Virus record (IMG/VR): IMGVR_UViG_3300031784_002227
Span: 1-40,768 of that record
Reading direction: 5' to 3' (one strand)
From: a virus
DNA: 40,768 nucleotides
The translations under genes were made by a program, and so were the position numbers. This document shows positions 1 through 40,768 of this stretch, piece after piece. Numbering within the stretch: the first letter of the stretch is position 1; each line of letters starts with the position of its first letter. Under the pieces are notes generated by a model. The model saw only the letters and a program-made list of their open reading frames with translations. It had not been told where the DNA came from and did no database searches.

Positions 1-1
1 T

Positions 2-142
2 GTTGTTATTTTAGAACCAGCAAGTAACCCTAAAGAAATGAAGATACCAGATTTTAATGTTGCCACTACCAGATGGAATGTTGAAATGGATCCAAAATGG
101 GATTATGGATTGCCGGAGAATAAATGGAGAATGAACGAATGA
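2..142 (+). CDS. C-terminal fragment of unknown protein (runs off left edge)
   Basis: An open frame enters from the left edge and stops at 140-142, leaving the last 46 residues. The fragment is polar and Trp-rich (RWNVEMDPKWDYGLPENKW) and I do not recognise it. Its stop overlaps the ATG of the next gene in an ATGA arrangement, which supports its being a real translated frame coupled to the SGNH-like gene. The function cannot be judged from the tail alone. Confidence 0.6.
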   Translation, partial: VVILEPASNPKEMKIPDFNVATTRWNVEMDPKWDYGLPENKWRMNE

Positions 143-552
143 TAGACTGCATGATTATAGGTGATAGTATTGCTGTTGGTACAGCAATGGCTAGACCTGA
201 ATGTGTAAGTTATAGTAAAGGTGGCTGGAACTCGTGGCAATGGAACAAGGACTACTTGGCCAAGGCTTCTGCACAGCCTGCTCGGACTGTGATCATTAGT
301 CTTGGCGCCAATGACCACAAGGGTGTTAAGACAGAGGCGGAACTTCGTAAAATGCGAGAAGCCATTAAAGGCGATCGTGTATTTTGGATTAGTCCCGGAG
401 CAGAGCGTAAACCGTATCCTCAAGCGGCAATTGAACGTATAGCCAAGGAATACGGAGATACTGTCTTGCCAAGGCCACAAGGTCATATGAGTGCCGACGG
501 AGTACATCCTACAGGTCGGGGCTATAAATTAATTGGAGAACAGACAAAATGA
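139..552 (+). CDS. Small SGNH/GDSL-type hydrolase-like protein
   Basis: A 137-aa protein with the block motifs of the SGNH hydrolase (esterase/acetylhydrolase) superfamily. These are GDS with the nucleophile Ser10 near the N terminus, the oxyanion-hole block GAND (Gly56, Asn58), and DGVHPT carrying the Asp120/His123 pair near the C terminus. It is shorter than typical family members (about 180-200 aa), so it is a minimal domain without a signal peptide. I chose ATG 139 over the in-frame ATG at 124 because it overlaps the preceding stop as ATGA and has GGAG about 10 bases upstream. The substrate is unknown. O-deacetylation of a host glycan or modified base is possible but only inferred. Confidence 0.75.
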   Translation: MIDCMIIGDSIAVGTAMARPECVSYSKGGWNSWQWNKDYLAKASAQPARTVIISLGANDHKGVKTEAELRKMREAIKGDRVFWISPGAERKPYPQAAIERIAKEYGDTVLPRPQGHMSADGVHPTGRGYKLIGEQTK

Positions 553-575
553 TAGCACAGAATAATGTAATGAGT

Positions 576-583
576 GATAAATA
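576..583 (+). promoter_or_regulatory. Late-promoter-like box GATAAATA
   Basis: The octamer differs from the T4 late promoter consensus TATAAATA at one position. It ends five bases before the ATG at 589. The same spacing is seen at 6832-6839 and 30906-30913, which is the main reason for listing it. Confidence 0.4.
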
Positions 584-588
584 CTTGT

Positions 589-1260
589 ATGGAAACAATC
601 ACTCATACATCATTCGTCTATAAATGGATTCACTTGCCTACGGGCAAGTGGTATATTGGTAGCAGAACCGCTAAAGGATCTCATCCCGAAGATGGATACA
701 TTAGTTCAAGCCAACTTATTAAACCGTTGATAAAACAAAATCCAACAGAGTGGAAAAGAGAAATCATTAAAACTGGTAGCCCAGAAGAGATGATTAAACT
801 GGAAACTACTTTGTTGGAATCATTAGATGCTAAACACAATCCAATGAGTTTTAACCAACACAACGGCGATGGTAAGTTTACCAGAACAGGTGTAAAAGTA
901 TCAGAAAATACTCGTAAGAAACAAAGCGAGTCTATCAAAAAGGTTCATCCTAATAGAGGTAAGCCAAGTCCTAATAGGGGCAAAGTAGCATCAGAGGATA
1001 CTCGTAAGAAGCAAAGTGAATCAAAGTTAGGGAAGAAACGCAAACCATTTACAGAGCAGACAAGAGACAAGATTAGGCAGGCAAAGTTAGGTAGTAATAA
1101 TCCAAGTTATGGTAAAACACCAAGCGAGGAAACTAAAGAAAAACTACGCCAGGCTAATCAAGGTAAGAAGGAAACTTTTACCTGTCCGCATTGCGGTAAA
1201 GTAGGTAGCGGTGGATCAATGACAAGATGGCATTTTGATAACTGTAAGGAAAAGAAATGA
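589..1260 (+). CDS. GIY-YIG homing endonuclease (Seg/TevI-like)
   Basis: A 223-aa protein. The N-terminal GIY-YIG nuclease domain (about residues 8-95) shows the paired motifs VYKW and KWYIGSR, then a Glu-containing helix (KLETTLLESLDAKHNP). The middle (about 110-195) is a series of Lys/Arg-rich repeats (SENTRKKQSES, SEDTRKKQSES, SEETKEKLRQ) typical of NUMOD3-type DNA-binding segments. The C terminus has a zinc-finger-like CPHCG...H...NC. It is probably a free-standing homing endonuclease that spreads by cutting related phage genomes lacking it. An in-frame GTG at 574 could also start it, but ATG 589 sits five bases after a late-promoter-like box. Confidence 0.85.
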   Translation: METITHTSFVYKWIHLPTGKWYIGSRTAKGSHPEDGYISSSQLIKPLIKQNPTEWKREIIKTGSPEEMIKLETTLLESLDAKHNPMSFNQHNGDGKFTRTGVKVSENTRKKQSESIKKVHPNRGKPSPNRGKVASEDTRKKQSESKLGKKRKPFTEQTRDKIRQAKLGSNNPSYGKTPSEETKEKLRQANQGKKETFTCPHCGKVGSGGSMTRWHFDNCKEKK

Positions 1261-1379
1261 ACGAAGGAGAACGAGCAGGTTGCTGGGCCATTGTATATCT
1301 GCTAATGATAGGTGCGACTGCTTACTTTACAATTTTTATGATTGTTTTTAGTTTCGTTAAAAAATTGTTTTGGAGTTGA
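1257..1379 (+). CDS. Small single-pass membrane protein (40 aa)
   Basis: The start ATG overlaps the stop of the endonuclease gene (ATGA). The product has a short polar N terminus (MNEGERAG), a hydrophobic segment over about residues 9-34 and a basic end (FVKKLFWS), consistent with one transmembrane helix and a cytoplasmic C terminus. The function is unknown. The last codons lie in GGAGTTGAAGAATGAA, a string also found at the end of the small-gene cassettes at 4389 and 4598. Confidence 0.55.
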   Translation: MNEGERAGCWAIVYLLMIGATAYFTIFMIVFSFVKKLFWS

Positions 1380-1408
1380 AGAATGAATAATATTAAAAGG
1401 AAAACAAA

Positions 1409-1915
1409 ATGAGTTTTATTGATGTAGTTAAACCAGCATTACCAGATTATGCCAAAGATACACGGTTAAACATTGATGCTGTGTTATTGCGTAGCACTCT
1501 TGATGCTGATGTAGCAATGGGCTGTGCTGTAGCGGCATTAGCGGCAACAGGAAATGGTAAGTTGTTGAGCATTATGCTTGCGGACAATCCGGTGTATGCT
1601 GAACCGGCGATGACAGCGGCGTCAATTATGGCGACCAACAATGTGTGGTACCCATATGTTGAAATGGCTGATGATCCAGCATTAAAAGGATTGCCAGCAC
1701 AGTTACGTATGAACGCTATTGCCAGCCACGGCGGTACAACTAAATCAAACTTTGAAGCATTTAGTTTGGCCGCAAGTATTGTTGGCAAGTGTCACTTCTG
1801 TGTTAAGGCACATTATGAAACACTCAAGACGGAAGGCTACACAGTAGAGAACCTACGTGATATTGGACGTATTGCCAGTGTTATGAATAGTGTTGCTAAA
1901 GTATTGAATAGTTAA
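1409..1915 (+). CDS. AhpD-like alkylhydroperoxidase (carboxymuconolactone decarboxylase fold)
   Basis: A 168-aa, mostly helical protein. Near the C terminus it has the AhpD redox motif GKCHFCVKAH: Cys128 and Cys131 form the CxxC peroxidatic/resolving pair, with His135 and upstream Glu116 at the spacing of the AhpD proton-relay residues. The length is close to the classical AhpD (about 175 aa). Bacterial AhpD reduces peroxides and recycles AhpC via lipoyl proteins. No AhpC is visible nearby, so this one probably works alone or with host thiol partners. It has AAAAGGAAAA upstream of the ATG. The next gene, a radical SAM enzyme, is oxygen-sensitive, which gives a plausible context. That link is inference. 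Confidence 0.82.
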   Translation: MSFIDVVKPALPDYAKDTRLNIDAVLLRSTLDADVAMGCAVAALAATGNGKLLSIMLADNPVYAEPAMTAASIMATNNVWYPYVEMADDPALKGLPAQLRMNAIASHGGTTKSNFEAFSLAASIVGKCHFCVKAHYETLKTEGYTVENLRDIGRIASVMNSVAKVLNS

Positions 1916-1920
1916 TTTCT

Positions 1921-1947
1921 TTGACATTTATACCTATATAGTATCGT
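1921..1947 (+). promoter_or_regulatory. Possible promoter for the radical SAM gene
   Basis: A perfect TTGACA -35 (1921-1926) is followed after only 15 bases by a poor -10 candidate TATCGT (1942-1947), which ends five bases before ATG 1953. This matches the leaderless geometry seen at 12909 and 39584, but the -10 is weak and the spacer short. Confidence 0.3.
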
Positions 1948-1952
1948 CATTC

Positions 1953-3236
1953 ATGCATAAAAGATACGACCCAGTAGAATTTGAATACATCAAAAATAAA
2001 TGGGCAAGCAGTACAAACCCTATAAGCGTCTACGTTCATAGTCCATTTTGTCCATCAATTTGTAAGTACTGCATCTACGCAGGTGTTTTATTAAAAGATG
2101 AATTAACTTATTCAGAATATTATAATAATTACCTGCCAAACATTATCGATCTTTATCGTCCCATTTTAGAAGAAAAAAATAATTTAATAGGCAACTGGTT
2201 CTTTGGTGGCGGTACTCCGTCAATGATGAAACCGGAAACATTAAAAAATATTTTAAATTTGTTGCCGGGATTTAAGGAATCAAAAGGTGTAAAAACTTTT
2301 GAAATTCATCCAGCGTACTGGACGCCCGAACTATTAGATGTGCTAGAAGAATATCATTTTGATAACGCAATTCTATGTCTGCAATCCTTTGATAGAAAAA
2401 CATTAATTAAACAAAAACGTGTTCCAGAAACTCAAGAACGAATCTTTGAGCTGGCCAAAGAGATTCGAAAACGGAATATGAATATTCTAGTAGATATCAT
2501 TGCACACATGAATCAAGATCACACTGACATAGGAATTTTAGAAAACGATTTAAAATTAACATTTGAAAATATATGTCCAGATGAAATAAGTGTTCAGGCA
2601 ATTTATCAAAATAAAGAATTACGTCCAATGACCCTTGACGCAGTTTTAAAAAATCCCTACATACAAAACGGTGATTATTTGATTGAAAATTTTGATGGGA
2701 AACATCAATATATTAACATTAAAGAATGTTTAACTGAAACGATTTTTGACAGAATTAAAAATTTAAAATGTTTAAGATTAGTTAATAAAAATTTAAAAGA
2801 CAAAGAAAGGTATATGAGTTTTGTCCATCATATGGATCCTCAATATCTCCATACTATGTCTCTTGACACCCTAGCATTAGGGTCTTATAGGAATCCATAT
2901 ACACAAACACATTCTAATGTATCACATTTTAACTACATTGAATGCAATAATGATAATACTGAGCCAACATTTAAATTTATAAAATCATCTTTCTTTGATG
3001 AAGTTCGAGAAGTTATTAATTTTCTAGAGCAGTACGGAGAACCCCCTGCTGATTTTGAATTACTATTCAAAAATAGATATTTTGAAGAAAAGGAAAAACC
3101 GTTGTTACTTGACTACAAGTTTGCCGGTCACTATCCAAATACTGCAGGACTTATACAAAAAGGAATCGATTCTTTAACAAATGAAATAAAAACTTCTTGC
3201 AATTTTATCGGAAATGACATTATAATAAACAAGTAA
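1953..3236 (+). CDS. HemN/HemW-like radical SAM protein
   Basis: A 427-aa protein. The radical SAM cluster motif is CPSICKYC (Cys33, Cys37, Cys40; CX3CX2C), which would bind a 4Fe-4S cluster that cleaves S-adenosylmethionine. WFFGGGTPS is the SAM-binding GGGTPS motif typical of the HemN/HemW group. Downstream, FEIHP, LCLQSFD and DIIAH fit successive strands of the barrel. The C-terminal third is divergent, so neither coproporphyrinogen dehydrogenase nor heme chaperone activity can be assigned. The gene has more AT-rich codons than its neighbours, suggesting separate acquisition. It stands alone behind a possible promoter, with no obvious Shine-Dalgarno sequence. Confidence 0.82.
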   Translation: MHKRYDPVEFEYIKNKWASSTNPISVYVHSPFCPSICKYCIYAGVLLKDELTYSEYYNNYLPNIIDLYRPILEEKNNLIGNWFFGGGTPSMMKPETLKNILNLLPGFKESKGVKTFEIHPAYWTPELLDVLEEYHFDNAILCLQSFDRKTLIKQKRVPETQERIFELAKEIRKRNMNILVDIIAHMNQDHTDIGILENDLKLTFENICPDEISVQAIYQNKELRPMTLDAVLKNPYIQNGDYLIENFDGKHQYINIKECLTETIFDRIKNLKCLRLVNKNLKDKERYMSFVHHMDPQYLHTMSLDTLALGSYRNPYTQTHSNVSHFNYIECNNDNTEPTFKFIKSSFFDEVREVINFLEQYGEPPADFELLFKNRYFEEKEKPLLLDYKFAGHYPNTAGLIQKGIDSLTNEIKTSCNFIGNDIIINK

Positions 3237-3258
3237 TTTTATTTTTTAAGGTGATAAT

Positions 3259-3492
3259 ATGAGCAATCGAGTTGGGCCTATTACGTTAGACGGCGAAGCT
3301 GCCGATCGGATTACAGTTTTAAATTTAAAAGAATGTCGTTCATATCTTAAAAAAGAATTGAAGCAGTGGAGGAAAAATCCACGTACAGATGCTAATCCTA
3401 CGGGCTATTGGATGCACCCCGAAGACGTGAGTATAAACGAAATACTAGTACATCATTTAGACGCGGTTATAGCATATTTTGGCGGAGATTAA
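3259..3492 (+). CDS. Conserved-looking hypothetical protein (77 aa)
   Basis: An unrecognised, charged 77-aa protein with a central basic helix (RSYLKKELKQWRKNPRT) and a C-terminal hydrophobic helix. The start follows AAGGTGATAAT, a clear ribosome binding site. It begins a run of tightly spaced small genes reaching to 5960. No function can be inferred. Confidence 0.6.
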   Translation: MSNRVGPITLDGEAADRITVLNLKECRSYLKKELKQWRKNPRTDANPTGYWMHPEDVSINEILVHHLDAVIAYFGGD

Positions 3493-3495
3493 AAA

Positions 3496-3744
3496 ATGGA
3501 TATGGATCAGGCGGCAGTATTTTTAGCAGGCAGTATTTTAACAGCGTTAGGCTTTATAGTTGTTGTTGCGGCTATTGTTGTCATCAACAATATTATTCAC
3601 AAATATTGGAAACCTGTTAAGATATTCTCTGCAGACAGTTGGAATTTGAATCCCCCGCAACGCTTTGCACATGCAGATGAATTGGAAAGAATCACGCCAA
3701 GTTTGGATAAAACCAATGAATCAAAAAATCAAGCAACTGGCTGA
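3496..3744 (+). CDS. Small membrane protein (82 aa)
   Basis: Residues 8-34 form a strong transmembrane helix (FLAGSILTALGFIVVVAAIV), followed by a basic boundary (NIIHKYWKPVK) and a polar cytoplasmic tail of about 45 residues. It begins three bases after the preceding stop. Its 3' end overlaps the next gene by 29 bases in another frame. Function unknown; it may be one of the many small inner-membrane proteins used by large phages. Confidence 0.6.
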   Translation: MDMDQAAVFLAGSILTALGFIVVVAAIVVINNIIHKYWKPVKIFSADSWNLNPPQRFAHADELERITPSLDKTNESKNQATG

Positions 3745-3910
3745 ACAGGTTTATGGCACACAAGCAACTGAACAAGAAATAAAATTCGCCGAGTTGATTG
3801 TGAAGAAATGTATGGCTGTTGCCAAGTATCATACCCCCGACACAGAAGAATGTAAACACACATGGTTGATCCATGATAAGATTGGAAAACATTTCGGAGT
3901 TGATGAATGA
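3716..3910 (+). CDS. FAELIV/HFGV-family small protein, copy 1
   Basis: A 64-aa member of a paralogous family in this window. The family layout is an N-terminal MNxxIxxLAEQ helix, a central KFAELIVKKC segment and a C-terminal IGKHFGVDE. I start it at ATG 3716 rather than at the upstream in-frame ATGs because the paralogs all begin at this MN(Q/E)(K/R)I position. The sequence encoding HFGVDE (TTCGGAGTTGATGAATGA) contains the GGAG ribosome binding site and the overlapping ATGA start of the next gene. Members of this kind are common in myoviruses, but I know of no function. Confidence 0.65.
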   Translation: MNQKIKQLAEQVYGTQATEQEIKFAELIVKKCMAVAKYHTPDTEECKHTWLIHDKIGKHFGVDE

Positions 3911-4149
3911 ACACAAGTAGTACCTCGGCAAGCTCTAGTCTGGGTATAACGGGCTTTATTGAAATCTTTGAGGGTCGTCTGAATAAAATGAAGTTGCACC
4001 TTAAGGAAGAATTGAGCAAGAGTAAAGGGGATAGAAATAAGAACGCTATCCGTCGTCTATTAAGCGATGCACGTAAACTAAATCGTACACTGAAAGAAAT
4101 GCGTAATGCCAGTGCTAAAAAGTGTCCACATTGCGGAGAGCGGCTATGA
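3907..4149 (+). CDS. Basic helical protein with C-terminal CPHCG
   Basis: An 80-aa protein that starts at ATGA overlapping the previous stop. It has a Ser/Thr-rich N terminus, a long highly basic helix (about residues 25-68, many Lys/Arg) and a terminal KKCPHCGERL half zinc ribbon. Only one CxxC pair is present, so metal binding would need a dimer or a partner. The basic helix suggests nucleic-acid binding, which is inference. The terminal CPHCG recurs in the endonuclease at 589-1260, and a CIHCG variant recurs at 4761-5105. Confidence 0.6.
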   Translation: MNTSSTSASSSLGITGFIEIFEGRLNKMKLHLKEELSKSKGDRNKNAIRRLLSDARKLNRTLKEMRNASAKKCPHCGERL

Positions 4150-4403
4150 ACAAACAAATTCAAGAACTTGCTGAACAGGCTGGATTGGTTAAGATACTTG
4201 AAGAACACGCCCACGAATATGGCGCTGGCACGTTTGAGAATACTCCGTACCCAGAGTTGGAAAAGTTCGCCCTGTTGATTATTCGGAAATGTATGGCGTG
4301 TTCTACTTGGGTTGGCAAGAATAATACTAATACTGTTGAACCAATACACACTGCTCAAGCTATCAATCAGCGTATCAAACAACATTTCGGAGTTGAAGAA
4401 TGA
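4146..4403 (+). CDS. FAELIV/HFGV-family small protein, copy 2
   Basis: An 85-aa paralog of the product at 3716-3910: MNKQIQELAEQAG at the N terminus, EKFALLIIRKCMA in the middle and RIKQHFGVEE at the end. The start at 4146 (ATGA overlap with the previous stop, GGAGAGCGGCT upstream) is preferred to an in-frame GTG at 4122. The spacer between the conserved blocks is longer than in copy 1. It ends in the same GGAGTTGAAGAATGA string that starts the next gene. Confidence 0.68.
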   Translation: MNKQIQELAEQAGLVKILEEHAHEYGAGTFENTPYPELEKFALLIIRKCMACSTWVGKNNTNTVEPIHTAQAINQRIKQHFGVEE

Positions 4404-4609
4404 ATGAACGAATTCAACAACTTGAAAGACAGGCGACGGAGACAGTGAAGTGTGGACTAAACGGTACTTCTACTACTGAAAGTTTCAATCGTAAAAAGTT
4501 CGCCGAGTTGATTGTTAGGGAATGTGCCGAAGTTGGTTCTAAATTCAGTCAAGCACATCCTTTAGATATTCAATATCAAATTAAAAGGCATTTCGGAGTT
4601 GAAGAATGA
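4400..4609 (+). CDS. FAELIV/HFGV-family small protein, copy 3
   Basis: A 69-aa paralog with MNERIQQLERQ, KKFAELIVRECAEV and IKRHFGVEE. At nucleotide level the core TTCGCCGAGTTGATTGT is shared exactly with copies at 3786, 4961 and 12271, pointing to recent duplication or gene conversion rather than old divergence. Both its start and the next gene's start are ATGA overlaps. Confidence 0.68.
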   Translation: MNERIQQLERQATETVKCGLNGTSTTESFNRKKFAELIVRECAEVGSKFSQAHPLDIQYQIKRHFGVEE

Positions 4610-4764
4610 GCAACCTTTGGTTTAACATTAGATTTGGCACTAGGCATTTTCAATGGTCAAGAGATTGGGAAATCACATTCCGTGAGAATCCATATTGGTT
4701 AGAGAATCCTCCCTCTAAATGGTTTGAGGTGTATTGTATTTTTGGAAAGCAAGTAGGACTATGA
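4606..4764 (+). CDS. Trp/aromatic-rich small protein (52 aa)
   Basis: A 52-aa open frame (MSNLWFNIRFGTRHF at the N terminus, about six Trp) that fits exactly between two ATGA junctions at 4606 and 4762. It is preceded by GGAG in the HFGVEE-encoding sequence. The aromatic, basic composition suggests a compact fold, but I do not recognise it. The position between two coupled genes is the main support. Confidence 0.55.
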   Translation: MSNLWFNIRFGTRHFQWSRDWEITFRENPYWLENPPSKWFEVYCIFGKQVGL

Positions 4765-5105
4765 ATCGACTTACATGTATACATTGTGGAGATACTTATC
4801 CAGACTTTGACGTTGCACATGTCTGTAGTAAAGGGCCATATGCTTACAAAATTAAATCTATGTCAAACAACAAAATCGAAGAATTAGAAAAGCAATGTTG
4901 GAGTCATCGTGTAGATGGTGCGTTAGTAGACGGGCAGTTACACTTTGATACAAAAAAGTTCGCCGAGTTGATTGTGGCGAAAGTTTTAGACGAAGTTGCT
5001 ACCCGTGCTTATGTTTCTGGTGACCGAGCGTGGAGTGATGATGCGGATCGTCCGTGGATTGAACTAGAATTTGGATTTGGTAAACTTGCGGAGATGAAAA
5101 AATGA
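4761..5105 (+). CDS. Zinc-knuckle plus FAELIV module fusion protein
   Basis: A 114-aa protein. The N-terminal 30 residues carry CIHCGDTYPDFDVAHVC, a Cys2-His-Cys-like zinc knuckle. After a short linker comes the family module: MSNNKIEELEKQCW, then KKFAELIVAKVLDEV, ending in an acidic tail without the HFGVEE terminus. The ATGA overlap at 4761 supports translation from MNRLTC. The internal Met at 4860 has no ribosome binding site. It looks like a small-gene cassette fused to a metal-binding peptide. Confidence 0.62.
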   Translation: MNRLTCIHCGDTYPDFDVAHVCSKGPYAYKIKSMSNNKIEELEKQCWSHRVDGALVDGQLHFDTKKFAELIVAKVLDEVATRAYVSGDRAWSDDADRPWIELEFGFGKLAEMKK

Positions 5106-5506
5106 AACTAACTGAATACAGTAAAGGGCGGCTACGAGCAACTTTTAGTAAATGGGAAGTTGACAAAGACTTTGCCGATCCTATGTACAACTACCTAATC
5201 TTTGGATTTGATCCAGGCGGTTTTTTTACTGCCGTGCTGGCGAATGATTTTGCGGCCGCAGTACAACGTAGTCATCCTTCAAATAATATTTCTGCACTAA
5301 AAAGGTTAGTAGGGTGGATGAACGATTGCATGCCATCGGATGCATATGGCAGTTATACCGCAGTTACAGAATGGTATAAAATGGATGACGAGGATCGTAG
5401 ATACTGTTTAGAAAGACATCATTTACTGTATACCACAAAAGAAGAAGTGTGGAAGGCATTAAATGGTGAACCAGTTGACCGTTACGCTCGGCTAGAAGAC
5501 ATATGA
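5102..5506 (+). CDS. Hypothetical phage protein (134 aa)
   Basis: The start overlaps the previous stop (ATGA). The product is acidic to neutral and compact, with no transmembrane segment, and shows FDPGGFFTAVLANDF and a long helical C-terminal half. I do not recognise a family. It sits in the same coupled chain as its neighbours and was probably expressed with them until the terminator at 5986. Confidence 0.6.
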   Translation: MKLTEYSKGRLRATFSKWEVDKDFADPMYNYLIFGFDPGGFFTAVLANDFAAAVQRSHPSNNISALKRLVGWMNDCMPSDAYGSYTAVTEWYKMDDEDRRYCLERHHLLYTTKEEVWKALNGEPVDRYARLEDI

Positions 5507-5745
5507 GTACCCTTGCTGAATACTTTGCCGAACATCGACCTAAACCCAAATATAATGTTGGAGATAGAGTTGAGGGGATATACCAAAAGATTCCTTATGT
5601 TGGTACTGTCTATACTGACAACATGCGTAATGAATTAGAAGGCCCTATGGTATCTATACATTTAGACTTGCCCATAAAAATTGATAAGACTTGGCACAAT
5701 TTTATACGTGTTAAATATAAAGAAATTAAAGGATTACGCAAATGA
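5503..5745 (+). CDS. SH3-like small barrel protein (80 aa)
   Basis: Residues 17-75 have the pattern of a small SH3/KOW-like barrel: YNVGDRVEGIYQKIPYVGTV, a hairpin, then PMVSIHLDLP and a final strand. Similar barrels recur in this window (14907-15419 and 25550-25753). The start overlaps the previous stop by ATGA. A nucleic-acid or protein docking role is possible but not shown. Confidence 0.58.
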   Translation: MSTLAEYFAEHRPKPKYNVGDRVEGIYQKIPYVGTVYTDNMRNELEGPMVSIHLDLPIKIDKTWHNFIRVKYKEIKGLRK

Positions 5746-5960
5746 AATTATCCGCAGAGGGCGTAGAAGGACATTTAATTTGGTGTGGGGACGGGGTATA
5801 TCGATTTCGTGTTTACACAGATGATTTTGAATTTACAGATTATGACCTGTTACATTGCGACTTAACTGTTACAATAACAGATAAGGATGCTGTATTCTAT
5901 TCAGATGAAAGAGGTAATAGATTAAATCATAGTCCAGAAACCCTCGGAATTAAAGAATAA
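5742..5960 (+). CDS. Hypothetical beta-rich protein (72 aa), last gene before terminator
   Basis: A short acidic protein rich in alternating hydrophobic/polar residues (VYRFRVYTDDFEFTDYD), suggesting an all-beta fold. The start overlaps the previous stop (ATGA). It is the last gene of the chain and is followed 25 bases later by the hairpin at 5986-6006. No family recognised. Confidence 0.58.
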   Translation: MKLSAEGVEGHLIWCGDGVYRFRVYTDDFEFTDYDLLHCDLTVTITDKDAVFYSDERGNRLNHSPETLGIKE

Positions 5961-5985
5961 ATTATAGTTAACTACGCACATAATA

Positions 5986-6006
5986 AGGGCCACTGGCCCT
6001 TTTTTT
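5986..6006 (+). terminator. Rho-independent terminator
   Basis: A perfect stem AGGGCC/GGCCCT with a three-base loop (ACT) is followed by a run of seven T. This closes the small-gene operon ending at 5960. Confidence 0.9.
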
Positions 6007-6048
6007 ACGGCCAAACCTTTAAATAATGTATACTGGGTTGGAGGGCAA

Positions 6049-6831
6049 ATGGATCCATTAACGCTGTTTGCATTAGCCAATGGTGCAGTCAGTGCTGTTA
6101 AAGCAGGATGTAAACTTTATAAAGATATAAAAGGTGCCGCTGGGGAAGTGAAAGACGTCCTCAAGGATCTCGACGACCAATTTAAAAAACTACATCCTCC
6201 AGAAAAACCTGCTACAAACGAACAAAAACGTCAGTTCAATGAAGAAAAAGCTCGTGTAATAGATCTTAACAAAAAAGCTAATGCAGGAGAAACAACTGGC
6301 ATTTATACCGAAATTGGCAATCATCTTGGCACCTACTATGATAACTTCTACAAATGCATGGCAATTTTTGAAGAAGAAGAACGCCGTGCCAAAACAGAAG
6401 TATATCACGGCGAAGACAGTATAGGCAAACGTGCTCTACAACGTGTACTAATGAGAAAACAACTTCAACAAATGGAAGTTGAGTTAAGAGAGTTAATGAT
6501 ATATCAAAGTCCTCCTGAATTGGGTGCTCTTTACACGGAAGTAGAAGAGATGATGCGGCAGATGAGTAAAGAGCAAAGTATTCTGATTAAAAACCAAATG
6601 AAGCGTCAAGTTCTTGAGGATAAACGCAGACAGGCAAAATTAAAAAAATTACAGGAAGAATTTGTAATAGGTCTTTTTATCATGGCAATGATATTTGTTA
6701 TGGGCGGTATGTTTATGTATGTAGCTTATGACCGCCAGCAGAAGTATCCTCAGTACGGCAATGATTTGTTTCCTAAAACAGAAGAACGGAGACGGGCCGA
6801 AGCTGAACCCAAAGTGTACATAGGAAGATAA
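6049..6831 (+). CDS. Membrane-anchored coiled-coil protein (260 aa)
   Basis: The N terminus (about 1-25) is a hydrophobic, Gly/Ala-rich helix (TLFALANGAVSAVKAG). Residues about 30-200 are charged helices likely to form coiled coils. A clear transmembrane helix follows at about 205-227 (IGLFIMAMIFVMGGMFMYVA), with a basic tail. The start has GGAGG just upstream. TATACT at 6029 and TTTAAATA at 6018 may provide a promoter after the terminator at 5986. No enzymatic motif is visible. It could be a virion-associated or inner-membrane protein; neither can be shown here. Confidence 0.62.
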   Translation: MDPLTLFALANGAVSAVKAGCKLYKDIKGAAGEVKDVLKDLDDQFKKLHPPEKPATNEQKRQFNEEKARVIDLNKKANAGETTGIYTEIGNHLGTYYDNFYKCMAIFEEEERRAKTEVYHGEDSIGKRALQRVLMRKQLQQMEVELRELMIYQSPPELGALYTEVEEMMRQMSKEQSILIKNQMKRQVLEDKRRQAKLKKLQEEFVIGLFIMAMIFVMGGMFMYVAYDRQQKYPQYGNDLFPKTEERRRAEAEPKVYIGR

Positions 6832-6839
6832 TGTAAATA
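6832..6839 (+). promoter_or_regulatory. Late-promoter-like box TGTAAATA
   Basis: The octamer is similar to TATAAATA and ends five bases before ATG 6845, within TAAATACAAGTATG. The same layout occurs at 576 and 30906. Confidence 0.4.
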
Positions 6840-6844
6840 CAAGT

Positions 6845-7486
6845 ATGAAAGGTCGCATTGCACTATTCCTGCATCAACCTTACTGTTCAGTTCAGAGCGG
6901 TAATGGAATTATGCGAGCCCTAGGATCCAAATATAATTTTAAAATTTTTACCCGCCATGAACTTGAGCGGGATTTTTTTGACGACGTGGATCTTGTTTGT
7001 ATCCCCGGAGGATTTGGTGATGCAGGTCGTTTTGATTACTTGTTAGGTGAAAATGGCGATAAAATAAAAGAGTTTGTGCAACACGGAGGAGCGTATCTAG
7101 GAATTTGTATGGGTGCCTATTGGGCAGGACAGCATTACCTAGATATGTTAGAAGGTGTAGATGCTGTGCAATATATAACACGCCCAAAAACTGATACACA
7201 CAGACCACATGCTAAAAATTTAGATGTAACATGGAATGGTAGGCAAGAGCAGATGTATTTTTATGACGGCTGTGCGTTGGTAGGTAAGGGAAAATATCAA
7301 ACCATTGCAACCTATGCAAACGGTGACCCAATGGCGATAATACAAAACAGAATTGGGCTAATTGGTTGTCATCCAGAAAGTGAAAAACACTGGTACGAGA
7401 GTTATAGCTGGATGCAGGGAAAATATCATCAAGGCCGCCATTATCCATTGCTTTTAAATTTTGTAGACACTATACTAAAAGTATAA
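6845..7486 (+). CDS. Class I glutamine amidotransferase-like protein (BPL_N-like)
   Basis: A 213-aa flavodoxin-like protein with the marks of a class I amidotransferase fold: IPGGFGDAG near residue 54, a nucleophile elbow GGAYLGICMGAYWAG with Cys88, and CHPESE with His176 and Glu178 completing a Cys-His-Glu set. The arrangement most resembles the domain found at the N terminus of some biotin-protein ligases (BPL_N) rather than a synthetase-linked glutaminase. No synthetase domain is attached. Its substrate is unknown; ammonia transfer or a peptidase-like activity are both possible. It has no convincing ribosome binding site, consistent with the adjacent late-box layout. Confidence 0.78.
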   Translation: MKGRIALFLHQPYCSVQSGNGIMRALGSKYNFKIFTRHELERDFFDDVDLVCIPGGFGDAGRFDYLLGENGDKIKEFVQHGGAYLGICMGAYWAGQHYLDMLEGVDAVQYITRPKTDTHRPHAKNLDVTWNGRQEQMYFYDGCALVGKGKYQTIATYANGDPMAIIQNRIGLIGCHPESEKHWYESYSWMQGKYHQGRHYPLLLNFVDTILKV

Positions 7487-7498
7487 TTGTACTCTAGG

Positions 7499-7527
7499 TT
7501 GACAGTTCTGGTTTTTTCTTGTATAAT
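7499..7527 (+). promoter_or_regulatory. sigma70-type promoter for the metalloprotease gene
   Basis: TTGACA, a 17-base spacer and TATAAT are all exact consensus. Transcription would start near 7534, leaving a 20-base leader before ATG 7554. Confidence 0.85.
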
Positions 7528-7553
7528 ATACACATAGTAACAAGAAAGACTCT

Positions 7554-7964
7554 ATGGAATTCCAAGTACAAAGCCGCAGTCCAACTCTAAAGCGTTATGT
7601 AGAAGCATTAATGCCTAGTTTGATCAAACAACTCAAATTGGAACGTAGTCGTAAATTTGTATTAATTGAAATTGCCAAAGGTATTACTCCCGATGCCACT
7701 GGTTCAACAACTAATCTGCCCGGTTTGGATAGTTATGTGATTGCACTTAAACCTCAAAAGTGGGCAGATCTCGGTAGTACTTTAGCACACGAAATGGTCC
7801 ATGTTAAACAATTTGCCAAAGGACATTTCCAAATTGTAAATGGTACATGTTTTTGGAAAGGTAAAAAAATTACCAAACGAGTAAAATATCTGGATCTCCC
7901 ATGGGAAATAGAAGCATTTTCTAAACAAGAAATTTTGTTCAGAAAAGCGGTTGAATCCAAATAA
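7554..7964 (+). CDS. SprT-like zinc metallopeptidase
   Basis: A 136-aa protein with a metalloprotease helix LAHEMVHVKQ (HExxH: His79, Glu80, His83) and a downstream PWEIEAF that can supply a third, Glu ligand (Glu118 or Glu120). The size and order match small SprT-like peptidases common in large phages. It has its own strong promoter at 7499-7527. The target is unknown; SprT relatives act on DNA-bound proteins, but that role is not demonstrated for phage members. Confidence 0.78.
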   Translation: MEFQVQSRSPTLKRYVEALMPSLIKQLKLERSRKFVLIEIAKGITPDATGSTTNLPGLDSYVIALKPQKWADLGSTLAHEMVHVKQFAKGHFQIVNGTCFWKGKKITKRVKYLDLPWEIEAFSKQEILFRKAVESK

Positions 7965-7968
7965 ACAC

Positions 7969-7997
7969 TTGACAGCATGGTAAAACCATGCTATAAT
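7969..7997 (+). promoter_or_regulatory. sigma70-type promoter for rIIA with palindromic spacer
   Basis: The consensus TTGACA (7969-7974) and TATAAT (7992-7997) are separated by the 17-base perfect inverted repeat GCATGGTAAAACCATGC (7975-7991). The palindrome fills the whole spacer, so a bound repressor would block RNA polymerase directly. It is a candidate operator. Confidence 0.85.
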
Positions 7998-8028
7998 ATA
8001 TACATACAGCAACACAGAAAGGTGCAAA

Positions 8029-10206
8029 ATGATTCTTAACAATGCTCCAGTCAACGAAGCCATTGTTTCTAATGTCAGTGAAATTGGCGAATTCCGTATT
8101 CGTAACAGTGCCAAAGCATTCAGTATTTTGAGTTCGGGCTTGTATGCTAACAAGATCCGTGCTATTGTACGTGAACTTTCTTGTAATGCCGTTGACTCAC
8201 ATGCGGCCGCGGACAAGAAGGATACCCCTTTTGATGTTCATCTCCCAAACACTTTAGAACCTTGGTTTTCTATTCGAGACTATGGGACTGGCCTCTCACA
8301 TAAACAAGTCACACAAATCTACACCACGTACTTTGAAAGTACAAAAACAGCCAGCAACGAATTTATCGGAGCTCTTGGATTGGGATCCAAAAGCCCTTTT
8401 AGTTATACTGACAATTTTACTGTAACTGCTATCCAAAACGGCGTTAAGGGCATTTACTCTGCTTTCATTAACGGTGACGGAGTCCCGAGCATTGCATTAA
8501 TGATGCAAGAGGCTACCGACGAGCCAACGGGTGTTGAAGTTAAGTTTTCAGTCAACGACCGTTATGACTTTGACAAGTTCCGTCAAGAAGCTCGTAGTGT
8601 ATATCGTCACTTTGTTCTTAAGCCTGTTGTCAACGGTAATAATGACTTTGTGTTTGATCTGATTGATTACGAAAGCCGCGACATCATTCCCGGTGTGCAT
8701 AGTTACAAGAACGAAGGTCGTCGTGGTAGCGTGGCTGTCATGGGTAATATTGCTTATCCTATTGAAATCCCTGCCGCTGATCAAAGCATTGACCAGGATG
8801 TGCGAAACTTGTTGACTTGCGGACTTGAAATGCACTTTGCTATCGGCGAGTTGGACTTCCAAGCGTCACGTGAAGGTCTGAGCTACATTCCTTCAACCAT
8901 TGCGGCTATTAAAGCCAAGTTGGAACAACTCAATACGGCATTGGCAGTTGTGATTGCTCGAGAAGCAGATGCTATCCCTAATCTGTGGGATCGTGCTGTG
9001 TTCTTGTTTAAGAAGAAAGAGCATAAGTTGTGGACTGCGGCTGTGGCCAAGTATGCGCTCGACACTAACTTGCCAACTTACAATACTAAACAGTACAGCC
9101 AAATGGCTCGTTTTGACTTCAAAGTTGAAGACCTTGCTACAAACTGGAACATTCAGATTCGTCTGTTACAACAAGCTCGTCATACTAAAACAGTGAGCAA
9201 TGGTAAGAGCGTCACAGAGTATGCTGACAATCGTGCCAAAAATGCCAATGGACATTACATCACATGGCAAGAATGGCACATTCCAGTAGACGACACTTGC
9301 CACTTTATCATCAACGACCTAAAGACAGGTGCCGGCGAACGTGCCCGATATCATTATAAAGAAGTTGGGTGTGATGTGTACAGCCGTGCTATCTGGATCT
9401 TGGAGAAGGTAGACAAGAACAAGGCAATGAATACTCAAGCATTCTTTGCCGCTATCCAAGAACCGCCCACTGCTCGACGTTTTGCCGCAAGTACCTTGCA
9501 ACAACGTGAACGTGAGAACATGGGCAAGAATGTAACAATTCTGCAATTGGTACGTCGTGGTGGTGGTGGATATCGTCGTAGTGATGATGACATGGTATGG
9601 CGTGACGCTGGTAAGGCTGATGCATTTGATGCCGCTGTTACATTTTACTATGTTCCGTTAAGCGGGTTCAGTATGCAAAGTGCCAAAGGTTATGCCAGTG
9701 GTAAGGAATTGTATGACGATGTTAAGGCTTTGCCCGATTTGTTCAAAGGTGATATCTACGGTGTTCGTAAAGGCGACATTGAAGAGATTAAGAAGTTGTC
9801 AAACTGGGTCAACTTTGAAGATTACATTGCCTCATTGTTAACTGCTAAAGATACAAGTAAATTGTTGATGAGTTTGGTTAAATCAAAACTTGACCATGCA
9901 GACATTTTAGAGTATAATAGTAGTGTAATAACGCTAATCGATGCCAAGAGTCCGTATGCAGAAATTGTAAATGAACTTAAAGGTGTTGAAAAGTTTAAAG
10001 GTTACACATATAATATTGATCGTTTGTTCCGCCGATTTGCTCCTAACGCTAATATTAGCCCGGATGCATTGGTTACAAAATATCAACAAAAACTTAATGA
10101 CGTGAATCGTAGGTATCCGTTATTGAAAAGTCTGAGCACTTACCGCGTTGAAGCAAGCGATATTGCCGAATATGTAAATTTAATTGACGCAAAGAAAGGC
10201 GTATAA
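8029..10206 (+). CDS. rIIA: rIIA-like protein (GHKL ATPase domain)
   Basis: A 725-aa protein, the same length as T4 rIIA. The N-terminal GHKL (Hsp90/histidine-kinase-like) ATP-binding domain shows the N box RELSCNAVDSHAAA (Glu49, Asn53), the G1 box IRDYGTGLS (Asp84, Gly86, Gly88) and the Gly-rich lid GALGLGSKSPFSY (about 114-126). The remainder is a long divergent C-terminal region. In T4, rIIA with rIIB associates with the membrane and counters prophage-encoded exclusion; here it probably plays the same protective role. It is driven by the promoter at 7969-7997 with AAAGGTG upstream of the ATG, and is followed one base after its stop by rIIB. Confidence 0.92.
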   Translation: MILNNAPVNEAIVSNVSEIGEFRIRNSAKAFSILSSGLYANKIRAIVRELSCNAVDSHAAADKKDTPFDVHLPNTLEPWFSIRDYGTGLSHKQVTQIYTTYFESTKTASNEFIGALGLGSKSPFSYTDNFTVTAIQNGVKGIYSAFINGDGVPSIALMMQEATDEPTGVEVKFSVNDRYDFDKFRQEARSVYRHFVLKPVVNGNNDFVFDLIDYESRDIIPGVHSYKNEGRRGSVAVMGNIAYPIEIPAADQSIDQDVRNLLTCGLEMHFAIGELDFQASREGLSYIPSTIAAIKAKLEQLNTALAVVIAREADAIPNLWDRAVFLFKKKEHKLWTAAVAKYALDTNLPTYNTKQYSQMARFDFKVEDLATNWNIQIRLLQQARHTKTVSNGKSVTEYADNRAKNANGHYITWQEWHIPVDDTCHFIINDLKTGAGERARYHYKEVGCDVYSRAIWILEKVDKNKAMNTQAFFAAIQEPPTARRFAASTLQQRERENMGKNVTILQLVRRGGGGYRRSDDDMVWRDAGKADAFDAAVTFYYVPLSGFSMQSAKGYASGKELYDDVKALPDLFKGDIYGVRKGDIEEIKKLSNWVNFEDYIASLLTAKDTSKLLMSLVKSKLDHADILEYNSSVITLIDAKSPYAEIVNELKGVEKFKGYTYNIDRLFRRFAPNANISPDALVTKYQQKLNDVNRRYPLLKSLSTYRVEASDIAEYVNLIDAKKGV

Positions 10207-10207
10207 A

Positions 10208-10984
10208 ATGAGCTATCCGTTTATCATTCAAGGCAGCAATGTTGTTGTCGTTATTGGAAATAAGTCACACACTATTTCTAAAACACATATTACCTATCCC
10301 AAGGTATTAGAAGCTATTAAGGCTGGAGATTGGGATACTGTTAAAGATGTCATCGAACCTAAAAAGGTTGTTTTGAACTATGGTGCTGGCAATGTTAGCA
10401 TCCAAGGCGAAACATTGTTCTGGAAAGGTGAGGTCCTTAATACTGGACTTGCCCGTCGAATGATTGAAATGTTGCAAGAAGGCTTTCCAGTTGAACCAAT
10501 GGTTAACTTTATGGAAAACCTGTATGCTAACCCTAGCAAGCGAGCAGTGACCGAACTGTATGGCTTCTTGGAGAAGAATAACTTGCCAATTACTCCAGAC
10601 GGGTATTTCCTTGCTTACAAGAAAGTTCGTGATAACTTTATGGATGTGCATAGCGGTACAATGGATAACTCCGTTGGTCGTGTAGTTGAAATGGAACGTA
10701 ACAAGGTAGACGACAACAAGGATCAAACCTGCTCAACAGGTCTGCACTTCTGCGGTATGAGTTACTTGTCGTGCTTTGGTGGTGATCGTACTGTTATTGT
10801 TAAGATTAATCCACGTGATGTTGTGAGCATTCCAACTGACTACAACGAAGCTAAAGGTCGTGCTTGCCGCTATGAAGTAATCGGTGAATTGGGTGTCGAA
10901 CCTGAAGAAGCATTTACTGCACCTGTGCAGGAAAATGCCAACAGTTATAACAGCCCAACTAGTTGGGGTACAACTAATATATGA
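10208..10984 (+). CDS. rIIB: rIIB-like protein
   Basis: A 258-aa protein. The central block PITPDGYFLAYKKVRDNF, followed by DVHSGT, NSVGRVVEM and TCSTGLHFCG, is characteristic of the rIIB family. T4 rIIB is 312 aa, so this is a somewhat shorter version. The start at 10208 has AAAGG upstream and lies one base past the rIIA stop; the in-frame ATG at 10184 inside rIIA lacks a ribosome binding site. rIIB acts with rIIA in T4. The Gln/Asn/Ser-rich C terminus (last 25 residues) is probably disordered. Confidence 0.92.
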   Translation: MSYPFIIQGSNVVVVIGNKSHTISKTHITYPKVLEAIKAGDWDTVKDVIEPKKVVLNYGAGNVSIQGETLFWKGEVLNTGLARRMIEMLQEGFPVEPMVNFMENLYANPSKRAVTELYGFLEKNNLPITPDGYFLAYKKVRDNFMDVHSGTMDNSVGRVVEMERNKVDDNKDQTCSTGLHFCGMSYLSCFGGDRTVIVKINPRDVVSIPTDYNEAKGRACRYEVIGELGVEPEEAFTAPVQENANSYNSPTSWGTTNI

Positions 10985-11157
10985 TTAGACTTTGGCTAGC
11001 CTTTGCTATCCTTGCCGTTCTTATCCACTTTGGCATTACTGCTTGGAGGAATCTCAACGGCAAGGAACGTTGGACCTTGACAAAGTCCATTGTATATAGT
11101 ATAATTGTTGCATCACTAGCACTAGTGGCAATGGTCGGATTGGTAATCTTATTTTAA
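10981..11157 (+). CDS. Two-helix small membrane protein (58 aa)
   Basis: The start overlaps the rIIB stop by ATGA. There are two predicted transmembrane helices, about residues 3-21 and 38-58, linked by a basic loop (RNLNGKERW). It is followed by AAGGATTAAT and another short membrane peptide, then the SPFH lipoprotein. It may be a membrane partner of rIIAB or of the SPFH protein. That is inference from position only. Confidence 0.6.
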   Translation: MIRLWLAFAILAVLIHFGITAWRNLNGKERWTLTKSIVYSIIVASLALVAMVGLVILF

Positions 11158-11165
11158 GGATTAAT

Positions 11166-11252
11166 ATGGTTAATGATCGTTATCTTCGCCCTTTGTATTT
11201 TGCTTTGGGTTTCGTTGTTTGCTTTTTTCTTTTTTCACAAGGTATTATTTAA
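11166..11252 (+). CDS. Possible 28-aa membrane peptide upstream of SPFH gene
   Basis: A short frame with AAGGA at good spacing that ends one base before the SPFH start. It is largely hydrophobic (YFALGFVVCFFLFS). It could be a real micropeptide or just a translational leader that delivers ribosomes to the SPFH start. Confidence 0.4.
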   Translation: MVNDRYLRPLYFALGFVVCFFLFSQGII

Positions 11253-11253
11253 A

Positions 11254-12048
11254 ATGAAACGTATTTTGACTCTCTCCGTTCTTGCCGCCGCTGTTCTTGC
11301 TACAGGTTGTACTCGTATTGAAACTGGTGAAGTTGGTGTTCGAGTTGGCTTTGACAAACAAGTACAGCCTGGAGAACTACTTCCGGGTTCGTTCAATCAG
11401 GTGTTGATCGGTGACGTACTGACATTTCCTATCAAGGATGTTAATGTCTCATTGGAGAATATGACTCCAGTGGCCAAAGATAACTCGACGATGAAAGACT
11501 TGGATGCTGTGGTTGTCTACAACATCAACCCACAACAAGTATCAGAACTGTATGCTACAAAGAACAAGGCTTTCCACGCAGAGTTCAAAGGCGACACCTA
11601 TGTGATGTACAACTACATTGTTCAAAATGCTCGTAATGCTATCTACAAGGCAGCACGAAAGTATGAAGCACTAGATATGGCAGACAATCGCGGTGAAATG
11701 GAAAAGTTCATTCAAGACGAAATCGTTCGCAACTTGGCAGAAGAAAAGTTGGACGGTACTATTATGATTAGCCAAGTGTTGATTCGTAATGTAGTACCAG
11801 CAGACTCAGTTGTTGAGAGTGCCAACGCACTGGTTCGTTCAAAGAACGAATTGAAGCAGAAGGAAGTTGAAGTTAAGACTGCCGAAGCTGAAAGTCGTCG
11901 TATGGCAGCATTGGCTAACAACTCAGGGGCGTCAATTGCGTTTATGCAGGCACAGGCCATGTTGAACATCAGTGAAGGTATTAAGAACGGACAAGTGCAG
12001 ACCATTGTTGTTCCAAGTAACTTCAACGCATTGATGATGCCCAAGTAA
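11254..12048 (+). CDS. SPFH/Band-7 (prohibitin-like) lipoprotein
   Basis: A 264-aa protein. The N terminus MKRILTLSVLAAAVLATGC is a lipoprotein signal peptide with a lipobox (ATGC, lipid-modified Cys19). The body is an SPFH/prohibitin domain: an early TGEVGVRVGF strand, VVVYNINPQQ, a central helical part, IMISQVLIRNVVPAD, then the long Ala/Glu/Lys-rich helix KNELKQKEVEVKTAEAE typical of stomatin/HflC-type proteins. I start at 11254 because it gives a clean lipobox; the upstream in-frame start at 11173 would add a second hydrophobic stretch. SPFH proteins scaffold membrane complexes, such as HflKC around FtsH. A phage copy may alter host membrane proteolysis. Confidence 0.85.
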   Translation: MKRILTLSVLAAAVLATGCTRIETGEVGVRVGFDKQVQPGELLPGSFNQVLIGDVLTFPIKDVNVSLENMTPVAKDNSTMKDLDAVVVYNINPQQVSELYATKNKAFHAEFKGDTYVMYNYIVQNARNAIYKAARKYEALDMADNRGEMEKFIQDEIVRNLAEEKLDGTIMISQVLIRNVVPADSVVESANALVRSKNELKQKEVEVKTAEAESRRMAALANNSGASIAFMQAQAMLNISEGIKNGQVQTIVVPSNFNALMMPK

Positions 12049-12049
12049 T

Positions 12050-12220
12050 ATGGACAAGCAAGTTCTGGACCTAGTTAATAGAATTACAGATTACCTAGCA
12101 ATGGGTGGACTGTTTAATCCAGAACTTGCTAATCATACAGCAGTGAGAGATTTGTTAATAGAATGTAGGAAAGCATTAAATGAACGAACGAATTCAAAAA
12201 CTTTGGGAAGAGGCTGCTAA
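12050..12220 (+). CDS. Small helical hypothetical protein (56 aa)
   Basis: It begins one base after the SPFH stop and overlaps the next gene by 41 bases. The sequence MDKQVLDLVNRITDYLAMGG, then NPELANHTAVRDLLIECRKAL, is two amphipathic helices around a Gly-rich turn, a pattern I associate with small conserved phage proteins. No ribosome binding site is visible, so it would be translated by coupling. Function unknown. Confidence 0.5.
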   Translation: MDKQVLDLVNRITDYLAMGGLFNPELANHTAVRDLLIECRKALNERTNSKTLGRGC

Positions 12221-12473
12221 AACAACTCAGGGTGATTCTTGGGAAAAGCAGACAAAGTTCATAGAAAAGTTCGCCGAGTTGATTGTTAGGGAATGTTGCA
12301 TAGCATTGAATCCCATGTTGCGTGATATGATTAGTCGCGGGCAGGGAGTAGATTTAATTAAACTGCATTTTGGAATGAATCCCAAAGAAATTACAACTGC
12401 CATGCTTGACGCCGCCATTGCTCAATGCGAACGAGAATTAGCAAAAAAGAAATCTGGAGTTAAAGATGTTTAA
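12180..12473 (+). CDS. FAELIV/HFGV-family small protein, copy 5 (extended)
   Basis: A 97-aa member of the family at 3716-5105: MNERIQKLWEEAA, EKFAELIVRECCIAL, then IKLHFGMNPKE. An additional 30-residue C-terminal helix (ITTAMLDAAIAQCERELAKK) is unique to this copy. The FAELIV nucleotide core is identical to the copies 8 kb upstream. It is downstream of the SPFH gene, so the family is spread over two loci. Confidence 0.65.
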   Translation: MNERIQKLWEEAAKTTQGDSWEKQTKFIEKFAELIVRECCIALNPMLRDMISRGQGVDLIKLHFGMNPKEITTAMLDAAIAQCERELAKKKSGVKDV

Positions 12474-12723
12474 TTGGTTTAAAAGTCGAGAAGAACGTGC
12501 TAAAGGTTATAACGTAGTCCCGTTTCCAGAACGTGCTCCGGTTCCTCTTATTGAACCGCCAAAATCGGAACAAGAATACTACAGTATAGGAATAACCAGT
12601 GAAGGTCGTATAACTTTTAAAACTGGTATTTCAACAATTACTATGAATCGTAAAGGTTGTCAAAATTTAATTGAGCAACTTAATCTATTCATGAATCAAC
12701 TAGAGGAAGAAAATAATGAATGA
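12466..12723 (+). CDS. Hypothetical protein (85 aa)
   Basis: It overlaps the preceding gene by 8 bases and the next by 8. The N terminus is basic and aromatic (MFNWFKSREERAKGY), the middle Pro-rich (VPFPERAPVPLIEPP), and the C terminus has a beta hairpin (GITSEGRITFKTGIST) and an amphipathic helix. No known family recognised. Confidence 0.55.
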   Translation: MFNWFKSREERAKGYNVVPFPERAPVPLIEPPKSEQEYYSIGITSEGRITFKTGISTITMNRKGCQNLIEQLNLFMNQLEEENNE

Positions 12724-12907
12724 AAATTTAAAAAAACTATTCGAAGCGCAACAGATCCAAGTTAGGGTTGATGGACTTTATCCGACAACAGGGATTGATA
12801 CGTTTGGACTGCTTTTATCGGGCATTAATGAATGTATCACTGTTCTTGAGGCGGCCGAGGAGACTTCTGCAATCTCTTCTATCAAAGCCCATTTTGGTTT
12901 AAATTAA
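12716..12907 (+). CDS. Divergent HFGV-family small protein, copy 6
   Basis: A 63-aa protein beginning MNENLKKLFEAQ and ending SSIKAHFGLN, which matches the N- and C-terminal blocks of the FAELIV/HFGV family. The central segment has diverged (FGLLLSGINECITVLEAAEE). AGAGGAAGAAA precedes the ATG. It is the last gene before the promoter at 12909. Confidence 0.55.
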   Translation: MNENLKKLFEAQQIQVRVDGLYPTTGIDTFGLLLSGINECITVLEAAEETSAISSIKAHFGLN

Positions 12908-12908
12908 T

Positions 12909-12937
12909 TTGACAACTGTTATAATTTACAATATAAT
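12909..12937 (+). promoter_or_regulatory. sigma70-type promoter abutting a start codon
   Basis: Exact TTGACA, a 17-base spacer and exact TATAAT. The -10 ends only five bases before ATG 12943, so the predicted transcript start falls on or next to the start codon. Confidence 0.82.
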
Positions 12938-12942
12938 GAACT

Positions 12943-13533
12943 ATGAACTTTACTAATGTAATCAATGCCGCTGGAAGTAGGATCACTGGAGGTAGTGACT
13001 ACGGTTGGCAATGTTATGGAACTAATTCACAAATTCTTGATTTCCAAAACATTGACAAAAAGCCCTACGCTCATTGCGTCTTTGATCGAGAAACACAAAC
13101 TGTTTATGAAATTGTAGTAGAGGTGCCGAATCACACGCAGGCATACAGATGGATTAATTTAGATTTTCGAGATGCATATTATAAAGAAAGTAATGATAGA
13201 GGTTTAGATCCTAATAATGCTTGGGATAACGTGTCTTTCACCCATGTAGACACTGAAGAACTTATTCTAGAATATCTAGAAGACATCGGTAATATAAATT
13301 ACAGCAATATCAATTTTAATCAGGAAAGTATTATGAGCAACGATAGATTTAAAGTAGATTTGGATATTCGTTTTGTGTTTGATGTAGAAGCATCATCAAT
13401 GGATGAAGCTCTTGAAAAGGCACACGAATGGCAAGAAACAATGAAGGTCAATTGGGGTAAGAATCCAGATGTTACCTGGATGGACCATGAAGTTGTAAAA
13501 GAGACAGTAAGCCGGGAACTCAGTTTCACGTGA
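12943..13533 (+). CDS. Hypothetical two-part protein (196 aa)
   Basis: The frame has two apparent parts. Residues 1-130 are an acidic aromatic-rich domain (GGSDYGWQCYGTN, RWINLDFRDAYY). Residues 131-196 start at an internal Met (ATG 13333) with a good ribosome binding site (AGGAAAG, 7 bases from AGGA to the ATG) and form a separate unit, MSNDRFKVDLDIRFVF to VKETVSREL. The first start has no leader, because the promoter lies directly upstream. The gene may therefore produce a full-length protein and a 66-aa C-terminal product, or be a fusion of two ancestral genes. No function recognised. Confidence 0.6.
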   Translation: MNFTNVINAAGSRITGGSDYGWQCYGTNSQILDFQNIDKKPYAHCVFDRETQTVYEIVVEVPNHTQAYRWINLDFRDAYYKESNDRGLDPNNAWDNVSFTHVDTEELILEYLEDIGNINYSNINFNQESIMSNDRFKVDLDIRFVFDVEASSMDEALEKAHEWQETMKVNWGKNPDVTWMDHEVVKETVSRELSFT

Positions 13534-13576
13534 TGTGACCCCTGCGGTAAGATAATTATAAAAAACAAGGATCGCA

Positions 13577-14371
13577 ATGACTAAAGGTAAACTTAATATC
13601 CCAACAAAACAAACAATTCCAGAAAAGCGTCAAATGCCAGCCGGCGCGGCAACAAAACCGCCTCTGACTAAATTTAATCCTTTTCCTGGACAAAGTAATT
13701 CAAATCCAGCAGGTGCTCCAAAGCAATTGCCGCAAACAAACAAACAACCTAGTGTAATGATTGCTGTTCCGGCCATGGAAATGGTTAATGCTGAATTTGC
13801 ACAACACCTGGCTATGGCCGCCGCTAACATGGTTGCTAACGGTATTAAGATCAATTGTGCATTTAACATTGGTAGTGTAATTACTATTGCTAGACGTAAT
13901 CTTGCTGATATCTTTATGAAAAGCGATTTTGACTACATTTGGTGGGTCGACAGCGACATGAAGTTTCCAATCGATGCGCCATTAAAGCTACTCAAAAGAA
14001 ATGTACCAATTGTAGGTGCTAATTATCGTAGACGCCGTTTTCCTAATCCCAACTTTACGGGAATGTCAGGAGCTCCGGGTAGTTTTACAGAATTTGTAAC
14101 TACTGATCAAAGTCCTCCAATGGAAAAGATCGATGTTCTTCCTCACGGAATGGTCTTGGCACATCGATCTGTTTATGAAAAAATCCAAGGCCCGTACTAC
14201 CTACAAGAATTTGTTCCTGAACTTAATTTAGAAATTGGTGAGGACATTTTCTTCTGTAAACAAGTACAAAAAGCAGGTTTCGATATTTGGTGCGATCAAG
14301 AACTCAGCAGAGAAGTTGCACATATCGGTATCTTCCACTTTAACTATAACTTGTCCGTTGAAGGACAATAA
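13577..14371 (+). CDS. GT-A fold glycosyltransferase
   Basis: A 264-aa protein. Residues 1-58 are a low-complexity Lys/Pro/Asn/Gln-rich tail. The catalytic part begins at PSVMIAVPAM and has a clear DxD metal/nucleotide-sugar motif in WWVDSDMKFP (Asp125, Asp127). Later motifs are NYRRRRFPNPNF and LEIGEDIFFCKQVQKAGFDI, where the acidic ED is in the position of the catalytic base region. Related glycosyltransferases are frequent in T4-like phages. The acceptor (DNA base, capsid or host glycan) is unknown. AAGGATCGCA precedes the start. It may use sugars made by the UXS at 26025. Confidence 0.82.
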   Translation: MTKGKLNIPTKQTIPEKRQMPAGAATKPPLTKFNPFPGQSNSNPAGAPKQLPQTNKQPSVMIAVPAMEMVNAEFAQHLAMAAANMVANGIKINCAFNIGSVITIARRNLADIFMKSDFDYIWWVDSDMKFPIDAPLKLLKRNVPIVGANYRRRRFPNPNFTGMSGAPGSFTEFVTTDQSPPMEKIDVLPHGMVLAHRSVYEKIQGPYYLQEFVPELNLEIGEDIFFCKQVQKAGFDIWCDQELSREVAHIGIFHFNYNLSVEGQ

Positions 14372-14380
14372 AGGTAAATT

Positions 14381-14548
14381 ATGAATTACGAGTCTATTGA
14401 AATACGCAAAGTACGAAACGGTGTTATTGTTACTCTGCGTAGTGACGACGACGAAGATCAAGAGTTCGTCTATGATACAGACCGTAAGGCCATTAAATTT
14501 GTTAAAGATCTATTAGAACTTAAGACAAAGGAAAAGGTAGCAGAATGA
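14381..14548 (+). CDS. Small acidic hypothetical protein (55 aa)
   Basis: AAAGGTAAATT precedes the ATG, and the stop overlaps the next start (ATGA). The protein is beta-rich at the N terminus (ESIEIRKVRNGVIVTLR), with an Asp/Glu cluster and then a basic amphipathic helix. No family recognised. Confidence 0.58.
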   Translation: MNYESIEIRKVRNGVIVTLRSDDDEDQEFVYDTDRKAIKFVKDLLELKTKEKVAE

Positions 14549-14910
14549 TTAACGAAGCACTACTATTGCTGGTCCTATTACAGGTTAAGCATTGGTACAT
14601 AGACTTTGTTGATCAAACTGCTATAGAAGTAGCCAGCAAAGGTATATACGGTGATGGCCCGGGAATAAATCATAGTGCAAAACATGCAATAGGAACAATG
14701 TTTTGTTTAATAGCAATTGCCGGACTTCCATACATTGCTCTAGCTGGCATACTTGCCTTTATTGATTTTGTACTACATTATCATATTGATTGGGCAAAAA
14801 TGAATTACAGTAACAGAGATATTAATACTCCTGCTTTCTGGAATCACCTAGGACTAGATCAAATGGCTCATCAATTAACCTACATAGGTATTGCCTATTT
14901 AATGACATGA
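14545..14910 (+). CDS. DUF3307-type membrane protein
   Basis: A 121-aa, mostly hydrophobic protein with three to four likely membrane helices. The distinctive His/Asp pattern HWYIDFVDQT, HSAKHAIGTMF, HYHIDWAKMNY and LGLDQMAHQLTY matches the DUF3307 family of phage and bacterial membrane proteins. These clustered His, Asp and Gln residues within membrane helices suggest metal or proton handling, but the family has no established function that I know of. The start and stop are both ATGA overlaps with neighbours. Confidence 0.75.
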   Translation: MINEALLLLVLLQVKHWYIDFVDQTAIEVASKGIYGDGPGINHSAKHAIGTMFCLIAIAGLPYIALAGILAFIDFVLHYHIDWAKMNYSNRDINTPAFWNHLGLDQMAHQLTYIGIAYLMT

Positions 14911-15419
14911 AGAAAAAAGAATATAATATTAAAGATAAAGTATGGATCCATTTAGGCGAACCTAAACTTGTTGAAGGCAGAATTGTAGAGGTTATCGACC
15001 TTGAACATCTAAAAGAAGGACACAGTCCAGATCGAGAATTATACATTATCGAACTAAAAACAGGAATTGATGACATCTACGAAGTTCGAGACTTTGATCA
15101 AATCAGTCCAGATGCAACCGGTCCTATTAACTTGTTTCGTAAATTAAACATAAATCAAGTTCGTGAGAATAGTCGATATCTAAAAAAGGTAGGCATGAAG
15201 ATGCCTGTAGAAATGCCTAATGCGCTTACTGAAATTGTTAAAGAAATTAATCAAGATCAATTCCAGGAAGAAAATGAGCCAACTGCTGAACAAATACATG
15301 CCGCGATTGAAAGAGCAGAAAAAGCACAGATGCACAGCCCATTGAATAGTGGCGGTTCCCATAAACCCAAAAAACGTCAGTTTGTAAAACGAAAAAAGAA
15401 TGATAGCTCAAACGCTTGA
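14907..15419 (+). CDS. SH3-like barrel protein with basic tail (170 aa)
   Basis: The N-terminal 70 residues resemble a small beta barrel (YNIKDKVWIHLGEPKLVEGR, YIIELKTGIDDIYEVRDFDQ). The middle is helical. The C terminus is strongly basic (KPKKRQFVKRKK) and probably binds nucleic acid or phosphate groups. It is coupled to the DUF3307 gene by ATGA and overlaps the next gene by 20 bases. Exact function unknown. Confidence 0.6.
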   Translation: MKKKEYNIKDKVWIHLGEPKLVEGRIVEVIDLEHLKEGHSPDRELYIIELKTGIDDIYEVRDFDQISPDATGPINLFRKLNINQVRENSRYLKKVGMKMPVEMPNALTEIVKEINQDQFQEENEPTAEQIHAAIERAEKAQMHSPLNSGGSHKPKKRQFVKRKKNDSSNA

Positions 15420-15708
15420 CGAAGTAATGAAGGTTTGGGCCGAATCTAGTCTACCTACAATTCGACCTAAATTATATCAGGGACAAAATCGTAAGTGGCA
15501 TATTAGACTAATAGAAGAGTTTGCCAGCGTAGACGATGCGGGTAATCATTACAACTCAAGTAAGCTCGACGAAAGAATAAATTGGGCACTACAAACTCTC
15601 GAGACTTGGAAAACAGCACACCGTACCGCATGGGATATGTGGTACTTTAACAGTAAGCGTGATGCTGAAAAATTTATAACAGTATATTACTTGGTATGGG
15701 AAAAGTAA
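15400..15708 (+). CDS. Hypothetical phage protein (102 aa)
   Basis: A helical, Trp-rich protein (WYFNSKRDAEKFITVYYLVW at the end) overlapping both neighbouring genes. The order of a short strand (KLYQGQNRKWHIRLIEEF) followed by helices is reminiscent of a small phage accessory fold. I cannot name a family. Confidence 0.58.
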   Translation: MIAQTLDEVMKVWAESSLPTIRPKLYQGQNRKWHIRLIEEFASVDDAGNHYNSSKLDERINWALQTLETWKTAHRTAWDMWYFNSKRDAEKFITVYYLVWEK

Positions 15709-16004
15709 GATGGCGAGTATTTGACGAAGACGGTCAAAGATTTGTTGAAGAAATACACAAAGTAACCGTTCATCATTTTTCAATGGGCGATGTTGAAGAT
15801 CCGGATTTATATGCCGCACAACCACTTTGGGAATGGCAAGAAAGCGAAAAGGGTAAGTTTATTATGGAACACGCAATAGATAAACCCGAATGGCACAGGC
15901 ATACGGATCCATACCAATACGGATATCAATATGTAATTGTTGCAGAACTAGAAAAGAAAAAACTTACAGAATATTATTTAAAATTTGGTCCATTTGTTAA
16001 ATAA
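15696..16004 (+). CDS. Hypothetical phage protein (102 aa)
   Basis: It starts inside the previous gene (13-base overlap). It is strongly aromatic and acidic, with MGKVRWRVFDEDGQRF at the N terminus and a His-rich centre (VHHFSMGDVEDP, EWHRHTDPYQYGYQY). The C terminus ends in a strand. Many of its features are shared with small structural or enzyme-associated phage proteins, but no catalytic site is evident. Confidence 0.58.
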   Translation: MGKVRWRVFDEDGQRFVEEIHKVTVHHFSMGDVEDPDLYAAQPLWEWQESEKGKFIMEHAIDKPEWHRHTDPYQYGYQYVIVAELEKKKLTEYYLKFGPFVK

Positions 16005-16020
16005 TTGTTAGAGATGTATT

Positions 16021-16521
16021 GTGATTATTAACGTAATTGATAATTTTTTGCCGCAAGAAGTGTTTTCTAAAATACAAGATGAAATGCTTTCTGGAGATTT
16101 TCCTTGGTATACTAATGACCTTAAGGTTTCCAATAATGGATCTGAGTCGTTATTAAATTTTCAGCTTACCCATACGTTGTATCTTGAATATCAACCAAGA
16201 AGTAATCATATAAATCTTATTAGACCAATAATAGACAGAATAGGTCCAACTGCAATTTTAAGGATAAAGGCAAACCTTACAACAGTTACTCAAGATATAT
16301 TCGAATATGGATTGCACGTAGACGGACCAAAATTTGCCGGATACACGGGCATTTATTACATCAATTCAAATAATGGATATACGTTATTTGAAAATGGACA
16401 AAAAATAGAATCTATAGCCAACAGATTTGTTGAATTTGATGCTACAATAAAACACACAGGTACATCTAGTACAGACACAAAATTTAGATGTGTACTTAAT
16501 TTTAATTACTATAAGGAATGA
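16021..16521 (+). CDS. 2-oxoglutarate/Fe(II)-dependent oxygenase
   Basis: A 166-aa protein with the iron-binding facial triad of the 2OG-Fe(II) family: LHVDG (His99, Asp101) and IKHTG (His145), plus Arg156 in KFRCVLNF, eleven residues after the distal His, which binds the 2-oxoglutarate carboxylate. The spacing fits prolyl-4-hydroxylase-like members, which are frequent in T4-like marine phages. The substrate is unknown. The start is GTG at 16021. TTAAATAA (15999-16006) may be a late box. The stop overlaps the BI-1 start (ATGA). Confidence 0.85.
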   Translation: MIINVIDNFLPQEVFSKIQDEMLSGDFPWYTNDLKVSNNGSESLLNFQLTHTLYLEYQPRSNHINLIRPIIDRIGPTAILRIKANLTTVTQDIFEYGLHVDGPKFAGYTGIYYINSNNGYTLFENGQKIESIANRFVEFDATIKHTGTSSTDTKFRCVLNFNYYKE

Positions 16522-17222
16522 ATAATATGTTTGGTGCAAACTACACAGATGGCGGTATGTTAAACTATCGCTCTGCAGGCGAAATTAATAAAGCGATGGG
16601 TCGTGTCTACGGACATATGAGTCTAGCAGTCGTTGTATCAATGTTGGTTAGTTATTTTATAGGGACCAGTCCAGAGTTGCTACAATTCTTTTTTACAGGT
16701 GTGCTAAAGTGGATTGTAATTTTTGCTCCACTAGCGGCAATCTTTGGTGTCAGTTATGTGCTAGGCAACAATCCCAGCAAGGGTGTGGCACAGTTATGCC
16801 TACATGGATTTGCGGCACTTATGGGTCTGAGCTTTAGCATGATATTTGCTGTGTTCAACATGGGATCGATTGTCAGTGCATTCATGGGTGCGGCCATCCT
16901 GTTTGGTGTAATGAGCGGCTACGGATATTTTACTAAAAAGAATCTAGATAGCGTTGGTAAGTTTATGTTTGTTGGATTGATTGCAATTATCATTGCCAGC
17001 ATTGTTAATATCTTTATTGGATCTACAGTAATGCAAATGGTTATTAGCTCACTGGCTATTATTATCTTTTTGGGCCTAACTGCCTACGACACACAAAAGA
17101 TTCGTGAAGAACTCAGTGTAGAAACTAGTGACTCTGCTGAAGTTCGTGGGGCATTAACTCTATATATGGACTTTATCAACTTGTTCTTGAATCTGTTACA
17201 GTTGTTTGGCGAAAGAAAGTAA
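16518..17222 (+). CDS. Bax inhibitor-1 (BI-1/YccA/YbhL-like) membrane protein
   Basis: A 234-aa protein with seven predicted transmembrane helices. The family signature is clear near the C terminus: GLTAYDTQKIREEL, then GALTLYMDFINLFLNLLQLF. The conserved Asp residues in these motifs form the pH-sensing di-aspartyl pair of BI-1 proteins. Bacterial relatives include YbhL, YbhM and YccA; YccA binds and modulates the FtsH protease. The start overlaps the oxygenase stop. A membrane-permeability or FtsH-related role is likely by homology but not shown by the sequence. Confidence 0.88.
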   Translation: MNNMFGANYTDGGMLNYRSAGEINKAMGRVYGHMSLAVVVSMLVSYFIGTSPELLQFFFTGVLKWIVIFAPLAAIFGVSYVLGNNPSKGVAQLCLHGFAALMGLSFSMIFAVFNMGSIVSAFMGAAILFGVMSGYGYFTKKNLDSVGKFMFVGLIAIIIASIVNIFIGSTVMQMVISSLAIIIFLGLTAYDTQKIREELSVETSDSAEVRGALTLYMDFINLFLNLLQLFGERK

Positions 17223-17233
17223 AAGGAATTAAA

Positions 17234-18073
17234 ATGAGATCGCATTATTGGACATGTAGTAAATTTGCCGACTGGCTACGGGGCACCGCCAAACTTAAGG
17301 CAGGTACATCCGAAGAGTGGGATGAATGGACTAATACTGCAAAAATGAAACACAATTTTCGCTATTGGTTGGCAGAAGATGGGTTGGATTATATCCAACG
17401 ATTTGTTTACTACGTACCGGACCGACTAAATGACATACGCTATTATATTAATAACCGCTGGGTCTCTCACAGCCATGCTCTTACGGCCCATCCTAGAGAC
17501 ATACAGCCCGGTAAGTGGTGCGATGTGGGCAATCGTTTCCTTCCTTGTCTTTTCAACGAGCTTGTGGACTTTGTTGAAATAGAACAAGCATGGCATCACT
17601 GCATCTGGAGTGACGAAGCAAAGACTAAATTTGAAACTCCATGGTGGCGTAAAGGTTGGCTACGTTGGAGAACCTGGCGTTGCCCAGAAGCCGGCATGGA
17701 ATATCTCAAGTGGGCAAGTAGTCTAGTTGTTGATGAAAACATGGGATCTAACCCTACTGAAAAGGGTTACGGAGAACCAACATACCAAGCTAAAGCCGCT
17801 AAAGAAATTATTGAGCTTTACACTTGGTGGACTGTTACCTATCGTAATCGTCCTGATCCTTATGATGCTAGTGGATGGAGTGCCCACTGCGAAGCTATGC
17901 GAGTAAAATATCCCGGAAGTTTCTTGTCCAGCTTGAACTCAAAAGACAAAGAAGATCGCAAGGCCAGTAACGCGGCCCATAAACTTCTTCAAAAGATTGA
18001 AGCAGACTACGCCAAAGAAGACGAAGCAATGATGATTCGTCTTATTAAAATTAGAGAATCTCTATGGACTTAA
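17234..18073 (+). CDS. Trp-rich conserved phage hypothetical (279 aa)
   Basis: A 279-aa soluble protein with unusual Trp content (e.g. WWRKGWLRWRTW, YTWWTVTY) and charged helices at the C terminus. AAAGGAATTAAA precedes the ATG. It starts a block of protein-coding genes to 19479 that seem to be conserved phage accessory proteins. I recognise no domain. Confidence 0.65.
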   Translation: MRSHYWTCSKFADWLRGTAKLKAGTSEEWDEWTNTAKMKHNFRYWLAEDGLDYIQRFVYYVPDRLNDIRYYINNRWVSHSHALTAHPRDIQPGKWCDVGNRFLPCLFNELVDFVEIEQAWHHCIWSDEAKTKFETPWWRKGWLRWRTWRCPEAGMEYLKWASSLVVDENMGSNPTEKGYGEPTYQAKAAKEIIELYTWWTVTYRNRPDPYDASGWSAHCEAMRVKYPGSFLSSLNSKDKEDRKASNAAHKLLQKIEADYAKEDEAMMIRLIKIRESLWT

Positions 18074-18085
18074 AAGGAAAATAAA

Positions 18086-18277
18086 ATGGCAAAATTAACT
18101 AAACTAGTAAAAGTAAATGAATCGATTACCATCAATCGGTATGACAACGCATGGATGGTTGAAATTGGTGGGCGTGACAAGAAAGAAGATTGGAAGAATT
18201 CTAAAACAGTCTGCAACACAGAAGAAGAACTAATTGCGTTAATCAAAGAATATAATTCAATGGATCTAGATAACTGA
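18086..18277 (+). CDS. Hypothetical protein (63 aa)
   Basis: A small basic protein with an N-terminal beta pattern (VKVNESITINRYDNAWMVE) and a helical C terminus. AAAAGGAAAATAAA precedes the start. It lies between closely spaced genes. No family. Confidence 0.58.
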   Translation: MAKLTKLVKVNESITINRYDNAWMVEIGGRDKKEDWKNSKTVCNTEEELIALIKEYNSMDLDN

Positions 18278-18278
18278 T

Positions 18279-18782
18279 ATGTCGGTATATCTAATTAAAC
18301 CTCTACATAAGAAAAGCATCTGTTGGCACATAGAAATGTTCCGCGAAAATGCGGACGGTTCTATTAGTTGGGTTAATATTGATGATCACTATCGTTGGGG
18401 GCAAGGCTTTGTCGAAGCAGACATGGACTGCAATCTTCCCTGGGAAGGTGATCAACAAGCCCATGCTCGAACAGACTGCGGTTGGGGTGCAGAATTAGAT
18501 GACCAACATGCCTGCTGGTTTGAATTTAGTGACGACTTTACTGACGAACAAAAAGAAGAATTTGAATCATCATATCACGAAGGTGGCGCTGGTTGGTTAT
18601 TTGACGGTGAGCATAATTGGCAAGTCGAAGACGATTACCTAATTATTAACGCCCCATATCAAGTTAGTCTATGTGAAGAAGACGGAACCGTCATTGAAGA
18701 AAACGTAAAACTAAAGCCACGGCCAAACCCTAATACATCGTGGCCATTTAGTGAAGCTTTTCCAAAACCGGAAGACACATGA
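18279..18782 (+). CDS. Acidic hypothetical protein (167 aa)
   Basis: A very acidic protein rich in Trp, Cys and Asp (GWGAELDDQHACWFEF, GEHNWQVEDDYLIINAPYQ) with several repeated aromatic/acidic patches. It begins one base after the preceding stop, with no strong ribosome binding site, suggesting coupling. The acidity is similar to DNA mimics, but no evidence favours that over a plain hypothetical. Confidence 0.6.
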   Translation: MSVYLIKPLHKKSICWHIEMFRENADGSISWVNIDDHYRWGQGFVEADMDCNLPWEGDQQAHARTDCGWGAELDDQHACWFEFSDDFTDEQKEEFESSYHEGGAGWLFDGEHNWQVEDDYLIINAPYQVSLCEEDGTVIEENVKLKPRPNPNTSWPFSEAFPKPEDT

Positions 18783-18785
18783 CAA

Positions 18786-18953
18786 ATGAAAGAAGATTCA
18801 CACTTTCGAAGATGGGTCCGAATAATTTGGGCAGAAAACACAATAGAACGGCAAGAATATCAAGAACTTCCATATTCAATAAATGAATATTGGAATAGAT
18901 ACAAATGGTGGTTAAAACGTGAGTACCGATTCCAAAATAAACAGCAGTCCTAA
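18786..18953 (+). CDS. Small basic Trp-rich phage protein (55 aa)
   Basis: The frame from ATG 18786 gives MKEDSHFRRWVRIIWAEN, followed by EYQELPYSINEYWNRYKWWL and KREYRF, a compact set of aromatic and basic residues that I recognise as a recurrent phage small-protein pattern. It overlaps the next gene by 35 bases. The alternative ATG at 18779 gives a different, less convincing 35-aa frame. Confidence 0.6.
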   Translation: MKEDSHFRRWVRIIWAENTIERQEYQELPYSINEYWNRYKWWLKREYRFQNKQQS

Positions 18954-19479
18954 ACGGCATACTTTCCAAAAAGAATGTGCAATCCAGCGAGCAGAGGAAA
19001 AGGGTGAAGAGCCTAATCAAGACTACATTGATATGTGGGAACAGATTAAGATCGATGATGCCAATAAGATTCATGATCCCTCTTGGCAAAAAGACAACAT
19101 GGAATACGATCTTCGTAGTACCAAATGGATCTGCGACAAAGTTAAAGAGTCGGACAACTATGCTCAAAACTTATATGCGGCCATGTGTAATATGCAGTTT
19201 ATTAAATTAGATGTTATACCTATTCTAAAAGATCAACGCTGGAGTGCCAGTTGGAGGCATAGCGGAGGTATCATTGCTGACATGCAGGAAAAGGGTGACT
19301 ACATTGATTGGTACTGTAGCGGTATCTGTAACGACGAATTGGGTAACGGCTTAACTGGAACTATACCGGATACTACAGATGGTCGTAATTATGTTCCAGA
19401 AGGTGTAGTTACTGACGAAATTCGAGAAGATCTAAAACAACTTGGTTGGGCCGCAGTAGAATGGGATGAAGATGATTAA
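18919..19479 (+). CDS. Conserved-looking phage hypothetical (186 aa)
   Basis: It starts at GTG 18919 inside the preceding gene. The N terminus is charged and helical; the C-terminal half is ordered around RWSASWRHSGGIIADMQ and DYIDWYCSGICND, a pattern typical of a compact alpha/beta fold, then an acidic tail (WDEDD). The function is not known. It ends in a 4-base convergent overlap with the minus-strand gene at 19476-19940. Confidence 0.62.
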   Translation: MSTDSKINSSPKRHTFQKECAIQRAEEKGEEPNQDYIDMWEQIKIDDANKIHDPSWQKDNMEYDLRSTKWICDKVKESDNYAQNLYAAMCNMQFIKLDVIPILKDQRWSASWRHSGGIIADMQEKGDYIDWYCSGICNDELGNGLTGTIPDTTDGRNYVPEGVVTDEIREDLKQLGWAAVEWDEDD

Positions 19480-19940
19480 AGTGGCCATTGTCCATTTGCT
19501 TTAAATTCTTCAACTCGTTGTGTCCATGTTTTCATGTACTCGATTGCAAATTCTTTTTCAAATGTTAGTTCATAACAATATCCGCCTGTTTCTTTTGGAT
19601 CTACTTCCCTAAAACTCGAGCCACCGACCATCATATATAGATCTTTTGAGGCAGCGGTCACGGCAAAACATCGAAAAACTGAATAACAACCGCAGGCCCA
19701 TTCCATACAAAGTGGACCGGCTTCAACAAATTTATCTCTTTCTCCGGGAAGTCCGTGACCAACTATGCTTGGAGTCATTCCCCTAACTACTAAAAATGCC
19801 AAATATCCCACACATCTATCGTCATCATGTATACTTACTCCGGCGCCCCATGGTATAGATTCGTACATATCAGCTGGCCCATTTACCATATCATACAACT
19901 GTCTGCGTCCTTGCTCTGTTATTGGTCGAAGTTCTAACAT
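19476..19940 (-). CDS. Hypothetical protein (154 aa), minus strand
   Basis: One of only two minus-strand genes. The product is compact and Cys/Gly-rich (GPLCMEWACGCYSVFRCF, YMMVGGSSFREVDP). The start has AAAGGA eight bases upstream, and on the minus strand a CTAAATA box lies about 23-29 bases before the start, near 19964-19970. This resembles a late-type promoter. Some features recall an acetyltransferase-like fold (MLELRPITEQGRRQLYDM at the N terminus), but no coenzyme A motif is visible. Confidence 0.6.
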   Translation of the reverse strand: MLELRPITEQGRRQLYDMVNGPADMYESIPWGAGVSIHDDDRCVGYLAFLVVRGMTPSIVGHGLPGERDKFVEAGPLCMEWACGCYSVFRCFAVTAASKDLYMMVGGSSFREVDPKETGGYCYELTFEKEFAIEYMKTWTQRVEEFKANGQWPL

Positions 19941-19983
19941 TTCAAAATTCCTTTAATCTGGATATTTAGTTGTGTAAATATAC

Positions 19984-20012
19984 TAGACAAGTAATACAAT
20001 CTGTTGTATAAT
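19984..20012 (+). promoter_or_regulatory. sigma70-type promoter for tRNA-Gly
   Basis: TAGACA (one mismatch), a 17-base spacer and TATAAT. The predicted start is near 20019, five bases before the mature tRNA 5' end. Confidence 0.75.
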
Positions 20013-20023
20013 ATACTTAATAA

Positions 20024-20097
20024 GCGGGATTAGTTTAATGGTAAAACGATATCCTTCCAAGTTATAGTCAGCGGTTCGATTCCGCTATCCCGCTCCA
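20024..20097 (+). tRNA. tRNA-Gly (anticodon TCC)
   Basis: A 74-base tRNA with the acceptor stem GCGGGAT/ATCCCGC, T arm AGCGG-TTCGATT-CCGCT, discriminator T94 and an encoded CCA (20095-20097). The anticodon loop CTTCCAA (20054-20060) has anticodon TCC at 20056-20058, reading GGA and related glycine codons. The anticodon stem contains a T-T mismatch. It has its own upstream promoter and probably supports decoding of glycine-rich late proteins. Confidence 0.93.
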
Positions 20098-20107
20098 AAA
20101 TCCCTAC

Positions 20108-20136
20108 TTGACAACTGGTAAATTCTCTGTTATAAT
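20108..20136 (+). promoter_or_regulatory. sigma70-type promoter for the 20167 gene
   Basis: Exact TTGACA, 17-base spacer, exact TATAAT. Transcription should begin near 20143, giving a short leader with AGGAGA before the TTG start. Confidence 0.85.
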
Positions 20137-20166
20137 ATATACATATTGCTAAACAGGAGATCTAAA

Positions 20167-21351
20167 TTGGCTACCAAACTACAAAAAGCATCTATTGCAA
20201 TTCGCCAGAACAAAGGACGCGATCGTAGTCCTAACTGGGACGGCGCCAGCGAATTTACTGGCGATCAATTCTCTGGTCATTTCCGACGTGCTATGGAATG
20301 GTATCGTTTGGAAAGTTCTGTTAAAGAACTTAAACCTAAATTGGTAGAATGGATGAATTTTAACGGGTATAGCAAGGAAGATTCTGATGCTATCCGAAAA
20401 ACTAAAGACAAATATTTTAATGGTACGTTGGTCGGAGTTGCAGCCTGTTTGGTAAAAGGCATGCCAGTAGTACACAAAGATTTTAATAAAGGTCGAGATA
20501 CTTCCATTTGGGTACGTACAGAAATTGAAAAGGTATTGGCTGAAGGAGCCAATGACCGTGAAGACGACGATGATGCACCTAAAGTTGAAAAGCCCGTTGC
20601 GTATGTTCCTAATATTCAAGAACGTCTGCGTGAAACTGCCGGCGAAATGAGTGAAGAACTTGATTATGCTATCGACAGTTGGATTACTGACCCAGAAGCA
20701 TTTAATCCTAAAGACATTAAGATTGTTAACCTGTTGCGAGGTAAAGGTGCTAAAGCCGCTCACGCTAGATATATCAAGAGTTTCTTTGCTCGTAATCATG
20801 CAGAATTGCTTGAACTGGCCAGCGGAGAAGCAGACGAACAGCTACGTGAGGCCTACAAACACAATAGCCGTAAGAACGTTAAGAAATTAATTGAGTTTTA
20901 CGACAGCATTATAGCCGCGTGTGAGCAAATTGCCGCAGAAGCAAAAGTTATGAAAAAGCCTCGTGCTCAAAAGGTTAAGCCTGCAGAGGATTTGGTTAAG
21001 AAACTTAAATTCCTTGTTAAAGATGACAAGTTAGGAATAGTATCAGTGCCTCCGGCGGGTATTATTGGTTGCCAGGGTGTAGTAGTGTTCAACGTTAAAA
21101 CTCGTAAGATCGGTTACTATATTCCTAAAACGTCAGCAGGTATCGGAGTTAAAGGTACTACGTTAATTGAATTTACAGAAAAGAGTTTTCAAAAGACTTT
21201 GCGTAAGCCTGTGGAACAGTTAAAAGAGTTTAAAGAGCAGAATACGCAGAAACGTTTTGAAACATGGTTTGCTAAAAATGTCAAGACTACTGAGACAGTA
21301 CTCAATGGTCGGTTTAACGAAGATACTATTATTTTGAAAGTGTTCAAATGA
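20167..21351 (+). CDS. Large conserved phage hypothetical (394 aa)
   Basis: TTG 20167 is chosen because AGGAGA lies seven bases upstream; an in-frame TTG at 20146 would lie too close to the transcript start. The protein is charged with an acidic linker (EGANDREDDDDAP, about residues 126-138) separating an N-terminal helical domain (1-125) from a longer C-terminal region. The latter contains a beta-rich segment, IIGCQGVVVFNVKTRKIGYY, around residues 300-320. It is transcribed from its own strong early-type promoter, so it is probably abundant early in infection. I do not recognise a named family. Confidence 0.72.
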   Translation: MATKLQKASIAIRQNKGRDRSPNWDGASEFTGDQFSGHFRRAMEWYRLESSVKELKPKLVEWMNFNGYSKEDSDAIRKTKDKYFNGTLVGVAACLVKGMPVVHKDFNKGRDTSIWVRTEIEKVLAEGANDREDDDDAPKVEKPVAYVPNIQERLRETAGEMSEELDYAIDSWITDPEAFNPKDIKIVNLLRGKGAKAAHARYIKSFFARNHAELLELASGEADEQLREAYKHNSRKNVKKLIEFYDSIIAACEQIAAEAKVMKKPRAQKVKPAEDLVKKLKFLVKDDKLGIVSVPPAGIIGCQGVVVFNVKTRKIGYYIPKTSAGIGVKGTTLIEFTEKSFQKTLRKPVEQLKEFKEQNTQKRFETWFAKNVKTTETVLNGRFNEDTIILKVFK

Positions 21352-21815
21352 AGAAAATCTTTTATGAAAAGGTTGGACGCAGGTATAAACCCGTATACGA
21401 ATATGATCAAGTTTTACTAGATGCTTTTCCTAAAGGAACACATTTAGTAGATGTGTATCCTGGCGGGTCTAGTCGTAGGTTTAATGTTAATCCTGCCTAT
21501 GCTCCTATGATTGCCGCTGGTCGTGTAGCAGAAGATGCTATAAGCAAGGTGCTAATGAAGGCTAGCGATCTACGTCCAAAGAATGCTCCCTTAACCGAGG
21601 GACAACGCAAGGCTTGGGACAATCTAGTCAAAGAGTTTGGAGATGAAGCTCGTTGTCTTGAATGGCCCAGTGCTCGCGAAGCTTGTGAGGAAGCAGTCAA
21701 AGCCATGCAAGTAGAAGCAGGTGTGTTGTTAGAAAACCCTACTGTCCGTAAAGCCTACGAACATTTCATGTTAATTTGCGAACTTACAAAGGAAACAAAG
21801 CGTGACATTGCCTGA
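21348..21815 (+). CDS. Hypothetical protein (155 aa)
   Basis: Coupled to the preceding gene by ATGA. The N-terminal half has strands with GTHLVDVYPGGSSRRFNV; the C-terminal half is helical (AREACEEAVKAMQVEAG). It overlaps the next gene by 14 bases. No function recognised. Confidence 0.62.
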   Translation: MKKIFYEKVGRRYKPVYEYDQVLLDAFPKGTHLVDVYPGGSSRRFNVNPAYAPMIAAGRVAEDAISKVLMKASDLRPKNAPLTEGQRKAWDNLVKEFGDEARCLEWPSAREACEEAVKAMQVEAGVLLENPTVRKAYEHFMLICELTKETKRDIA

Positions 21816-22062
21816 TGAAAGATATCGAGCAGTAGTACAGACTCGAAGGTTCTTATTTGATCTTTGTAATAGAGAGCATACACCTAGAGTTCCTAAACTT
21901 GTACGTGAGACAGCCCGCGCCATGTTGAGACACTATCCCAGTGAATACGAAATGCGTCAAGCCGCAGAAGGTGCTCCTGATGTATTTCAAGAAAGGATGG
22001 AACCGTTATACAGAATGGTTAAAGCATATTCTATAGATAAAAATAATGAAACAGAGAACTAA
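21802..22062 (+). CDS. BPSL0761-family protein
   Basis: An 86-aa protein starting at GTG 21802. The sequence MTLPDERYRAVVQTRRFLFD, then TPRVPKLVRETARAMLRHYP, matches the small BPSL0761 family, known mainly from proteobacteria including Burkholderia and from phages. The biochemical role of that family is unknown. The neighbour overlap and the basic composition suggest a small DNA- or protein-binding accessory. Confidence 0.72.
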   Translation: MTLPDERYRAVVQTRRFLFDLCNREHTPRVPKLVRETARAMLRHYPSEYEMRQAAEGAPDVFQERMEPLYRMVKAYSIDKNNETEN

Positions 22063-22171
22063 AATTATTTTTTATATTGCACTATGGATCATAATCGGAT
22101 ATGGATATTTCTACTTGTTTTCGCACAAGGAAATATTGTATACTAATAACATTACAGAAAGTAAAAAATGA
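22046..22171 (+). CDS. Small membrane protein (41 aa)
   Basis: A short frame with a basic start (MKQRTK), one transmembrane helix over about residues 7-25 (IIFYIALWIIIGYGYFYLF) and a polar tail. It fills the gap between the BPSL0761-like gene and the next gene, and ends in an ATGA overlap with it. Confidence 0.5.
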   Translation: MKQRTKIIFYIALWIIIGYGYFYLFSHKEILYTNNITESKK

Positions 22172-22614
22172 AAATTGGATTAAGTTACAGCCGATGTGTT
22201 CGAGACATCGTTGAAGGTAAAGTGGATATTGATGATGTTCTTGTTGTTATTGCACGAACAGATTTTGATCCGCACAATGACGAACAGTGGCAAGCTATTT
22301 GGCAAGGCTATGCCGGCGGATCAGATGCGGCCTTAATGCGTGGATTTTTTGGAGGCTCTAATCCAGAATGGCATGGCTACGGAGATGAAGATGAGGACCG
22401 TTTCCGTTCAGTAAGTATTGAGCTTTGGGAGTCTGGTAAACTGCACCAGCCTCGTAAGTTTGGCGCACATCCAACGCGAATGCCGTATTATTGGATTGAA
22501 GCAAATCTGCTTGCTGAAGACATTAATAATAACCCTACTGTAAAACGAGCATTTGAACAATATCAAATTCTTGCAGGTCTAACAAAATCTAACAAAGTAA
22601 AGGACAATTTTTAA
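22168..22614 (+). CDS. Conserved phage hypothetical (148 aa)
   Basis: The N terminus [20 protein letters not shown] and [18 protein letters not shown] form a compact alpha/beta unit I associate with widespread phage proteins of unknown function; the rest is polar with [16 protein letters not shown]. The start is an ATGA overlap. It precedes clpP by one base. Confidence 0.65.
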
Positions 22615-22615
22615 T

Positions 22616-23203
22616 ATGTTAATTCCAATGGTAATTGAAAAAACAAGCACAGGAGAACGTGCGTTTGACATTTATAGTCGATTGCTCAATGAGCGAATTG
22701 TATTTCTTAATGGACCAGTTGATGATCACAGTGCCAATGTTATTGTTGCACAGTTTTTACATCTTGAAAGCCAAGATAGCAACAAGGATATCAATTTTTA
22801 TATTAATAGTCCCGGTGGAGTTGTAACAGCAGGTATGAGCATCTATGATACCATGCAGTTTATCAAGCCAGATGTTTGCACCTATGTTATGGGTCAAGCC
22901 TGTTCTATGGGTAGTCTACTAGCACAAGCAGGTGCACCAGGAAAACGTTATATGCTTCCCAACGCTCGTCACATGATACATCAGCCCAGTGGCGGAGCAG
23001 GCGGACAGGCTACAGATATGGAAATCCAAGTACGTGAGATCCTAAAAATGAAAGAAAATTTAACCAACATTTATGTTAAACATAATAGCAAGGGTAAAAC
23101 ATATGGGCAGTTAATTCAGGACATGGAAAGGGATAAATTTATGAGTGCCCAGGAAACCCTTGAATATGGACTTATTGATAAGATTGTTGAAAAACGTAAT
23201 TAA
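22616..23203 (+). CDS. clpP: ClpP-like serine protease subunit
   Basis: A 195-aa protein with full ClpP features: [17 protein letters not shown], the nucleophile Ser97 in [14 protein letters not shown], the catalytic His122 in [10 protein letters not shown], and Asp173 in [11 protein letters not shown]. The length and residue spacing match bacterial ClpP. In cells ClpP assembles into double heptamers that degrade proteins unfolded by ClpA/ClpX; no ClpX or ClpA is in this window, so the phage subunit probably forms mixed or alternative complexes with host unfoldases. It overlaps the next gene by 38 bases. Confidence 0.93.
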
Positions 23204-24017
23204 TGCCCTAATTATATCGGCTATTCTATCTGCGCCTGTACATGCTAACCAAAAAAAATCTTACAATAATCGAAATAACATTCTCGCCACTAGCTATGTT
23301 GTGCAAGACATAGATACAGGCGAAATTGTTACAGAAAAAAATAAAGAAGAAATAAGAAGTATTGCATCAATAACAAAGTTGATGACTGCTATTGTAGTAC
23401 TTGACGCCAAACAAGATTTATCAGAAAAAATAGTATTTCATAAACCAACCGGAACAACTAGTAAATTGCCCAAAGGCACAGTTGTTACTAGGGCCGATTT
23501 ATTACTACTCTCTCTTATGAGTAGCGATAATTCGGCGGCGGCACTATTAGCAGAATTATATCCCGGAGGAACTGATGCCGCAATAAAGGCAATGAACCAA
23601 AAGGCGTTTCATCTTCAGATGTATAATTCACATTTTAGTGACCCTACTGGTTTAGATCCTAATAATGTAAGCACGGCAACTGATCTAATTAAACTTACTA
23701 GTACCGCATATAATTACGATGATATACGTAATTTTTCAACTAAATCTACCGGAAAAATACAAGTTCAAGGAAAAAAGAAGTCATATTTTATAGATTTTAA
23801 AACTACCAATTCATTAGTTACTAACACGCACAACGTCTTGTTAAGTAAAACAGGTTGGATTAGAATCTCAGGTGGATGCCTTGTAATGATCGTTAAAGAT
23901 CAAGGACGGCGGCTTGCTGTAATCCTGCTAAATAGTAGAAACACCCAAACTCGAATACGAGACGGTGCATTACTTACGGAATACGACAATGCCAGAAATT
24001 ACAGGAATTTTAGATAA
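23166..24017 (+). CDS. Secreted D-alanyl-D-alanine carboxypeptidase/endopeptidase-like protein
   Basis: A 283-aa S11-family penicillin-binding-like protein. The signal peptide [20 protein letters not shown] ends with the cleavage context PVHA|NQ (about residue 27). The three catalytic motifs are intact: SITK (Ser68, Lys71), SDN (Ser120-Asn122) and KTG (Lys228-Gly230). It lacks the C-terminal domain and membrane anchor of PBP5, so it resembles short PBP7-like enzymes. It would act on periplasmic peptidoglycan, perhaps cross-link editing before lysis. ATG 23166 gives the clean signal peptide; its start lies inside clpP. Confidence 0.88.
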
Positions 24018-24915
24018 CTCTACCCAGCAGGTTGTAGTTTTAAATGACGATAACGTCATTCTCCGAGGAAACGTTAAAATTCACGGAGTATTAGATGTAG
24101 GTCTAGTCAGAACTACCGAACTTATCGCAGATTCGCGATATGAACGAAAATTTCTTACATTTGTAGCCCCAGAAGGCCAGACAATATTAGGTACAGGTCT
24201 GCTATGGCACGATAAAATTCAAAACAAACAACTAATATATAAGACTAATCCCGATAGTTTTTTCCTTTCTGAAAACGTTGACATTCCATCAGAAAAGGGT
24301 TATCTAATCGGCGGTAGTCCTGTTCTTACATTTGATGAATTAGGCGGGTCAGTTACAAAAAGTAATTTACGATCTATAGGTCCATTAGATAATTTAACAG
24401 TTAACGGAAGTGCCAACATTGGCGACTTTGCGTTCTTTAATCCGGATAACCAGCGTTTAAGTTTAGGAAGAGATGATTCTAATGCTAAATTTAGCGTATA
24501 TGATGTTATTCACGATGTTGAAATAATAGTTGATTCTGATTCTCAAGGTCAGGCAAAAATTGGAACATCTAATAATAGATCTGTTAATTTTGTTACTGGG
24601 GATCAAACTAGGATACACCTAGGTGCCAATGGTACTGTTGTATTAGGAAGCGAAACTAGAAATTCAATTATAAATCTTAATGGTAAGATTGGCGTCAACG
24701 TAAAAAATCCAGATCAGGATTTTGAAGTAGCCGGTAATATGAAATTTCAAAATAAATTATTCACAGTATCTAACGGACCTCCATCTGATGGTTCTTTCCA
24801 ACGTGGCGATATTGTTTGGAATAATGATCCTATGCCTAGCGCATATATCGGTTGGGTATGTACACTTGGTGGAAGTCCCGGTCGATGGGCACCATTTGGA
24901 CTAATTGCCGGATAA
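23989..24915 (+). CDS. Tail-fibre-like structural protein (308 aa)
   Basis: The N terminus ([20 protein letters not shown]) and repeated short strands are typical of beta-helical fibre proteins: LRGNVKIHGVLDVG, NLTVNGSANIGDFAFF, INLNGKIGVNVKNPDQDF. The C-terminal SNGPPSDGSFQRGDIVWNN resembles the end of the fibre protein at 38487-39344 (APPSTAGDAGRPGMITWD). The function is probably a virion fibre or fibre tip. It is 6 kb away from the other fibre genes. ATG 23989 lies within the end of the carboxypeptidase gene. Confidence 0.7.
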   Translation: MPEITGILDNSTQQVVVLNDDNVILRGNVKIHGVLDVGLVRTTELIADSRYERKFLTFVAPEGQTILGTGLLWHDKIQNKQLIYKTNPDSFFLSENVDIPSEKGYLIGGSPVLTFDELGGSVTKSNLRSIGPLDNLTVNGSANIGDFAFFNPDNQRLSLGRDDSNAKFSVYDVIHDVEIIVDSDSQGQAKIGTSNNRSVNFVTGDQTRIHLGANGTVVLGSETRNSIINLNGKIGVNVKNPDQDFEVAGNMKFQNKLFTVSNGPPSDGSFQRGDIVWNNDPMPSAYIGWVCTLGGSPGRWAPFGLIAG

Positions 24916-24928
24916 TCATACATAGTTG

Positions 24929-24957
24929 TTGACATAACGTAAATAACAGCTTATAAT
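24929..24957 (+). promoter_or_regulatory. sigma70-type promoter for the QueD-like/DfrB-like operon
   Basis: Exact TTGACA, 17-base spacer and exact TATAAT. Transcription should begin near 24964. The spacer also contains CGTAAATAA, similar to a late box. Confidence 0.85.
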
Positions 24958-24958
24958 T

Positions 24959-25046
24959 AAAGACAGCGGTCTTTCTACGTCATTCACCCCGCTTTATAAA
25001 TTCTGCATGTCGTCAAACTTGCTACTTTACATAAAGGAGACTAGAG
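24959..25046 (+). promoter_or_regulatory. 5' leader with hairpin upstream of the QueD-like gene
   Basis: The approximately 83-base leader is unusually long for this genome. A perfect hairpin AAAGAC-agcg-GTCTTT (24959-24974) overlaps its predicted 5' end, and a strong ribosome binding site AAAGGAGA precedes ATG 25047. It may be a 5' stability hairpin or a control element. It does not match any riboswitch class I can recognise. Confidence 0.45.
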
Positions 25047-25553
25047 ATGGCAAATCTTCAACCAGTACAATATAAGTACACATCAACTAAAGAATACATT
25101 GACGCATTCCCTTGCGCTTATCGTCAATGGCGAGCTGACTCGCATTGTAATCTAAATCACGGTTACAGTTTTTCAATGAAGTTCTATTTTGGAACCAACG
25201 ACCTCGACGTCCGTAACTGGGCGGCAGACTACGGCGGCTTAAAAGAACTTAAAAAGATCCTCGAAGATCAGTTTGATCACACTACGCTGGTCAGTGCTGA
25301 TGATCCAGAACTTGAGTTCTACAAAGAAATGGAACGCCGCAAATTGGCTAAACTTACAATCTTACCTCGAGTGGGCTGTGAGAGTTTAGCAGACATGTTG
25401 TACAAATATGTCAACGGTGTTTACATTCCAGACTTCTGGGGTGAAGGCGAAAGCCAACGCCTATGGTGCTACCGCGTAGAAGTTCGTGAGACACAGGCTA
25501 ACATGGCCTTCCGTGAAGGCCATCGTGAATGGAATGAGGACTTATTTGCATGA
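25047..25553 (+). CDS. QueD-like 6-carboxytetrahydropterin synthase family protein
   Basis: A 168-aa T-fold-like protein. The N-terminal active-site block [16 protein letters not shown] contains Cys and His in the order of QueD/PTPS enzymes, and [14 protein letters not shown] with FDHTTLV supplies the second motif. The usual zinc motif HGH is HGY here, so the third canonical zinc ligand is a Tyr. Family members convert dihydroneopterin triphosphate and feed 7-deazaguanine synthesis, which phages use for DNA modification or tRNA queuosine. No queC or queE is in the window. The next gene is DfrB-like, so a broader pterin connection is possible. Confidence 0.78.
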
Positions 25554-25753
25554 AATTCAAACTAGGTGATTTAGTTAAAAAAGTTTCCGGGTCGCAATGG
25601 CACGGAACGATTGTTGGCACATACTCAACCGAATTAACTCCAGAGGGGTATGCTGTTGAAAGTTCTACCGAAAAAGGTTCTGTTCAAATCTATCCTGCAA
25701 AAGCTCTTGAACTATGGGATGCTAATGAAAAAAGTTTGGCGAATTTGGGCTAA
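25550..25753 (+). CDS. Type II dihydrofolate reductase (R67/DfrB)-like protein
   Basis: A 67-aa SH3-like barrel with extensive identity to the R67 plasmid [24 protein letters not shown] aligns with [24 protein letters not shown] is identical, and [12 protein letters not shown] matches GSVQIYPVAALE. The R67 catalytic residues are all present: Lys32 as Lys11, and Gln67-Ile68-Tyr69 as Gln46-Ile47-Tyr48. R67 acts as a homotetramer and is trimethoprim-insensitive. This protein lacks most of the R67 disordered N-terminal tail and has about 11 extra C-terminal residues. It is coupled by ATGA to the QueD-like gene. Folate reduction could support thymidylate synthesis, but activity is not proven. Confidence 0.85.
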
Positions 25754-25883
25754 AGCATTAGGTGATAAATCAGGCAGTACGGATGTAGAAGCGGATAAAA
25801 TCGCTTTTATTCGTACTGCTATTGTGTTATGCTATATAATAACAAACGTCTTTATTATTGCAGGCGTTATACGGCATTGGTAA
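25725..25883 (+). CDS. Small membrane protein (52 aa)
   Basis: [18 protein letters not shown] is a basic amphipathic start, followed by an acidic stretch and a transmembrane helix ([20 protein letters not shown]). I recognise this as a recurrent phage small-protein pattern. It starts inside the DfrB-like gene in another frame. The upstream in-frame ATG at 25650 lacks a ribosome binding site. Confidence 0.6.
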
Positions 25884-25887
25884 TATT

Positions 25888-26028
25888 ATGAACATGACAG
25901 ATAAAGATTGGCTCGAGCGAGTTAGCATTGCATATAGAGCATATACCTATCCTAGCAAAGAGATAGAATCATTTATTAAATGGATGTATGAACAATACGG
26001 AATTATTCCACCTAAAGGAAAAGAATGA
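25888..26028 (+). CDS. Small hypothetical protein (46 aa)
   Basis: The open frame [20 protein letters not shown], then [18 protein letters not shown], is two amphipathic helices and ends in an ATGA overlap with the UXS gene. It fills what would otherwise be a 140-base gap. Function unknown. Confidence 0.52.
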
Positions 26029-26984
26029 AAAAGGTTTTAGTAACCGGCGGTGCCGGATTTCTCGGTAGTCATCTATGTGATAGGTTAGTGAACGAAGGGC
26101 ATCACGTTCTTTGTGTAGATAATTATTTTACAGGAGCAAAAACAAATATAGAGCATTTACTTGATTATAAAAACTTTGAAGTAATGCGTCAGGATATTTG
26201 TTTTCCATTATATGTTGAAGTAGATGAAATCTACAATTTAGCATGTCCTGCTAGCCCACAGGCATATCAATGGGATCCTATACATACTATGAAAACAAAT
26301 GTATTAGGAGCATACAATTTATTAGGATTAGCAAAACGTACAGGTGCTAAAATTCTTCAAGCCAGCACTAGCGAAGTATACGGCGATCCTAAAGTACACC
26401 CGCAACCAGAAGAATATTGGGGTAATGTAAATCCAATCGGTATCCGTAGTTGCTACGATGAAGGTAAACGTGCCGCAGAAACACTATTCTATGACTATTA
26501 TAGAGTACACAATGTCAATGCAAAGATAGTTCGTATTTTTAATACATATGGACCCCGAATGGCTACAGACGATGGTCGGGTAGTGAGTAATTTTATTGTA
26601 CAAGCCTTGCGTGGAAAGAATATTACAATCTACGGCAGTGGATTACAAACTAGAAGTTTCTGTTATGTGGATGATCTAATTAACGGAATGATGGCAATGA
26701 TGAATACTGACAATGAAGTAATTGGTCCTTTAAATTTAGGAAATCCCGGAGAATTTACCATGTTTGATTTAGCCAATATGGTTATTAAACTTACAGGTAC
26801 AAATAGTCAAATTCTTCAAATGCCCTTACCCCAAGATGATCCAAAACAAAGACAGCCAAATATAAACAAAACAAAACAGATGTTAAAATGGGAACCTACC
26901 ATTGATTTAGAAACCGGGCTACAAAAAACAATTAATTATTTTAAAACTAAATTAGGAAAAGAAGATGGACGAAATTATTTTTGA
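26025..26984 (+). CDS. UDP-glucuronate decarboxylase (UDP-xylose synthase)-like SDR
   Basis: A 319-aa extended short-chain dehydrogenase. The NAD-binding motif is GGAGFLG (Gly8, Gly11, Gly14). The active site is STSEVYGDP with Tyr144 and Lys148 in [11 protein letters not shown], a context diagnostic of UDP-xylose synthases rather than 4-epimerases. NTYGPRM and [14 protein letters not shown] complete the family pattern. The enzyme converts UDP-glucuronate to UDP-xylose. With the cytidylyltransferase and glycosyltransferase in this window it may supply a sugar for modifying phage or host glycans. It overlaps the next gene by 20 bases. Confidence 0.9.
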
Positions 26985-27417
26985 AAAAGATAGCGACTTA
27001 AACGAAGAAGCCAGATTTCATGCTGTTCGAGAAATTTTAAAAAAGGGCAGGTGTCTCGTTGATTTTACAAAAGTCGACGGAACTTCTCGTTCTATGATGT
27101 GTACCCTTAACGAAGAACTAATGAATGCAGTCGGAAGAGTCATTAGTGATGATGTTGTTGATATTGCTACCAACTTTAATGTAGTTACTGTATGGTCTTT
27201 GGAAAATTCTGCTTGGCGGGCCATGCGTGTTATGAATATCAAATCAGTAAAACTATCGCCTCAGGCTTGGACACTTGATGTAGAAGAAGACCCCGAAACC
27301 GGAGATGCTATCCTAACGTTCCCCCCAGACATGCTAGAAAAGGCAGGTTGGAAAGAAGGAGACACGCTAGAGTGGGAAGATAACAAGGACGGGTCTTGGT
27401 CACTTAAAAAGGTCTAA
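26965..27417 (+). CDS. Two-domain protein: SH3-like plus AbrB/MazE-like
   Basis: A 150-aa protein. Residues 25-95 resemble the WYL_2/Sm-like SH3 barrel seen in phages ([40 protein letters not shown]). The C-terminal 40 residues, [20 protein letters not shown], are close to the AbrB/MazE/SpoVT DNA-binding half-domain, which dimerises into a swapped hairpin. The combination suggests a small nucleic-acid-binding regulator. No toxin partner is nearby. It overlaps the UXS gene and precedes the cytidylyltransferase by one base. Confidence 0.68.
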
Positions 27418-27418
27418 C

Positions 27419-27910
27419 ATGAAAATAGGTTTTAATTGTAGTTCTTTTGATTTGTTTCATGCAGGACATGTAACAATGTTAAAAATGGAAAAAAACTTAT
27501 GCGACTATTTAATAGTTGCGTTACAAGTAGATCCTACCGTAGATCGTCCGGGAATAAAAAATAAGCCCGTTCAGAGTGTTTACGAAAGATATGTTCAGTT
27601 ACAAGGTTGTAAATATGTAGATGAAATCCTTGTATACGAAACAGAACAAGATCTTCTTAACTTAATACAAACTCAAACTATTCATGTAAGATTTTTGAGT
27701 GAAGAATATTTGAATAGAGATTTTACCGGAAAGCAATATTGCCTTAATAACGGTATTGAATTACATTACCATAAGCGAAAACACCAATATAGCAGTAGCG
27801 ACCTCAGGCGCAGAGTATACGAATTGGAATTGACAAAACTAGAAGAATCAAGTATAATTAATATTCCTCAATACAGTCCTGAACTCCTTGAAAAATATCA
27901 AAATTCCTAA
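27419..27910 (+). CDS. Cytidylyltransferase (TagD-like)
   Basis: A 163-aa nucleotidyltransferase with the HxGH motif HAGH (His14, His17) that contacts the nucleotide phosphates, RYVQLQGCKYVDEI and a YSSSDLRRR motif equivalent to ISTTxLRxR of glycerol-3-phosphate cytidylyltransferases. It probably makes a CDP-activated polyol or similar compound. It follows UXS and the AbrB-like gene, so an activated-sugar role is plausible. About 30 residues at the C terminus extend beyond the catalytic domain. It overlaps the next gene's TTG start. Confidence 0.85.
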   Translation: MKIGFNCSSFDLFHAGHVTMLKMEKNLCDYLIVALQVDPTVDRPGIKNKPVQSVYERYVQLQGCKYVDEILVYETEQDLLNLIQTQTIHVRFLSEEYLNRDFTGKQYCLNNGIELHYHKRKHQYSSSDLRRRVYELELTKLEESSIINIPQYSPELLEKYQNS

Positions 27911-28928
27911 AATTGGTTTTGCATGTAAATGGATTGATCATCCCGATCAAGTAAATGGCATAAATGCAAAAGATGACGCTAAACAATATAATACTGGCTC
28001 TACAACCGTTGCATGGTTAAATAGACAGACCACAGAAGTAGCAGAACAAAAGCTATGGGACCTTATGGTAGGTAACATTGAATCTACTCGAAAGCTGGTC
28101 GAACGTGTGAGCACACTAGATGAAAATTGTAGAATGGTACGACTCAGTAGCGATATATTACCTGTATATACTCAGTCAGTTTGGAGCAGGTTTTGGCGGC
28201 TTTCCGATGTTCGAGCGTATTGCGAAAGAGAATTTAGATCCGTGGGAGATCTGGCTCGCAAGAATAACGTTCGGTTGTCTTTTCATCCTGGTCAGTTTAC
28301 TGTGCTGGCAAGTTGTAATCCAGGTATTGTAGAAAGATCAATAGAGGAATTTGAATATCATGCAGATATGGTCAGGTGGATGGGCTTCGGTAAACAATTC
28401 CAGGATTTTAAAATCAACGTACACATCTCGGGTAAACAAGGTCCCGAAGGTATTCGAACTGCCTACAAAAGACTTACCCCCGAAGCAAGAAACTGTATCA
28501 CCATTGAAAACGAAGAAAACGCCTGGGGGTTAGATGATTGTATTGAGCTTACTGATTTGGTACCTATCGTTCTTGATATTCATCACCATTGGATTAAAAC
28601 AGGCGAATATATCTCCCCCGTGGACTCCCGTGTTGATCGGGTGGTTCAGTCTTGGCGCGGTGTTCGGCCTACTATGCATTACTCTATCAGCCGCGAAGAT
28701 TATCTCGTGGATCATGACCCTTCTGTAGTCCCTGACTACAAGAGTCTTTTAGAGAATGGATATAAAAAACAAAAGCTCAGAGCACATTCTGACTTCTATT
28801 GGAATAAAAGTACCAACGAATGGGCTTTGAGCTTTTTAGATCGATTCGACATTATGGCCGAATCAAAAGGTAAAAATTTAGCTAGTTTTGCTTTACACAA
28901 GCAGGCTAAAGAATTAGGCCTTCTTTGA
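27888..28928 (+). CDS. uvsE: UV damage endonuclease (UvdE/UVDE-like)
   Basis: A 346-aa TIM-barrel enzyme with typical motifs: RLSSDILPVY, LSFHPGQF, TIENEENAW, LDIHHHW and MHYSIS, which supply the metal-binding His, Asp and Glu residues of UVDE proteins. The family cuts DNA 5' of UV photoproducts and abasic sites, starting an alternative excision repair. The start is TTG 27888 inside the preceding gene; the first internal Met is far downstream. It ends in a convergent overlap with the minus-strand gene at 28914-29216. In sunlit waters it would help restore the genome. Confidence 0.92.
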   Translation: MKNIKIPKIGFACKWIDHPDQVNGINAKDDAKQYNTGSTTVAWLNRQTTEVAEQKLWDLMVGNIESTRKLVERVSTLDENCRMVRLSSDILPVYTQSVWSRFWRLSDVRAYCEREFRSVGDLARKNNVRLSFHPGQFTVLASCNPGIVERSIEEFEYHADMVRWMGFGKQFQDFKINVHISGKQGPEGIRTAYKRLTPEARNCITIENEENAWGLDDCIELTDLVPIVLDIHHHWIKTGEYISPVDSRVDRVVQSWRGVRPTMHYSISREDYLVDHDPSVVPDYKSLLENGYKKQKLRAHSDFYWNKSTNEWALSFLDRFDIMAESKGKNLASFALHKQAKELGLL

Positions 28929-29216
28929 CTTGGCAGTACGTGCGGCTGGCTTTTTAACTGCTGGCTTTTTTGCGGCGGGCTTGGTAGCGGATGGCTTTGC
29001 AACTGCTTTAGGAGTACGTGGTTTACGTGCTGCCTTTGCAGGAGCTGCCTCAACAACCGGAGCTGCCTCAACAACCGGAGCTGCCTCAACAACTGGTTTA
29101 ACTTCTTCAGCAACTGGAGCTGCCTCAGCAACTGATGTTGAAGTTTCTGTAGTCTTCCTGTTGTATAGGTATACTCCTACTAATCCAATAAAAATAAGTC
29201 CGAAAATTAATTCCAT
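28914..29216 (-). CDS. Membrane-anchored histone H1-like Ala/Pro/Lys-rich protein
   Basis: A 100-aa minus-strand protein. The N-terminal transmembrane helix is LIFGLIFIGLVGVYLY (residues 3-18), followed by an acidic Ala/Val/Pro/Glu spacer with repeats of VVEAAP and then a strongly basic tail rich in KP, KKPA and TAKSKK like histone H1 or HU tails. The DNA has tandem 18-bp repeats at 29041-29094. AAAGGATTTC precedes the start, and a minus-strand GTAAATAA box lies near 29245-29252. It may tether DNA or RNA to the membrane. That is inference; no family can be named. Confidence 0.68.
   Translation of the reverse strand: MELIFGLIFIGLVGVYLYNRKTTETSTSVAEAAPVAEEVKPVVEAAPVVEAAPVVEAAPAKAARKPRTPKAVAKPSATKPAAKKPAVKKPAARTAKSKKA
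29041..29094. repeat. Three tandem 18-bp repeats in the H1-like gene
   Basis: GGAGCTGCCTCAACAACC occurs twice exactly (29041-29058, 29059-29076) and once with one change (29077-29094). A fourth diverged copy is at 29116-29133. Each unit encodes one VVEAAP hexapeptide on the minus strand, so unit number can vary by slippage without breaking the frame. Confidence 0.9.
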
Positions 29217-29317
29217 GATAGAAATCCTTTAAAAATAAGTGCATTTATTTACCTATCATAAATATTCGAGTAAAATATTATTGATAGCATAGGAGGAGAC
29301 AAAAACAAACCTTAACT

Positions 29318-29346
29318 TTGACAAATCTGTCATAAACTATTATAAT
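29318..29346 (+). promoter_or_regulatory. sigma70-type promoter for the Suf-like operon
   Basis: Exact TTGACA, 17-base spacer and exact TATAAT; the start codon at 29354 is only seven bases past the -10, so the transcript is almost leaderless. An inverted repeat TGACAaatcTGTCA overlaps the -35 (29319-29332) and could be an operator. Confidence 0.85.
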
Positions 29347-29353
29347 TAAAAAA

Positions 29354-30079
29354 ATGCTAACAATAAAAAACGTGTCTGCCGTAATAGACCATAAAGAATT
29401 ACTAAAAAATGTTTCGTTAGAAATTAAAAAAGGAGAAGTACACGCTATACTAGGTCCAAGAGGATCTGGAAAAAGTAGTCTAATCCATCTTATAAGCGGA
29501 CACCCGGGCCTTATACAAACAGAAGGCAGTATTACATATAAAAATAAAAATCTTAAAAAATTAGATGCAGAAGATCGTGCTAGATTAGGAATGTTTTCAA
29601 CATTTCAATACCCGCCAGAAATACCCGGACTCATCAATATTGAACTTGTTAAGGCTACCCTTAAATCAAGATCAGATCCACGAAACGAACAAGAAATAGA
29701 AAAAGATTACAATTCGTTCTGCGACCTTTTAAGTATGGAAAAATTTCATTCTCAAAAGTTTATGGATTATGACGATATATCAAAATCAGATCTTAAGAAG
29801 AATGAATTATTACAAATGCTTATGTGTGATCCTGATTTTATTCTCATAGACGATATTGATGTACACATGGAAGACGAGGACATTGATATTGTATCTACTA
29901 TTTTAAATAGCTATATTAATGAAGACAAATGTATATTAATTATTAGCAACAATAAAAAAATATTAGATGCCGTAAATCCCACTCATGTACACATCCTAGT
30001 ATCTGGCGAAATTAAAGAACAGGGTAATAAAGAATTATATAAAAGGATTATAGAAGATGGCGATTCACAGTTTTCTTAA
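29354..30079 (+). CDS. SufC-like ABC ATPase with degraded catalytic motifs
   Basis: A 241-aa protein homologous to SufC, the ATPase of the SufBCD iron-sulfur scaffold. Walker A is intact (GPRGSGKS, 34-41) and the Q loop FSTFQYPPEIPGL closely matches SufC. Other motifs are altered: the ABC signature SGGE is SKSD (143-146), the Walker B catalytic Glu is Asp167 (FILIDD), and the switch His is Asn199 (IISNN). It would therefore probably bind ATP but hydrolyse it slowly or not at all. It overlaps the following SufB/D-like gene by 23 bases, and the two are likely partners. It may compete with, or rewire, the host scaffold. Confidence 0.85.
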   Translation: MLTIKNVSAVIDHKELLKNVSLEIKKGEVHAILGPRGSGKSSLIHLISGHPGLIQTEGSITYKNKNLKKLDAEDRARLGMFSTFQYPPEIPGLINIELVKATLKSRSDPRNEQEIEKDYNSFCDLLSMEKFHSQKFMDYDDISKSDLKKNELLQMLMCDPDFILIDDIDVHMEDEDIDIVSTILNSYINEDKCILIISNNKKILDAVNPTHVHILVSGEIKEQGNKELYKRIIEDGDSQFS

Positions 30080-30881
30080 AGCCGAAAAGGGCGACCCGGA
30101 TTGGCAATACAGCCCAGAAAAATACATAGGTAAGGAATTTAAACTTATCGATGCAAATACTGTCGAACTTGCAGAAAAACAAGTAAACATGATGGTATTA
30201 AGACAAAATCCAACTGAAAAAGAACTGCTTGCGAAGCATATAAAGATCAATGTAAAAGCTGAAGCTAAATTAGATCTTATTGTTATTAATGAGGCAGATA
30301 GCAAACTTCAACAAGTATTTTTGTACGATGTTCATGTTGAAGAAGGCGGAGCAATCAATTTTGGAATATTTGTCAAGGGCGGAAAGTTAAACAAGCACAT
30401 TATTCAAGTGTATCCCGAAGAAGGTAGCGAATTTAATGCTTACGGTCTTATGATGAATACAGTTGGTGGCGATACCGAAATTATTACTAAAACAGTTCAT
30501 CGACATTGTGATACCGTTAGTAATCAAGTTATTTTAGGAATAGCAGGCAAAGATAGTCAGACAGTTTTTCAATCAATGTCTGTTTTAGAACAAGGATCGG
30601 ACGGCAGCGAAACCCACATAGAATCTTCAAACCTAGTTATAGGAGAAAACGGAAGATGTTACAGTAAGCCTGATATACACGTAGACTGTGACGGCGTAGA
30701 ATCTTCACAAGGATGTAGTACTTCCTATCTTAATTTTGATAAACTATACTACCTACAAAGTAAGGGTATAGATATGAAAAAGGCCATAAAAATTATATTA
30801 GACGGCTTTCAAGGACAGGCTATAAACATTGTTCCTTACGAAGATATAAGAGACGAGATTACACAATTATTTGAAATTTAA
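30057..30881 (+). CDS. SufB/SufD-like iron-sulfur scaffold protein
   Basis: A 274-aa protein whose C-terminal half is a SufBD beta-helix and closing domain: SNLVIGENGRCYSKPDIHVD followed by CDGVESSQG, then LYYLQSKGIDMKKA as in the conserved FYLRSRG helix. In SufD this segment normally reads CSHGAT; here it is SSQGCS, so the conserved His is Gln218 and a Cys (Cys220) appears three residues after it. The protein is far shorter than SufB (about 495) or SufD (about 420), having lost much of the N-terminal region. With the SufC-like protein it could form a reduced or modified scaffold. Confidence 0.82.
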   Translation: MAIHSFLKAEKGDPDWQYSPEKYIGKEFKLIDANTVELAEKQVNMMVLRQNPTEKELLAKHIKINVKAEAKLDLIVINEADSKLQQVFLYDVHVEEGGAINFGIFVKGGKLNKHIIQVYPEEGSEFNAYGLMMNTVGGDTEIITKTVHRHCDTVSNQVILGIAGKDSQTVFQSMSVLEQGSDGSETHIESSNLVIGENGRCYSKPDIHVDCDGVESSQGCSTSYLNFDKLYYLQSKGIDMKKAIKIILDGFQGQAINIVPYEDIRDEITQLFEI

Positions 30882-30888
30882 GCATTAG

Positions 30889-30934
30889 AAAGGTTTTCTG
30901 TTTTAGGTAAATACCTGTATGACAGAAAATCTTT
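30889..30934. promoter_or_regulatory. Large inverted repeat centred on a late-promoter-like box
   Basis: The arms AAAGGTTTTCTGT (30889-30901) and ACAGAAAATCTTT (30922-30934) pair at 12 of 13 positions. Between them lies the box GGTAAATA (30906-30913), itself inside the 12-base palindrome AGGTAAATACCT (30905-30916), which has nearly the same centre. The box ends five bases before the ATG at 30919. This looks like a late promoter with an operator. Confidence 0.55.
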
Positions 30935-30978
30935 GGATAATGTTAGCATTTAATTGGGAACCTTGTTATGGCGTTTAA
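30919..30978 (+). CDS. Possible 19-aa leader peptide before the giant adhesin
   Basis: A short frame (MTENLWIMLAFNWEPCYGV) starts at the ATG five bases after the late-type box, and its stop lies ten bases inside the next gene, which starts at 30968 with only a weak ribosome binding site. Translation of the leader would deliver ribosomes to the adhesin start. Homologs would be needed to call it a gene. Confidence 0.4.
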   Translation: MTENLWIMLAFNWEPCYGV

Positions 30979-33900
30979 TCCTAGCACCTCTTTTTCAGGC
31001 AATGGTGCCGGCGGTCAATTAACAGTAAACTATAGTACAACTGCGACCACTTGGGCGATTACTACACTTAATTTACTTGGCACTGTATCTGTTGGAACTT
31101 TTCCAAATACACAGAATTCTAATTCAATAGCATCACAAAGTTTTAATTTTACCTGGCCAGTACGTGGTGGTAAAACTATTGCCGCAACTATCAAACCTGC
31201 AACTGGGGGCAGTACCCCAATTGGTATTACTTCTGTAGGAATTATTCTTTACGGACCAAGTTCAGGCATTAATGTTAACGGGCTTAACAATACTGCTTGG
31301 ACATTAAACGCAGTTGAAGCAGGGATCCAAGGTGAAGACCTGTATGGCGGTGCCGTAACATCAAGTGGAGCATACAATTACAAAGATGGAAGATTTGTTA
31401 GTAATAATGCTTGGGGAACTATAACCGATAGTACTTGGGAAGCAGGTTATAGATCTCAAGACGGCCACAGCAAAATTATAGGATGGGCAAGAGACGGATA
31501 TCCTATATATGGACCGTACGGTTATTCGAGCGCATTGAATACTGCCAGTACCGTAATAAGAATGGTTTCGGGATTTTATCCTGTTAATAAGGCTAACCGA
31601 CCACCAACTAAAACACTAATTGTAAATGGAACTGTAACTTCATCTACACAATTATTAGTTTATAGTGCGGCTGGACTTGGTCTTGGAATGAGTGTTACCG
31701 GCGGCGGATTACCCAATGATGTTCGAATTATGAAAATCGTTGGTGTACAAATTACACTTAACAAAACAGTTAATATACCTAGCGGAACAGCTCTTACCGC
31801 GTCTTTCCCTCTAGGTATATTCATGGAAGACTGGGCATGGAGCAATACTACCGGAGTAACGCTAGATGTGTATAACGGAAGGTTCTGTCGAACACCCGAA
31901 TACCCAGAAGGCACATACGCATATTTTTTATCAGAAACATCAACTGGTGTTCCGTATTTTCCGTACATTGTTGGCCTAAACTTCTATGGACCAATTACTG
32001 CTGACAACAATAACATCACTCTATCTAATCTTACCGTTAGTAGCGGAACGTTGTCACCGGCATTTAATTCTAATGTTTTAAATTATAATTTAACAATAAC
32101 AAACACTGTATCATCTGTAAATTTTACACCTAGTGTTTCTACCGATACATCGTTTATAAAAGTTAACACCACTACAGTAATTTCTGGTACCACAGGGCCT
32201 GTTATTCCATTAATTGTTGGACTAACAACTGCTACAATAAGTGTTTCATCACAATACCAAACTACCGGAACTTATATTATTACAATTGACAGGCTTAAAA
32301 GTTCTAATAACAATCTGTCTTCACTTTTAGTAAGCCCGTCATCTCTTTCGCCGGTGTTTACTCCAACAGTAACATCTTATACTATTGTAGTCACTGAAAC
32401 AGACACTAATTTATATATTGTACCAACTGTTGCAAATTCATTTGCGACAGTTAAAGTTAATACAAGTACGGTTATATCTGGACAAATTGGAATTGTACCA
32501 TTAAGCTTCGGTTACAATAACATCAGTGTCGAAGTTACGGCTCAAGACGGAACAACAAAAACTTATTATATTACAGCAATAAGATTAAGCAACGTTTCAT
32601 TACTTACTAATCTATCTGTATCAACTGGAACACTTACACCTAGCTTTAACAAAAATACTTTCTATTATAATGTAACTATTCCAAATTCAATAACTGGTAT
32701 TTCTTTAACTGGAACAGTTATTGACTCAGGGTCTCAATTATATTTTAATGGTGTACTTACTCCTAGCGGTCAACAATATACATTAAGTGGTCTATCCACA
32801 GGCATTAATGTTATAACTGGCAAAATAAAATCTTCTGATAACACTACTGAACACAATTATAGAGTAAATGTTTTACGAGATTTAAGTTCTAATGCTGACT
32901 TATCTTCATTAACTTTTGCAGAAGGTTCCTTAATTCCTTCATTCTCATCTAGCACAGTTGCGTACTCTGCTCTAGTTAATAATGATATTAAAACAATATC
33001 AATAACTGCAAATACTTGGGATGCTAGTGCTGGGCTTTCTATTAATGGTGCTACAACATTATCCGGTGCAAGCAGTCAACCTATTCCTATTTTAGTAGGA
33101 ACTACTTCTATTCCTATAAGAGTTACTTCTCCTAACAGTACTGTACAAAAAACTTATACATTAACAATTACTCGAAAAGGTAGTAGCGTATCAACACTGT
33201 CAAATGTTATTGTGTTTGGAGGAACGTTAACTCCTGCGTTTAATTCTTCTATTACACAATATAATCTTCCTATAGGGTATAGAACTACCGGTGTTAAGAT
33301 TAGACCTTTTTCTTCAGATCCTACTAGTACAATTGCTATTAATAACGTTAATATTTTGTCTGGGACTACATCTACTAATATACCAACTTCAGTAGGAACT
33401 GTTAGCACCATAACAATTAAAGTTATTTCTCAAAATCAGGAAAGCACAACTACCTATACTATAAATGCATTAAGAGAATCTAACTATGACAATAATTTAT
33501 CTTATCTAATACCGGGAGAAGGAACACTCTCCCCCGTTTTCGATGCTGATATTACATCGTACAGTTACACAGTATCTGGTACAAGTGCCAATACTGAAAT
33601 TACTGCATTTACTAACGATCAAAACGCCCAACTTCTTATTAATAATGTACCTGCAACATCTGGAGTAGCAAGATCAGTCCCATTGTCCGGAAATTATAAT
33701 AACGGAGTATGGAACGGATTGAATGTTATCACAGTTAAAGTAATAGCCGCTAATCCAATATATCAAAAAACTTATACCCTTAATGTTACCAAACTGGCTA
33801 GCGGTGTTTCTACTTTAGATAATCTCGTAGTAGATCCTGGCTCATTTACTCCTGTGTTTAATTCTAATACTTACGAGTATTATCTTAATCTTCCATATGT

Positions 33901-36900
33901 AACCGATCAAATAAGAATTAAAGCAGATCCCACTGATATATATTCAACAATTTTAATGAACAATAACTTTATTGTTCAGCCTGGAACTTATTCTCCATAT
34001 TTTAGAGTATATGTAGGGAACCAAAACATTCCAGTAGTAGTTGAGTCTCCTAGTAAAGAAACTATAACAGGCTACAACATTTTTATAAACAGGGCCGGCA
34101 TTGGATCTAGCACAGATGCTTACTTGTTAAACTTGATACCTGATATAGGAATACTTAAACCAGCTTTTAACAAAAATGTATACAACTATACGTTATCAGT
34201 TGACGGTTCTGCTACAAAATATAGAATTTCTCCATACAAATCTAACAATGAATCAACTGTAAGAATTAATGGAAACATTGTGTTGTCGGGAGAATATTCT
34301 TCTTACATCAATTTACCTAATCCTGTTACTACCAGTACGATTAGGGTAACGGCTGGTGACAATGCTACTATTCAAAATTATACCGTAACAGTAGTCAAAG
34401 CAAAAAGTTCTAACTCTTATCTTTCAAATATTATTTTAAGCAATGGTAAACTTACATCATTGTTTACTTCTACTAAAACTGATTATACTATTGAGTTACC
34501 ATTTTATGTTAAAGCTATATCAATAAAACCATTTACAGCTGATAGTCAATCTAGAATGGGAGTACAGAGGTTATTGGTTACTTCAGGTACTTGGAGTCAA
34601 CCAGTATTGACTCCTCCAGGAACTACTACTGTGGTAATTGACGTAACTGCTGGAGACCAAGTATCTCAAACATTATATAAGTTTAATGTTATAAGAAGTA
34701 ATGCAGTACTTACAAATCCAGCAAATTTATTTTTACAAAATTCTCAAAATACAGTTTACGCAAATTTACTTAATAAAAATTCTTTAAGAATAATTTCTAA
34801 AGGTAGAACAACTTATGTTACCTCAGACACATTTCCAAACTCGTATATAAGATTTCCTGTACTTGATCAAAAAATTGATGTAATTTATCCTTACAGAGGA
34901 GGAGAAAGAGTACCAGCAGAAGTTCCAATATACCGAGATGCTACTACTAATACTGTAGGAATCACAGTTGTTGGAATTCCTATTAGAAATCCTAGGTCAA
35001 CTACTGTAGCAGGTCTTAATTCGAGTACTTGGTCTTTAGATGCTAATTTTAATATTAAAACTATGCCAAGAGATCCATATAGTGGAGGTCCAGATAATAC
35101 TGGTGCTTACTATTATCTCAATGATAAATTTGTTACTAATAATGCCTGGGCTAATACTCAGGGATGGTTAGGAGATTACACTCACGATGACGGACATAGT
35201 CGAGTAATAGGCTTTGCGGCTGACGGATACCCTATATATGGACCATACGGATATGCTTATCCAACAAGTCCGCTTGGCGGCGTTAAGCAAATGACCTCAG
35301 GGTATACTACAAAGATACTGCCAAATAGACCACCCTCTGTCGAAGTAAGGACTCAATTTTTTGCAGACTCTAATACAATTTTGTTACAGAGCGTAACAGG
35401 ATTACAAGTTGGCATGAGAATATTTGCCGCTGGCCTAGCTAAAGAACTAGATACAACTATTTTACAGATAAACACCACTACTATAGTAGTTGATAGGTCT
35501 GTTTCTATCTCAGTTGATATTCCAATTACTGCATATTGGCCAAATGGCGCTTTTGTAGAAGATTATGTATATTCGATCACTACAGCAACACTTGATATTC
35601 ACAATGGTAGATATTGCGTAACTCCTGAATACCCAATAGGAACATATGCATACTTTATGACAAATAAAAATGGTGTTCCTGCTTACCCGTATGTTATAGG
35701 TAATACCTTCTTTGGAAACTTATCAGATCAAGTTGTAACAAACACCGTGAAGCCAACCTGGGTCACTACTCAAGGTTTACTTCCGATAGTTACTGAATTA
35801 TTACCAGCATCTATTACACTTTCTGCAACTGGACCAAATGTTCGGTATCAACTTATTAACGGGTCGTTACCTAACGGCCTTACACTTAATACTTCCACTG
35901 GAGTAATTTCCGGAGTACCGACAGTCGTTTGGTTAACAGATCGTTCAGAATTTGTGATAAGAGCATATAACCAATACGGAGTTGTTGACCGAAGTTTCAT
36001 GATAGATGTACTTGGACCTACACCTCCTAGATTTATTACTCCGGGTATTAGACCAGCCGTGGGCCCAAGCGGTGAAAAATATTTAATCAACGGTCAAATT
36101 GTAGATTTTCAATTTACAGCTACTACTGATATATTAGGACCAGGCAGAGAAATTACATATCATATTGCCGACGGTGATGGACAACTTCCTCCAGGTCTTG
36201 TCCTTACTAATGACGGTCATTTATATGGGCAAGTAAAAGATAATTTAACATTATTTTATCAATTAGCCAGTAACGGAGCATTTGATGAACAGGGATGGGA
36301 TGCGGCTCCGTTTGAGCATGTTAGTCTACAAGCAATAGGCTCGGGTCCTAGATTTATTAATAAAACTTATCAGTTTATTATCACTGCATCAAATGCGGCA
36401 GGTACTGCAAGACAACTTTACCAAATTGATGTAAATGATCCTTCATCAGATATATCAAAATATCCTGTAGCTCCACAATGGCTGACACCAAGTGATCTAG
36501 GTTCTATTCGTGCAAACACAAAACAAGTTATTCAATTTGAAATACACGACTGTGATCCTGGTACTGGAAATATAACATTTGATTGGGAACAGGTAAATGA
36601 AGACTTACCAGTTTTACCACAAGATATGGTTTTAGATAAGATTTCTGGAACTATGAGTGGTTATTTAAGATATACTCCAGTATACAGTTCAGTTTATTCA
36701 TTTAAGGTACGAGTACTTAAGACTAGTCCAATTACGGGTATTACTACTTTTAGAGATAAAAACTTTACAATAACTATTCAAGGCGCAACTATTAGTAAAA
36801 TGAAATTTATTACTGATAGTAACGTTGGTACCTTATATCAAGGTCAACAAAGTGAGTTGTCTATTCTAGCTCTACACGACGATCCAAATATTAAAGTTAG

Positions 36901-37780
36901 ATATTCTTTACAGAGTGGATCTTTACCTCCTGGTATAGGACTTACACAAGACGGCGCATTGGCAGGAGTTGTTCCTTATAATACAGCTACCACTGTTGCA
37001 ACAACTTATTCATTTAATGTATTGGCTATTGATAGTAATTTAGGTAGTCAATTAGTTAAAAACTTTAAGGTACAAGTATTGCCTTACCAAGGACAAAAAT
37101 ATACAAAAATTCTATTACATCCGTTGTTAAGCATTAAAGATCGACTATACTGGGATACATTTATCAACGATCCTTCAGTATTTGATTTTTCTTTATTATA
37201 TAGACCGTACGATCCTGCATTCGGAGTTCAAAAGGTCCTAGAATTTGTTCTAGAATGGGGAGTACAAGAACTTTACATTGCACAGTATGTAAATTCTTTA
37301 CAGAATTATTTTTATAGAAAAAGATTATATTTTGGAGAACTTAAATCTGCATTTGCAACTGACGATAACGGGGACAAACTATACGAAGTTGTATACGTAG
37401 AATTAATAGATAATTTAGTAAACGACAGCGGAGTTCCAATTAATCCGGTAGTTCAGTATGGAGATACAACAATATATCCAAATAGTATTGACGGTATGCG
37501 GGGCGCCATAGAGAGCATTGCATCGTCTAGTGATGATCTTTTACCAAAATTTATGAGAACTGTACAGGATAATACTGGGGTTCCTTTAGGAAGAATTATT
37601 TGTTTACCGCTATGTTATTGCTTGCCTGGTAATAGCCAACTTATTATCCGTAAGATCGAAACATATGGTATTGATTTTAAACTTATTACGTTTGATTTAG
37701 ATAGAATAACCGTGTTAAACACCAAGGATAATTCTAGTGCTAAATATTTGCTGTTCCCTAAAAGAGGATTTTTAACGTAA
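30968..37780 (+). CDS. Giant YHYH/cadherin-like repeat adhesin, likely tail-associated (2270 aa)
   Basis: A 2270-aa protein, the largest in the window. Residues about 1-345 contain a YHYH domain (DGYPIYGPYGY at about 176-186). Residues about 346-1245 are nine cadherin-like beta-sandwich repeats of about 100 aa, each with a core like LSPVFTPTVTSYTI and ending in Y(T/I)ITI. A second YHYH domain follows (DGYPIYGPYGY again near 1420). Residues about 1595-2010 have four Ig-like segments with LPPGLVL/LPNGLTL motifs (He_PIG-like). The C terminus (2040-2270) is unique. It is followed by fibre genes, so it is probably a tail-fibre or baseplate host-recognition protein. No signal peptide is visible. 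Confidence 0.85.
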   Translation: MAFNPSTSFSGNGAGGQLTVNYSTTATTWAITTLNLLGTVSVGTFPNTQNSNSIASQSFNFTWPVRGGKTIAATIKPATGGSTPIGITSVGIILYGPSSGINVNGLNNTAWTLNAVEAGIQGEDLYGGAVTSSGAYNYKDGRFVSNNAWGTITDSTWEAGYRSQDGHSKIIGWARDGYPIYGPYGYSSALNTASTVIRMVSGFYPVNKANRPPTKTLIVNGTVTSSTQLLVYSAAGLGLGMSVTGGGLPNDVRIMKIVGVQITLNKTVNIPSGTALTASFPLGIFMEDWAWSNTTGVTLDVYNGRFCRTPEYPEGTYAYFLSETSTGVPYFPYIVGLNFYGPITADNNNITLSNLTVSSGTLSPAFNSNVLNYNLTITNTVSSVNFTPSVSTDTSFIKVNTTTVISGTTGPVIPLIVGLTTATISVSSQYQTTGTYIITIDRLKSSNNNLSSLLVSPSSLSPVFTPTVTSYTIVVTETDTNLYIVPTVANSFATVKVNTSTVISGQIGIVPLSFGYNNISVEVTAQDGTTKTYYITAIRLSNVSLLTNLSVSTGTLTPSFNKNTFYYNVTIPNSITGISLTGTVIDSGSQLYFNGVLTPSGQQYTLSGLSTGINVITGKIKSSDNTTEHNYRVNVLRDLSSNADLSSLTFAEGSLIPSFSSSTVAYSALVNNDIKTISITANTWDASAGLSINGATTLSGASSQPIPILVGTTSIPIRVTSPNSTVQKTYTLTITRKGSSVSTLSNVIVFGGTLTPAFNSSITQYNLPIGYRTTGVKIRPFSSDPTSTIAINNVNILSGTTSTNIPTSVGTVSTITIKVISQNQESTTTYTINALRESNYDNNLSYLIPGEGTLSPVFDADITSYSYTVSGTSANTEITAFTNDQNAQLLINNVPATSGVARSVPLSGNYNNGVWNGLNVITVKVIAANPIYQKTYTLNVTKLASGVSTLDNLVVDPGSFTPVFNSNTYEYYLNLPYVTDQIRIKADPTDIYSTILMNNNFIVQPGTYSPYFRVYVGNQNIPVVVESPSKETITGYNIFINRAGIGSSTDAYLLNLIPDIGILKPAFNKNVYNYTLSVDGSATKYRISPYKSNNESTVRINGNIVLSGEYSSYINLPNPVTTSTIRVTAGDNATIQNYTVTVVKAKSSNSYLSNIILSNGKLTSLFTSTKTDYTIELPFYVKAISIKPFTADSQSRMGVQRLLVTSGTWSQPVLTPPGTTTVVIDVTAGDQVSQTLYKFNVIRSNAVLTNPANLFLQNSQNTVYANLLNKNSLRIISKGRTTYVTSDTFPNSYIRFPVLDQKIDVIYPYRGGERVPAEVPIYRDATTNTVGITVVGIPIRNPRSTTVAGLNSSTWSLDANFNIKTMPRDPYSGGPDNTGAYYYLNDKFVTNNAWANTQGWLGDYTHDDGHSRVIGFAADGYPIYGPYGYAYPTSPLGGVKQMTSGYTTKILPNRPPSVEVRTQFFADSNTILLQSVTGLQVGMRIFAAGLAKELDTTILQINTTTIVVDRSVSISVDIPITAYWPNGAFVEDYVYSITTATLDIHNGRYCVTPEYPIGTYAYFMTNKNGVPAYPYVIGNTFFGNLSDQVVTNTVKPTWVTTQGLLPIVTELLPASITLSATGPNVRYQLINGSLPNGLTLNTSTGVISGVPTVVWLTDRSEFVIRAYNQYGVVDRSFMIDVLGPTPPRFITPGIRPAVGPSGEKYLINGQIVDFQFTATTDILGPGREITYHIADGDGQLPPGLVLTNDGHLYGQVKDNLTLFYQLASNGAFDEQGWDAAPFEHVSLQAIGSGPRFINKTYQFIITASNAAGTARQLYQIDVNDPSSDISKYPVAPQWLTPSDLGSIRANTKQVIQFEIHDCDPGTGNITFDWEQVNEDLPVLPQDMVLDKISGTMSGYLRYTPVYSSVYSFKVRVLKTSPITGITTFRDKNFTITIQGATISKMKFITDSNVGTLYQGQQSELSILALHDDPNIKVRYSLQSGSLPPGIGLTQDGALAGVVPYNTATTVATTYSFNVLAIDSNLGSQLVKNFKVQVLPYQGQKYTKILLHPLLSIKDRLYWDTFINDPSVFDFSLLYRPYDPAFGVQKVLEFVLEWGVQELYIAQYVNSLQNYFYRKRLYFGELKSAFATDDNGDKLYEVVYVELIDNLVNDSGVPINPVVQYGDTTIYPNSIDGMRGAIESIASSSDDLLPKFMRTVQDNTGVPLGRIICLPLCYCLPGNSQLIIRKIETYGIDFKLITFDLDRITVLNTKDNSSAKYLLFPKRGFLT

Positions 37781-38472
37781 TGACAAGTGCAATCCAAACA
37801 ATAACAATCGATGCAACCTTTCCAACTCCTGGACGAGATAACGATAGCCAAGGGTTTCGTACAAACTTTACAGCTATCAAAACAGGACTTGGTGTTGCTA
37901 AAAATGAAATAAGTGCCCTACAAAATAATATTGGAGAGGTTAATACATTTACCAATACAACTGAATCAAGTTCTACCAATACTGGAGCTTTACAAGTTGT
38001 CGGTGGGGTTGGAATCGGTGGGGATTTATGGGTAGGTGGCGAAATACATGGTATAGGACTAGGTGTACCACCAGGTACTATTGTTATGTGGTATGGCTCT
38101 ATTGCAACTATTCCGGCAGGATGGGGATTCTGCGATGGAACAACCTATGACAACGGCGCAACTCCTAGTCCGGATTTAAGAAATCAATTTATTATAGGTG
38201 CGGCGGCAGATAATGAAGGGGCAGCTAAAGCTGATCCAGTAACACCAGGTGCCTTTGTAAAAACAGGAGGCAATAAAGACGGAACGCTAGGAGAACACAC
38301 ACATTCTTATAGTGGTGTTAATCAATCAGCTCCAGGCGGAACACAATTAGGCAGCGGTACCAGTGGATGGTATGCTCACACTAGTCTAACTACAAGTCAA
38401 GAAGGCAGTATTCTTACTGGTGCTAATTTACCTCCGTTTTATTCGTTAGCATTCATTATTAAATTACTTTAA
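37780..38472 (+). CDS. Tail collar-domain fibre protein (230 aa)
   Basis: The N-terminal module MTSAIQTITIDATFPTPGRD, with PGRDNDSQGFRTNFTAIKTG, is the conserved attachment segment of T4-like fibre proteins. The middle has VVGGVGIGGDLWVGG. The C-terminal half is a phage tail collar domain: VPPGTIVMWYGS, IPAGWGFCDG and LRNQFIIGA. Such proteins form short fibres or their tips on the baseplate. Its start overlaps the adhesin's stop (TAATG). The last residues, NLPPFYSLAFIIKL, complete the collar fold. Confidence 0.88.
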   Translation: MTSAIQTITIDATFPTPGRDNDSQGFRTNFTAIKTGLGVAKNEISALQNNIGEVNTFTNTTESSSTNTGALQVVGGVGIGGDLWVGGEIHGIGLGVPPGTIVMWYGSIATIPAGWGFCDGTTYDNGATPSPDLRNQFIIGAAADNEGAAKADPVTPGAFVKTGGNKDGTLGEHTHSYSGVNQSAPGGTQLGSGTSGWYAHTSLTTSQEGSILTGANLPPFYSLAFIIKLL

Positions 38473-38486
38473 GAGAGAAGCCATAA

Positions 38487-39344
38487 ATGACTAGTCAAAT
38501 TATTTTTAGTACTATAGATACAACATATCCTATACCAGGGCGAGATAACGATAGCCAGGGATTTAGAAGTAATTTTTCTGTAGTCAAGGCCGGATTAGAA
38601 ATAGCACACGATGAAATTTCACTCTTACAGGCCAACAAAGCAGATCTTATAAATCAAAGTTCATTTACAAATGAAACAGATAGTGAATCTACAACAACTG
38701 GTGCGATGACTGTAGTAGGCGGATTAGGTATAGGTAAAAATCTTAATGTGGGCGGATCTATTACTTCGGGCGGAGCAAGTGTTAGTAATACTGCAACATC
38801 TGCATTTAGTCTTATTAACTCAGAACTAGTAAGTTCAGGAACATTAGGACAACCAACTCTTAAACTTAAACCTGTGCTATATGGAAATAGAGCATTTACA
38901 ACGGGAACTGTTACCATAGGAGCAGTGTCTAATCTTGATCCTACCTATGTCCTATATGTTAATACTACCGGAACAAGTCAGACAGCTATTACAGGATATG
39001 CCCATAACAGTCAGGCAACTGCACTTCAATTAATTATGTCCACTGATACTGGTGCAGGCGGATATAAATGGCAAAAGTTTGTCAAATATGATGGCGCCGC
39101 GTTTAACATAGTTGGGGATATTTCTTTAGATAATGATGGAACAAATGACTTTATCATTTTTGGATCATCATCTGCAAATACAAAATTTAAGTTCGAAGGC
39201 GGAAAGTTTGTGATAGACAGTGCGCCGCCATCAACTGCCGGAGATGCAGGACGCCCCGGAATGATAACCTGGGATGCCGGTTTTATCTACGTATGTGTTG
39301 CAGAAGATACTTGGAAACGTGCCGCACTTACTACTTGGACTTAA
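38487..39344 (+). CDS. Tail-fibre protein paralogous to the preceding gene (285 aa)
   Basis: It shares the N-terminal module with the previous protein (STIDTTYPIPGRDNDSQGFR, then NFSVVKAGLE and MTVVGGLGIGKNLNVGG) but has a different C-terminal body of short beta strands. The end (APPSTAGDAGRPGMITWD) resembles that of the fibre-like protein at 23989-24915. This suggests one attachment module carrying different receptor-facing ends. AGAGAGAAGCCATAA precedes the start. Confidence 0.85.
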   Translation: MTSQIIFSTIDTTYPIPGRDNDSQGFRSNFSVVKAGLEIAHDEISLLQANKADLINQSSFTNETDSESTTTGAMTVVGGLGIGKNLNVGGSITSGGASVSNTATSAFSLINSELVSSGTLGQPTLKLKPVLYGNRAFTTGTVTIGAVSNLDPTYVLYVNTTGTSQTAITGYAHNSQATALQLIMSTDTGAGGYKWQKFVKYDGAAFNIVGDISLDNDGTNDFIIFGSSSANTKFKFEGGKFVIDSAPPSTAGDAGRPGMITWDAGFIYVCVAEDTWKRAALTTWT

Positions 39345-39587
39345 ATGTATAATCCACTTTTTATGGATCCGGCTACTCTTAAAGATTCCGAGCTGGAGAA
39401 TAAAATTCTAGAATTATCCAAAAAGTATAATACAGCCTCGCAGTTAGGCAACGGCGGTTTGGCTAATCAAGTCCTTACGTTATTACTCACACTCAAAGAT
39501 GAGCAAATAAAAAGAAGTCAAACATTGGTTGCTAAAACAATCAAAAATGATAACAAAGATCTTGGAAATCTAATCAACATCAATTGA
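39345..39587 (+). CDS. Conserved helical phage protein (80 aa)
   Basis: It begins immediately after the stop of the fibre gene. It consists of helices with Leu/Lys/Glu heptad-like spacing (KDSELENKILELSKKYNTAS, then LANQVLTLLLTLKDEQIKR). I associate this with small conserved proteins near T4-like baseplate genes. The exact role is unknown. Confidence 0.62.
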   Translation: MYNPLFMDPATLKDSELENKILELSKKYNTASQLGNGGLANQVLTLLLTLKDEQIKRSQTLVAKTIKNDNKDLGNLININ

Positions 39588-39612
39588 TCTTTTGTATTTG
39601 TCATGTTATAAT
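39584..39612 (+). promoter_or_regulatory. sigma70-type promoter abutting a start codon
   Basis: TTGATC (two mismatches), 17-base spacer and exact TATAAT, which ends five bases before ATG 39618. This is the same spacing as at 12909. Confidence 0.7.
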
Positions 39613-39617
39613 TGTGT

Positions 39618-40136
39618 ATGAACATAGACAAATATGGTCGAACGACTTTAACCGAAAACGAAGCGTTAGAAGCTATATATAGCAATTCTTACAACTTTCT
39701 CGATTCAGTATATTTCTCCAATACAAATACAGTTTTAACCTTTAATCAAGCGGTTGAAAAAAACGCCGATATTATTCCTTTACTAAAATTTTATCAAAAT
39801 TTAGATATTGAAATTAAAGATTGGGATACCCAGTTACAAAACCAATGGTTTATGCCCAAGGATTACTGTCCTGATTTGATAGAAATGCTCTACAAAATGT
39901 GCAAAACTAAAGAACAAACAGAAAGAGTGAGCACAGAGTTAGAATTGTTTATCCAACATAATATGATGGATCTATTATTTTATCTTAAATATCTAGTAGA
40001 TACATTACGCCAAAACAAGATTGTATGGGGTGTAGGACGCGGATCTAGCGTGGCCAGTTATGTTCTATTTTTAATAGGTGTCCATAAAATTGACAGTATT
40101 AAATACGATCTAGATATTAAAGAGTTCTTAAAATAA
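39618..40136 (+). CDS. Stand-alone DNA polymerase III alpha-like segment (172 aa)
   Basis: The C-terminal 40 residues (WGVGRGSSVASYVLFLIG, then IDSIKYDLDIKEFL) closely match the GRGSaagSlvaY...iDPl.y.LlFeRFL block at the start of the DnaE-type polymerase domain. The preceding helices also fit the region just upstream in DnaE. It stops exactly there, before the palm aspartates, so it cannot be a polymerase on its own. It may bind the host replicase or primer-template, or be a remnant. ATG 39618 is chosen because it fits the promoter at 39584; the TTG at 39612 would lie within the -10. Confidence 0.75.
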   Translation: MNIDKYGRTTLTENEALEAIYSNSYNFLDSVYFSNTNTVLTFNQAVEKNADIIPLLKFYQNLDIEIKDWDTQLQNQWFMPKDYCPDLIEMLYKMCKTKEQTERVSTELELFIQHNMMDLLFYLKYLVDTLRQNKIVWGVGRGSSVASYVLFLIGVHKIDSIKYDLDIKEFLK

Positions 40137-40145
40137 GGAGAGAAC

Positions 40146-40484
40146 ATGGGCAGAATTTATAAAACAATGCAGGGAAGAGAAATTGATATGGACCAGCTTA
40201 TGGCAAGAAATGAAACAATGCCAGCAGTCGGTAACGTGCGTGTTAATGCTAGGGGAGATGAGTTAGGCCCCGACGGCAAAATTGTACGCACTCGAGAGGA
40301 AGTTCTTTCAGAATATTATGACAGCACTCCTACTTCTACATACGACCAAGAGTCACTTGCACAAAAGGTACAGATTAAATCTGAGCGCACAGAGTTTACT
40401 ACAGCTCAACCCCAACCACCTGTAGTAATCCCTAATGAAAGTACCCAAGAAAGCATTAGAGTAAAAAGCAGGGAAATAAAATGA
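40146..40484 (+). CDS. Conserved T4-like small protein (112 aa)
   Basis: The sequence MGRIYKTMQGREIDMDQLMA, then RNETMPAVGNVRVNARGDEL and IVRTREEVLSEYYDS, is a pattern I recognise as recurrent in T4-like marine phages. The C-terminal half is disordered (Gln/Pro-rich). AAGGAGAGAAC precedes the ATG. It is coupled to the cochaperonin gene by ATGA. Its association with gp31-like genes suggests a morphogenesis role, but this is not established. Confidence 0.72.
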   Translation: MGRIYKTMQGREIDMDQLMARNETMPAVGNVRVNARGDELGPDGKIVRTREEVLSEYYDSTPTSTYDQESLAQKVQIKSERTEFTTAQPQPPVVIPNESTQESIRVKSREIK

Positions 40485-40768
40485 CCGTTCGTGGAAAATT
40501 AAAACCTCTAGGAAGTAAAGTCATTATTCACAATATGAATTTCGGCATGGAAAAAACCAAGTCTGGAATTTTACTTCACAGCGATGATGGTAAAAGCTCT
40601 GGCATTCACCCACGCTGGGGACAGGTATTTGCCGTTGGCCCGGACCAAACTGATGTAACTGAAGGGCAGTGGGTTCTTTTAGAGCACGGTCGTTGGAGTC
40701 GGGGTCACGAATACGAAAAAGAAAATGGCGAAAAAATTGATATACGTCTAGCTGACAATAATGCTATA
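40481..40768 (+). CDS. GroES/gp31-like cochaperonin (partial, right edge)
   Basis: The first 96 codons of a GroES-like cochaperonin: RGKLKPLGSKVIIHNM, a mobile-loop region with EKTKSGILLHSDDGK, then HPRWGQVFAVGPDQ and VLLEHGRWSRG. The GroES fold residues KxxPL/G and the GxVxAVGxG-like strand are present. T4 gp31 replaces host GroES to fold the large capsid protein, and this protein likely does likewise. The frame runs off the end of the window. The start is an ATGA overlap. Confidence 0.88.
   Translation, partial: MTVRGKLKPLGSKVIIHNMNFGMEKTKSGILLHSDDGKSSGIHPRWGQVFAVGPDQTDVTEGQWVLLEHGRWSRGHEYEKENGEKIDIRLADNNAI

Follow-up and report, generated by a model that had tools for sequence, protein, structure and literature searches.

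A reduced, catalytically degenerate SufC-SufD pair descended from a phage-borne SUF operon

The closest described relatives of the phage gene pair analyzed here are SufC and SufD of Escherichia coli, structurally represented by the SufBC2D complex (PDB 5AWF), the SufC2D2 complex (PDB 2ZU0) and SufD (PDB 1VH4). In E. coli, residues K40, E171 and H203 of SufC are each required in vivo, and cluster building also depends on His360 of SufD and Cys405 of SufB (PMC6006206). A two-gene arrangement of one SufC-type and one SufBD-type protein is known from the minimal SMS system of M. jannaschii, SmsC2B2, in which SmsC, its ABC motifs intact, relies on a CxxC at the C terminus for its cluster (PMC12192291). 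Among Fe-S assembly genes, IscU and A-type carriers are already known in viral genomes.

The DNA analyzed is a 40,768-nucleotide (40.8-kb) fragment, IMG/VR record IMGVR_UViG_3300031784_002227, referred to as the window. On its plus strand, the open reading frame at 29354..30079 (ATG at 29354, stop at 30079, 241 amino acids), whose coordinates and frame are exactly those given in a first-pass annotation made from the sequence alone, encodes a SufC homologue, SufC*, in which the nucleotide-binding motifs are kept and the hydrolysis motifs are lost. Its top NCBIfam match is the sufC model TIGR01978 (E=1e-57), with a score of 195.2 bits that falls below the equivalog cut-off of 212.8 bits, and the top matches in a PDB search are SufC of E. 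coli and Thermus thermophilus. The AlphaFold model, a single chain as is that of its partner, has a pLDDT of 91 and a TM score of about 0.92 to SufC chains 5awf_C and 2zu0_C; a structure search of the viral library BFVD yielded nothing at E<=0.001.

Alignment to E. coli SufC bears out the motif assignments of the first-pass annotation, in that Walker A (GPRGSGKSS, including K40) and the SufC-specific Q-loop (FQYP, Gln85) are preserved, while the signature SGGE is replaced by SKSD (residues 143-146), Walker-B Glu171 by Asp167 (LDE171 to IDD167) and the switch His203 by Asn199 (TH203 to SN199). Walker-B Asp170 (E. coli numbering), the SufC-specific basic latch (E. coli K152, here K148) and the counterpart of E. 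coli D173 (here D169) are also present, and the translation contains no CxxC. Because the multiple alignment places no Glu or His near Asp167 or Asn199, the canonical residues cannot simply have been displaced by misalignment, one of the outcomes that the annotation had named as fatal to its reading. Its expectation that ATP is bound yet scarcely hydrolyzed is a reasonable prediction from such motifs, K40, E171 and H203 each being needed in the E. coli protein (PMC6006206), and its view that the gene is something other than an ordinary auxiliary metabolic gene is likewise supported.

The 3' end of sufC* overlaps by 23 bp a second plus-strand gene, sufD* (30057..30881, 274 amino acids), which encodes a truncated SufD and which the first-pass annotation had overlooked. 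The product scores 112.7 bits against PF01458 (SUFBD_core; cut-off 27) and 130 bits against the sufD model TIGR01981, below the equivalog cut-off of 222 yet well above the 21 bits obtained with the SmsB model. Its structure model (pLDDT 86) was matched by Foldseek to SufD in 2zu0 with a TM score of 0.79 and an rmsd of 2.2 A, and the PF01458 and Foldseek matches indicate that the core beta-helix and the C-terminal SufC-binding helices are present; the N-terminal helical domain of SufD, as read from the alignment, is missing. Scans of cellular genomes with a SufD* profile recovered distant homologues only (21-25% identity).

Scans of IMG/VR placed the sufC*-sufD* pair at 31 distinct loci, the window included, a set which represents a sample rather than a census because the sequence patterns employed were taken from this same family. 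The two genes overlap at all 31 loci. None of the pair-type SufC proteins has the Gly-Gly of the signature, five retaining the second Gly only, whereas Glu171 is retained in 23 of the 31 and His203 in 17; of the three alterations in the window, the loss of the signature alone is universal. Signature, Glu171 and His203 are all lost in 6/31, in two separate lineages (the window with L012, and L031-L034). The nucleotide-site residues are, by comparison, nearly invariant (K40 and D170 in 31/31, Q85 in 30/31). Since SGGE, E171 and H203 are retained in 13 cellular SufC proteins, in the L057/L059 phage group and in 26 phage SufC proteins from SUF-like operons, the loss of motifs in the pair-type proteins is not a matter of chance. 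In SufD*, the SufC-binding end is kept (Y232, L233, G237 and K/R236 in 31/31, A243 in 29/31), and a new cysteine, Cys201, is near-invariant (29/31). The position of E. coli SufD His360 is occupied by Gln218 in the window and by His at six of the 31 loci, and that of SufB Cys405 is a Cys at a single locus. A DPDW motif at the N terminus of SufD*, predicted to be disordered and resembling a binding peptide, is near-invariant.

Both genes of the pair are under purifying selection, with omega values of 0.04-0.18 for sufC and 0.02-0.25 for sufBD among pairs with estimable dS; for the window genes, dN/dS is about 0.10 for sufC* against a 92% relative and about 0.04 for sufD*, values which rule out a pseudogene. 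The phage origin claimed in the first-pass annotation is sustained by the RIIA and tail genes of the window and by a T4-type portal gene in 8 of 9 tested relatives' contigs of at least 140 kb, several pair loci lying on 200-355-kb contigs with such a gene; bacterial contamination is thereby ruled out for the pair clade.

Two further groups of SufC sequences were encountered in the course of these searches. At L057 and L059 (L059:7069-8732), a canonical SufC follows a 312-amino-acid protein whose sole remnant of SufBD is the C-terminal, SufC-binding end; here SufC seems to have found a second use in phages. Most SufC matches within the phage record collection look bacterial, being unverified wastewater or faecal clones, and five of them served as bacterial-type controls; one record, Microcystis phage MaAM05 (MW495066.1, 264309-273876), carries sufBCDSU next to panC and looks like a bacterial chromosome.

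The pair occupies a conserved locus. Upstream lies a gene for a UvdE-type UV endonuclease (27888..28928, plus strand), which identifies the locus in relatives whether or not they have a full SUF operon, followed by a conserved gene divergent from sufC* (28914..29216, minus strand), whose short product is rich in Lys, Pro and Ala and carries a hydrophobic segment at its N terminus; downstream, a giant tail-type protein with Cadherin-like repeats and YHYH domains (30968..37780, plus strand) forms the conserved border. Across relatives the order is UvdE, the divergent gene for the short Lys-rich protein, in many cases an Fe/Mn superoxide dismutase gene, sufC, sufD and the giant tail-type gene. 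The phage-encoded dismutase (examples being L024:6351-6896, L090:5458-6012 and L091:5802-6356) adjoins sufC* in 15 of the neighborhoods and an A-type carrier in two others.

A sigma70-type promoter with a perfect TTGACA-N17-TATAAT sequence (29318..29346, plus strand; 0 mismatches, with 0/300 shuffles as good) precedes sufC*. As its -10 element ends 7 nt before the ATG and no Shine-Dalgarno sequence lies ahead of that codon, the sufC* message is predicted to be leaderless and transcribed by the host RNA polymerase. This spacing is widespread among the 31 relatives, the -10 of the best promoter site ending 5-7 nt before the start codon in most of them, with L004, L018, L022, L051 and L055 as the exceptions. 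Elsewhere in the window, at 12909-12945, 20108-20148 and 39584-39620, strong promoters of the sigma70 type likewise have the -10 just a few bases ahead of a start codon, which, together with that of sufC* (29318-29356), suggests leaderless genes. The short product of the reading frame at 39612-40136 matches the DNA polymerase III alpha NTPase domain (PF07733).

The origin of the pair is indicated by four related phage contigs which carry a complete SUF operon at the same locus, comprising sufB, a canonical sufC, sufD, sufS, sufE, sufT and sufA (L127:1078-6184 and L128:1078-6238, found via a search with the L051 SufS, and L130 and L132, added by a SufB search; L129 is the same contig as L128, and L131 the same as L127). 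In L129-L132 the order is UvdE and/or superoxide dismutase, sufB, sufC, a short sufD, sufS, sufE, sufT, sufA and a phage tail gene; SufC retains SGGE, E171 and H203, and SufD belongs to the same short family as SufD*. Family scans of L127/L128 placed SufB and SufC above the curated cut-offs (278 bits for SufC with TIGR01978), the catalytic Cys of SufS is present in both, and sufT is fused to sufE in L128. L051, L055 and their near-duplicates are intermediates between the full operon and the degenerate pair: they possess a SAGE signature, Asp in place of Glu171, sufD, intact IscU and IscA, and, behind sufC-sufD in the operon (L051:8016-9852 and L055), a SufS-like protein with Asn at the position of the catalytic Cys (GHLNARP). 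With full operons at the same locus and such intermediates at hand, the window pair is seen to descend, in reduced and catalytically degenerate form, from a SUF operon carried by phages.

A tree of SufC sequences unites the 29 degenerate members in one clade (99.9/100) and L051/L055 with L129-L132 in a second (98.8/100), which is the probable sister of the degenerate clade, although support for this relation, at the join with the outgroups, is weaker (54.8/88). On the basis of this tree and the shared synteny, the simplest history is that of a phage ancestor with a complete SUF operon, from which sufB, sufS, sufE, sufT and sufA were then lost while SufC catalysis eroded; the converse, that L129-L132 acquired these genes, is less likely, as the canonical motifs are ancestral. 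SUF-like operons are also present in more distant IMG/VR contigs (several of L133-L166); among the tested contigs with a SufB match, three (L141, L151 and L161) have a T4 portal and the others have none. PHROG 12033, listed as of unknown function, matches SufB.

The window being a fragment, the wider Fe-S context was read from its relatives. One full SUFBD-core match was found in each of 19 of the 21 records tested, those of L057 and L059 having a C-terminal fragment only. SufB is absent from the pair genomes tested, and among the records tested SufS is absent outside the L051/L055 and full-operon groups and SufE outside the full-operon group. Given the missing SufB, a His360 counterpart at only 6/31 loci and a Cys at the Cys405 position in 1/31, cluster building of the E. 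coli type is impossible on the pair alone. Fe-S clients do exist in degenerate-clade genomes, as is apparent from A-type carriers (G001, G002, G004 and G010), IscU (G004) and radical-SAM genes, the latter in several genomes, with as many as 11 in a single contig and QueE-like proteins recognized among the matches by visual inspection of the sequences. A-type carriers are absent from some degenerate-clade genomes tested, and no ferredoxin Fer2 clients were found. The 353-kb contig of L028, a jumbo phage genome, has approximately nine radical-SAM matches within 12 kb (G003:C1:11285-23351).

We propose, with about even confidence, that SufC* and SufD* constitute a nucleotide-binding, weakly or non-hydrolyzing module derived from a phage SUF operon which is probably still engaged in iron or Fe-S handling. 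The homology and fold of the two proteins, the conservation of the pair, its motif loss, its descent and the selection on it are demonstrated here; ATP binding, the oligomer and the iron or Fe-S role are inferred. A T4-like jumbo phage ancestor with the complete operon at this locus would have lost sufB, sufS, sufE, sufT and sufA; SufC has lost the ABC signature throughout the family, and in the window lineage also the catalytic Glu and the switch His, while the nucleotide-binding residues and the dedicated SufD partner were retained with both genes under purifying selection. SufC* would bind ATP while attached to the C-terminal domain of SufD* and act as a slow or non-hydrolyzing, nucleotide-responsive clamp on a SufC*2D*2 particle, which may hold iron or Fe-S clusters or assist their transfer to phage Fe-S enzymes such as QueE and other radical-SAM proteins, the sulfur presumably being supplied by the host. 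The loss of SufB, the scarcity of His360 (6/31), the lack of SufS and SufE in the degenerate-clade genomes tested and the patchy distribution of A-type carriers count against this proposal.

Several other readings of the same evidence merit consideration. The first-pass annotation had envisaged a lone SufC capturing the host SufB/D scaffold; as a dedicated SufD-like partner overlaps sufC* at all 31 loci, that scaffold need not be captured, and the idea in its original form is weakened, although capture of the scaffold or a hybrid with host SufB is a possible arrangement. Close to it is an unlikely but live alternative in which SufD*-SufC* would dock on host SufB-SufC to give a SufB-SufC-SufC*-SufD* hybrid, the host SufC providing the good signature and SufC* Walker A and B, such that one ATP site would work and the other be dead, as in asymmetric ABC heterodimers, and host Fe-S assembly could be steered or throttled. 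Of the BCD core only sufB is missing, sufC and sufD remaining, and loss of the signature in 31/31 with E171 persisting in 23 and H203 in 17 is the pattern expected if a partner lends its signature; however, both the window lineage and L031-L034 have lost the Walker-B Glu and the His as well, the SufB-facing H360 is not retained, and the hosts may lack SUF altogether, since L051 and G004 carry IscU, a component of ISC.

Rather improbable, in our estimation, is that the pair has given up iron and sulfur handling for some other phage function, for example as a nucleotide-gated adaptor or protection factor, only the fold and partner binding having been kept. The SufC catalytic residues, SufD H360 and the L051 SufS Cys have indeed eroded while dN/dS stayed low, the DPDW N terminus of SufD* is binding-peptide-like, and the L057/L059 SufC is paired with a protein keeping only the SufC-binding end of SufBD; against this, further Fe-S genes turn up repeatedly in these genomes, superoxide dismutase is a recurrent neighbor and no alternative partner was identified. 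The stepwise loss of genes from a larger operon might describe a decaying relic devoid of function, a notion made very improbable by the low dN/dS of both genes, the intact frames and pairing in 31/31, the conserved promoter and the invariant nucleotide-binding residues. A tentative broader formulation, to which we attach somewhat less than even confidence, is that of a viral pseudo-SUF complex, in which a whole SUF operon was acquired, the scaffold and sulfur-donor subunits were shed and SufC would have become a switch that binds ATP without hydrolyzing it and whose function is new or hybrid.

The open-access library searched yielded no account of complete SUF operons in T4-like jumbo phages or of a reduction series ending in a degenerate SufC-SufD pair, and reports elsewhere are possible. 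As both SufC and SufD have here been maintained by selection although SufB is gone and SufC is predicted to hydrolyze little or no ATP, the series provides natural experiments on an open SUF question, namely the roles of that hydrolysis and of SufB. The viral genomes of Nishimura et al. 2017 (PMC5332604) are similarly T4-like and contain Fe-S assembly genes with many radical-SAM genes; the parts of that report consulted describe carriers and IscU rather than SufB/C/D operons or a degenerate SufC-SufD pair. The SMS system shares the two-gene composition, but the window SufBD protein is SufD-like rather than SmsB-like (130 versus 21 bits), and its SufC lacks the CxxC of SmsC. With E. coli SufD, SufD* shares the beta-helix core and the SufC-binding helices, differing in the missing N-terminal helical domain and His360, the new Cys201 and the lack of a SufB partner in the genomes tested. 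SufC*, finally, shares with E. coli SufC the fold, Walker A, the Q-loop, the K152-type latch, D173 and an adjoining sufD gene, and is set apart from it by a score below the NCBIfam sufC cut-off and the loss of the signature Gly-Gly, the Walker-B Glu and the switch His.
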